A stretch of 43,102 nt of DNA from an uncultured bacterium (GTDB lineage: Bacteria > Bacillota > Clostridia > Oscillospirales > Oscillospiraceae): the NCBI GenBank assembly GCA_945873205.1, contig CAMCCC010000019.1:1-43102 (forward strand), given 5' to 3'. Below, piece after piece: positions 1-43,102 of this stretch (positions within the stretch are counted from its first letter, which is position 1; each line of letters opens with the position of its first letter). The notes below the pieces were generated by a model that worked only from the letters and a program-made list of their open reading frames with translations, was not told the DNA's origin and searched no databases. The position numbers and the translations under genes were made by a program.

Positions 1-56
1 TGCGCACTGGGCACCTTCCCCTCCAGGGGAAGGCTTGAGATAGCGTTCTCCTTCCC
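1..56 (-). repeat. Truncated copy of a dispersed double-hairpin repeat
   Basis: The reverse complement of this stretch matches 33531-33586 with a single visible mismatch. It contains the CCTTCCCC/GGGGAAGG hairpin (14-33) and half of the CACTGGGC hairpin, which the window edge cuts. No ORF is associated with it. It lies in opposite orientation to the copy at 33.5 kb, so the two copies form a distant inverted pair. Confidence 0.85.
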
Positions 57-80
57 AGTGGTATGTTTTTTGACCGTCTC

Positions 81-125
81 ACAGCCCCGCTTCCGCCAAG
101 CCGGCGGAGCGGGGGCTGTTTTTGT
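81..125 (+). terminator. Rho-independent terminator of a gene upstream of the window
   Basis: A GC-rich stem (ACAGCCCCGC...CCGCC pairing with GGCGG...GCGGGGGCTGT) is followed by a T-run at 119-123 and further T-rich sequence. No gene in the window ends just before it, so it probably serves a plus-strand gene outside the window. Confidence 0.75.
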
Positions 126-148
126 TTGTGAAAGTTTTGTGACGCTTC

Positions 149-177
149 TTGCGGCGAGGGAACGGCTGGTGTAATAT
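149..177 (+). promoter_or_regulatory. Probable sigma-A promoter of the beta-CASP RNase gene
   Basis: TTGCGG (149-154), a 17-base spacer and TAATAT (172-177), with a TG just before the -10 box. The predicted start of transcription is about 35 bases before the ATG at 220. The -35 match is weak (3/6). Confidence 0.5.
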
Positions 178-219
178 AGAAGCATAAAGAACCGAACAAC
201 ACAAACAGGAGGAAACGCC

Positions 220-1824
220 ATGAAGATCACATTTCTCGGAGCCGCCCATGAGGTCACCGGCAGCTGCACCTATATCCAGGTGGGGGACAAGAAGGGCATT
301 GTGGACTGCGGCATGGAACAGGGGAGGGACCTGTTTGAAAACGAGAGCCTGCCCGTCCCTGCCGGGGAGCTGGATTTCGCCCTGCTGACCCACGCCCATA
401 TCGACCATTCCGGCCATCTGCCCCTGCTGTATAAGCAGGGCTTCCGGGGCTCGGTCTACGCCACCGCCGCCACCTGCTCCCTGTGCGACATCATGCTGCG
501 TGACAGCGCCAACATCCAGATGTCCGAGGCGGAGTGGAAAAGCCGCAAGTCCCTGCGAAACGGCGGGCCGGAGGTAGAGCCCCTGTACGACCTGGAGGAC
601 GTGGCCGGGCTGATGAGCCATATGATCCCCTGTCCCTACGGCAAGGTGGTCCAGGTGAACGACTGCGTCACCGTCCGCTTCACCGATGTGGGCCACCTGC
701 TGGGCTCCGCCGCCATCGAGGTCTGGCTGACGGAAAACGGCCAGACCCGGAAGATCTGCTTCAGCGGTGACCTGGGCAATCTGAATCAGCCCATTCTCCG
801 GGACCCCCAGCCGGTGAAGGACGCCCAGTATCTGGTGATCGAATCCACCTATGGCGACCGGAACCACAGTAAAGAGCGGGTGGACTACGTCTCCGCCCTG
901 GCCAGCCGCATCCAGGCCACCCTGGACAAGGGCGGCAACCTGGTGATCCCCTCCTTTGCCGTGGGCCGCACCCAGGAGATGCTGTACTTCATCCGGGAGA
1001 TCAAGGAGCGGGGCCTGGTCACCGGCCACGGGGATTTCCCGGTCTATGTGGACAGCCCCCTGGCCGTGGAGGCCACCACCGTCTTTCTCCAGTGCGACAC
1101 CCAGTTCGTGGATGAGAATATGCAGAAGCTGATCCGCTCCGGCATTAACCCCATCGTGTTCCCCGGTCTGGAGGTATCTGTCAGCCAGGAGGAGTCCAAG
1201 GCCATCAACGAGGACAAGACCCCCAAGGTCATCCTCTCCGCCAGCGGCATGTGCGATGCCGGCCGTATCCGCCACCACCTGAAGCACAACCTGTGGCGCA
1301 GCGAGTGCTGCGTCCTGTTCGTGGGCTATCAGTCCGAGGGCACCCTGGGCCGCAGTCTGGTGGACGGGGCGAAAAAAGTGAAGCTGTTTAACGAGGAGAT
1401 CCAGGTCAACGCCGCCATCGATGTGCTGCCCGGCGTCAGCGGCCACGCGGATAAGGACGGGCTGATCGCCTGGCTCCAGGCCTTTGCGCAGAAGCCGGAG
1501 CTGGTCTTTGTCAACCACGGCGACCCGGAGGCTGCCGATGCTTTCGTCGCCTGCCTCAATGACCAGCTGGGCTACCGGGCTGCCGCCCCCTACAGCGGCT
1601 CCCGCTTTGATTTGCTTTCCGGACAGTGGGAGCGGATCGCCGAGCCGAAACCCATCAAAAAGGCCGGACCCAAGGCCCGCACCGTCAGCAAGGCCTTTGA
1701 ACGGCTGCTGGCGGCGGCGGAGCGGCTGCTCAATATCAGCAAGACCCTGGAGGGCCGGCCCAACCGGGTGCTGGAGGGCTTTGCCAGGGATATCGACAGG
1801 CTGTCGGATAAGATGGAAAAATGA
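220..1824 (+). CDS. MBL-fold/beta-CASP ribonuclease (YSH1/CPSF-like)
   Basis: A 534-residue cytoplasmic protein of the metallo-beta-lactamase, beta-CASP and RMMBL architecture, a family of zinc-dependent RNA-cleaving enzymes related to eukaryotic CPSF73 and COG1236. The metal motif HAHIDH is at residues 58-63. SGDLGN follows in the MBL domain. The beta-CASP part contains VIPSFAVGRTQ, DSPLAVEAT and SASGMCDAGRIRHHL, and the RMMBL end has GHADKDGL and FVNHGD. About 60 residues after the last motif form a basic, probably helical extension. AGGAGG sits 7 bases before the ATG. It is probably monocistronic, since a small hairpin with a T-run follows the stop. The exact RNA substrate cannot be told from sequence. 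Family assignment is secure. Confidence 0.93.
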   Translation: MKITFLGAAHEVTGSCTYIQVGDKKGIVDCGMEQGRDLFENESLPVPAGELDFALLTHAHIDHSGHLPLLYKQGFRGSVYATAATCSLCDIMLRDSANIQMSEAEWKSRKSLRNGGPEVEPLYDLEDVAGLMSHMIPCPYGKVVQVNDCVTVRFTDVGHLLGSAAIEVWLTENGQTRKICFSGDLGNLNQPILRDPQPVKDAQYLVIESTYGDRNHSKERVDYVSALASRIQATLDKGGNLVIPSFAVGRTQEMLYFIREIKERGLVTGHGDFPVYVDSPLAVEATTVFLQCDTQFVDENMQKLIRSGINPIVFPGLEVSVSQEESKAINEDKTPKVILSASGMCDAGRIRHHLKHNLWRSECCVLFVGYQSEGTLGRSLVDGAKKVKLFNEEIQVNAAIDVLPGVSGHADKDGLIAWLQAFAQKPELVFVNHGDPEAADAFVACLNDQLGYRAAAPYSGSRFDLLSGQWERIAEPKPIKKAGPKARTVSKAFERLLAAAERLLNISKTLEGRPNRVLEGFARDIDRLSDKMEK

Positions 1825-1842
1825 GGCACGGCCTCGGTTTTT
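1823..1842 (+). terminator. Small terminator-like hairpin after the RNase gene
   Basis: GAGGC-ACG-GCCTC (1823-1835) followed by GG and TTTTT. The stem is only 5 bp and overlaps the stop codon, so termination may be partial. Confidence 0.45.
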
Positions 1843-1844
1843 CG

Positions 1845-1873
1845 TTGACATAACTTTGAAGCTGTGTTACCAT
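1845..1873 (+). promoter_or_regulatory. Sigma-A promoter of the pseudokinase-lectin unit
   Basis: A perfect TTGACA (1845-1850), a 17-base spacer and TACCAT (1868-1873, 4/6). It lies between the small terminator and the ATG at 1911, so it would start the unit 1911-6344. Confidence 0.7.
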
Positions 1874-1910
1874 AACAACAAAAGCTTGTAGTGTAACAGG
1901 AGGCATTCCC

Positions 1911-3470
1911 ATGGCAAAAACCATGTTTGATCCGGTCCATGTGCTTGGCAAGCGCATCGTCGGCATGTCCCAGCAGGGCGTGTGTGAGTTCGCGTCCAAG
2001 CTGTGCGGCTGCATCGAGGCCCAGGTGGGCAGCCAGAGCTACCGGGGCGGCATTTTCCCGGAAAATATCAGCGTGGATGAGGAAGGCAATGTCGGCATCG
2101 GCCCCGCCGCCGACAGCGACTGGCAGGGACAGGAGCTGGATTTCCTGGCGCCGGAGCTGTATTGGCGGGGCCAGCCCTCCGCCGCGTCGGACGTGTATTC
2201 CGTGGGTATGCTGATGTACTATGCCCTCTCCGGCGGCAAGCTGCCTTATGAGGGGGAGTGTCAGGATGCGCAGCTGCGCCGCATGGGCGGGGAGGATCTG
2301 CCGGCCCCCAAGGGCACCGGTCGCCGCCTGAAGGAGATCATGGAAAAGGCCCTCCGCTTCCAGAGCGCCCAGCGCTTCCAAAGTCTGGGGGAGATGCAGG
2401 CCGCTTTGGACAGCTGCATCAAAAATCTCTACCTCAACGGCGAGCCTTCTGCCGAGGCCATTTTCAAGAAAAATGACGACGATCTCAGCGAGATCGAGCG
2501 GATGATGGTGGGCATCATTGAAAAGGGGGACGAGGCCCCGGAGGAAAGCGGCGGCGACGGCGAGGACGTGAAGGTCTACGCCCCTTCCACCCCCATTGCC
2601 GACGCCAAGGCCGCTGCCCGGGCCCAGGCCCAGGACCCGGCCCAGATCATTGCCCAAAAGCTGAAGGAGCAGGGCAGTCCTGCCGTGCCCAAGCTGCGGG
2701 AGGAGAAAAACCCGGAGCTGGCGCCCATCAGTCCCCTGCGCCATGAGGTCAAGACCCCGCCGGTGCAGTATACAAGGAATGTGGAGCGGGAGAAGAAAAT
2801 CGCCGAGGATGTGAAAAAGCGCCGCCGCCGTCCGTTGGCGGTGATCCTGGTGCTGTGCGCGCTGCTGATCGTGGTGGCCATCGTCTTTAATGCCATGCTG
2901 AAGGATATCCAGCAGATCCGGGGCAAGGCTACCCCAACCCCGGCGCCGACGGATATCTACCTCAGCACCATGGCCCCGGAGCCCACCACCGATCCCAACG
3001 ACCCCTACGGCCTCTTCATCGAGAAGCCGGAGAAGCCGGAGGCCTCTGCTGCCCCGGAGGAGAGCCCCGCACCCCGGGAGCACGGCTATGAGCTGGTGGT
3101 GGCGGACGTGAGCTGGACCGAGGCGGCCCAGCGCTGCCAGGAGATGGGCGGCCGGCTGGTCACCATCAACGACGAGGAAGAGTTCAACACCGTCATTGCC
3201 CTGGCGGAGGAGCAGGGGGTGCCCCGGCTCTGGATCGGCTGCCACCGGGTGAACGGTCAGCTGGTGTGGGAAGACGGTACCACTGGCTATGAAGTCTGGG
3301 CCAAGGGCGAGCCCACCTATGTGGACATCAACGACCAGGTGGCCGAGGACTACGTTATGCTGTGGGACAATAACGGCTGGGGCTATAACGACAACCGCAA
3401 CGACCCCATTGCCGACTACCCCCAGTGGTACTCCGGCACCGTGGGCTTCGTGTGCGAATACGGCGAGTAA
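1911..3470 (+). CDS. Pseudokinase C-lobe / TM / C-type lectin-like fusion protein
   Basis: A 519-residue single-pass membrane protein. Residues ~25-170 resemble only the C-terminal lobe of Ser/Thr kinases: PEN with a following acidic turn (50-60), APE (80-82), the D-x-Y-S-x-G motif (94-99), and a closing helix with the conserved Arg (155). No glycine-rich loop or VAIK lysine precedes it. The HRD position reads RGG and the DFG position reads PAA, so it should be catalytically dead. An acidic then basic linker follows. KKRRRR (302-307) precedes a TM at ~309-329, placing the kinase-like part inside. A Pro/Thr-rich stalk (340-390) leads to an extracellular C-type lectin-like domain (391-519) with SWTEAAQRC, LWIG and a final GFVCEYGE. 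The ATG follows AGGAGG. It is the first gene of a unit with the next three. Ligand and partner are unknown. Confidence 0.8.
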   Translation: MAKTMFDPVHVLGKRIVGMSQQGVCEFASKLCGCIEAQVGSQSYRGGIFPENISVDEEGNVGIGPAADSDWQGQELDFLAPELYWRGQPSAASDVYSVGMLMYYALSGGKLPYEGECQDAQLRRMGGEDLPAPKGTGRRLKEIMEKALRFQSAQRFQSLGEMQAALDSCIKNLYLNGEPSAEAIFKKNDDDLSEIERMMVGIIEKGDEAPEESGGDGEDVKVYAPSTPIADAKAAARAQAQDPAQIIAQKLKEQGSPAVPKLREEKNPELAPISPLRHEVKTPPVQYTRNVEREKKIAEDVKKRRRRPLAVILVLCALLIVVAIVFNAMLKDIQQIRGKATPTPAPTDIYLSTMAPEPTTDPNDPYGLFIEKPEKPEASAAPEESPAPREHGYELVVADVSWTEAAQRCQEMGGRLVTINDEEEFNTVIALAEEQGVPRLWIGCHRVNGQLVWEDGTTGYEVWAKGEPTYVDINDQVAEDYVMLWDNNGWGYNDNRNDPIADYPQWYSGTVGFVCEYGE

Positions 3471-3479
3471 CAGGAATCC

Positions 3480-3503
3480 GGGCCGCTCAGTACAGAGCGG
3501 CCC
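3480..3503 (+). other. Intergenic hairpin inside the unit
   Basis: A perfect 9-bp stem, GGGCCGCTC and GAGCGGCCC, around AGTACA, with no T-run after it. It is more likely an mRNA-stability or processing hairpin than a terminator, since the GTG of the next gene follows at 3531. Confidence 0.6.
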
Positions 3504-3530
3504 GGCGGAGAGTATAAACGGAGAACGACA

Positions 3531-4010
3531 GTGAACATCAGAGCTTTTGTACCGGCGGATATCGACGCCGCCAACCAGGTGTGGAATGAAGTGGTGGAAG
3601 CCGGCGTGGCTTTCCCCCAGCTGGAGAAGCTGGACCGGGAGAGCGGCCTGGCCTTTTTCCAGTCCCAGAGCTTTACCGGCGTCTGCGAGGAGGACGGGGA
3701 AATCCTGGGCCTTTACATCCTGCACCCCAACAACGTGGGCCGCTGCGGCCATATTTGCAACGCCAGCTATGCCGTTGCCTCCCGGGCAAGGGGGCGGGGC
3801 CTGGGGGAGGCCCTGGTGCGCCACTGTCTGGACAAGGCCAAAGAGCTGGGCTTCGGGATCTTGCAGTTCAACGCTGTGGTCAGCAGCAATACCCCGGCCC
3901 TGAACCTGTACCGCAAGCTGGGCTTCACCCAACTGGGTACCATTCCCGGCGGCTTCCTCATGAAGGACGGAAGTTATCAGGATATTATCCCCCACTACAA
4001 GAAACTCTGA
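3531..4010 (+). CDS. GNAT family N-acetyltransferase
   Basis: A 159-residue acetyl-CoA-dependent acetyltransferase. The acetyl-CoA pyrophosphate loop is visible as RARGRGLG at 85-92, followed by the helix EALVRHCLDKAKELGF, and the closing motif N-x-x-A-L-N-L-Y-R-K-L-G-F is at ~120-132. The N-terminus MNIRAFVPADIDAANQVWNE is typical of the family. The start is GTG with GGAG 7 bases upstream. It lies 60 bases after the pseudokinase-lectin gene and 30 bases before the serine hydrolase gene, so co-transcription is likely. The substrate (small molecule, protein or antibiotic) cannot be inferred. Confidence 0.88.
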   Translation: MNIRAFVPADIDAANQVWNEVVEAGVAFPQLEKLDRESGLAFFQSQSFTGVCEEDGEILGLYILHPNNVGRCGHICNASYAVASRARGRGLGEALVRHCLDKAKELGFGILQFNAVVSSNTPALNLYRKLGFTQLGTIPGGFLMKDGSYQDIIPHYKKL

Positions 4011-4040
4011 TAAAAAACGAAAGGAAAAGGATGGTGCGAT

Positions 4041-5519
4041 ATGCGCAAAACCTATCGGCTCCTGGCGTGCCTGCTGCTGTGCGCTCTGCTGCTGCCCGGC
4101 AGTCTGGCCTGGGCCACCGGGGACAGTGCCGATCCCGGCAGCGACGCGGGATCATCCCTGGCCAGCCCCACAGACCCCAACAGCATCCTTGACGGCACCG
4201 TCCTCACCTCCAAAATTCAGAAGGTTCTGGATGAGCAGAGCATTGACCCCAAGCAGATCAGCGTGGGCTATTACTACTCCGCCACCGGGGACAGCTGGTA
4301 CTTTAACGGCGATAAATGGTTCTATCCTGCCAGCATGTACAAGGTGCCCCTGGTGATGCTGCTGGCGGAGAAGGTACATAATGGGGAGCTGAGCCAGGAC
4401 AGCCAGGTCTATGACGGCGTCGTGGCCGACATTGAGGAGCACATCCTCACCTATTCCAACAACGACTGGGCCCATGCCATCCGCAAGTATCTGGGCGGCG
4501 ACGACAAATGGCGGGAGGACGCCAAAAAATACGCCCAGCTGAAGGAAGAAGATTACGACCCGGACTACCTGGAGTATTGCTATTTCAGCAACCGCTACAT
4601 GACCCAGGTCATGACCACCCTGTACACCCAGAGAGAGCGCTTCCCCAACGTGGTGGAGTGCCTGCTGAATGCCCAGCCGGAGGGCTATTATCGGCAGACC
4701 CTGGGAGAGCAGTATGAGATCGCCCAGAAATACGGCAGCTTTGAGGACAGCCGGGGCGTGAAGTTCAACCACTGCACCGCCATTATCTACACCCCCAACC
4801 CCATTGTGGTCACGGTGATGACCAGCAATGTGAGCCGGTATGAGACGGTCATTGCCCAGATCGGTAAGATCCTGGCAGACTACAGCCTCCAGCTGGACCC
4901 CCAGGTGGAGGATCACAAGCAGGCCCTGGAGCAGGCGGCTCTGGAGGAAGAGCAGCGCCGGCAGGAGGAAGAAGCGGAGGCCCAGCGCCAGCGGGAGGAA
5001 CAGCAGCGCCTGGCTCAGGAGGCCGAAGCCCAGCGTCAGGCCCAGGCAAAGAAGGATGCTGCCGCCCAGAAACGGAAAGAGATCGCAAGCTACGCCGTGA
5101 AGATCGCCGCGGCCCTGGCGGTCCTGGCGGTACTGGTGCTGCTGGTACTGTTCCAGCTGCGGCGTCTCCGGGCCCAGCGGGAGGAAGACCGCCGGTACCA
5201 GGTTCAGCGCCGCCGCTATGATTCCGATGCCTACGACGACGCACCCTACGACGAGCCTTACGAGGAAGCCTATGAGGAGCGGCCCCCTGTCCGCAGGGTC
5301 CCCCGTTATGAGGAGCCGGAGGATGATGCGCCGGCCTGTGAGCGATATGAGGAGCCGGAGGATGCGCCGGCCTACGAACGGTATGAGGAGCCGGATGACG
5401 CGCCGGCCTATGAGCGGTATGAGGAGCCTTACAAGGCGCCGGAGCGCCGCAGCCAGCGCGCCCCTGATCGCCGGGGCGGGCAGTCCGGCCGTCGCGGGGG
5501 CTATACACCAAAACACTAA
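4041..5519 (+). CDS. Membrane-anchored class A beta-lactamase-fold serine hydrolase with Tyr/Glu-rich tail
   Basis: A 492-residue protein. A signal peptide or anchor (5-25) is followed by an extracellular penicillin-recognising fold. Its nucleophile motif S-M-Y-K is at 98-101, preceded by PA, a possible S-N-N is at 139-141, and K-Y-G at 230-232 could stand for the KTG motif. A highly charged Gln/Glu/Arg coiled coil spans ~295-347. A second TM (~350-372) leads to a cytoplasmic tail with 12-13-residue repeats of the form R-Y-E-E-P-x-D-A-P-A-Y-E (422-470) and a basic end. Family knowledge suggests binding or hydrolysis of beta-lactams or peptidoglycan peptides. The topology is that of an envelope sensor rather than a secreted lactamase, and the weak third motif leaves catalysis uncertain. 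Confidence 0.75.
   Translation: MRKTYRLLACLLLCALLLPGSLAWATGDSADPGSDAGSSLASPTDPNSILDGTVLTSKIQKVLDEQSIDPKQISVGYYYSATGDSWYFNGDKWFYPASMYKVPLVMLLAEKVHNGELSQDSQVYDGVVADIEEHILTYSNNDWAHAIRKYLGGDDKWREDAKKYAQLKEEDYDPDYLEYCYFSNRYMTQVMTTLYTQRERFPNVVECLLNAQPEGYYRQTLGEQYEIAQKYGSFEDSRGVKFNHCTAIIYTPNPIVVTVMTSNVSRYETVIAQIGKILADYSLQLDPQVEDHKQALEQAALEEEQRRQEEEAEAQRQREEQQRLAQEAEAQRQAQAKKDAAAQKRKEIASYAVKIAAALAVLAVLVLLVLFQLRRLRAQREEDRRYQVQRRRYDSDAYDDAPYDEPYEEAYEERPPVRRVPRYEEPEDDAPACERYEEPEDAPAYERYEEPDDAPAYERYEEPYKAPERRSQRAPDRRGGQSGRRGGYTPKH
5304..5450 (+). repeat. In-frame tandem repeat of 36-39 bp
   Basis: Four consecutive units begin with the codons for R-Y-E-E-P at 5304, 5343, 5379 and 5415. The first is 39 bp, with an extra Asp codon, and the next two are 36 bp. 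The fourth diverges. The repeats encode the cytoplasmic tail of the serine hydrolase-like protein and keep frame, so they are candidates for length variation between strains. Confidence 0.85.
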
Positions 5520-5540
5520 AGCGAAACACAAGAGGTTGGA

Positions 5541-6344
5541 ATGAAACGATTTGTATGCATACTGCTGGTGCTGTGCCTGGTTCTGGGGCTCAGCGCCTGC
5601 GGCGGATTCAAATACGGCGTCAATGAAGTCCAGGTGCTGATGGAGCAGGACTACTCCCTGGCTTTCCGCAACAACGACCCGGTCTACCTGTATGTGACCG
5701 CCGCCATCAGTGTTCTGGCTGCCCAGGGCAAGGTGGATGAGCTGAGCCTGAAATGGCTGGGCAGTGCCGACGCCATCAAGTTCGCCAAGCAGGCCGACGC
5801 TCTGGATGCCCTGCCTCCGGCGGAGAAGCGTGTGTTCACCGTAGGCATGGACATCAACTCCTTCCCCCTGGCCTACATCTCCAACGGTGAGTTCTGGGGT
5901 CTGGACGCGGAGCTGGCCCGGGCTGTGGCCGCCCTGCTGGGTTGGGAGCTGAAGTTCCAGGAGATCGAGAAGGAGAACGTGTATATTGAGCTGTCCTCCG
6001 GCAACATCGACTGCGCCTGGGGCGGCGTGGCTCTGGACCCGGCGGAGGTGGAGGCGGGGAAGTATACCCAGTACGGCCCCTATATCCACAACGACATCGT
6101 CATTGCCACCCGCAACGGCTCCGCCGTGTGGAACAAGCTGCGGCTCAATGGCCGGAAAATGGTCATGAGCTCCACCCCCGAATCCATGGAGGCCCTGAAC
6201 ACCGACGAGCGGCTCTCCAAGCGCCTGGGGCAGATCACCCGTCTGGCCGGCGGCACCACCCAGTGCTTTGAGTATCTCTACGCCGGCAAGTGCGACGTGG
6301 TGCTTACCGACAGCACTGCGGTGATGTATTTCAACTGCCATTAA
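5541..6344 (+). CDS. Lipoprotein with a circularly permuted SBP_bac_3-like domain
   Basis: A 267-residue lipoprotein with lipobox L-S-A-C (cleavage before C20). Residues ~97-265 follow the extracellular solute-binding protein family 3 pattern from its start: F-T-V-G-M-D near 99-104, G-x-D-x-E-L-A-R-A-V-A near 120-130, L-S-S-G-N-I-D near 151-157, and C-D-V-V-L-T-D at 251-257. The segment that normally ends the domain (Y-S-L-A-F-R-N-N-D-P, then a helix, then G-K-V-D-E-L-S-L-K-W-L-G) is found at the N-terminus instead, at 38-74. This order suggests circular permutation. Such domains usually bind amino acids or similar small ligands. No permease or ATPase gene is nearby, so a sensing role is as plausible as uptake. 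The start ATG is 21 bases after the previous gene. Confidence 0.75.
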   Translation: MKRFVCILLVLCLVLGLSACGGFKYGVNEVQVLMEQDYSLAFRNNDPVYLYVTAAISVLAAQGKVDELSLKWLGSADAIKFAKQADALDALPPAEKRVFTVGMDINSFPLAYISNGEFWGLDAELARAVAALLGWELKFQEIEKENVYIELSSGNIDCAWGGVALDPAEVEAGKYTQYGPYIHNDIVIATRNGSAVWNKLRLNGRKMVMSSTPESMEALNTDERLSKRLGQITRLAGGTTQCFEYLYAGKCDVVLTDSTAVMYFNCH

Positions 6345-6357
6345 AACAAAAATTTTC

Positions 6358-6401
6358 AACCAAAAAAGAAAGAGGCAAGGCTGCCTCTTTCTTTTTTGGT
6401 T
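6358..6401. terminator. Bidirectional terminator between convergent units
   Basis: A perfect 20-base inverted repeat (AACCAAAAAAGAAAGAGGCA and its complement) around a 4-base loop. The arms supply an A-run before and a T-run after the GC core, so it can end both the plus unit 1911-6344 and the minus unit 9348-6400. It overlaps the stop codon of the minus gene. Confidence 0.9.
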
Positions 6402-7425
6402 ACCACTTATTTTCTACTTTTTCCGCGAAGCCGGGGAAGTCCTTCACTTCAATGACCCGCCCGTCGTCCAGCACGGCCTTGCCGGTGAAGCGGCCAAAGA
6501 CCTGATGCTGGTCGGATTTAATGAGCTTCACGTCGGTGCAGGCCGCCCGGTCCAGCACCGGGACAAAGTCCATCTCGAAGCGGCCGTCGTCGGAACTGAA
6601 GGTCCAGGGGGACATGAAGTCCTTCTCCCCGCCGGGGATGTGGAACTGCACCTGGCTCAGCTTATGGGCCTTGCCGTTATAGAACAGCATATTCTCACTG
6701 GCAGCCTCCGTGTTGCCGAAGCCGTAGCCGATGTTCCAGCCGAAGGGCACACCGTCCACCTGATAGGAGGCGCTGCCCCAGTACCAGGTGTTGTGATAGG
6801 TCCAGACGCCCCGGCCCCAGTCCAGCACGGCGAAGCTTTCCGCCGGGTCAAAGACATAGTCCCGCCCGTCGTAGGTCACCTGGCCCCTGGCCCGCATACA
6901 GTTGATCTTCTGGTTGTAGTAGAAGTGCCCCGGCTTGTCAAAGGGGGTGCAGATCACCATGCTGTCCTCCGGCTCGTCAAACAGCTCCACTTTGGCGTAG
7001 AGGGAGCCGCCGGGGCCGAAGTTCTTCATCTGGGCGATGAGAATCCGCTTGCCGTCGCCCTTGTTGAGGTAGCGGATGGAGTGATTTTTCCCGGCGTGGA
7101 ACACATCCCCCACGGCGGAGGTCTCCGGCATATGCAGCTTGCCCAGGGGCATGAAGCTCATGGGGCTGTTGGTATGCTCCCAGCCCTCCTCAAAGTTCAG
7201 CAGGGAGATGGAATCCAGGCCCATGTAACCGTTGTCGTCCACGGTCAGGGCCAGGGCGAAGCGGCCGTTGTTGATCAGGTAATAGTCCCATTCCTTGATG
7301 CGCAGTCTGGAGGCCTTGATATCCGCCCGGCGGTAAACGGGCAGCAGCTTTCTGGCAAAGCCCGGCTCCGTCAGGTTCCCCTGGCTGTCCAGCAGGGGGA
7401 TGGCTTGGGTGATTTCATGCTGCAT
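6400..7425 (-). CDS. DUF2804 domain protein
   Basis: A 341-residue protein matching the DUF2804 family across its length. Landmarks are an N-terminal Q-G-N-L-T-E-P-G-F segment, W-D-Y-Y near residue 46, D-W-G-R-G-V-W near 203, F-G-W-N-I-G-Y-G-F-G in the second half, and W-T-F-S-S-D-D-G-R-F-E near the end. The Trp- and Gly-rich pattern suggests an all-beta fold. No signal peptide or TM is visible. No biochemical role is established that I can cite. The ATG follows AAGGAG by 8 bases, and the gene starts 3 bases after the helicase-loader stop, so it is probably the third gene of that operon, although no functional link is obvious. Confidence 0.85.
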   Translation of the reverse strand: MQHEITQAIPLLDSQGNLTEPGFARKLLPVYRRADIKASRLRIKEWDYYLINNGRFALALTVDDNGYMGLDSISLLNFEEGWEHTNSPMSFMPLGKLHMPETSAVGDVFHAGKNHSIRYLNKGDGKRILIAQMKNFGPGGSLYAKVELFDEPEDSMVICTPFDKPGHFYYNQKINCMRARGQVTYDGRDYVFDPAESFAVLDWGRGVWTYHNTWYWGSASYQVDGVPFGWNIGYGFGNTEAASENMLFYNGKAHKLSQVQFHIPGGEKDFMSPWTFSSDDGRFEMDFVPVLDRAACTDVKLIKSDQHQVFGRFTGKAVLDDGRVIEVKDFPGFAEKVENKW

Positions 7426-7428
7426 GGT

Positions 7429-8427
7429 TCAGACTCCTTTCCGCATACGGCGGATGTCTTTCCCCACAAAGGGCAGAGCCGTGAACTCCCCGGCGATGCG
7501 GGAATAAATCTGGGGCGTGTACCGCCGCTGCAATTCCTCGTCATTCAGGTTGGTGCTGATAATCATTTTCTTCCCGTTTACCAAACGGGTGTTGATCAGG
7601 GTGTAAAGGGCGCTCTGGGCCATGGGGGTGCTCATCTCCGTGCCCAGATCGTCCAGGATCATCAGGTCACATTCCTGCATCCGTTTGGTGCGCACTGCCG
7701 CGGCCTCGCCCTCCTCCGTATCCCGGGAGAACTTGGCCCGCTCATAGCAGTCCAGCGCTGCCGCCGCGGATTCATAACAGACGGAGCAGCCCTTATCCGC
7801 CACCACCCGGGCAATGCAGGCGGAGAGGTAGGTCTTGCCCAGGCCGGTGCCCCCCTGCAGCAGCAGGTTGGGGGAGGCGGGGGAGAAATTCTCCGCAAAG
7901 CGCTTGCAGGCGGTGTAAACCAGCGCCATGGTCTCCCGGGGCACCACATGCTTCACCGGGTCCAGCTCCGCCGGGTAGAGGCTCAGGTCAAACTTCTCAA
8001 AGCGCTCGTCCCCCCGGCGCATCAGGGTGCCCAGCTCTTTGGTCAGCTCCTGATTGTACAGCCGGTCCAGGCAGCGGCAGACCCCGCCCTCGTACAGCCC
8101 GGTGTCCCTGCACAGGGGGCAGGAATAAATATCGTCCAGATAGTCCGCGCCGAAACCGGCTTCCGTCAGCAGCTCCGCCCGGCGCATCTGCAGGTCCAGG
8201 TTCCGCTCCTTCAGCGCCCCGATCCGCTCCGCCAGATCGCTCCGGCGGCTGATGGTCAGGCGCACCAGCTCCGTCATCTGGCTGCGCAGGGTATTGTCGA
8301 TCCGCTCCACTTCCGGCAGCCGGGCGTAGACCAGGCCCTTGCGGCGCTGCTGCTCCGCCTGGTTGGCGGCGCGGATGTTATCCAATTGGTTCCTGGCCTT
8401 GGCCAGTAGCTTCCCGTCGTATGCCAT
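7429..8427 (-). CDS. DnaI/DnaC-like helicase loader ATPase
   Basis: A 332-residue AAA+ ATPase. Walker A is G-G-T-G-L-G-K-T at 192-199 and Walker B L-M-I-L-D-D-L-G comes later. A likely zinc site formed by C103, C106, C117 and C119 precedes it, as in Bacillus DnaI. The N-terminal ~90 residues are helical and charged, fitting the helicase-binding domain. The role known for the family is loading the replicative helicase DnaB at the origin or at restart sites. The start is taken at the ATG at 8427, because AAGGGGTGG just upstream is its ribosome site. An in-frame GTG at 8436 lies inside that site. Placement directly after dnaD supports the call. Confidence 0.88.
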   Translation of the reverse strand: MAYDGKLLAKARNQLDNIRAANQAEQQRRKGLVYARLPEVERIDNTLRSQMTELVRLTISRRSDLAERIGALKERNLDLQMRRAELLTEAGFGADYLDDIYSCPLCRDTGLYEGGVCRCLDRLYNQELTKELGTLMRRGDERFEKFDLSLYPAELDPVKHVVPRETMALVYTACKRFAENFSPASPNLLLQGGTGLGKTYLSACIARVVADKGCSVCYESAAAALDCYERAKFSRDTEEGEAAAVRTKRMQECDLMILDDLGTEMSTPMAQSALYTLINTRLVNGKKMIISTNLNDEELQRRYTPQIYSRIAGEFTALPFVGKDIRRMRKGV

Positions 8428-8439
8428 TGCCGCCACCCC

Positions 8440-9348
8440 TTACATATTATTCATGATGGATTTCAGCTTATCCATATCGATGGCCGTATCCCCGGCCTGT
8501 GCCGGCGGCGGGGCGCTCTTGCGGCGGCCATCCTTTTCCTGAACCTCCGCGGCAGAATGGATGCCCTTCTCGTGCCAGCTCAGGAGAATTTTGTCCATGT
8601 AGTTCCATTTCAGCGCGCCGGTGTTGGTCACCGTCCGGTCATAGGCGATGGCGAGGCAGTCCTCCCTGAAGCCCATGTCCAGCCAGGAGGCCAGGTATTT
8701 CCCCTCCGTGACCGTCAGCTCCCGGCCCTGAATGTTCAGCGCCGCCTTGGCCCGGCCAATGTCCTCCTGCCGCTCCCGGCTCTGGCGGATGTATTCCTCT
8801 GCCTGCTCCAGACTCAGAATCTCCCGGTTGGCCCAGACATAGGCCTGCTTCTCAATATAGCGCATGGAGGGCCGCCGGTTTTTGGAGGTGCTGACGCAGT
8901 GGTTCAGCAGCATGAGGATTACCTCCGGCGGCAGGGCCAGATAGTCGTAAATGCCGAAAAGCCGTTTCAGATCGCTGCTGCTGAGCACATGGCCCAGCAC
9001 CTTCTGGGCCTCCTGCACCACGGCGGCAAAGCCCGCATCCTCCCTGGAGCGGCGCACCAGGTCCTCTGTTTCATATTCCGGCAGCTCCTCCGCCGGTTCC
9101 GGGTGGCGGGGCGGCTCTTTCTCTGGCGCCGGGGCGCCGCTGCCGCCGGAGAGCAGACCCATCCGCTGCAGCTTTTCATAGGCGGCGGAGACCTCCCCCA
9201 TGGTGCGGCAAAGGTCCCGGGCCGCGCCCTCCAGCTCGCCGCTGCCGGTGCGCAGCAGGTAGATATAGAGCAGGGCCACGTCCCCATCATGGGCGGCGAT
9301 GAGCTTGTCCGCTGTGAAATTGTCCATGGGGCAGCACTGCATCTTCAT
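8440..9348 (-). CDS. dnaD: DnaD-domain primosomal protein
   Basis: A 302-residue cytoplasmic protein. A winged-helix-like N-terminal part (~1-65, with A-D-K-L-I-A-A-H-D-G-D) is followed by a Pro/Glu-rich linker (~70-95) and two DnaB/DnaD C-terminal helical domains. The characteristic ending W-N-Y-M-D-K-I-L-L-S-W is near 254-264, matching the Y-x-x-x-I-x-x-x-W motif. In Gram-positive bacteria DnaD works with DnaB and DnaI to remodel origin DNA and recruit the helicase. It is the first gene of the minus operon and sits 3-12 bases before the helicase-loader start. The symbol is given by family; a paralogue of the DnaB(Bsu) type cannot be fully excluded. Confidence 0.85.
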   Translation of the reverse strand: MKMQCCPMDNFTADKLIAAHDGDVALLYIYLLRTGSGELEGAARDLCRTMGEVSAAYEKLQRMGLLSGGSGAPAPEKEPPRHPEPAEELPEYETEDLVRRSREDAGFAAVVQEAQKVLGHVLSSSDLKRLFGIYDYLALPPEVILMLLNHCVSTSKNRRPSMRYIEKQAYVWANREILSLEQAEEYIRQSRERQEDIGRAKAALNIQGRELTVTEGKYLASWLDMGFREDCLAIAYDRTVTNTGALKWNYMDKILLSWHEKGIHSAAEVQEKDGRRKSAPPPAQAGDTAIDMDKLKSIMNNM

Positions 9349-9414
9349 ACCTCTCAGGCCAGGGCCGAATCCGTCGGCAATAGTGAATATACTATAAATT
9401 ATTGAAACAGAAGT

Positions 9415-9443
9415 ATTATAACATCAATTTCCGCTTGTCGCAA
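9415..9443 (-). promoter_or_regulatory. Promoter of the dnaD operon
   Basis: On the minus strand, TTGCGA (9443-9438), a 17-base spacer and a perfect TATAAT (9420-9415). It leaves a leader of about 60 bases before the dnaD ATG. Its -35 box overlaps the -35 box of the divergent plus-strand promoter. Confidence 0.75.
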
Positions 9444-9464
9444 TAGGCTTATGTGTGCTATACT
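9435..9464 (+). promoter_or_regulatory. Promoter of the U32 protein gene
   Basis: TTGTCG (9435-9440), an 18-base spacer and TATACT (9459-9464) with an extended TGC element directly before it. The leader to the ATG at 9550 is about 80 bases. Confidence 0.7.
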
Positions 9465-9549
9465 ATGCTAGTATCATAGCGAGAATAAGCGAAAAATGGC
9501 TGAGAGGCGGCAAGGAGCCGGTTCCTCTTGGCTTAGGAGAGATCGAACA

Positions 9550-11634
9550 ATGCTGGAACTGCTTTCTCCCGCCGGGTCGCCGGAGGCAGTGATTGCCGCC
9601 GTGCAGAACGGGGCGGACGCCGTATATATGGGCCTGGGGGACTTCAATGCCCGCCGGGGCGCCAAGAACTTCAGTGAGGAAGATTTTGAAAAGGCCATGG
9701 GCTACTGCCGCATCCGGGGCTGCAAGGTCTATGTGGCTCTGAACACCCTGGTGGCAGACCGGGAGATGGAAGCCGCCGTGGCCGCTGCCCGGCTGGCCTC
9801 CCGCTGCGGGGCGGACGGCGTCATCGTGCAGGACCTGGGCCTGGTGCGGGCCATCCGGCAGGCGCTGCCGGATCTGCCCATCCATGCCAGCACCCAGATG
9901 AGCATACATAATCTGGCCGGGGTGGAGGCTGCCGCCGAAATGGGCCTGACCCGGGCGGTACTGGCCCGGGAGCTGAGCTTTGAGCAGATCAAGTTCATCA
10001 CCCAGCACGCCTCCATTGAGACGGAGGTCTTTGTCCACGGGGCCCTCTGCTTCTGTCATTCCGGCCAATGCTATATGTCCAGCCTCATCGGCCGCCGCAG
10101 CGGCAACCGGGGCATGTGCGCCCAGCCCTGCCGGATGCAGTACAGTCTGGGCGGCCGGATGGACGACTATCCCATGTCCCTGAAGGACAACTGCCTGGTG
10201 GACCGGCTGCAGGAGCTGGAGGAGGCAGGGGTGGCCTGCGTGAAGATCGAGGGGCGCATGAAGCGGCCGGAGTATACCGCCATCGTCACCAAAATCTATT
10301 CCAAGGCCATCAAGGAGCAGCGCCAGCCCACCCAGGAGGAGATGATTTCCCTGGAAAAGGCCTTCTCCCGCCAGGGCTTCACCCAGGGCTATTACACCGG
10401 GGACAAGCAGGATATGTTCGGTACCCGCCAGGAGCAGGACAAGGATTCGGAGAAGATGTTCACCCTGGCCCGCCGGGCCTACGCCGAGGGAGAGCTGCGC
10501 CGTGTCCCCGTGCATTTTTACACCGTGGCCGAGAAGGGCCAGCCCATCAGCGGCATCGCCTTTGACGACGACGGCAACAAGGCCGTGGCCTACGGTGCGG
10601 TGCCGGAGCGGGCCAAGGGCCAGGGTCTCACCGACGCCTATCTGACAGAGCAGATGTTCAAAACCGGCGGCACCCCCTACAACGTGGTGGAGAACAAGGC
10701 CAAGGCCCAGCCGGGGCTGTACCTCCCTGCCGCCGAGATCAACGAGCTGCGGCGCAAGCTGGTGTCCGCCCTCAGTGAGAAGCGGGCTGTGCCGCCCAAG
10801 CGGCGGGAACTGGCCATGCCCCAGAAGCCCCAGAACAAGGCCGTGGTCACCGATCCGGCCATGATTTTCCAGGTACTGACGGAGGATCAGCTGAGCCCGG
10901 AGCTGGCGGCGCTGAAGCCCAAATACATCTATGTTCCCCTGATGGTCATGGCGGACCATTTCGACAAGCTGGCCCCCTTCATGGAGAATGGCGCCGTGCC
11001 GGTGGCCGTGCTGCCCCGGATCATTACCGATAACGAGATCCAGGCCGTCTACAACGCCCTGACCAAGGTCTTTGACCTGGGGGTCAATGAGGCGCTGGTG
11101 GGCAACCTGGGCCACGCCATGCTGGCCCGCCAGGCGGGGATGAAGCTGCGGGGCGACTTCGGTCTGAACTGCTTCAACTCCCTCACCCTGGAGACTTTGA
11201 GCCAGGCGGGCTTTCTCTCCGCCACCGCCTCCTTTGAGCTGCGGCTGGCCCAGATCAAGGACCTGGCCAAGCCCCTGGACACGGAGATGATCATTTACGG
11301 CCGTCTGCCGCTGATGGTCTCTGACCAGTGCATCATCCGCCACAGCGCCGGCCGCTGCAACTGCCAGACCCCCGCCCAGATGTCTGACCGGATGGGCTCC
11401 GTATTCCCGGTGGTGAAGGAATTCGGCTGCCGCAACGTGGTGTATAACGCCCATAAGCTTTACCTGGCCGACAAGAAGGAGGATCTGTTCTCCGCCGGCC
11501 TGTGGGGGCTGCGGATGGTGTTCACCACCGAGAGCGCCCGGGAGTGCGTGGAAGTGGTGCGAGGCCACATGGGTCTCAGCGATTACAAGCCCAATGTGCT
11601 GACCCGGGGCCTCTATTACCGGGGCGTGGACTGA
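9550..11634 (+). CDS. U32 family protein, RlhA/YdcP-like (RNA hydroxylation)
   Basis: A 694-residue protein annotated by family as peptidase U32. The signature E-V-F-V-H-G-A-L-C-x4-G-Q-C-Y-M-S is at 159-176, with further cysteines in G-M-C-A-Q-P-C just after it and C-N-C in the second half. The N-terminal TIM-barrel-like domain, the middle segment and a second barrel-like C-terminal half give the ~650-700-residue architecture of RlhA. That protein introduces 5-hydroxycytidine in 23S rRNA; the shorter relatives TrhP/YrrO act on tRNA U34. Protease activity is therefore doubtful. The ATG at 9550 has AGGAGA 9 bases upstream; an earlier ATG at 9496 lacks a site. It stands 30 bases before maf. Confidence 0.85.
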   Translation: MLELLSPAGSPEAVIAAVQNGADAVYMGLGDFNARRGAKNFSEEDFEKAMGYCRIRGCKVYVALNTLVADREMEAAVAAARLASRCGADGVIVQDLGLVRAIRQALPDLPIHASTQMSIHNLAGVEAAAEMGLTRAVLARELSFEQIKFITQHASIETEVFVHGALCFCHSGQCYMSSLIGRRSGNRGMCAQPCRMQYSLGGRMDDYPMSLKDNCLVDRLQELEEAGVACVKIEGRMKRPEYTAIVTKIYSKAIKEQRQPTQEEMISLEKAFSRQGFTQGYYTGDKQDMFGTRQEQDKDSEKMFTLARRAYAEGELRRVPVHFYTVAEKGQPISGIAFDDDGNKAVAYGAVPERAKGQGLTDAYLTEQMFKTGGTPYNVVENKAKAQPGLYLPAAEINELRRKLVSALSEKRAVPPKRRELAMPQKPQNKAVVTDPAMIFQVLTEDQLSPELAALKPKYIYVPLMVMADHFDKLAPFMENGAVPVAVLPRIITDNEIQAVYNALTKVFDLGVNEALVGNLGHAMLARQAGMKLRGDFGLNCFNSLTLETLSQAGFLSATASFELRLAQIKDLAKPLDTEMIIYGRLPLMVSDQCIIRHSAGRCNCQTPAQMSDRMGSVFPVVKEFGCRNVVYNAHKLYLADKKEDLFSAGLWGLRMVFTTESARECVEVVRGHMGLSDYKPNVLTRGLYYRGVD

Positions 11635-11664
11635 AAAAGCGAAATAACAACGAGGAAAAGCGCA

Positions 11665-12237
11665 ATGAATATGATTTTAGCCTCCGGCTCTCCCCGCCGC
11701 AAGGAACTTTTGGAGATGCTTGGAGTCAAAAATATGAAGATCATCCCCGCCAAAGGGGAGGAAAAAGCCCCGGAGGGGCTGGAACCGGGGGAACTGGTGA
11801 AGTGCCTGGCCTCCGCCAAGGGCAGGGAAGTGGCTGCCCTCTGCGGACCGGAAGATGTGATCATCGCGGCGGACACCATCGTCTGGCACGAGGGAAGAGT
11901 CTATGGCAAGCCCCATTCCCGGCAGCAGGCGGTGGAGATGCTCCGCAGCCTCTCCGGCAGGACCCATCAGGTCTACACCGGGGTGTCGGTGATCCATGCG
12001 GGCAGGGAACTGCTGGAATATGAGATGAGCCGGGTCAGCTTCCGCCCCCTCAGCGAGGAGGAGATCCAGCGCTATGTGGATACCGGCGAGCCCATGGACA
12101 AGGCCGGGGCCTACGGCGCCCAGGGCAAGGCCGCCCTTTTCGTCCGGGGCATCGAAGGGGACTTTTTTAACGTGATGGGTCTGCCCCTGTGCAGACTTGG
12201 TGAAATGCTGAAAGAGCAGGGAGTTGGACTTCTTTGA
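11665..12237 (+). CDS. maf: Maf-family nucleotide pyrophosphatase
   Basis: A 190-residue cytoplasmic house-cleaning enzyme that hydrolyses non-canonical or pyrimidine nucleoside triphosphates to monophosphates. The start I-L-A-S-G-S-P-R-R-K-E-L-L is diagnostic. A-A-D-T-I-V with the catalytic Asp follows near residue 70, then G-K-P near 82, Y-T-G-V near 105, and D-K-A-G-A-Y-G-A-Q-G-K near 140. Length is normal. It begins the maf-mreC-mreD-mrdA cluster, an order common in Firmicutes, and its stop overlaps the mreC start (TTGA). dTTP/UTP-specific and broader subfamilies cannot be separated by eye. Confidence 0.95.
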   Translation: MNMILASGSPRRKELLEMLGVKNMKIIPAKGEEKAPEGLEPGELVKCLASAKGREVAALCGPEDVIIAADTIVWHEGRVYGKPHSRQQAVEMLRSLSGRTHQVYTGVSVIHAGRELLEYEMSRVSFRPLSEEEIQRYVDTGEPMDKAGAYGAQGKAALFVRGIEGDFFNVMGLPLCRLGEMLKEQGVGLL

Positions 12238-13076
12238 AAGAATATCTCAGAAAAAACGGCATCAAGGTGGGCATCATCGTCATCGCCGTGGTGCTGCTGA
12301 TCGGCGTGGGTGCCGCTGCCCGGGGCGGGCAGATCAGCTTTTTGCAGAATGTGACCGGCATTATTGAAGCGCCGCTGAAGCGGGTGCTCAGCTCCACGGT
12401 CAACGCACTGGACGGCCTCTATGGCTATATCTTTGAGTATGACTCACTGATTGCCGAGAACGAATCCCTCCGGGCCCAGCTGGCCGAGGCCCAGGAGTCT
12501 GCCCGCGACGGTATGGCGGCTTCGGAGGAGAACACCCGGCTGCGCAAGCTGCTGGAGCTGCGGGAGCAGCACACCGACTATGTGCTGGAGAGCAGCAAGG
12601 TGGTGCTTTGGTCCTCCTCCAACTGGTCCTCTGCCTTTACCATCAGTAAAGGCGCCAGCAGCGGCATTGAGCTGGGCGCCCCCGTCATCACCGAGTATGG
12701 CGCGGTGGTGGGCCAGGTCACGGAGCTGGGGGAGAACTGGGCCACCGTCTCCACCCTGATCGACGTGGATATGAGCGTGGGCGCTTTCGTGGGCGCCACG
12801 GGCAACTCCGGCATGGTGGTGGGCGAATTCGGCCTGATGCGCAAAAACCAGGCCAAGCTGACCTTCCTTGCCGACGGCGCCCAGATCTTCGTGGGCGACG
12901 ACGTGCTGACCTCCGGCTCCGGCGGAGCCTTCCCGGCGGGCCTGGTGATCGGCAAGCTGGTGGCCGTGCAGACCGAGGCCGGCGGCCAGATCGAGTATGG
13001 CATCGTGGAGCCCCAGTGCGACCTGGACTCCCTGGTGCAGGTGTTTATCATCAAGGATTTTGAAGTGGTGGAATAA
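12234..13076 (+). CDS. mreC: Rod shape-determining protein MreC
   Basis: 280 residues: a short cytoplasmic start, a TM at ~10-27, a coiled coil with leucine heptads (~65-105, E-N-E-S-L-R-A-Q-L and E-E-N-T-R-L-R-K-L-L), then the paired beta-barrel periplasmic-type domain, with G-A-P-V-I-T, V-V-G-Q-V and L-T-S-G-S-G-G-A-F-P-A-G-L typical of MreC. It organises the elongasome around PBP2 and MreD in the envelope. It starts at TTG overlapping the maf stop, so translation is probably coupled. mreB is not in the cluster here. Confidence 0.94.
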   Translation: MKEYLRKNGIKVGIIVIAVVLLIGVGAAARGGQISFLQNVTGIIEAPLKRVLSSTVNALDGLYGYIFEYDSLIAENESLRAQLAEAQESARDGMAASEENTRLRKLLELREQHTDYVLESSKVVLWSSSNWSSAFTISKGASSGIELGAPVITEYGAVVGQVTELGENWATVSTLIDVDMSVGAFVGATGNSGMVVGEFGLMRKNQAKLTFLADGAQIFVGDDVLTSGSGGAFPAGLVIGKLVAVQTEAGGQIEYGIVEPQCDLDSLVQVFIIKDFEVVE

Positions 13077-13079
13077 GCT

Positions 13080-13574
13080 TTGCTGAACTTTTTTGAAAAG
13101 ATCAACCTGAAAAAATTGCTGAAATATCTGCTGTTCATGCTCCTGACCCTGATTACCCAGAACACCCTGTTCACCCAGCTGCGGCTGTTCGGGGTGTGCC
13201 CGCTGCTGCTGCCCTCGGTGGCGGTGGCGGTGGGGATGTTTGAGGGACCGGTGTTCGGCGCCTATTTCAGCCTCATTATGGGCATCTTCGGGGATATGGC
13301 CTTCAAGGAGCAGGCAGTGCTTTTCGCCGCCGTGCTGCCCAGCCTGTCCTTCGTCGCCGCCTTCATGGCCCAGTATTTTGTGAACCGGCGGCTGTTCGCC
13401 TATATGGGCATGGCCCTGGCCGCCGCCTTTGCCACCGCCGCGGTGCAGATGCTGCGCACCATGGCCGGGGACAGCTTCAGCTTCTCCATGATCACCACCA
13501 TGGTCATTCAGGCCCTCTGGTCCATGCCCCCCGCTGTGCTGGCCTATTTCCCGCCGGCCAAGTGGATCAGATAG
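13080..13574 (+). CDS. mreD: Rod shape-determining protein MreD
   Basis: A 164-residue hydrophobic protein with about five TM helices. The N-terminal helix contains L-L-K-Y-L-L-F-M-L-L-T-L-I-T-Q-N, and the later G-x-F-G-D-M-A-F region is typical of MreD. It is a membrane subunit of the cell-wall elongation complex. The start is TTG, 3 bases after the mreC stop. The assignment rests on size, hydrophobicity and position between mreC and the PBP2 gene. Confidence 0.9.
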   Translation: MLNFFEKINLKKLLKYLLFMLLTLITQNTLFTQLRLFGVCPLLLPSVAVAVGMFEGPVFGAYFSLIMGIFGDMAFKEQAVLFAAVLPSLSFVAAFMAQYFVNRRLFAYMGMALAAAFATAAVQMLRTMAGDSFSFSMITTMVIQALWSMPPAVLAYFPPAKWIR

Positions 13575-13608
13575 TTTTGTTACCCTGTGCTTCTAAAGAG
13601 GAAAAGCA

Positions 13609-15714
13609 ATGAACAAGAGACTCATTAAACCTGGCCGGCTGGTAGCCATGGCCCTGATTCTTCTTCTGCTGCTGACGGTGTATCTGGTCTTTCTTTACAG
13701 GCTCCAGATCATCGAGGGCGAGGCCTACTATAACCGCAGCAACGAGATCACCAAGACCACCCGGCCTGTCACCGCCGCCCGGGGCAATATCCTGGACCGC
13801 TATGGCCGTGTTCTGGTCAGCAACAAAGAGTGTTATAACCTGCAGATCGACACGGACAAGCTTTTCGCCAATGAGGACCCCAACGCCGTTATTCTGGAAC
13901 TGGTGAAGATGGTGCAGAGCTTTGGCGACAGCTATACCGACGACCTGCCCATCAGCATGGAGCCGCCCTTTGAATATGACGAGAACATGACCGCCATCCA
14001 GCGCACCATGCTCAACGCCTACTTCAAGCGGCAGGAACTGGACCCCAACTCCACCGCCGTGGAGCTGATGAGCTACATGCGCACCCGCTATAACATCGAC
14101 AACAGCTACACCGCCGAGGAAATGCGCATTATCGCCGGCGTCCGCTACTCCATCAACGTGCGCTATGCTGTCAACACCGCCGACTACATCTTCGTGGAGG
14201 ACGCCAGCATGCAGCTGATCTCCTCCATCATGGAGCAGAAGCTGGCGGGCATTGAGGTGGACCGGGCCTATGTCCGGGAATATTCCACCGAGTATGCCGC
14301 TCACATCCTGGGCTACACGGGCCTGATGACCCAGGAGGAGTACGAACGCTACTCCCTGCTGGATTACGCCAACGACGCCATGGTGGGCAAGGACGGCATC
14401 GAATACGCCTTTGAAAGCTACCTCCACGGCAAGGACGGCGAGGTGCGGGAGACCCGCAACGCCGCCGGCACCATCCTGGCCACGGAATACATCACCGAGC
14501 CGGTACCCGGCAACCACATCTATCTCACCATCGACAGCGTCCTGCAGGAGCAGGCCGAGCGTATCCTGGCCAGCGGCGTGGAAGGCCTGAAAAAGACCTA
14601 CGCCCAGGCCCGGGCCGAGGCCGCCGGCCGCGGCGAGCCTTATGACCCGGAGTTCAAGGACGAGATCACCGGCGCCGCCGCCGTGGTGGTGGATGTGCGC
14701 ACCGGGGAGCCGCTGGCCATGGCCAGCTGGCCCACCTATGACGTGTCCACCGTGGTGGAAAACTATGCGGAGCTGCTGGAAACCCCCAATGCTCCCCTGT
14801 TCAACCGTGCCCTCATGGGCGCCTATGCCCCCGGCTCCACCTTCAAGCCCTGCACCGCCATCGCCGCTTTGACCAAGGGCATTATCAACACGGAGAAAAA
14901 GGTCAAGTGCGAAGGCGTCTTTACCAAGTACGCTGCCGACGGCTATGCCCCTGAGTGCTGGATCTGGGCCGAAGGCTATACCCACCCGGAGGAAAACGTC
15001 ACCACCGCCATCCGGGACTCCTGCAACTACTTCTTCTACACCATCGGCAACGACCTGGGCGTTGACGATATGGGCGAGTTTGCCCATAACTTCGGTCTGG
15101 GCGTGTCCACCGGCATCGAGTTGGTGGAGACCACCGGCAATATGTCCAACCGGGCCAACCACTCCGACTATACCGGCACCGAGTGGCGTATCGGTGATAC
15201 GCTGCAGGCCGCCATCGGTCAGGCCGACAGCGTGTTCTCCCCCCTCCAGATGGCCGAGTACTGCGCCACCATCGCCAACGGCGGTACCCGCTACTCCGCC
15301 TCCATCCTCAAGTCCATCCGCAACTATGATTACACCGAAAAGCTCTATGAACGGGAGCCGGAGGTGCTCAGTACGGTGGAGACTGCGGACTATAACTGGG
15401 CCGCCGTCCACGAAGGGATGTGGCAGGTGCTGAATGACTATATCAACGCAAAGAATGTGGAGCAGTGGTTTGACTGCGCCCTGAAGGTAGCCGGCAAAAC
15501 CGGTACGGCCCAGAAGGGTGAAAACATCCAGAACGACGGCCTCTTTATGTGCTACGCCCCCTATGACGACCCGGAAGTGGCCATCTTTGTGGCGGTGGAG
15601 CGAGGCGGCAGCGGCGCCAGCGTCCAGTTTATCGCCCGTCAGATCATGGACGCCTACATCACCATCCGCGGCTACAGCGATACCTCCGAGGAAGAGATGT
15701 GCCTGCTGAAGTAA
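13609..15714 (+). CDS. mrdA: Penicillin-binding protein 2 (elongation transpeptidase)
   Basis: A 701-residue class B PBP that cross-links peptidoglycan with the elongasome. It has a single N-terminal TM (~11-30), then the PBP dimerisation/pedestal domain with R-G-N-I-L-D-R-Y-G (~59-67), then the transpeptidase domain. Active-site motifs are S-T-F-K at 410-413, S-C-N at 471-473 and K-T-G-T at 630-633. An extra stretch between ~330 and 355, rich in Ala, Glu and Arg, precedes the transpeptidase domain. The ATG follows AGAGGAAAAG, 34 bases after mreD. Position after mreCD identifies it as the elongation rather than the division enzyme. Confidence 0.94.
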   Translation: MNKRLIKPGRLVAMALILLLLLTVYLVFLYRLQIIEGEAYYNRSNEITKTTRPVTAARGNILDRYGRVLVSNKECYNLQIDTDKLFANEDPNAVILELVKMVQSFGDSYTDDLPISMEPPFEYDENMTAIQRTMLNAYFKRQELDPNSTAVELMSYMRTRYNIDNSYTAEEMRIIAGVRYSINVRYAVNTADYIFVEDASMQLISSIMEQKLAGIEVDRAYVREYSTEYAAHILGYTGLMTQEEYERYSLLDYANDAMVGKDGIEYAFESYLHGKDGEVRETRNAAGTILATEYITEPVPGNHIYLTIDSVLQEQAERILASGVEGLKKTYAQARAEAAGRGEPYDPEFKDEITGAAAVVVDVRTGEPLAMASWPTYDVSTVVENYAELLETPNAPLFNRALMGAYAPGSTFKPCTAIAALTKGIINTEKKVKCEGVFTKYAADGYAPECWIWAEGYTHPEENVTTAIRDSCNYFFYTIGNDLGVDDMGEFAHNFGLGVSTGIELVETTGNMSNRANHSDYTGTEWRIGDTLQAAIGQADSVFSPLQMAEYCATIANGGTRYSASILKSIRNYDYTEKLYEREPEVLSTVETADYNWAAVHEGMWQVLNDYINAKNVEQWFDCALKVAGKTGTAQKGENIQNDGLFMCYAPYDDPEVAIFVAVERGGSGASVQFIARQIMDAYITIRGYSDTSEEEMCLLK

Positions 15715-15783
15715 GGGGTAAAGAATCAGAAGTATTTACAAATATTTTCCAATTAATTTTCCTTGTTCTGGCAGGAAAAACTA

Positions 15784-15812
15784 TTGCGAATCGTGAATTT
15801 TTTGTTTATAAT
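15784..15812 (+). promoter_or_regulatory. Promoter of the methylglyoxal synthase-like gene
   Basis: TTGCGA (15784-15789), a 17-base spacer and a perfect TATAAT (15807-15812). It gives a leader of ~55 bases and shows that the gene need not depend on the cell-wall operon upstream. Confidence 0.78.
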
Positions 15813-15875
15813 GAGGCGAAACGTTTGTTTGAATTTTCTGCCTGAAGATAAAATATATGAGGATAGGAGTAAAGC

Positions 15876-16280
15876 ATGAACATTGCGTTGATGGCACACG
15901 ACAGGAAAAAAGAGCTGATGGTTCAGTTCTGCATCGCCTACTGCGGTATTCTGGCCGAACATTCCCTCTGTGCAACCCATGTCACCGGCAAACTGGTCTC
16001 GGAAGCCACAGGCCTTCCCATTACCCTGTATCTCCATGCCGACCAGGGCGGCGCCCAGCAGATCGGCGCCCGCATCTCCTTCAATGAGATCGACCTGGTG
16101 CTGTTTTTCTGTGACCCGGCCAACCCCAAAGGCTTTGACGATATCAATAAGATCGAGCGGCTCTGTGACCAGTATCAGATCCCCTTTGCCACCAATGCCG
16201 CCACCGCTGAGGTTCTGGTTCAGGGCCTGCGCCGGGGCGACCTGGATTGGCGCAACATCGTCAACCCCCAGAAGCGTTGA
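15876..16280 (+). CDS. mgsA: Methylglyoxal synthase-like protein, catalytic Asp replaced
   Basis: A 134-residue MGS-fold protein. True MgsA converts dihydroxyacetone phosphate to methylglyoxal. Conserved here are H-D at 8-9, a Lys at 12, T34 and T37 of the phosphate loop, I-G-A, F-F-x-D-P (D80), R-L-C-D and P-x-A-T-N-x-A-T-A-E. Compared from memory with the E. coli enzyme, the catalytic base in G-G-D-Q-Q is Ala (G-G-A-Q-Q, A60), the S-G phosphate-binding pair is H-A (54-55), and the active-site His near D-P-D is not evident. So activity is doubtful and another ligand is possible. Its place after the mre/PBP genes matches where mgsA sits in many Clostridia. RBS AGGAG is 7 bases upstream. Confidence 0.8.
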   Translation: MNIALMAHDRKKELMVQFCIAYCGILAEHSLCATHVTGKLVSEATGLPITLYLHADQGGAQQIGARISFNEIDLVLFFCDPANPKGFDDINKIERLCDQYQIPFATNAATAEVLVQGLRRGDLDWRNIVNPQKR

Positions 16281-16296
16281 GACCAGCAAAACACAT

Positions 16297-16327
16297 CCGG
16301 CGCGGCCGTGGCCGCGCCGGTTTTTTT
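16297..16327 (+). terminator. Terminator after the mgsA-like gene
   Basis: CCGGCGCGGC pairs with GCCGCGCCGG around a short loop and is followed by seven T. This is a strong rho-independent terminator. Confidence 0.93.
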
Positions 16328-16347
16328 GCCGCAGAGCGGCTTGCCTA

Positions 16348-16376
16348 TTGACAAATCCCCAATCCTGGTATACTTA
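16348..16376 (+). promoter_or_regulatory. Probable hisS promoter
   Basis: A perfect TTGACA (16348-16353). At a 17-base spacing the -10 is TACTTA (16371-16376); TATACT at 16369 is a better box but only 15 bases away. No T-box leader fits in the ~50 bases before hisS. Confidence 0.55.
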
Positions 16377-16427
16377 TATTATTTGGATATTTAGCGATTG
16401 TTTATAATTGGAAAGGAAAAAATACCC

Positions 16428-17783
16428 ATGCCAAAGGTATCACCCCGTACACTTTCCGGCTTTATGGAGCTGCTGCCGGACGCTCAGATGAAGATGGAAC
16501 GGATGATGGAGGTCCTGCGCCAGAGCTATGGCGTCTACGGCTTCACCCCGCTGGACACCCCTGTGATCGAATCTGCCCAGGTGCTGCTGGCCAAGGGCGG
16601 CGGCGAGACCGAGAAGCAGATCTACCGCTTCCAGAAGGGGGACAGCGACCTGGCCCTCCGCTTTGACCTGACCGTGCCCCTGGCCAAGTATGTGGCCGCC
16701 CATTACAGTGAGCTGACTTTCCCCTTCCGCCGCTATCAGATCGGCAAGGTCTACCGGGGCGAGCGGGCCCAGCGGGGCCGCTTCCGGGAATTTTACCAGG
16801 CGGATATTGACATCATCGGCGACGGCAAGCTGGACATCATCAACGAGGCGGAGATTCCCGCCATTATCTATAACACCTTCACCAAGCTGGGCATCAGCAA
16901 GTTCAGGATCAAGGTGAACAACCGCAAGCTGCTCAACGGCTTCTATGCCATGAACGGCATGAGCGAGAAGGCCGGCGACATTATGCGCACCGTGGACAAG
17001 CTGGACAAGATCGGCAGCGAAAAGGTGAAGCTGCTGCTCATCGACGAGGTGAAGATGCTGCCCTGCAAAGCGGAGAATGTACTGGACTTCATGGCCATCC
17101 AGGGCAGCAACGAGGAAGTCATCGCCGCACTGGAGCGGTTCCGGGGCATGGACGAGACCTTTGACCAGGGCCTGGACGAGCTGAAGACCGTCACCCGGTA
17201 CCTGGCCGACTTCGGCGTGCCGGAGAGCAATTTCGCCATCGACCTGACCATTGCCCGGGGCCTGGACTACTACACCGGCACCGTCTATGAGACGGAGATG
17301 ACCGAGCACCCGGAGATCGGCTCCGTCTGCTCCGGCGGCCGCTACGACAACCTGGCCGAGTACTATACCGACAAGCAGCTGCCCGGCGTGGGCATCTCCA
17401 TCGGCCTGACCCGGCTGTTCTATGTGCTGGGGGAGCAGGGCCTGTTGTCCGACGAGATCGTCACCGCCCCCTGCGACGCTCTGGTGATCCCCATGACCGA
17501 GGACCTGGGCTACGCCATCGCCGCCGCCACTACCCTGCGCCAGGCCGGCGTCCGCACCCAGCTCTACGGCGAGAAGAAAAAGTTCAAGGCCAAGATGAGC
17601 TATGCGGATAAGCTGGCCATCCCCTTCGTGGTGCTGGTGGGGGAGGACGAGATCAAGGAAGGCGTCCTCTCTGTGAAGGATATGCAAAGCGGTCAGCAGG
17701 AGAAGCTGACGCCTGCCCAGGCGGCAGAGAAGATCGGCGCGGCCATTGCGATGCGCAGCAGCGGCGCCGTCATCAAGGAATAA
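16428..17783 (+). CDS. hisS: Histidyl-tRNA synthetase
   Basis: A 451-residue class II synthetase charging tRNA-His. Visible are the N-terminal K-V-S-P-R-T-L-S-G-F, motif 2 with F-P-F-R-R-Y-Q-I-G-K-V-Y-R-G-E, R-F-R-E-F-Y-Q-A-D-I-D, the histidine motif A-R-G-L-D-Y-Y-T-G-T-V-Y-E, and motif 3 G-V-G-I-S-I-G-L-T-R-L. A C-terminal anticodon-binding domain fills the last ~90 residues. The start is the ATG at 16428 with AAAGGA upstream; an in-frame TTG at 16398 has no site. The gene pair hisS-aspS, 30 bases apart, is common in Firmicutes. Confidence 0.95.
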   Translation: MPKVSPRTLSGFMELLPDAQMKMERMMEVLRQSYGVYGFTPLDTPVIESAQVLLAKGGGETEKQIYRFQKGDSDLALRFDLTVPLAKYVAAHYSELTFPFRRYQIGKVYRGERAQRGRFREFYQADIDIIGDGKLDIINEAEIPAIIYNTFTKLGISKFRIKVNNRKLLNGFYAMNGMSEKAGDIMRTVDKLDKIGSEKVKLLLIDEVKMLPCKAENVLDFMAIQGSNEEVIAALERFRGMDETFDQGLDELKTVTRYLADFGVPESNFAIDLTIARGLDYYTGTVYETEMTEHPEIGSVCSGGRYDNLAEYYTDKQLPGVGISIGLTRLFYVLGEQGLLSDEIVTAPCDALVIPMTEDLGYAIAAATTLRQAGVRTQLYGEKKKFKAKMSYADKLAIPFVVLVGEDEIKEGVLSVKDMQSGQQEKLTPAQAAEKIGAAIAMRSSGAVIKE

Positions 17784-17813
17784 CTATTTTGGGAGAAGTG
17801 AGGAGATATGAAA

Positions 17814-19595
17814 ATGACACAGTCCCGTACCCATACCTGCAATGAGCTCCGGCTGGAGCATGTGGGGCAGAAGGTAAAGATCGTCGGCTGGATGGAGAAC
17901 GTCCGGGAAGTGGGCAGCAACTTCGCCTTTGTGGTTGTCCGCGACTTCTACGGCACCACCCAGGTGGTCGTTGAGAACGAGGCCATGATGGCCATCGTCA
18001 AGGGCATCAATAAGGAGTCCACCATTTCCGTGGAGGGTACCGTGCGGGAACGGGCCAGCAAGAACCCCAAGCAGGCCACCGGCGACATTGAGGTGGTGCC
18101 GGAGAAGATCGAGGTTCTGGGCAAGTGCCGCTATAACGAGCTGCCCTTTGAGATCAACCGCAGCCGGGAAGCGGATGAGACCCAGCGGCTGAAATACCGC
18201 TATCTGGACCTCCGCAACCCCGCTGTGAAGCAGAACATCATCCTCCGTTGCAACGTGATTGCCGCCCTGCGCCAGGCCATGACCGAGCACGGATTTCTGG
18301 AGATCACTACCCCCATCCTCACCGCCTCTTCCCCCGAGGGCGCCCGGGACTATCTGGTGCCTGCTCGCAAGCACCCCGGCAAGTTCTACGCCCTGCCCCA
18401 GGCTCCCCAGCAGTTTAAGCAGCTGCTGATGACCTCCGGCTTTGACCGCTATTTCCAGATCGCTCCCTGCTTCCGGGATGAGGATGCCCGGGGCGACCGC
18501 TCCCCCGGTGAGTTCTATCAGCTGGACATGGAGATGGCCTTTGCCGATCAGGAGGACGTGTTCGCTGTGCTGGAGGACGTGCTGCCCCCCATCTTTGCCA
18601 AGTACGGCACCTATAACATTGCCTCCACCGCTCCCTTCACCCGCATCCCCTATCTGGAGGCCATGGAGAAGTACGGCTCCGACAAGCCGGACCTGCGCAT
18701 CGACCTGATCGTGCAGGATATCACCGCCCTGGTGCAGGGGGTGGACTTTGCTCCCTTCGCTGACGGCAATCTGGTGAAGGCCATTGTGGTGTCTGACTGC
18801 GCCCTGACCCGCAAGAATATCGATAAGCTCTGCGCCGATGTGGAGGTGCAATCCGGCAACAAGCCCTACTGGTTCAAGCTGGACGAGAACGGGGAGCTGG
18901 CCGGCGGCGTGGCCAAGTTCCTGGCTGACCGGAAGGAGGAGCTGGTGCAGGCTCTGGACCTGAAGCCCGGCTGCCTGGTGGGCGTGGCCGCTGGCAAGAA
19001 GGAGGCCGCCCAGAAAACCGCCGGCGTCATGCGCAAGATGCTGGGCAATGCCGTTCCCGGCCATATGGACAAAGAGCGCTATGAGTTCTGCTGGATCGTG
19101 GACTTCCCCATGTACGAGATCGGGGAGGAGAGCGGGGAGCTGGAGTTCTGCCACAACCCCTTCTCCATGCCCTCCGGCGGCCTGGATGTGCTGCTGAAGG
19201 CGGAGCGGGGGGAGATCGACCCCCTGACCATCACCGCCGACCAGTACGACCTGGTGTGCAACGGAGTGGAGCTGTCCTCCGGCGCTGTCCGTAACCATGA
19301 CCCGGAGATCATGATCAAGGCCTTTGAGATGGTGCGTCTGGGCGAGGAGGACGTGAAGAAGAAGTTCCCCGCCATGTATAACGCCTTCTGCTACGGCGCG
19401 CCCCCTCATGCGGGCATCGCCCCGGGCGTGGACCGCATGGTCATGCTGCTCTCCGGCGAGGAGAGCATCCGGGAGGTCATTCCCTTCCCCATGAATAAGA
19501 ACGCCCAGGATATCATGATGGGCGCTCCCTCCACCGTGGAGCAGAAGCAGCTGGACGAGCTGCACATCGCCATCGTGGGCGAGACCGAGGAATAA
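17814..19595 (+). CDS. aspS: Aspartyl-tRNA synthetase
   Basis: A 593-residue class IIb synthetase. It has an N-terminal OB anticodon-binding domain (~10-110), catalytic motifs with T-P-I-L-T-x-S-S-P-E-G-A-R-D-Y-L and F-R-D-E-D-A-R-G-D-R-S-P-G-E-F-Y-Q-L-D, the bacterial GAD insertion between ~290 and 420, and motif 3 with G-I-A-P-G-V-D-R-M-V-M-L-L. The R-G-D-R-S-P-G-E stretch is longer than the usual R-A-D-R-Q-P-E. Whether it also charges tRNA-Asn cannot be judged without knowing if asnS or gatCAB is present. Of two in-frame ATGs, 17814 sits 8 bases from GGAG, while 17808 would be only 2 bases away. Confidence 0.94.
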   Translation: MTQSRTHTCNELRLEHVGQKVKIVGWMENVREVGSNFAFVVVRDFYGTTQVVVENEAMMAIVKGINKESTISVEGTVRERASKNPKQATGDIEVVPEKIEVLGKCRYNELPFEINRSREADETQRLKYRYLDLRNPAVKQNIILRCNVIAALRQAMTEHGFLEITTPILTASSPEGARDYLVPARKHPGKFYALPQAPQQFKQLLMTSGFDRYFQIAPCFRDEDARGDRSPGEFYQLDMEMAFADQEDVFAVLEDVLPPIFAKYGTYNIASTAPFTRIPYLEAMEKYGSDKPDLRIDLIVQDITALVQGVDFAPFADGNLVKAIVVSDCALTRKNIDKLCADVEVQSGNKPYWFKLDENGELAGGVAKFLADRKEELVQALDLKPGCLVGVAAGKKEAAQKTAGVMRKMLGNAVPGHMDKERYEFCWIVDFPMYEIGEESGELEFCHNPFSMPSGGLDVLLKAERGEIDPLTITADQYDLVCNGVELSSGAVRNHDPEIMIKAFEMVRLGEEDVKKKFPAMYNAFCYGAPPHAGIAPGVDRMVMLLSGEESIREVIPFPMNKNAQDIMMGAPSTVEQKQLDELHIAIVGETEE

Positions 19596-19605
19596 AAATC
19601 ATTCG

Positions 19606-19637
19606 AGCCGGAGAGCTTTTGCCCTCCGGCTTGGTTT
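19606..19637 (+). terminator. Terminator after hisS-aspS
   Basis: AGCCGGAG (19606-19613) pairs with CTCCGGCT (19624-19631), followed by a short T-rich stretch TGGTTT. The T-tract is weak. Confidence 0.65.
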
Positions 19638-19673
19638 ACTTGTCGTATCAGGATTGTATCAGGAGGGCCAGCC

Positions 19674-21188
19674 ATGTTTTCCAGCATAAAGAGCTTTGGC
19701 GTCAGCGGTGTGGGCGGCTACAGTGTGGCCGTGGAGGTGTATATCTCCAACGGCATGCCCGGCTTTGAGATCGTGGGTCTGCCGGACGCCGCCGTGAAGG
19801 AAGCCCGGGAACGGGTGCGGGCCGCCATCAAGAACAATGGCTTCCGCTTCCCGGTGAGCCGCATGACCGTGAACCTGGCCCCGGCGGACAAGAAAAAGGC
19901 CGGCACCGTCTATGACCTGCCTATACTCATGGGGATTCTGGCCGCCTCCGGGGAGATCAGGCAGCCCCGGGAGGACTGCGCCTTTTTCGGGGAGCTGTCC
20001 CTGCTGGGGGCGCTGCGCCCGGTGACCGGCGCCCTGCCCATGGCCATCGCCGCCCAGCGCGCCGGGGTGAAGGAACTGTTTGTGCCGGCGGAAAACGCCG
20101 CCGAGGCCGCTTTCGCCCAGAACCTTATCGTCTACCCGGTGGAGAACGTGGGGCAGCTGCTGCGCCATCTGCGGGGGGAGGAAGCCATCACCCCGGCCCA
20201 GCCGCCCAGCGTGGAGAAGCTTTCCGGCCCGCTGCCGGACTTTGCCGATGTGAAGGGCCAGGAGAACGTGAAGCGGGCGTTGGAGATCGCCGCCGCCGGC
20301 GGCCACAACATCCTGATCGTGGGCCCTCCCGGCGCGGGCAAATCCATGATGGCAAAGCGCCTGCCCGGCATCCTGCCGGACATGAGCCGGGAGGAGATCA
20401 TCGCCTCCACGGAGATTCACTCTGTGGCCGGGCTCACCGGGCCGGGCAATCCCATCGTCTGCACCCGGCCCTTCCGGGCGCCCCATCACACCGTCTCCGC
20501 CACGGCTCTGGCCGGCGGCGGCAGCACGCCCCGGCCCGGGGAGATCAGCCTGGCCCACAACGGGGTGCTGTTTCTGGATGAGCTTCCGGAATTCGGGCGG
20601 GATGCCCTGGAGGTGCTGCGCCAGCCCTTGGAGGATGGACAGGTCACCGTGTCCCGTGTGGCTGGTTCCGTCACCTATCCCAGCCGCTTCATGCTGGTCT
20701 GCGCCATGAACCCCTGCAAATGCGGCTGGTACGGCCATCCCTCCGGCCGCTGCCGCTGCACCGAAAATGAACTGCGCCGCTACCACAGCCGCATTTCCGG
20801 CCCCCTGCTGGATCGGATTGACCTGATGGTGGAGGTGCCGGCTCTGGAATTTGAGGAGTTGAAAAGCCGCCGCCCCGGGGAGTCCTCCGCCGCCATCAAG
20901 CAGCGGGTGGACGCCGCAAGGGAAATCCAGCGCCGCCGTTACGGCAGCGGGGCCATGTGCAACGCCCTTACCGGCAGCCGGGAGCTGCGGGACTTCTGCG
21001 CCCTGGACAGCGACGGCGAGGCCCTGATGAAGGCCGCCTTTGACAGCATGAATCTCTCCGCCCGCAGTTATGACCGCATCCTCCGGGTGGCGCGCACCAT
21101 CGCGGACCTGGCCGGCAGTGAGACCATCCAGCCCGACCACATTGCCGAGGCCATCCAGTACCGCACCTACGATTTCCGGGAAAATTGA
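19674..21188 (+). CDS. comM: YifB/ComM family Mg-chelatase-like AAA+ ATPase
   Basis: 504 residues. A Lon-protease-like S5 fold (1-~165) opens with [15 protein letters not shown]. An AAA+ module follows, with Walker A G-P-P-G-A-G-K-S at 217-224 and Walker [10 protein letters not shown], then a cysteine-rich [10 protein letters not shown] and C-R-C turn, and the Mg-chelatase C-terminal helical domain. ComM in Haemophilus is a branch-migration helicase aiding integration of transforming DNA. In Firmicutes the role is less studied. AGGAGG lies 7 bases before the ATG. Probably monocistronic, between two terminators. Confidence 0.92.
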
Positions 21189-21192
21189 ATAC

Positions 21193-21239
21193 AACAAACA
21201 GCAGACCCCAGGCGGAAAGCCTGGGGTCTGCTGTTTGTT
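21193..21239. terminator. Bidirectional terminator between comM and the zinc-ribbon gene
   Basis: A perfect 21-base inverted repeat, AACAAACAGCAGACCCCAGG plus C and its complement, around GGAAA. It ends convergent transcripts and touches the stop codon of the minus gene. Confidence 0.92.
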
Positions 21240-22617
21240 ATGACGCTTGCGTCACATATTCTTTTGTGATCTCGGTTCCGTCGTGAAGGGTCAGACGAAT
21301 CCGGGAGCGCAGCACCGGCTGATCCTCCTCCGTGGTGGATATGCCCACCACATACTGGAGCACCTGTTCCTCCTCCAAATCCGCCGTTGTGCTGTCGTGC
21401 ACCCAGGCGTCTCCATCCGCCACGCCGACGGCCTCCACCTGTACGCTTTGCACATAGTCCCAGCCGGCGGCCTTGTCGACACCCAGAATCATCACCCAGG
21501 TTTCTCCGTCGCTGGTGAGGGAGATGCAGTAAGGCTCATCAATATAGGCCAGGGTGCTTTCATCCTCGCTGATCCAGTCCGCCCCGGCGGCGGCGCGCAG
21601 CTTGTACAGCTCCGTTTGGCTCAGCTGCCAGACCGCCCGGTTTTCCCAGTCACTCTCCAGGGTGTCCAGGCATCCGGGACTCAGCTCTTTGAAGAAAACA
21701 GGGGAGTAGTTCAGCGTCTCTGCCCCTTGGGGGAACAGCTCCTCCAGGGCTTTATCCGCCAGTACCCGCTCCTCGTCAATAAACCAGCGGTCCACCGGCA
21801 TGTCACAGCAGTCCCCGGCGCTGTTGATTCGCGGCTCCACCGTGAACGTATAGCGCAGCGTACGGCAGCTGCTCTGTCCCTCGGGCGAGCGGAACTGCAT
21901 CCAAAGCCCCGTGTCCTCGGTCCGTCCCTGCTCCAGAATCCATTGGTCGTTGATCGTCAGGGCCAGGGGGAAGAAAGAAAAATCCACCTTCCCGCACATC
22001 AGCGGCGATACCCGCTCCTCGCTGATGGCGCAGACAATATAGCGTTCAACGGCAAGACCCTGCTCACCGCCCAGGTTCCAGCCCGGCAGCGTCTCCGGCC
22101 TGGTGGCCAGCAGCAGCTCCGGCACGGCGTCAGCATTCACGTCCGCCAGGGCGAACAGCTCCGCCGTCATGGTGCCCTCGAAGCCGTATTCCTCGGCATT
22201 GGCCACCATGCGGGTGTTCACTGTGGGATCGGTCTCCAGGAAATTGCGATAGATCTCCGCCCAGCTTACCTGCGGCTCTGGGCTGGGCTGGCTTGTCTCC
22301 ACCGCCTCAACCGGGGCTATGGGTGCCGCCGTGGCCGCAGGCGGCGGGCTTTCCGGCTGGGCGTCCTTGTTTTTGAAAGAGAGAACCACCGCCGTGAGGA
22401 CCAGCGCCAACAACAGCAGGCCGATTGCCGCTGCCGCCAGGAACAGCCATTTCCGGCGTGCCTCCATCAGCCAGGGCCAGGATAGCCTGGGCCGGAGCGT
22501 CTTATTTTTCCGAACCGGCTCCTTCACGGGCTCCTCCGTGACCTCTGCCCCGCAGCGCCGGCATTTTGTGGCCCCCGGCTCCAGATTTGCCCCGCAATTG
22601 CGGCAAATACCGATCAT
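21238..22617 (-). CDS. Zinc-ribbon single-pass membrane protein, unknown extracytoplasmic domain
   Basis: 459 residues. An N-terminal cytoplasmic zinc ribbon uses C5, C8, C19 and C22. A basic linker and a TM at ~57-80 follow, then a Pro/Ala-rich stalk (~85-115), and a ~340-residue outside region. That region contains A-L-A-D-V-N-A-D-A-V-P-E-L-L-L (~157-171), the D-x-N-x-D-x-x-x-E-L pattern of FG-GAP/VCBS-like calcium loops, but I see no full propeller. I do not recognise the outer domain. Many Clostridia carry zinc-ribbon-TM-solute-domain proteins of unknown role. The ribosome site GGGGAGGTGG is just upstream. It is flanked by a shared terminator and its own promoter. Confidence 0.8.
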   Translation of the reverse strand: MIGICRNCGANLEPGATKCRRCGAEVTEEPVKEPVRKNKTLRPRLSWPWLMEARRKWLFLAAAAIGLLLLALVLTAVVLSFKNKDAQPESPPPAATAAPIAPVEAVETSQPSPEPQVSWAEIYRNFLETDPTVNTRMVANAEEYGFEGTMTAELFALADVNADAVPELLLATRPETLPGWNLGGEQGLAVERYIVCAISEERVSPLMCGKVDFSFFPLALTINDQWILEQGRTEDTGLWMQFRSPEGQSSCRTLRYTFTVEPRINSAGDCCDMPVDRWFIDEERVLADKALEELFPQGAETLNYSPVFFKELSPGCLDTLESDWENRAVWQLSQTELYKLRAAAGADWISEDESTLAYIDEPYCISLTSDGETWVMILGVDKAAGWDYVQSVQVEAVGVADGDAWVHDSTTADLEEEQVLQYVVGISTTEEDQPVLRSRIRLTLHDGTEITKEYVTQAS

Positions 22618-22659
22618 TTAGCCCACCTCCCCAAGAAGTGACTGCGTTATGTCTACCTC

Positions 22660-22689
22660 ATTTTAACACCATACCTGCCTGTTTGTAAA
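22660..22689 (-). promoter_or_regulatory. Promoter of the zinc-ribbon membrane protein gene
   Basis: On the minus strand, TTTACA (22689-22684), an 18-base spacer and TAAAAT (22665-22660), each 5/6. The leader to the ATG at 22617 is ~35 bases. Confidence 0.65.
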
Positions 22690-22718
22690 GAATAATTGCA
22701 GCTGATTCCCGCACCGAG

Positions 22719-22751
22719 ACAGAAAAAATGTCGCTTCGGGATTTTTTCTGT
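22719..22751. other. A/T-rich inverted repeat before the MFS gene
   Basis: ACAGAAAAAAT and ATTTTTTCTGT form an exact 11-bp inverted repeat around an 11-base loop. It lies just upstream of, and touches, the presumed -35 region of the transporter gene, so an operator is possible. A weak terminator is the alternative. Confidence 0.5.
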
Positions 22752-22779
22752 GGAAAAGCAGGCGGCTTTGTGGTATGCT
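22751..22779 (+). promoter_or_regulatory. Possible extended -10 promoter of the MFS gene
   Basis: TGGAAA (22751-22756), a 17-base spacer and TATGCT (22774-22779) preceded by TGG. Both boxes are 4/6. It would place the transcript start downstream of the ATG at 22775, which supports GTG 22817 as the true start. Confidence 0.4.
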
Positions 22780-22816
22780 CTATAAGCTACACAAGACGAT
22801 ATCGGGAGGCGAGGGC

Positions 22817-24076
22817 GTGAGAGAAAAATTTGCCGGCTGGCGTGTTTTGGCCGGGTGTATCCTTTGCATGTTTCTGATGCAGGGCACCATCCAGGCCTTC
22901 GCGGTGTTCCTGCCGGCCATTGTGGCGGATACGGGCTGGAAGCTGTCCCTGGTGGCCCAGGTGTCCACCTTCTGTTCCGGCAGCGCCTTTCTGGCAAACC
23001 TGGCCCTGACCCCGGCACTGAAGAAAATCAGCGCCCGCAGTGCCCTGGCCGTTGGCGCGGTTTTTCTGGCGCTGGAGGATCTGATCTTCTGCTTCAGCCC
23101 CAATGTCTATATGGTCTGGTTCGGCGCCTTTCTGGGGGGCATGGCCCTGGCCTGGGGCACCGTGGCCCCCTGCAGCATCATCCTGACCAACTGGTTCAAC
23201 AAGAACCGCTCCCAGTATGTGGCCGCCGCGGTGGCCGGCTCCATGCTGGGCTCTGTGGTGCTCAATCCCCTCTGCGCCCTGCTGATCGATCACCTGGGCT
23301 GGCGCAGGGCCTATCTGATTACCGGCCCCGGCGCGGCTTTATGCACGCTGTTGATCGTCTTTCTGCTGATCCGGGATGACCCGGCTGCTCTGGGCCAGCG
23401 GCCCTATGGGGAAGCGGAGGCAACCGTGGGGCTCCAGGGCGGTGTGGATGCCCTGACCGCCCGCCGCAGCCTCAGCTACGGCCTGCTGATCCTGGGCACC
23501 TTCCTGCTGGGCTTTGCCACCAATGTGGAAAATTATATGCCCGCCTTCTGGCAGTCCCGGGGACTCAGCCCGGTGCTGGCCTCGCTGGTGCTGTCGGCCT
23601 ATGCCTTTGCGGCGGCGCTGCTGTCCCTGGTCTTTTCCCGGGTGAATGACCGGCTGGGCGGCGGCAACTATGTGCTGCTGACCAGCCTGTGCTTTATCGG
23701 CTCCCTGCTGCTGATGTGCTATACCGGCGTCTGCGGCAGCCTGCCTTTGCTGCTTCTCTGCTGCGTGCCCCTGGCCGCCGGGGCCAAGAAGGCCGTTTCC
23801 CTGACACCGCCCCTGGTGGTGGCGGAGGCTTTCGGCCGCCGGGACTATGCGGGCATCATCGGCCCCTTTGCCGCCGTGCTGCAGCTGGGCGTGGCCTCCT
23901 CCAACCTGGTGATCGGCCCCCTGGCGGACCGCAGCTATGCCCTGGCCTTTACCGCCATGACGGCGGTAAATCTGCTGGGGGCTTTCACGGTGATCCTGGC
24001 CCTGAAAAAGAAACCCTATCACGGCACTTGCGCCGCTTCCGCCCCACAGGCCGCGTGTGGGGCCGGGGGAGAATAA
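22817..24076 (+). CDS. MFS transporter (OFA/MCT-like)
   Basis: A 419-residue inner-membrane permease with about 12 TM helices. It starts with R-E-K-F-A-G-W-R-V-L-A-G-C. The loop N-W-F-N-K-N-R-S-Q-Y after TM4, followed by A-G-S-M-L-G-S-V, and the G-W-R-R-A-Y motif resemble the oxalate/formate antiporter and monocarboxylate branch, which suggests an organic anion substrate. The substrate is not determined by what I can see. The start is set at GTG 22817, which has GGGAGG 8 bases upstream; an ATG at 22775 lies within the promoter. thiI follows 27 bases later, perhaps in the same transcript. Confidence 0.85.
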   Translation: MREKFAGWRVLAGCILCMFLMQGTIQAFAVFLPAIVADTGWKLSLVAQVSTFCSGSAFLANLALTPALKKISARSALAVGAVFLALEDLIFCFSPNVYMVWFGAFLGGMALAWGTVAPCSIILTNWFNKNRSQYVAAAVAGSMLGSVVLNPLCALLIDHLGWRRAYLITGPGAALCTLLIVFLLIRDDPAALGQRPYGEAEATVGLQGGVDALTARRSLSYGLLILGTFLLGFATNVENYMPAFWQSRGLSPVLASLVLSAYAFAAALLSLVFSRVNDRLGGGNYVLLTSLCFIGSLLLMCYTGVCGSLPLLLLCCVPLAAGAKKAVSLTPPLVVAEAFGRRDYAGIIGPFAAVLQLGVASSNLVIGPLADRSYALAFTAMTAVNLLGAFTVILALKKKPYHGTCAASAPQAACGAGGE

Positions 24077-24103
24077 ATTTTGCGCGGCAGAACGGAGCAT
24101 ACC

Positions 24104-25276
24104 ATGAACGACATCATTCTTCTCAAACTGGGCGAGATCGTCCTGAAAGGCCTGAACCGCAAGAGCTTTGAGCAAAAGCTGATGGGCAACATCCGCCGCC
24201 GCCTGGCCCCCCTGGGCAATTTCCGGGTCTACTGCCTGCAATCCACGGTGTATGTGGAAGGGGAGGAGGGCGCGGATATGGACGCCGCCTTTGAAGCCAT
24301 GAAGCAGGTTTTCGGCGTCATCAGTCTGAGCCGGGCCGCCCCCTGCGAAAAGAACAAGGAGGCCATTGCCGCCCTGGCCATCGAGTACCTCCGGGACGAG
24401 ATGGAGAGCGCCAAAAGCTTCAAGGTGGAGTCCAAGCGCAGCGACAAGGCCTTCCCCATGACCAGCATTGAGCTGAGCCAGTATGTGGGCGGGGAGCTGG
24501 CCGACGCCTACCCGGATACCGCCGTGGACGTCCACGACCCGGAGCTTACGGTGCACATCGAGGTCCGTGACCTGGCCGCCTATGTCCACGCCGCCCCGGT
24601 GCCCGGGGCCGGCGGCATGCCGGTGGGCTCCAACGGCGTGGCCGTCACCCTGCTCTCCGGCGGCATCGACAGTCCGGTGTCCACCTATATGATCGCCAAG
24701 CGGGGCGTGCGCCTGATCCCGGTGCACTTCTTCTCCTTCCCCTACACCTCCCAGCAGGCCAAGGACAAGGTCATTGAACTGGGCCGCCAGCTCACCGCCT
24801 ACTGCGGCAGGATGACCATGGAAGTGGTGCCCTTCACCCACATCCAGGAGGAGATCCGGGATAAATGCCCCGAGGAATACTTCACCCTGATCATGCGCCG
24901 CTTCATGATGCGCATTGCCCAGCACATTGCCGAGGCCAACGGCGCCAAGGCCATCGTCACCGGCGAGAACCTGGGCCAGGTGGCCAGCCAGACCATGGAG
25001 GCCATGGCCTCCACCCAGGCCGTCACCCATCTGCCGGTGCTCCAGCCCCTGATCGGCATGGACAAGGAGGAGATCATCACCATCGCCCGGAAGATCGGCA
25101 CCTTTGACACCTCCATCCTGCCCTATGAGGATTGCTGCACCGTCTTTACTCCCCGGCATCCCCGCACCCGGCCCCAGGTATCCGAGGTGGAGGCCGCCGA
25201 GAGCGCTTTGGATGTGGAGGCTCTGGTGCAGGAGGCCATCCAGGGCATAGAAAGGATCAGTCTTGACCATGAATAA
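24104..25276 (+). CDS. thiI: tRNA 4-thiouridine synthase ThiI
   Basis: 390 residues. It has an N-terminal ferredoxin-like and THUMP RNA-binding part (~1-165) and a PP-loop ATPase domain with S-G-G-I-D-S at 185-190. The protein ends soon after the catalytic domain, with no rhodanese domain, as in other Gram-positive ThiI. It adenylates U8 of tRNA for thiolation using sulfur from a cysteine desulfurase. C-C-T near 345 may be the sulfur-handling cysteines. The ATG at 24104 has GGAG 6 bases upstream; an in-frame TTG at 24080 is less likely. The stop overlaps the cinA start. No cysteine desulfurase gene is adjacent. Confidence 0.93.
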   Translation: MNDIILLKLGEIVLKGLNRKSFEQKLMGNIRRRLAPLGNFRVYCLQSTVYVEGEEGADMDAAFEAMKQVFGVISLSRAAPCEKNKEAIAALAIEYLRDEMESAKSFKVESKRSDKAFPMTSIELSQYVGGELADAYPDTAVDVHDPELTVHIEVRDLAAYVHAAPVPGAGGMPVGSNGVAVTLLSGGIDSPVSTYMIAKRGVRLIPVHFFSFPYTSQQAKDKVIELGRQLTAYCGRMTMEVVPFTHIQEEIRDKCPEEYFTLIMRRFMMRIAQHIAEANGAKAIVTGENLGQVASQTMEAMASTQAVTHLPVLQPLIGMDKEEIITIARKIGTFDTSILPYEDCCTVFTPRHPRTRPQVSEVEAAESALDVEALVQEAIQGIERISLDHE

Positions 25277-26555
25277 GACGTACAATACCGAGATTATCTC
25301 CGTTGGCACCGAGCTGCTGCTGGGCCACGTCACCAATACCGACGCCCGGGACATTTCCGAGTTGCTGTCTCAGATCGGCATCAACGTGCTCTATCACACC
25401 GTGGTGGGGGACAACCCGGAGCGGGTGAAGCAGTGCGTGGAGATCGCCAGGGAGCGGGCGGACATCATCATCACCACCGGCGGCCTGGGCCCCACCTGTG
25501 ATGACCTGACCAAGCAGCTGCTGGCGGAGGCCTTCGGCCTGAAGCTGGTGGCCGACCAGGCGGAGATGGAGGGCCTGCGGGACTATATCACCCAGGGCCG
25601 CATCTTCACCGAGAACAACTACACCCAGGCCATGCTGCCTGAGGGCTGCACCGTTTTCCACAACCTGTGGGGCACGGCCCCCGGCTGCGCCTTTGAAAAG
25701 GACGGCAAGACCGTTCTGATGATGCCGGGACCGCCCGTGGAGTGCGTCCCCATGTTCAAAACCTATGGCCTGCCCTACCTGCAAAAGCTTAGCGGCGCCC
25801 ACATCGTCTCCCACACGGTGGATATCTTCGGCCTGGGGGAGAGCACGGTGGACGATATGTTTGCCGAGGAAATGAACCGCATGTCCAACCCCAGCATGGC
25901 CCCCTACGCCAAGGAATGCGACTGTCTGCTGAAGATCACCGCCAAGGCCGCTACCGTGGCGGAGGCTGAGGCCATGATCGCCCCGGTGCTGGAGGAGGTC
26001 ACCCAGAAGCTGGGGGACGTGGTCTACGGCGTGGATGCCGACTGCATTGAGGAGAGCCTGATCCGTCTGCTGGAGCAGAATCCCAAGACCTTTGCCGCTG
26101 CCGAAAGCTGCACCGGCGGCTACATCGCCAAGCGCTTTACCGACCTGCCCGGGGCCAGCCGTTTCTTCAAGGGCGGCATGACCACCTATACCAACGAGGC
26201 CAAGGCCCGGCTGCTGGGCATTGACCCGGCCCTCATCGAGGAAAAGGGCGCCGTCAGCTACGAGGTAGCCAAAGCCATGGCGGAGTCCTGCCGGGCGATT
26301 TTGGGGGCGGATATCGGCCTCGGCGTCACCGGCCTTGCCGGCCCCGACGGCGACGGCGTCCATGAGGTGGGGACCGTGTTTGTCTCCATGGCTGTGGAGG
26401 GCCAGACCTATGTGCGGGAGCTGCACATGGGTACCTACCGCACCCGCAGCTTCATCCGCCGCATGGCCGGCAACCACGCCTTTGACATGATGCGCCGGTA
26501 CCTCACCGGCCTGCCCGTAAAAGCCGGGGTTTCCAACAATTCGGGGGTCGCATAA
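25269..26555 (+). CDS. cinA: CinA family protein (NMN deamidase / nucleotide pyrophosphatase)
   Basis: 428 residues with two domains. The N-terminal MoCF-like/COG1058 domain has I-S-V-G-T-E-L-L-L-G and T-T-G-G-L-G-P-T-x-D-D near 75-85. The C-terminal PncC domain (~265-428) has A-A-E-S-C-T-G-G and G-V-T-G-L-A-G-P. CinA recycles NMN, deamidating it to nicotinate mononucleotide, and cleaves related nucleotides. It is known as competence/damage-inducible in streptococci, but comM 4 kb away is the only other competence-linked gene here. The ATG lies inside the thiI stop (ATGAATAA). A TTG at 25263 sits 6 bases from AGGA and could be the start instead. Confidence 0.92.
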   Translation: MNKTYNTEIISVGTELLLGHVTNTDARDISELLSQIGINVLYHTVVGDNPERVKQCVEIARERADIIITTGGLGPTCDDLTKQLLAEAFGLKLVADQAEMEGLRDYITQGRIFTENNYTQAMLPEGCTVFHNLWGTAPGCAFEKDGKTVLMMPGPPVECVPMFKTYGLPYLQKLSGAHIVSHTVDIFGLGESTVDDMFAEEMNRMSNPSMAPYAKECDCLLKITAKAATVAEAEAMIAPVLEEVTQKLGDVVYGVDADCIEESLIRLLEQNPKTFAAAESCTGGYIAKRFTDLPGASRFFKGGMTTYTNEAKARLLGIDPALIEEKGAVSYEVAKAMAESCRAILGADIGLGVTGLAGPDGDGVHEVGTVFVSMAVEGQTYVRELHMGTYRTRSFIRRMAGNHAFDMMRRYLTGLPVKAGVSNNSGVA

Positions 26556-26570
26556 GGCGGCTGTACATTT

Positions 26571-26616
26571 AAAACGAAGCAGACACCCACAAAAATGCGG
26601 GTGTCTGCTTCGTTTT
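26571..26616. terminator. Bidirectional terminator between cinA and nfnB
   Basis: An exact 18-base inverted repeat, AAAACGAAGCAGACACCC and its complement, around a 10-base loop, with A-run and T-run flanks. It serves the convergent cinA and nfnAB transcripts. Confidence 0.9.
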
Positions 26617-26633
26617 CTGTTTTGGATGTTGAA

Positions 26634-28028
26634 TCAGCTGTTTTTGCTCTTGATGTACTCGTCGATGCTCTTGGCACCGGTCTTGCCGGCACCCATGGCC
26701 AGAATGACGGTGGCAGCGCCGGTGACGGCATCGCCGCCGGCGAAGATGCCCTGACGGGAGGTGCGGCCCTTCTCGTCGGCCTCAATGCCGCCCTTGCGGG
26801 TGGTGTTCAGGCCCTCGGTGGTGGAACGGATCAGGGGGTTGGGGCTGGTGCCGATGGCGATGATGACGGTGTCCACTTCCAGCACCCAGTTGGAACCGGG
26901 GACAGCCACGGGCTTGCGGCGGCCCTTCTCGTCCGGCTCGCCCAGCTCCTGCTTAATCAGCTCGATGCCGGTGACATGGCCGTTCTCATCGCCCACAATG
27001 GCGCAGGGGTTATTCAGCAGGTTGAACTCGATGCCCTCGGCCTCGGCATGCTCCACCTCTTCCAGACGGGCGGGCAGCTCGTCCCGGCCGCGGCGGTAGG
27101 TGATGTAAACATGCTCGGCGCCCAGACGCTTGGCCACACGGGCAGCGTCCATGGCCACGTTGCCGGCGCCCACAACAGCCACCCGGTTGAAGCGCTTGAT
27201 GGGGGTATCGTAATCGTCCCGGTAGGCCTTCATCAGGTTGGTGCGGGTCAGCAGCTCGTTGGCGGAGTAGACGCCCAGCAGGTTCTCGCCGGGGATGTGC
27301 AGGAACTGGGGCAGGCCGGCGCCGGAGCCGATGAACACGGCCTCATAGCCGTCCTCAAACAGCTCGTCAATGGTCTCGGCCTTGCCGATGACGGCGTTGT
27401 TGACAATATTGACGCCCAGAGCCTTCAGATTCTCAATCTCGGCGGCCACGATCTCCTTGGGCAGACGGAACTGGGGGATGCCGTAGACCAGCACGCCGCC
27501 GCTCTTATGGAAGGCCTCGAAAATGGTGACGTCATAGCCCATCTTGCGCAGGTCGCCGGCGCAGGTCAGGCCGGCAGGGCCGGAGCCGATGACGGCGATC
27601 TTGTGGCCGTTGGATTCGGGCACCTTCACAGGCTCCTTGTTCTCCTTGGCCATGTGGTAGTCGGCCACGAAGCGCTCCAGCCGGCCGATGCCCACGCTCT
27701 CGCCCTTGATGCCACGGACGCACTTGCTTTCGCACTGCTTCTCCTGGGGGCAGACACGGCCGCAGACGGCGGGCAGGGAGTTGGTGGAGGTAATGATCTC
27801 ATAGGCGGCGTCAAAGTCACCCTCGGCCACCTTGGCGATGAACTCGGGGATGCGGACGGAAACGGGGCAGCCGCTGCGGCAGGGCATATTCTTGCAGTTG
27901 AGGCAGCGCTTGGCCTCGTCCATGGCCATCTCCGGGGTGTAGCCCAGGGCCACCTCGTCAAAGTTGCCGGTGCGGACAACCGGGTCCTGCTCGGGCATGG
28001 GGTTCTTGGTGAGACTCATATTAGCCAT
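26634..28028 (-). CDS. nfnB: NfnB/GltA-type NADPH-binding flavoprotein, large subunit of NfnAB
   Basis: 464 residues. An N-terminal helical domain binds two [4Fe-4S] clusters through C42, C45, C50, C54 and C89, C93, C99, C103. FAD- and NADPH-binding Rossmann domains follow, with G-S-G-P-A-G-L-T-C-A-G-D-L and G-A-G-N-V-A-M-D-A-A-R, then the conserved I-A-I-G-T-S-P-N-P and F-A-G-G-D-A-V-T-G-A motifs near the end. Alone it would be called the glutamate synthase small subunit (GltA). Paired with the gene before it, it is better read as the large subunit of the bifurcating NADH-dependent ferredoxin:NADP+ oxidoreductase. Its ATG overlaps the nfnA stop, so translation is coupled. No glutamate synthase large subunit is present. 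Confidence 0.88.
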   Translation of the reverse strand: MANMSLTKNPMPEQDPVVRTGNFDEVALGYTPEMAMDEAKRCLNCKNMPCRSGCPVSVRIPEFIAKVAEGDFDAAYEIITSTNSLPAVCGRVCPQEKQCESKCVRGIKGESVGIGRLERFVADYHMAKENKEPVKVPESNGHKIAVIGSGPAGLTCAGDLRKMGYDVTIFEAFHKSGGVLVYGIPQFRLPKEIVAAEIENLKALGVNIVNNAVIGKAETIDELFEDGYEAVFIGSGAGLPQFLHIPGENLLGVYSANELLTRTNLMKAYRDDYDTPIKRFNRVAVVGAGNVAMDAARVAKRLGAEHVYITYRRGRDELPARLEEVEHAEAEGIEFNLLNNPCAIVGDENGHVTGIELIKQELGEPDEKGRRKPVAVPGSNWVLEVDTVIIAIGTSPNPLIRSTTEGLNTTRKGGIEADEKGRTSRQGIFAGGDAVTGAATVILAMGAGKTGAKSIDEYIKSKNS

Positions 28029-28887
28029 TGCGCTTACCTCCTGTCATGTTGCAGATGTGCTTGGCAGCCTCGTCCTGCTCGTCTTTATAGAAGGCGGCGC
28101 GCTTGAGCAGAGAGTCGAAGTCCACCTCATGGGCGTCAAAGTCCGGCCCGTCCACGCAGGCGAACTTGGTCTCGCCGCCCACAATGACGCGGCAGCCGCC
28201 GCACATGCCGGTGCCGTCCACCATGATGGGGTCCAGGGAAATGATGGTCTTAATGCCGTAGGGACGGGTGACGTCCGCCAGGAACTTCATCATGATGTCG
28301 GGGCCGATGGCGATGACCCGGTCAAACTGGGGCTTGCCCTCGGCGATGTTGGCGTCGATCTCCTGCTTCAGGTACTGGGTGGTGAAGCCCTTCTCGCCGT
28401 AGGTGCCGTCATCGGTGCACATGATGAGCTTGTCGGAAACGGCGGCCAGCTCTTCCTTCAGGATGACGATATCGGCGCTGCGGAAGCCGCCGATGAAGGT
28501 GACCTCCACCCCGGCCTCATGCATCACCTTGGCGATGGGGTAGGCAATGGCGCAGCCCACGCCGCCGCCTACCACGCAGACCTTTTTCAGGCCCTCGATC
28601 TCGGTGGCTTTGCCCAGGGGGCCCACAAAGTCGGTGATATAGTCGCCCTGCTCCACGGTGTGGAGCATGCGGGTGGTGCGGCCGGCGGCCTGCACCATGA
28701 CGGTGACGGTGCCCTTCTCCCGGTCCCAGCCGGCCACGGAGACGGGAACACGCTCGCCCTGCTCATCCAGGCGGAAGATGACAAACTGACCGGCCTGGGC
28801 GTGCTTGGCCACCAGGGGGGCCTCGATCTCAAAGAGGCAGATGGTCTTTGCCTCGTTGAGAAATCTCTTGGTTACTACTTTGTACAT
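28021..28887 (-). CDS. nfnA: NfnA/SudB-type FAD/NAD-binding [2Fe-2S] subunit
   Basis: 288 residues of the ferredoxin-NADP reductase fold. R-V-P-V-S (47-51) is the FAD-binding motif. V-C-V-V-G-G-G-V-G-C-A (103-113) binds the nucleotide. A C-terminal [2Fe-2S] site is formed by C229, C232 and C244, with D224 just before, which fits the three-Cys/one-Asp ligation known in the Thermotoga protein. As part of NfnAB it exchanges electrons among NADH, NADPH and ferredoxin in the cytoplasm. Annotation pipelines call it sulfide/dihydroorotate dehydrogenase-type. GAGGTG precedes the ATG by 5 bases. Confidence 0.88.
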   Translation of the reverse strand: MYKVVTKRFLNEAKTICLFEIEAPLVAKHAQAGQFVIFRLDEQGERVPVSVAGWDREKGTVTVMVQAAGRTTRMLHTVEQGDYITDFVGPLGKATEIEGLKKVCVVGGGVGCAIAYPIAKVMHEAGVEVTFIGGFRSADIVILKEELAAVSDKLIMCTDDGTYGEKGFTTQYLKQEIDANIAEGKPQFDRVIAIGPDIMMKFLADVTRPYGIKTIISLDPIMVDGTGMCGGCRVIVGGETKFACVDGPDFDAHEVDFDSLLKRAAFYKDEQDEAAKHICNMTGGKRNG

Positions 28888-28932
28888 TTTACACCTCGTA
28901 TTGTTTATTTGCGTAAAGTTATTGACAGTTCA

Positions 28933-28961
28933 ATTCTAACGCAGTCGGAACACAAAGTCAA
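28933..28961 (-). promoter_or_regulatory. Promoter of nfnAB
   Basis: On the minus strand, TTGACT (28961-28956), a 17-base spacer and TAGAAT (28938-28933), each 5/6. The leader is about 40 bases. No terminator was seen between the cupin gene and this promoter, so read-through is also possible. Confidence 0.75.
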
Positions 28962-28979
28962 TGAGCGCCGAGGAATTCT

Positions 28980-29330
28980 TCAATCCTTATACAGAATCAG
29001 GGCAATGGCCTCCAGGGTCTCCGGCCCGGAATTTTTCAGGCTGTGGCCCTCCCCGTCATCCACAAAGGCCACGTCCCCGGGGCCCAGGGTCACCAGAGTG
29101 CCGTTGTCGCTATACTCCCCGTGGCCCTTGAGAATGTAATAGGTTTCGCCGTCACCGTGGTGGATGTGCCAGCCGATCTCACAGCCTGGCTCCAGGAACA
29201 GGTGGTTGAAAACCCGGCCCTTGCCGTACATCTCGCCGGCGCCTTCCAGGATGCGGTACATCTTTGCCTGGCCCTGGCCGCCGAACATCTGCTTCACATC
29301 CAGGGTTTTTTCTTCACTTCTTCTGATCAT
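28980..29330 (-). CDS. Small cupin-domain protein
   Basis: A 116-residue single-domain cupin. Motif 1 is G-W-H-I-H-H-G-D-G-E-T-Y-Y with probable metal ligands H55, H57 and E62. Motif 2, P-G-D-V-A-F-V-D-D-G-E-G-H, supplies H96. Such proteins bind divalent metals and act as isomerases, dioxygenases or sensors; the substrate is unknown. It starts 10 bases after the LUD gene stop and is probably co-transcribed with it. Confidence 0.85.
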   Translation of the reverse strand: MIRRSEEKTLDVKQMFGGQGQAKMYRILEGAGEMYGKGRVFNHLFLEPGCEIGWHIHHGDGETYYILKGHGEYSDNGTLVTLGPGDVAFVDDGEGHSLKNSGPETLEAIALILYKD

Positions 29331-29340
29331 GCTGCTGCCC

Positions 29341-29928
29341 TCACATGCCCAGTTCTTCGTCGATGAGGACCACTTCGGTCTCCATGCCCATCATGGGGCC
29401 CCAGAGCACCACCAGAGCGTTGCAGACCCGCTGGGGGGAGCGGCAGTCATGGCACTTGCCGTCGATCTTGCAGGGGGTCTCATAGGGGAAGCGCTTCACG
29501 TTTTCCACCGCGGCGGTGTTTCTGGCCCGGTAGAGGGCGCTGTCAAAGTCCGGGCAGATCTTGGAGACGCTGCTGACGATGTAGACCTTCTTGTGGCCGA
29601 ACAGCTGGCTGGCCACCCGGTTGCCCCGGCCGTCGATGCTGAAAATCTCGCCATCCTCGCTGATGGCGTTGGCGCCGCTGACATAGGCGTCCGCCGTGGC
29701 GGCTGCGGCGTAGGTGGCGTCGCCGGGTACCTTCCAGTGCCAGAAGGCTTTCCCTGCTTCCAGCTTGTCAAACAGGCCGATCTGGTCCACGGTCTTGCTG
29801 CCGCCGATGCCCACGGTCTGCCCCTGCAGGGCCTGGGCCAGGTAATCCGCAGCCTCAGCGCCGGTGGCGAAATGGCTGACCTTAAAGTGCCGGGCTTCCA
29901 GGTTCTTGATGGTTTTTTCCAGGTTCAT
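29341..29928 (-). CDS. LUD-domain protein (LutC/DUF162-like)
   Basis: 195 residues matching the LUD domain found in lactate-utilisation proteins LutB and LutC: G-I-G-G-S-K-T-V-D-Q-I-G-L (~42-54), T-A-D-A-Y-V-S-G-A-N-A-I-S-E-D-G (~80-95), G-N-R-V-A (~103-107), and a C-terminal cysteine cluster C-K-I-D-G-K-C-H-D-C (~152-161), C-N (~169), suggesting a metal or Fe-S site. No LutA or LutB gene is adjacent, so a lactate role is only a family guess. The start is the ATG at 29928, with GGGAGG 7 bases upstream, rather than the in-frame ATG at 29961. Confidence 0.82.
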   Translation of the reverse strand: MNLEKTIKNLEARHFKVSHFATGAEAADYLAQALQGQTVGIGGSKTVDQIGLFDKLEAGKAFWHWKVPGDATYAAAATADAYVSGANAISEDGEIFSIDGRGNRVASQLFGHKKVYIVSSVSKICPDFDSALYRARNTAAVENVKRFPYETPCKIDGKCHDCRSPQRVCNALVVLWGPMMGMETEVVLIDEELGM

Positions 29929-29973
29929 ATATCTGCCTCCCGATGTCTTGATATCTTCCAAAGAATAGAAACA

Positions 29974-30010
29974 AACGCTGCCTTAATTATACAATCAAGG
30001 CAGCGTTTTT
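29974..30010 (-). terminator. Terminator of the nucleotidyltransferase gene
   Basis: AACGCTGCCTT and AAGGCAGCGTT form an exact 11-bp stem around a 12-base loop. The minus-strand reading, coming from the gene at 30033-31076, ends in TTTGTTTC. The plus strand has TTTTT as well. The loop contains the -10 box of the next promoter. Confidence 0.8.
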
Positions 30011-30014
30011 GCAA
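29986..30014 (-). promoter_or_regulatory. Promoter of the LUD-cupin unit, embedded in a terminator
   Basis: On the minus strand, TTGCAA (30014-30009), a 17-base spacer and a perfect TATAAT (29991-29986). The -10 box lies in the loop of the terminator hairpin, and the -35 box in its upstream flank. Confidence 0.62.
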
Positions 30015-30032
30015 CAAAATCGTATCGGGGAG

Positions 30033-31076
30033 CTATTGGGGACGGTCATCGGCCCGCTGATCCAGAGCCTTTGCCAGATCCCGGGCACTGAGGGCCAGCT
30101 CCCGGGCAAACTCCGCGTCCTCCGACTGCACGCTGATGCGCAGGGCGGAGCGGCTGGCCAGGGGGGAGATGCGCAGCTCATAGCCTTTGCCGTGGAGGCG
30201 CAGGCCGTCGGAATAATCCGCGCCCATGTCCATCAGCAGCTCTGACAGGACGCCCATCAGCTCCGCCCGGTCATGGCAGGCACAGTCCAGGCTTTCGCCG
30301 GCTTGGCAGGGGCTGTCCTCCCCGGCGGCGGCAGCGGGGCGGAAGGCTTCCGGCAGGTCGATACGCAGGCGGCCCTCCAGGGCGTCGGCGCAGCAGCGGT
30401 AGTAGGACAGCGGCGTGCCCACATCGCACCAGTAGCCCGCCATAGGCAGACCCAGCAGCTTCTCCCCCTGCCGCAGCAGCAGGGGGAACAGGTCTTTGGC
30501 AAAGTCAAATTCCCGCCCCGCCGGCACCTGGGCCATGGCCCTGGGGGAGACAATATAGATGCCGGTGTTCACCAGGTCCGTCACCACCCGGCTCCAGTCC
30601 GGCTTTTCCACAAAGCCCCGGATGTTGTCCTCCCCATCGGTGACGGCCAGACCGTAGCGCAGCGGCTCCGGGTGGCGGTACAGGGCCAGGGTCACGGCGG
30701 CATCCCGGCGCTTGTGCTCCGCCATCAGGGCGGCCAGGTCAAAGTCGCAGGCGGCGTCCCCACTGATGACCAGCACGTCCTCATCCCCGCAGAAATCCCC
30801 GCAGTTTTTCACCGCCCCGGCGGTACCCAGGGGCTCCTGCTCCAGCCGGTACTGAAGCCTTACGCCGAAGCGGCTGCCGTCGCCGAACCAGGCCATGATG
30901 TCCCCGGCCCGGTAGCGCACGGCGGCGCAGATATCGTCAAAGCCCTGGGTGCGCAGCAGGGCAAGGATATGCTCCATCAGGGGCTTGCCCAGCAGGGGGA
31001 CCATGGGCTTGGGCCTGTCGCCGGTGACCGGGCGCAGCCGGGTGCCCATGCCGCCGGCCAGTATCACAGCTTTCAT
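30033..31076 (-). CDS. Sugar-phosphate nucleotidyltransferase with residual phosphomannomutase C-terminal domain
   Basis: 347 residues. Residues 1-~235 are an NTP-transferase domain: A-G-G-M-G-T-R-L-R-P-V-T with R-P-K-P-M (7-25), F-V-E-K-P (155-159) and G-Y-W-C-D-V-G-T-P (214-222), typical of mannose- or glucose-1-phosphate nucleotidyltransferases making GDP-mannose or similar. There is no obvious hexapeptide beta-helix. Instead ~275-340 (D-G-L-R-L near 290-294, L-R-I-S-P-L-A-S-R-S-A-L-R-I near 301-314, and a closing helix) resembles domain IV of phosphomannomutase, as at the end of the long fusion proteins of Clostridia. Domains I-III are missing. The ATG at 31076 has AAGGAGGTC in place. Confidence 0.8.
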   Translation of the reverse strand: MKAVILAGGMGTRLRPVTGDRPKPMVPLLGKPLMEHILALLRTQGFDDICAAVRYRAGDIMAWFGDGSRFGVRLQYRLEQEPLGTAGAVKNCGDFCGDEDVLVISGDAACDFDLAALMAEHKRRDAAVTLALYRHPEPLRYGLAVTDGEDNIRGFVEKPDWSRVVTDLVNTGIYIVSPRAMAQVPAGREFDFAKDLFPLLLRQGEKLLGLPMAGYWCDVGTPLSYYRCCADALEGRLRIDLPEAFRPAAAAGEDSPCQAGESLDCACHDRAELMGVLSELLMDMGADYSDGLRLHGKGYELRISPLASRSALRISVQSEDAEFARELALSARDLAKALDQRADDRPQ

Positions 31077-31174
31077 AAAAGACCTCCTTCTTGTATAGTA
31101 TAGTGAAATTGCCGGGGAAATATTTATTGATGCGCAATTCAACCCGGCACCCACATTTGCTGACATTTTTTATA

Positions 31175-31203
31175 TTGTAAAACAATGGCAAGTTTGTTAT
31201 AAT
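31175..31203 (+). promoter_or_regulatory. Promoter of gdpP
   Basis: TTGTAA (31175-31180), a 17-base spacer and a perfect TATAAT (31198-31203). The leader to ATG 31241 is ~30 bases. An in-frame ATG at 31214 would be almost leaderless and lacks a ribosome site. Confidence 0.7.
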
Positions 31204-31240
31204 GTAATATCCCATGAGTATGATGGAAGGGGTGTACCCC

Positions 31241-33232
31241 ATGAACAAGAATCTGCGGCGGCTGGCGGAGCCGGGCGCTACCATCCATATGTTCGTCCTG
31301 GTGGCTTTTGCCGTGGCTACGCTGCTTTTCGGGCTGTATGAGCTGGCGGCCATTGAGGCGGGCGTTATTCTGCTGCTGGTGATAATCTCCATCTTTGCCA
31401 AGCGCAGGAAGGAGAAGCAGCTGGCCGCCTATATCGAGTCCATAACCTATGAGACGGAGAACGCCAAAAACAACACACTGATGAATTTCCCGTTGCCCAT
31501 CGCCGTTTTCCGGCTGGCGGATTCGGTGATCGTGTGGGGCAACGACATGTTCTTTGACATGTGCGGGGAGCATGGCACCCGTATGGATGCCAGCATCGCC
31601 CAGATGGTGCCCCAGTTTTCCGGCAAGTGGCTGCTGGAGGGCAAGACCCAGTATCCCACCCTGCTGGAGCTGAGCGGGCGCAAGTACCAGCTGCACGGCA
31701 ACATCATCCGCTCCGACAAGAGTGATGAGCAGAACGCTTTTATGGGCATCACCTATTGGGTGGACGTCACCGACTATGACAAGATCCGCCAGGAATATGA
31801 GCACACAAGGCCGGTGGCCGGCATCGTCATCATTGACAACCTGGAGGAAATGATCCGCAACCAGCCGGACCGGGTGAAAAACGACATCCGGGACGCGGTG
31901 GAGGACAAGCTGAAAGAATGGTGCGACGGCTTCCACGGCATTCTCCGCCGCTATGACAGGGACCGTTATCTTGTGCTGATGGAGCGGCAGGATATGGAGC
32001 GGCTGCGGCAGGAGAAGTTTAAAATCACCGAGGAGATCCACCAGGTGGAGAGCCCCACAGGCATCGGCGCTTCCATCAGCATCGGCTTGGGCATCGACGG
32101 GGAGAACTTCGGCGAGGTGCTGCAGTTTGCGGATATGGCCTCGGAGCTGGCCCTGAGCCGGGGCGGCGACCAGACCGTCATCAAAAACAGCATGAGCTTT
32201 GAGTTCTACGGCGGCCGGGGCTATGAGGTGGAAAAACGCACCAAGGTCAAGTCCCGGGTTATGTCCAACGCCCTGGCGGAGCTGGTGAAGGATTCCTCCC
32301 GGGTGCTGGTGATGGGCCACCGCTTTGCCGACCTGGACAGCGTGGGCGCCGCGGTAGGCGTCTGCTGCTTTGCAAGGCAGTTCGGCGTGAAGGCCAACAT
32401 CGTCATCGACATGCATCATAACGCCGCCCAGAGCCTGATCGAGTCTGTGCGCAAGGCCCCGGAATACCGGGACGCTTTCATCAGTCCCCAGGAGGCTATG
32501 GCGAAGGCCGATAGCCACACCCTGCTGGTGGTGGTGGACACCAACCGGCCGGAGCAGGTGGAGGACAGGGACCTGCTGCTCTCCTGCATCCGCGTGGCGG
32601 TGATCGACCATCACCGGGTGGCCGCCACCTATATCCAGAACGTGGCCCTGGGCTTTGTGGAGCCCTACGCTTCCTCCACCTGCGAACTGGTGACGGAACT
32701 GTTGCAGGAGCTGAGAGAGCCTGCCGGTATCCTCCGCTGCGAGGCGGAAGCCCTGCTGGCCGGCATCGTGCTGGACACCAAGAGCTTTACCATCCGCACC
32801 GGCGAGCGCACCTTTGACGCTGCGGCCCGCCTGCGCCGCACCGGGGCAGACACCGCCGAGGTCAAAAAGCTGCTGCAGACCGACATGGAGGACGCCATTG
32901 CAAAGTACAAGATCATGCAGAGCGCCCAGCTTTACCGGAAGGTGGCCGTGGCCGCCCCCAAGGAGCCGCAGACCCGCGTCGTGGCCGCCCAGGCCGCCGA
33001 TGAGCTTTTGAACATCTCCGGGGTGGAGGCCTCCATCGTGGTGGCAAGGGACAACAAGGGCAAGACCTTCGCTTCCGCCCGGTCCATCGGGGAACTGAAT
33101 GTGCAGCTGATCATGGAGCGCCTTGGCGGCGGCGGCAACCGCAGCGCCGCGGCGGCTCAGTTTGATGACTGCGACGTGAAGGAAGCGGTAAAGAGAGTGT
33201 ACGCCGCCATCGACGAATATTTTGCCGAATAG
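31241..33232 (+). CDS. gdpP: c-di-AMP phosphodiesterase GdpP (DHH family)
   Basis: A 663-residue membrane phosphodiesterase that degrades cyclic di-AMP. Two N-terminal TM helices (~15-54) precede a PAS-like domain, a degenerate GGDEF domain (around R-Y-D-R-D-R-Y-L-V-L) and the DHH/DHHA1 catalytic part. V-M-G-H-R-F-A-D-L-D-S-V-G-A carries the first metal ligands, V-I-D-H-H-R-V-A-A the DHH motif, and E-P-Y-A-S-S-T-C-E-L-V follows. The final DHHA1 motif reads G-G-G-G-N, where family members usually have G-G-G-H. It precedes rplI-dnaB as in other Firmicutes, but a repeat-filled gap of 518 bases separates them. Confidence 0.93.
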   Translation: MNKNLRRLAEPGATIHMFVLVAFAVATLLFGLYELAAIEAGVILLLVIISIFAKRRKEKQLAAYIESITYETENAKNNTLMNFPLPIAVFRLADSVIVWGNDMFFDMCGEHGTRMDASIAQMVPQFSGKWLLEGKTQYPTLLELSGRKYQLHGNIIRSDKSDEQNAFMGITYWVDVTDYDKIRQEYEHTRPVAGIVIIDNLEEMIRNQPDRVKNDIRDAVEDKLKEWCDGFHGILRRYDRDRYLVLMERQDMERLRQEKFKITEEIHQVESPTGIGASISIGLGIDGENFGEVLQFADMASELALSRGGDQTVIKNSMSFEFYGGRGYEVEKRTKVKSRVMSNALAELVKDSSRVLVMGHRFADLDSVGAAVGVCCFARQFGVKANIVIDMHHNAAQSLIESVRKAPEYRDAFISPQEAMAKADSHTLLVVVDTNRPEQVEDRDLLLSCIRVAVIDHHRVAATYIQNVALGFVEPYASSTCELVTELLQELREPAGILRCEAEALLAGIVLDTKSFTIRTGERTFDAAARLRRTGADTAEVKKLLQTDMEDAIAKYKIMQSAQLYRKVAVAAPKEPQTRVVAAQAADELLNISGVEASIVVARDNKGKTFASARSIGELNVQLIMERLGGGGNRSAAAAQFDDCDVKEAVKRVYAAIDEYFAE

Positions 33233-33287
33233 CGTCAGAACAAGCTCGCACCGTTTCGTTTCCACCTGACGGTGAAAACTGCACTAT

Positions 33288-33355
33288 GCTCCCTTGTTCT
33301 TCCTTTCCAAACCGGACCCGCTGCGCTGGGCTCCGGTTTGGGGATACGGGGGAGC
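33288..33355. repeat. Palindromic module A
   Basis: The stem CCAAACCGGA (33307-33316) pairs with TCCGGTTTGG (33332-33341) around a near-palindromic centre. The outer arms GCTCCC (33288) and GGGAGC (33350-33355) pair as well. Its flanks, CTTCCTT before the stem and GGGGATACGGGGGA after it, recur in module B. Confidence 0.75.
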
Positions 33356-33424
33356 GATAGAAGAAGCTAACTGCATTTCGCTTCCGCGGTTAGCGTAAGC
33401 GCCGCGAAAGCTTCATATCCGTTA

Positions 33425-33480
33425 GCTCCTTCTTCCTTCCCAAATCGAAGCGTGCCGCTTCGATTTGGGGATGCGGGGGA
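33425..33480. repeat. Palindromic module B
   Basis: The exact 13-bp stem CCCAAATCGAAGC / GCTTCGATTTGGG (33439-33469) surrounds GTGCC. The flanks CTTCCTT and GGGGATGCGGGGGA match those of module A, while the stem sequences differ, as if the stems had changed together. Confidence 0.75.
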
Positions 33481-33530
33481 ACTCTCCTTGAGAAGGGGAG
33501 ACTGAGATTGTCAGAAACCACGCCGCAAGG

Positions 33531-33602
33531 AAGGAGAACGCTTTCTCAAGCCTTCCCCTGGAGGGGAAGGTGCCCAGTGCGCACACTGGGCGGATGAGGT
33601 GG
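33531..33602 (+). repeat. Double-hairpin dispersed repeat, forward copy
   Basis: The hairpin CCTTCCCC-TGGA-GGGGAAGG (33551-33570), the hairpin GCCCAGTG-CGCA-CACTGGGC (33572-33591), then the tail GGATGAGGTGG (33592-33602). The first 56 bases match 1-56 of the window in reverse with one mismatch. Confidence 0.85.
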
Positions 33603-33650
33603 AAATCCTGTCTTTTGACGGAAGTTCCTGCTTTTTCTAATTTTTACTTG

Positions 33651-33698
33651 CCACCTCATCAGTCGGCTGCGCCGACAGCTTCCCCTCAAGGGGAAGCC
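33651..33698 (-). repeat. Double-hairpin dispersed repeat, inverted copy
   Basis: Read on the minus strand: the hairpin GCTTCCCC-TTGA-GGGGAAGC, the hairpin GTCGGC-GCA-GCCGAC, then the tail GATGAGGTGG. Architecture and tail equal the copy at 33531-33602, with a different second stem. The two tails face each other across 48 bases. Confidence 0.85.
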
Positions 33699-33750
33699 TA
33701 TAATAAATCACTACCCACTGCCGGATGACCCGGCGGGAAAGGAGAAAAAA

Positions 33751-34197
33751 ATGAAAGTTATATTCAATGTGGATGTAAAGGGCCAGGGCAAGAAGGGCGA
33801 GATGAAGGAAGTCTCCGACGGGTACGCCCGCAACTACCTGCTGCCCCGGAATCTGGCCACCGAGGCCACGGCCGACAACATTAACGCCCTGAAGCTGAAG
33901 GAAAAGGCCAAGGCGGCCCAGATCGCCAAGGAGAAGGCCCTGGCGGAGGAAAACGCCAAGAAGCTGGGCGGCGTGCAGGTGATCATCAAGGCCAAGGCCG
34001 GCAACGGCGGCAAGCTCTTCGGCGCCGTCACCTCCCAGGAGATCAGCAACGCCCTGAAGGAGCAGTTCGGCATCGAGATCGAGAAGAACAAGATCGTCCA
34101 GGCCGAGCCCATCAAGACCTTCGGCAGCTTCACCGTCAAGGCCAAGCTGGGCTATGAGATCAGCGGCAATGTGAACGTGCTGGTCGTCGAGGGATAA
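33751..34197 (+). CDS. rplI: Ribosomal protein L9
   Basis: 148 residues. The start M-K-V-I-F with D-V-K-G-Q-G-K-K-G and the signature [13 protein letters not shown] (~22-34) are diagnostic. A Lys/Ala/Glu-rich connecting helix (~45-72) leads to the C-terminal domain with K-L-F-G-A-V-T-S and the final beta-strand. It binds 23S rRNA at the base of the L1 stalk. AAGGAG precedes the ATG. It is followed 21 bases later by dnaB, the usual Firmicutes order. Confidence 0.97.
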
Positions 34198-34218
34198 TTT
34201 TTAAACGAGGTTTAGTCT

Positions 34219-35565
34219 ATGGACGAGCTGCTTGGCAGAAAGACACCCCACTCCGCCCCGGCGGAGCAGGCGGTGATCGGCTCCATGCTCATTGACACCC
34301 GGTGTATACCCGAGGTGCTGGAAAAACTGAAAGCGGATGAGTTTTACAGTAAGCTCAACCGGGATATCTACGAGACCATCAACACCATGTTCTCCTACGG
34401 CCAGACCATTGACCCGGTCACTGTGCTGGACCAGATGAAGGTCCGGGGCGTGTACCAGGAGGGCAATGAGAGCTACATGGCGGAGGTCATGCGTGTCACG
34501 CCCACGGCGGCAAACGTTCTGGAATACGCCGCCATTGTCCGTGACCGGGCCTTGCTGCGCCGTCTGGGGGAAGCCGCCGACGAGATCAACAACATGGTGT
34601 ACGAAGGCTCCGGCGAGGCGGAGACCATGCTGGAGGCGGCCGAGCGGCGGATCTATGCCCTGCGCCAGGGGCGGAATGTGGGCGGTCTGATACCCGTATC
34701 CGCAGTGGTGCAGAACGTGTTTGACACCCTTTCCGAGGCGGCGGCCTCGGGGGAGAAGATCCCCGGCATCAGCACGGGCCTGCCCGACCTGGACCGGGTG
34801 ACCCTGGGTCTGAACAAGTCGGAGCTGATCCTGATTGCCGCCCGCCCCGGCATGGGCAAGACCAGTATCGCCCTGAATCTGGCCCTGTACGCGGCCATGA
34901 ACCTGAAAAAGACCGTGGCCATCTTCTCGCTGGAAATGTCCCGCGAGCAGCTGGTCACCCGGCTTTTATCCAGGGCTTCCCTTGTGCCCAGCCAGAACCT
35001 GCTCACCGGGCAGCTGTCCGAGCAGCAGTGGCGGGAAATCTCCGACGCGGCCCAGGCCCTCAGCGCCACCGACATCCGCATCGACGACAACCCCAGTCTC
35101 ACCGTGTCGGAAATGAACGCCCAGTGCAGGCGGGTGCCTAATCTGGACCTGGTGGTCATAGACTATTTACAGCTGATGCAGTCCGCCGGCAGCGGCCACA
35201 GCTGGTCCAACGAGAGCCGCACCCAGGCCGTCAGCGATATCAGCCGTATGTTGAAGATCATGGCCAAGGAACTGAACGTGCCGGTGATCTGCCTGTCCCA
35301 GCTGTCCCGTGCCAATGAGAGCCGCCAGGACAAGCGGCCCATGCTCTCCGACCTGCGTGAATCCGGCGCCATCGAGCAGGACGCCGACGTTGTCATAGGT
35401 CTGTACCGGGATGGGTATTATAATAAGGAATGTGAAAACCCCAATCTGGCCGAGGCCATCATCCTGAAAAACCGCAAGGGCCAGACCGGGACGGTGGAGC
35501 TGCTGTGGCTGCCGGAGTACACCACCTTCAGCTCCGTGGAAAAGCACAGGGAGGACGATGAATAA
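34219..35565 (+). CDS. dnaB: Replicative DNA helicase DnaB
   Basis: 448 residues. The N-terminal helical domain starts with P-H-S-A-P-A-E-Q-A-V-I-G-S-M-L. The RecA-like C-terminal domain has Walker A G-M-G-K-T (211-215), Walker B V-V-I-D-Y-L-Q-L-M, and the later L-S-Q-L-S-R and D-L-R-E-S-G-A-I-E-Q-D-A-D motifs. It forms the hexameric helicase (DnaC in Bacillus naming) loaded by the DnaD/DnaI products encoded at 7.4-9.3 kb. The gene ends in an 8-base overlap with tilS. Confidence 0.96.
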   Translation: MDELLGRKTPHSAPAEQAVIGSMLIDTRCIPEVLEKLKADEFYSKLNRDIYETINTMFSYGQTIDPVTVLDQMKVRGVYQEGNESYMAEVMRVTPTAANVLEYAAIVRDRALLRRLGEAADEINNMVYEGSGEAETMLEAAERRIYALRQGRNVGGLIPVSAVVQNVFDTLSEAAASGEKIPGISTGLPDLDRVTLGLNKSELILIAARPGMGKTSIALNLALYAAMNLKKTVAIFSLEMSREQLVTRLLSRASLVPSQNLLTGQLSEQQWREISDAAQALSATDIRIDDNPSLTVSEMNAQCRRVPNLDLVVIDYLQLMQSAGSGHSWSNESRTQAVSDISRMLKIMAKELNVPVICLSQLSRANESRQDKRPMLSDLRESGAIEQDADVVIGLYRDGYYNKECENPNLAEAIILKNRKGQTGTVELLWLPEYTTFSSVEKHREDDE

Positions 35566-36889
35566 GCTGAGCCTGCCCCCGGCGGGGCGGATTCTCTGCG
35601 CCGTGTCCGGCGGGGCGGACTCCATGTGCCTGCTGCACCTGCTGCACAGCAGGGGCCGGGACGTGGTGGCCGCTCATTTTGAGCACGGCATCCGGGGGGA
35701 GGAGTCCCTGGGGGATGCCGCTTTCGTAGAGAACTGGTGCCGGGAGCGGGGCATCCCCTGCGTCACCGGCCATGGGGACGTGCCGGGCTATGCCCGGGAA
35801 AAGGGAATGAGCCTGGAGGAAGCGGCCCGGGTGCTGCGCTACCGTTTCCTGGAGGAGACGGTAGAGGAGCAGGGCTGCGACTATATTGCCACGGCCCATA
35901 ACGGGGACGACAATGTGGAGACGGTGCTGCTGAACCTGACCCGGGGCGCCGGCGCCCTGGGACTGAGCGGGATTCCACCCTGCCGGGGGAAAATCATCCG
36001 TCCTCTGCTGGGCGTCTCCAGAGACGAGATTGAGGAATATCTGAAAAAGAACGCTGTCCCCCATGTAGAGGACAGCAGCAATCAAAGCGACGACTACAGC
36101 CGCAACCGCATCCGCCACCGGGTGACCCCGGTGCTGCGGGAACTGAATCCCGGCCTGAACGAAGCCGTGGGGCGCACGGCCAGGCTGCTGGCTCAGGACG
36201 AGGACTGTCTGGGCGGGCTGGCCCAGGATTTTATTCACCGTTTTTTTGACGGAGAGAGCTTGCCGGTAAAAGAGCTGCTGGCCCTGCACGGGGCGGTGGC
36301 TTCCCGGGTGATCCGCCGCCTGTGCCGGGGGAGCCTCAGCATGGAGCAGGTGGAGGCGGTTTTGTCCCTGGCCCGGAGCAGGGAATTGAAGTACCTTGAC
36401 CTGCCGGGGCAGCGCCTGCACTGTGAGCAGGGACGGCTGTACTTCCGGGAGCAGGCGAAGCTGCACCTGCCGGACCGGCAGCTGATCCCGGGGAAATGGG
36501 TGCAGGTGCCGGAGCTGGGGCTGGAATTGTTGGCAGAATATGGTTCAGAGGGCGGAGAAGTTAACGGCTTGTTCAAGACTTACCGCTTCAAATGTGAGAA
36601 TATAGACTCTGCCGTCTTTTGCGGGGGGAGAAAACCGGGGGACAGTCTGCGTCCCCAGGGCCGCGGCTGCACCAAGAGCCTGAAAAGCCTCTTTCTGGAG
36701 GCGGGCTATACCCAGCAGCAGCGGGACAGGACCCTGGTGCTGCGGGACGGGAAGGGCGTTCTGGCCGTTCTGGGCCTGGGCGTGGATGAGAGAGTGAAGG
36801 CCGGGCCGGACGAGCCCGTTTTGTGTATAAAAATAAGAGAGACAGGACAGGAGAAGAACGTATGCGCAGGGATATTGAGCGAATCCTGA
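35558..36889 (+). CDS. tilS: tRNA(Ile)-lysidine synthase TilS
   Basis: A 443-residue N-type PP-loop ATPase with S-G-G-A-D-S at 17-22 and H-F-E-H-G-I-R-G-E-E-S soon after, then A-x-H-N-G-D-D-N-V-E-T (the usual A-H-H-x-D-D-Q-x-E-T region). A linker domain and a C-terminal TilS domain ending near C-x-K-S-L-K-S-L-F follow. It makes lysidine at C34 of tRNA-Ile(CAU), so that AUA is read as Ile. The ATG lies inside the dnaB stop (ATGAATAA), and it overlaps hpt by 28 bases. Confidence 0.94.
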   Translation: MNKLSLPPAGRILCAVSGGADSMCLLHLLHSRGRDVVAAHFEHGIRGEESLGDAAFVENWCRERGIPCVTGHGDVPGYAREKGMSLEEAARVLRYRFLEETVEEQGCDYIATAHNGDDNVETVLLNLTRGAGALGLSGIPPCRGKIIRPLLGVSRDEIEEYLKKNAVPHVEDSSNQSDDYSRNRIRHRVTPVLRELNPGLNEAVGRTARLLAQDEDCLGGLAQDFIHRFFDGESLPVKELLALHGAVASRVIRRLCRGSLSMEQVEAVLSLARSRELKYLDLPGQRLHCEQGRLYFREQAKLHLPDRQLIPGKWVQVPELGLELLAEYGSEGGEVNGLFKTYRFKCENIDSAVFCGGRKPGDSLRPQGRGCTKSLKSLFLEAGYTQQQRDRTLVLRDGKGVLAVLGLGVDERVKAGPDEPVLCIKIRETGQEKNVCAGILSES

Positions 36890-37395
36890 TCAGCGAGGAA
36901 GAAATACAGAAAAAAGTTGCGGAGATGGGCAAAAAAATATCCGAGGATTTCCGGGATAAGGACCCGCTGTTCGTGGGTGTGCTGAAGGGCTGCTTTATTT
37001 TTATGGCGGACCTGATGCGCTATGTGGATATCCGCTGCTCCATGGACTTTATGGCCGTCTCCTCCTACAGCGGCACCAGCTCCACCGGCGCGGTGAAGAT
37101 CAACAAGGACCTGAGCGAGGACATCGAGGGCCGGCACGTTATTATCGTGGAGGACATTCTGGACTCCGGCGTCACCCTCAGCTACCTCAAGCAGTACCTG
37201 ATGGTGAGAAAGCCCGCTTCCATCTCCATCGCTACCCTGATGGATAAGCCTGCCCGCCGCAAGGCCGATGTCTACGCCGACTACTCCTGCTTTGAAATCC
37301 CCGACGCCTTCGTGGTAGGCTACGGCCTGGATTATAATGAGCGCTACCGGAATCTGCCGTATATCGGCGTGCTGAAACCGGAAATATATTCTTGA
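36862..37395 (+). CDS. hpt: Hypoxanthine phosphoribosyltransferase
   Basis: 177 residues; salvages hypoxanthine (and guanine) to nucleotides using PRPP. The PRPP-binding loop V-I-I-V-E-D-I-L-D-S-G-V-T-L is at ~92-105. V-L-K-G-C-F-I-F near 42-49 and the closing D-A-F-V-V-G-Y-G-L-D-Y-N-E-R-Y-R-N-L-P are typical. The start ATG 36862 has AGGAGAAG 7 bases upstream and lies inside tilS; an in-frame ATG at 36823 lacks a site. tilS-hpt-ftsH is a standard Firmicutes order. Confidence 0.95.
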   Translation: MRRDIERILISEEEIQKKVAEMGKKISEDFRDKDPLFVGVLKGCFIFMADLMRYVDIRCSMDFMAVSSYSGTSSTGAVKINKDLSEDIEGRHVIIVEDILDSGVTLSYLKQYLMVRKPASISIATLMDKPARRKADVYADYSCFEIPDAFVVGYGLDYNERYRNLPYIGVLKPEIYS

Positions 37396-37425
37396 CCCCG
37401 GCACAGAAAAGGATGTGACACTTAC

Positions 37426-39492
37426 TTGAAACCAAACCGCAACAGAACCCGCGACCTGGGTTTCTATGTACTGCTGATGGTGATCATGATTGCCGTGATC
37501 TTCACCATGACAGGGGAACCCAAGGGAAAGACCGTTGAAAAATACTCTGACCTTGTAGACCTGTTCCAGCAGGAGAAGGTTCAGTCCTTCAAAACAGAGG
37601 GCAGCACCATCATCCTCAATGTGCGAACCGGGGACGAGGTGAAGCCCACGGAGGAAATGACCTATGACCTCTACAGCTTCAACCTGTTCTATGAGGATTT
37701 CCATGAGCTGATCGCCCAGCAGTATGAATCCGGCGTGCTGGAGGAGTACGACTATGACGAGGGCTTTGTGGTGCCCTGGTGGGCCAGCTTCCTGCCCTAC
37801 CTGCTGATCATGGCCGCGGCCATGGGCCTGTGGTACGTGATGATGACCAAGACCGGCGGCGGCGCGGGGGGCATTGCCAAGTTCTCCAAGGCCCGCACCC
37901 GGCTGGGCAGCGAGGAGAAGAACAAAAAGACCTTTGCCGATGTGGCCGGCTGTGACGAGGAAAAGGAAGAGCTGGCCGAAATCGTTGACTTTTTGAAAAA
38001 CCCCAAGGCCTACACCAGCATGGGCGCCCGCATCCCCAAGGGCGTGCTGCTGGTTGGCCCTCCGGGCACCGGCAAGACCCTGCTGGCCAAGGCTGTGGCC
38101 GGCGAGGCCGGGGTGCAGTTTTTGTCCATCTCCGGCTCCGACTTTGTGGAGCTGTATGTGGGCGTTGGCGCGGGCCGTGTCCGCGATTTGTTTGAGCAGG
38201 CCAAGAAGGTGGCTCCCGCCATCATCTTCATCGATGAGATCGACGCCGTGGGCCGCCAGCGCGGCAGCGGCCTGGGCGGCGGTCACGACGAGCGGGAGCA
38301 GACCCTGAATCAGCTGCTGGTGGAGATGGACGGCTTCGGCAACAACGAGGGCGTCATCGTCATGGCGGCCACCAACCGGGCGGATATCCTGGATAACGCC
38401 CTGCTGCGTCCCGGCCGCTTCGACCGCCAGGTCTATGTGGGCCTGCCGGATATCCGTGGCCGCGAGGCCATTTTGAAGATCCACGCCAGGGATAAGCAGC
38501 TGGCGGAGGATGTGGACCTGAACTCCATCGCCAAGGGCACTCCCGGCTTCGCCGGCGCGGACCTGGAGAACCTGATGAACGAGGCGGCCCTGCTGGCTGT
38601 TCGCCGGCGCCACCGCTTCATCAACATGGAGGATATTGACGAGGCCATATTGAAGGTGCAGATGGGCCCGGAGAAGAAGAGCCGCAAGATGAGCGACAAG
38701 GCCCGCCGTCTCACCGCCTATCACGAGGCCGGCCACGCCGTGGCAGGCCGCTATCTGAAGCATGTGGACCCGGTGCACTATATCACCATCATCCCCCGGG
38801 GCGCTGCCGGCGGCTTCACCCTGTTCCGGCCCCAGGAGGACCTGGAGAACTTCAAGTCCCGGGCGGAGATGTTTGAGAGCATCGTCATGGCCCTGGGTGG
38901 TCGGGTGGCCGAGCAGCTGTTCCTGGACGATATTTCCACCGGCGCTTCCGGGGACATCCAGCAGGCCAGCTCCATCGCCCGGGATATGGTCATGCGCTAC
39001 GGCATGAGCGAGCGGCTGGGACCCATCTCCTATGACAGCTCCGGCCACAGCATTTTCATCGGCCGTGACTTCGGCCAGACCAAGAGCTATTCCGAGGAGA
39101 CCGCCGGCATCATCGACGAGGAGGTCAAGGCCATCTTCGACAAGGCCAGCGAGGTCTGCGGCCAGATTCTCACCGAGCACGCCGACCAGCTGCGGGATAT
39201 TGCTGAGTACCTGCTGCAGAATGAGACCATGGAGGCCGAGGAGTTCAACTATTACTTCGAGCATGGCGAGTTCATGCCCATCAGCCCCAAGGCTGCCCGG
39301 GAGGCCCGCAATGATGACACCATTGAGCGCCCCGCCCGGAAGATCTCCATGACCGACGGCTACGCCGAGGAAAAGGCAGCCGAAGCTCAGGCACAGCCCC
39401 AGACTGAGCCTGCGGCTCAGGACGGCACTTCCGCCACTGCCCAGCAGCCCACCCCCGAGGCTGACGCTGAGGAAAAGAAAGATCAGGAATAA
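37426..39492 (+). CDS. ftsH: ATP-dependent zinc metalloprotease FtsH
   Basis: A 688-residue membrane AAA+ protease. TM1 at ~12-28 and TM2 at ~123-140 bracket an extracytoplasmic loop. Walker A is G-P-P-G-T-G-K-T at 211-218, Walker B is [11 protein letters not shown], the second region of homology is [12 protein letters not shown], and the zinc site H-E-A-G-H is at 433-437. It degrades misassembled membrane and regulatory proteins. A disordered, Ala/Glu/Gln-rich C-terminal tail covers the last ~55 residues. The start is TTG, with AAAAGGATG about 10 bases upstream. Confidence 0.96.
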
Positions 39493-39499
39493 GAAAAAG

Positions 39500-39533
39500 C
39501 GCCCTGAGCCATCACGGTTCAGGGCGTTTATTA
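39500..39533. terminator. Terminator after ftsH
   Basis: CGCCCTGAGCC pairs with GGTTCAGGGCG (one mismatch) around a short loop, followed by TTTATT and preceded by GAAAAAG, so it can also serve the convergent minus gene. Confidence 0.8.
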
Positions 39534-39544
39534 CTAAAAAGCCT

Positions 39545-40183
39545 TCACGATATATGGGTTATAAATTCTGCTTCTGCCCTTGTGATTGTATTGATGCTGT
39601 CCAACCCGACGGAAACATAGCTGCTGTCCAAGTTGGCACTGTACCTCACCGAGTAGTTGACCCAGCCGGTGGTGCGGAAATAGGGGGACAGACGCCAACA
39701 AGTATATGCCAGCTCGTTGCTGCCCTGGGGGAGCGGTTCATCCCATACCTGCTGAAACGTCAGGATTCGGGCCGGGTCAAGGCAGTACCAGTATTGGATA
39801 ATCATCTCCCCCTGCCCCGTTCCGGGATTCGGCCGGGAGTATATCCCATCCAGTTTGATATAGGATTCCGGCACGGAATCAAAGCAGGCTGGCAATGTGT
39901 CGGTGATCGGCATGTAGCCCTCTTCATCCAGTAGGCCCAGCAGATAGGCTTCCGCCTCCTCGCCAGTGGTAAAAGGCGGCGGCGTGGGTGAAGGTGTGGG
40001 CGGCAAAGGCACCGTGGTGGGCGGGGGAAGCGTGACAGAAACAGGTGCCGCGGTGGGTACGGCAGTGGGCGCGGCAACAGAAACCGGGCGGGCCTTCGGC
40101 GCGGAAGAAACGTTGAGCGTGAAAATAACCAAAGCAGCCAACACAGCCAGCATACAAAGCCCGGCCCGTAAAAGCTGTTTCAT
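39545..40183 (-). CDS. Membrane-anchored extracytoplasmic protein of unknown function
   Basis: 212 residues. An N-terminal hydrophobic anchor or signal (~6-27) is followed by a ~60-residue Pro/Thr/Val-rich stalk of repeated P-T-P and P-P-P type. A ~120-residue C-terminal domain begins near T-G-E-E-A-E-A-Y-L-L-G-L-L and contains D-E-E-G-Y-M-P and several Tyr/Trp (Q-Y-W-Y-C-L-D, C-W-R-L-S-P-Y-F). I do not recognise the domain. Stalk-plus-domain layout parallels the zinc-ribbon protein at 21.2-22.6 kb. The ATG at 40183 has GGGGGGAT upstream; an in-frame ATG at 40246 overlaps the promoter. Confidence 0.7.
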   Translation of the reverse strand: MKQLLRAGLCMLAVLAALVIFTLNVSSAPKARPVSVAAPTAVPTAAPVSVTLPPPTTVPLPPTPSPTPPPFTTGEEAEAYLLGLLDEEGYMPITDTLPACFDSVPESYIKLDGIYSRPNPGTGQGEMIIQYWYCLDPARILTFQQVWDEPLPQGSNELAYTCWRLSPYFRTTGWVNYSVRYSANLDSSYVSVGLDSINTITRAEAEFITHIS

Positions 40184-40217
40184 GGAAATCCCCCCTGTTT
40201 GTTGTTCTATAAAACCC

Positions 40218-40246
40218 AGTATACAGGATAAAAGCCAAAAGCACAA
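40218..40246 (-). promoter_or_regulatory. Promoter of the anchored unknown protein gene
   Basis: On the minus strand, TTGTGC (40246-40241), a 17-base spacer and TATACT (40223-40218). The leader to the ATG at 40183 is ~28 bases. Confidence 0.7.
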
Positions 40247-40313
40247 GGTGGGGAACGGGAGGAAGGTCCTTAAAAATTGTTAACCCAGCGCAGCCGGGGA
40301 CCCATAATGCCTA

Positions 40314-40342
40314 TTGAGAAATCTGCAAGGGTCTGGTATAAT
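40314..40342 (+). promoter_or_regulatory. Promoter of ychF
   Basis: TTGAGA (40314-40319, 5/6), a 17-base spacer and a perfect TATAAT (40337-40342). The leader contains a GC-rich hairpin (GGCGCGCCGGAG / CTCCGGCGCC, 40363-40387) just before AAAGGAGA and the ATG at 40409. Confidence 0.85.
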
Positions 40343-40408
40343 ACTTTGACTAACAGAGAAACGGCGCGCCGGAGCTCCTCCGGCGCCTGAGATAAAGGAG
40401 ACGAAAAG

Positions 40409-41500
40409 ATGAAATTAGGTATCGTCGGCCTGCCCAATGTGGGCAAGTCCACCCTCTTTAACGCCATCACCAACGCGGGGGCCCAGTCCGCCAACTTCCC
40501 CTTCTGCACCATCGAGCCCAATGTGGGCATGGTGACCGTGCCGGACAGCCGGCTGGACTTTCTGGCGAAGCTCTATGAGCCCAAGAAGTACACCCCCGCG
40601 GTGATCGAGTTTGTGGACATCGCTGGTCTGGTGAAGGGCGCCTCCAAGGGCGAGGGCCTGGGCAACAAGTTTTTGGGCAATATCCGGGCCACCGACGCCA
40701 TCGTCCATGTGGTGCGCTGCTTTGACGATGAGAACGTCATCCATGTGGAGGGCAGCACCGACCCCCGGCGGGACATCGAGATCATCGACCTGGAGCTGAT
40801 CATGGCTGACCTGGAGATGGTGGAGCGCCGCATCGACAAGGCCGCCAAGGCCGCCAAGGGGGACAAAAAGTTCCTCCGGGAGGTAGAGGTGTTCCAGGCC
40901 CTGAAGGAGCATCTGAACGAGGGCAGAAGCGCCCGCAGCTTTGACTGTGACCCGGACGACCGGGAACTGATCATGAGCTCTGACCTGCTGACCATCAAGC
41001 CCATCATCTACGCCGCCAACATGGACGAGGAGGGCGTTGCCAACTTTGCCGCCAACCCCTACTACCAGACCGTGGCGGAGATCGCCGCTGCCGAGGAGGC
41101 CCAGGTGCTGCCCATCTGCGCCAAGGTGGAAGAGGAGATGGCGGAGCTTGACCCGGAGGACAAGCTGATGTTCCTGGAGGAACTGGGCTTGCAGGAATCC
41201 GGTCTGGACCGGATGATTAAATGCTCCTACGAGCTGCTGGGCCTGATTTCCTTCCTGACCTGCGGCAGCGACGAGTGCCGGGCCTGGACCATCAAGAAGG
41301 GAACCAAGGCCCCTCAGGCTGCCGGTAAAATCCACTCCGACTTTGAGCGGGGCTTTATCCGGGCGGAGATCGTGGCCTTCAAGGACCTGGAGGAGTGCGG
41401 CAGCATGGCCGCCGCCAAGGAGAAGGGCCTGGTGCGCAGCGAGGGCAAGGACTATGTGATGCATGACGGGGACGTGACCCTGTTCCGCTTTAACGTATGA
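40409..41500 (+). CDS. ychF: Redox-regulated ATPase YchF (OLA1 family)
   Basis: A 363-residue Obg-family P-loop protein. G1 is G-L-P-N-V-G-K-S-T (7-15). F-P-F-C-T-I-E-P-N follows, then [17 protein letters not shown] as G3, and A-N-M-D-E-E as the altered G4 that makes the family prefer ATP. The C-terminal TGS-like domain ends with D-Y-V-M-H-D-G-D-V. It associates with ribosomes and is linked to stress responses. The stop overlaps the next start (ATGA). Confidence 0.96.
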
Positions 41501-42132
41501 CTTATATCGATGTTTTTGAGTACATCGGCGTGGCGGCCTTTGCCATCTGCGGCGCCATGGCCGGGATTGACCGGGGGGCCGACATTTTCGGCGTGCTGTT
41601 CGTGGCGGTGATCACCGCTCTGGGCGGCGGCGTCATCCGGGATATGATGCTGGGCCATCTGCCGCCCCGGATGTTCAGCAGCTTTGCCTATATCGGCGTG
41701 GCCATTTTCTTCGGCCTTCTGGTGTTTCTGGATGCCTATATCCGCACAGAAAAATACAGGAAGCATCAGGCGGAGCTGGACAGCCTGGTGAACATCTTTG
41801 ATGCCCTGGGGCTGGCGGTGTTCACCGTCACAGGCATGGATATTGCCATTGCCCAGTGCGCTCTGGAAAACCCGGTGCTGCTGGTGCTGCTGGGCATGAC
41901 CACCGGCGTGGGCGGCGGCATGGTGCGGGATGTGCTGATCGATGTGATGCCCGCCGTGCTACGCAAGCGGATTTACGCCGTGGCCTCCATGGCCGGGGGG
42001 ATTGTGTATTATGTCCTGCTGCGGCTGGGCGTGGCCGGATTCCTCTCTGCCATCGTGGCGATGGCCGTGATTTTCACCCTGCGCATCCTGGCTACGGTGT
42101 ATAAATGGAACCTTCCCAAGGTAAAACAATAG
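41497..42132 (+). CDS. TRIC/UPF0126 family membrane protein
   Basis: A 211-residue protein with about seven TM helices built as two repeats of the UPF0126 unit. Each repeat carries the G-G-G-x-x-R-D motif: G-G-G-V-I-R-D at 43-49 and G-G-G-M-V-R-D at ~139-145. Bacterial members form homotrimeric cation channels. The ATG overlaps the ychF stop, so it is translationally coupled. A basic C-terminus ends the protein. A physiological role with ychF is not established. Confidence 0.9.
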   Translation: MTYIDVFEYIGVAAFAICGAMAGIDRGADIFGVLFVAVITALGGGVIRDMMLGHLPPRMFSSFAYIGVAIFFGLLVFLDAYIRTEKYRKHQAELDSLVNIFDALGLAVFTVTGMDIAIAQCALENPVLLVLLGMTTGVGGGMVRDVLIDVMPAVLRKRIYAVASMAGGIVYYVLLRLGVAGFLSAIVAMAVIFTLRILATVYKWNLPKVKQ

Positions 42133-42152
42133 TAAAAGTACTGTAACAGCCA

Positions 42153-42181
42153 TTGACAGCCCGGCTTTTCGGTGTTATGAT
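42153..42181 (+). promoter_or_regulatory. Promoter of the thrS leader
   Basis: A perfect TTGACA (42153-42158), a 17-base spacer and TATGAT (42176-42181, 5/6). Transcription should begin near 42188, which gives a ~240-base leader. Confidence 0.88.
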
Positions 42182-42187
42182 GGCAAA

Positions 42188-42410
42188 GTTGAAAAAGGCC
42201 GTGACGGAGACGGCAGATGCAGAACACGCGCAGAGAGGGCGGCCACCGGCTGAAAGCTGCCCCGGAAACTGCATCAGCGCCCACCACTCCTGAGCCGGCA
42301 GATGAAACAAGTCTGCACGTCTGGCACACGTTACCCTGCCATGAGTGAAAAATCAAGGTGGAACCGTGCATGACGCACCCTTGGCATTTGCCAGGGGTGC
42401 TTATCTTTTT
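42188..42410 (+). ncRNA. T-box riboswitch for tRNA-Thr
   Basis: A leader between the promoter and thrS. The T-box AAGGTGGAACCGTGC is at 42355-42369. Stem I features include an AGAGAG stretch (42232-42237) and, near its 3' side, ACC at 42283-42285 followed by purine A, which fits a threonine specifier; the next triplet ACT is also a Thr codon. The antiterminator can form by pairing AAGG (42355-42358) with CCTT (42379-42382). The competing terminator is at 42375-42410. Uncharged tRNA-Thr should stabilise the antiterminator and raise thrS expression. Confidence 0.9.
42375..42410 (+). terminator. Regulated terminator of the T-box leader
   Basis: GCACCC (42375-42380) pairs with GGGTGC (42395-42400), with an inner GGC/GCC extension, followed by TTATCTTTTT. 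It shares bases with the antiterminator. Confidence 0.88.
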
Positions 42411-42429
42411 ACAGGAGGAGATTTTTACA

Positions 42430-43102
42430 ATGGATGAAAACAAGTTCAGCTTTGAGAACGAAGAATACCGCCGCACCTATTGGCACACCTGCTCCCACAT
42501 TCTGGCCCAGGCCGTGAAGCGCCTGTACCCGGAGGTGAAGCTGGCCATCGGCCCCTCAATCGACAACGGATTTTACTACGACATGGACTCGCCCTTCCCC
42601 TTCACCCCGGAGATTATGGAGAAGATCGAGGGCGAGATGCGCAAAATCTGCAAGGAGAAGCTGAAGCTGGAGCGCTTTGAACTGCCCCGGGAGGAAGCCC
42701 TGAAGTTCATGGAGGAAAAGGGCGAGCCCTACAAGGTGGAGCTGATCAACGATCTGCCGGAGGATGCCGCCATCAGCTTCTACAGGCAGGGCGAGTTTAC
42801 CGACCTGTGTGCCGGCCCCCATCTGGACTCCACCGGCCGGGTCAAGGGCAATGCCATCAAGCTTACTGCCTGCAACAGCGCCTATTGGCGGGGCGATTCC
42901 AACCGCCAGACCCTCCAGCGCATCTACGGCGTGGCCTTCCCCAAGAAGGACGAGCTGGACGCCTATCTGGAGCGGATCGAGGAGGCCAAGCGCCGGGATC
43001 ACCGGAAGCTGGGCAAGGAGCTGGGTCTGTTCATGCTCACCGACGAAGGCCCCGGCTTCCCCTTCTTCCTGCCCAAGGGCATGGTGCTGAAAAACACCCT
43101 GA
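42430..43102 (+). CDS. thrS: Threonyl-tRNA synthetase, N-terminal part (window ends inside gene)
   Basis: At least 224 residues are encoded before the window ends. The reading frame opens with M-D-E-N-K-F-S-F-E and reaches the editing domain almost at once: [11 protein letters not shown] (H-x3-H), [15 protein letters not shown], then C-A-G-P-H-L-D as the C-x3-H pair. So the usual ~60-residue TGS domain is absent or reduced to about 15 residues. The last visible part enters the catalytic domain ([12 protein letters not shown]). AGGAGG lies ~11 bases before the ATG. Expression is controlled by the T-box leader. Confidence 0.93.

Follow-up and report, generated by a model that had tools for sequence, protein, structure and literature searches.

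The gene at 1911..3470 of the window, by which we mean the whole analysed stretch of 43,102 nucleotides, raises the question of what a kinase-like domain stripped of its catalytic residues does inside a membrane protein whose outer end is a lectin. The gene, which lies on the forward strand together with all of the features given below unless stated otherwise, encodes a protein of 519 aa. According to the profile matches, residues 17–171 (1959..2423) correspond to the C-lobe of a protein kinase without an N-lobe. Within this half-kinase, the alignment revealed a degenerate catalytic loop, RGGIFPEN (2043..2066), in which HRD is changed to RGG and the lysine two residues past the aspartate to phenylalanine, with the asparagine retained, as well as a degenerate DFG motif reading P-A-A (2103..2111), an APE motif (A80–E82; 2148..2156), and the DVYS of helix F (2190..2201). 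Two more conserved cytosolic motifs are found C-terminal to the half-kinase, at residues 178–204 (2442..2522) and 259–274 (2685..2732). As the sequence-only reading had proposed, a basic stop-transfer, KKRRRR (2814..2831), is followed by one transmembrane (TM) helix (residues ~308–330; 2832..2900) and then by a lectin: the hydropathy maximum (3.29) belongs to the 19-residue segment beginning at residue 308, a fast-evolving stalk rich in Pro, Thr and Glu extends over 2901..3080, and a C-type lectin-like domain recognised by profile matches makes up residues 391–519 (3081..3467). The terms cytosolic and extracellular refer here to the predicted orientation of the protein in the membrane.

Inspection of the DNA upstream of the gene revealed a ribosome-binding-type AGGAGG (1898..1903) and a promoter-like element, TTGACA-17-TACCAT with TG preceding the −10 hexamer (1845..1873), which is a consensus match only; four promoter-like sites were observed in 1600–4100, with 0.7 expected. 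The element hints at a promoter of the gene's own. The upstream neighbour is a gene for a beta-CASP/RMMBL metallo-hydrolase. An inverted repeat of 11 pairs (3478..3505), also a consensus match only, is located directly 3′ of the stop codon of 1911..3470 and has a terminator-like score on the reverse strand only.

The first part of the question is whether the half-kinase could be an enzyme. The initial claim that the cytosolic part comprises only a kinase C-lobe is borne out by profile comparisons. All of the 24 family members compared match PF07714 (E ≤ 0.001), and in the hhalign comparison with a complete kinase (E-value, 3.9 × 10−27) residues 1–124 of the latter, which constitute its N-lobe, remained unaligned. 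The catalytic-loop asparagine is preceded by a median of 52 residues in the half-kinases of the genus (50 of 51 proteins measured), compared with 164 in complete kinase-lectins (5/5) and 169 in other kinases (8/9). Because the N-lobe is absent, the half-kinase has neither a P-loop nor the VAIK lysine. The median distance from the catalytic-loop asparagine to the APE glutamate is 30 in half-kinases versus 38–39 in the comparison, and by this measure the activation segment is partly lost.

The alignment of the genus comprised 58 rows, 53 with the HRD column and five short-form rows without it; the 53 rows represent 51 proteins, presumably because two insert-bearing ones (L035 and L036) give two rows each. 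The column of the HRD aspartate holds glycine in 53/53 of these rows. Of the 23 rows contributed by other genera, 17 have glycine there, two each have asparagine or alanine, and one each has cysteine or serine. The catalytic aspartate, whose loss had been read from the RGG of the window protein, is therefore found in 0/76 aligned rows. The parallel claim that DFG is gone holds for the window protein. Across the alignment, the column has proline in 41 genus rows and an aspartate in three genus rows and four others; the alignment is less certain here because of the shortened activation segment. At the same time, the APE glutamate, the helix-F aspartate (Asp94), and Arg155, the partner of APE, are kept wherever they are aligned, i.e., in 51/51 genus rows (seven are gapped) and 23/23 other rows, and the rows retaining these three fold-supporting residues come from 18 genera. 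The inserts of L035:10001-10720 and L036:10001-10720 are 35 residues long, are located within the half-kinase and, by eye, resemble a tandem copy of the stretch past the degenerate catalytic loop.

Over ten pairs among five close relatives, mean dN/dS values of ~0.14 (half-kinase), ~0.13 (lectin), ~0.09 (linker) and ~0.38 (stalk) were obtained; purifying selection on the half-kinase and on the lectin is of similar strength. Structure prediction, which had been suggested as a check on the fold, gave a poor model of the half-kinase (pLDDT 53, from an alignment input of only seven rows), and the fold call was therefore not rested on it; it is the profile comparison that points to a kinase C-lobe as the likely fold. 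With the fold residues retained and the catalytic residues lost, the lobe appears to be maintained for its shape and not for its chemistry. The earlier view that the protein is not an enzyme thus agrees well with the missing N-lobe and HRD aspartate, seen together with conserved fold residues and purifying selection. A split kinase, in which an N-lobe supplied in trans would complete an active enzyme, has the absence of that lobe as the sole point in its favour, and it is made highly improbable by the lack of the HRD aspartate in every aligned row, by the shortened activation segment, by the mere 86 bases that separate the upstream stop codon from the start codon, and by the absence of a free N-lobe among the Pkinase matches listed for the window's genome (E ≤ 0.001). 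Other bacterial pseudokinases, such as SelO and SidJ, have gained new activities (excerpts of PMC12599244), so an unconventional enzyme may be imagined; it is equally hard to credit here, as the activities of SelO and SidJ use ATP according to the same excerpts, whereas the half-kinase is devoid of the entire N-lobe.

The outer domain of the window protein matches PF00059 with 35.1 bits (cut-off, 22.6), and the same profile was matched in 25/25 members (E ≤ 0.001), which supports its recognition from sequence as an extracellular C-type lectin. Four of the five calcium-site residues are nearly invariant. The residue census located E467 (of EPT), E479, N493 and D494 (3309..3392), which we take to be Ca2+ site 2. 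Glu467 was found in 51/51 proteins of the genus and 19/20 of other genera, Glu479 and Asp494 in 51/51 and 20/20 each, and Asn493 in 46/51 and 20/20. The asparagine of EPN is replaced by Ser or Thr in 51/51 genus proteins and in 20/20 other long proteins. Because of this replacement, and because three SH3-bearing proteins retain little of the Ca2+ site, sugar binding is not assured; in the reading preferred below, the ligand is probably a glycan bound via an EPS/EPT-type Ca2+ site. Both cysteines of the long-range disulphide (C409 and C515) are present in the window protein and in 34/51 genus proteins.

A search for proteins with both folds, as had been recommended, found them across the genus and in 16 other genera. 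The genus sample consisted of 61 genomes (the window's own and 60 others): the long form was present in 49, a short form without the half-kinase in nine, and neither in three (G026, G055 and G060), which gave kinase-type matches only. Of the named records, that of Candidatus Limivicinus faecipullorum is nearest, and others bear the names Oscillospiraceae or Ruminococcaceae, including one from roe deer abomasum. In the family sample (300 genomes, with at most four candidates scored per genome), many genera had both halves among the matches listed, and both profiles matched within one reading frame in 20/20 loci fetched from 16 other family genera. Three loci fetched from another genus have a divergent lectin domain, with a bacterial SH3 domain identified by Pfam in L118, the one that was scanned, and one further fetched half-kinase is truncated by a contig end. 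The wider search covered 394 genomes of the order and 391 of the class, partly overlapping, with the best three to four candidates scored per genome, and its result refers to frames with both halves, kinase-only rows from outside the family being left out. Outside the family (f1), no frame matching both halves was found among the matches listed, except for G508 and G700, which turned out to be complete kinases once fetched. The unrooted kinase tree of 53 rows included half-kinases from 15 of the 51 genus proteins and all 24 of those fetched from other genera, and a branch with a support of 100/99 separates all 39 from the remaining rows. Based on these matches and this tree, the half-kinase-lectin protein is a family-wide lineage.

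Complete kinase-TM-lectin proteins were also identified, namely L123, L124 and L126 from two genera of the same family, and L138 and L139 from a second family, in which their two genomes belong to a single genus. They are similar to the half-kinase proteins in domain order, lectin family and bacterial order, but differ from them in having the N-lobe, HRD and DFG (DFS in L138), and in the EPN of the lectin (5/5), the asparagine of which is Ser or Thr in the long half-kinase proteins counted. Their kinases form a separate clade of the unrooted tree (support, 100/96), whereas the tree of the lectin domains has little resolution; the half-kinase protein may descend from a complete kinase-TM-lectin protein or may have arisen via a separate fusion. 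In L123, L124, L138 and L139, the kinase-TM-lectin gene is followed by a gene for a protein of 361–379 aa, with a weak HTH_23 match in two of the four (L138 and L139), and the two genes possibly represent a receptor kinase plus regulator pair. Pfam analysis revealed clostridial lectin proteins with a zinc ribbon, TPR or VWA (L129:3065-5308, L127:5544-6575 and L122:172-1734), further clostridial lectin proteins with such other modules were read by eye in L152–L157, and an 896 aa protein of G049 (L095:4981-7668) combines Peptidase_C26 with a lectin domain at its C-terminus that belongs to the same family. Given this variety of cytosolic modules on clostridial lectins, the lectin seems to serve as an all-purpose external binder to which different inside modules are attached.

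It might then be asked whether the half-kinase matters at all: it could be a relic, or an optional extra, on a lectin that does the work as an adhesin or as an anchor in the envelope. Consistent with such dispensability are, besides the clostridial TM-lectin proteins with other cytosolic parts, the lectin-only, lipoprotein-like relatives (L043:7715-8527 and L096:4975-5592) and nine short-form proteins (220–427 aa) with TM and lectin and no half-kinase, which are the sole relative in 9 of the 58 genus genomes with any relative. The short forms are placed on at least two branches, three by parsimony, of a rapidly built tree in which several branches are long, and the presence or absence of the half-kinase within the genus, which may reflect loss or late gain, requires three changes, at least two of them forced, where long branches meet. 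However, purifying selection acts on the half-kinase about as strongly as on the lectin, the three fold-supporting residues are kept across 18 genera wherever aligned, and the core of the first linker motif (178–204) persists in 7/9 short forms, and we consider this reading rather unlikely. The second motif (259–274) is found in 3/9 of them. As a beta-CASP nuclease gene lies directly upstream of 40/49 long genus loci and of 0/9 short ones, the short forms may be located elsewhere in the genome, and could be paralogs or copies that have moved, instead of the long gene minus a part. The lectin-only gene of L043 adjoins a long gene.

Genome context was considered as a possible guide to a partner. 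A Beta-lactamase2 gene was present within the fetched stretch at 25/49 long and 4/9 short loci, and an SBP_bac_3 gene at 26/49 and 4/9, with several of the stretches ending at contig ends. Among the genes used as queries against 20 half-kinase loci of other genera, only the nuclease recurred (4/20; L099, L100, L103 and L105), and no neighbour gene was conserved across genera. The proposed look at the neighbours kept by two-fold proteins therefore came out negative, and the context names no partner; the nuclease, Beta-lactamase2 and SBP_bac_3 were rejected as such. Within the window, 4041-5519 encodes a Beta-lactamase2-family protein with a C-terminal hydrophobic stretch and a long charged tail, 5541-6344 an SBP_bac_3 protein, and 6403-7425 a DUF2804 protein with a full-length match.

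In the window's genome (91% complete), the 1911..3470 protein is the sole Lectin_C match, and one kinase lies above the Pfam cut-off, a PASTA-bearing enzyme of the canonical Ser/Thr type; directly upstream of its gene is one for PP2C_2, and there is one FHA match. This set makes the resident PASTA kinase circuit a natural candidate for the docking partner. The kinase is encoded by a different gene, and a Pfam scan of the 1911..3470 protein up to E 1 found no PASTA domain. In other genomes of the genus, Pkinase matches range from none to many among the matches listed (13 in G022, 8 in G037 and 18 in G052, versus the one above cut-off in the window's genome). The same kinase, phosphatase-type and FHA genes would suit a phospho-regulated scaffold, with phosphate groups placed on the cytosolic part by the PASTA kinase and read by the FHA protein. 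The precedent is MviN of Mycobacterium tuberculosis, where PknB phosphorylates the pseudokinase tail and the tail recruits FhaA (excerpts of PMC12599244). MviN, however, dimerises by means of its N-lobe, and we regard this kind of phospho-regulation as rather unlikely here.

The reading that we prefer, with a probability of about 0.5, is that of a single-pass membrane sensor with the C-lobe as a docking module and the lectin as a ligand binder; "ligand-sensing scaffold" remains the best inference. The outer lectin domain would bind a ligand at the end of its flexible stalk, the C-lobe and the two conserved linker motifs would dock a partner protein in the cytosol, and ligand binding or clustering outside would alter the docking inside. 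The partner would most likely be the cell's own Ser/Thr kinase or a client of that kinase. The genomes with only a short form (9/58), the lack of a neighbour gene conserved across genera, the replaced EPN asparagine, the degraded Ca2+ site of the SH3-bearing proteins, the poor structure model and the occasional aspartate at the DFG column are points against the sensor.

Among the solved structures, the half-kinase profile best matches the PASTA kinases StkP (E-value, 5.8 × 10−10) and PknB. Both are two-lobed, possess HRD and DFG, and carry PASTA repeats where the half-kinase protein has the lectin. MviN also has a flippase part and, to our knowledge, no C-type lectin. It is otherwise described as a bacterial TM protein that combines a carbohydrate-binding domain with a pseudokinase in the cytosol and regulates cell-wall synthesis by recruitment (excerpts of PMC12599244); the N-lobe dimer interface of the MviN and ActPs3 pseudokinases has no equivalent in the half-kinase protein. 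EssB/YukC of type VII secretion, a TM scaffold from Firmicutes whose pseudokinase likewise lies in the cytosol (excerpts of PMC12599244), differs in retaining the N-lobe, with a degraded glycine-rich loop, and no lectin is described there. No word starting with "lectin" occurs in the main text of the pseudokinase review PMC12599244, and no published description of the half-kinase plus lectin layout was found in the literature searched, i.e., without preprints and most subscription papers. The sequence-only reading knew of no bacterial system with this layout, which still stands for the whole; for its parts, MviN and the eukaryotic KIND module are precedents.

KIND is a kinase C-lobe that serves as an interaction module (excerpts of PMC3415841 and PMC11231147) and is borne by Spir, PTP-BL, FRMPD2 and a Ras exchange factor. 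Like the half-kinase, it is a free-standing C-lobe without an N-lobe or catalytic residues; unlike it, the described KIND modules are eukaryotic, and KIND lacks helix G, the place of which is taken by a partner peptide. No KIND family was present among the matches listed for 24 members (E ≤ 10), in a library that may lack a KIND model. Since the best profile matches of the half-kinase are bacterial kinases, it likely arose independently of KIND. A bolder version of the sensor, which we put forward only tentatively, is that the protein is the bacterial equivalent of KIND, derived independently from a Ser/Thr kinase of bacteria, and that its lectin-gated signalling would proceed only by docking of the C-lobe, perhaps to the PASTA kinase; glycans outside would then tune that kinase through a receptor that is itself non-catalytic. 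What is new is a pseudokinase receptor cut down to its C-lobe and fused to a C-type lectin across a bacterial family. If the reading is correct, bacteria, like eukaryotes, would have turned the kinase C-lobe into a free-standing signalling module, one that gut-associated Clostridia have coupled directly to a lectin-type sensor, and because long, short, complete-kinase and lectin-only relatives coexist, the role of the dead kinase is directly testable.
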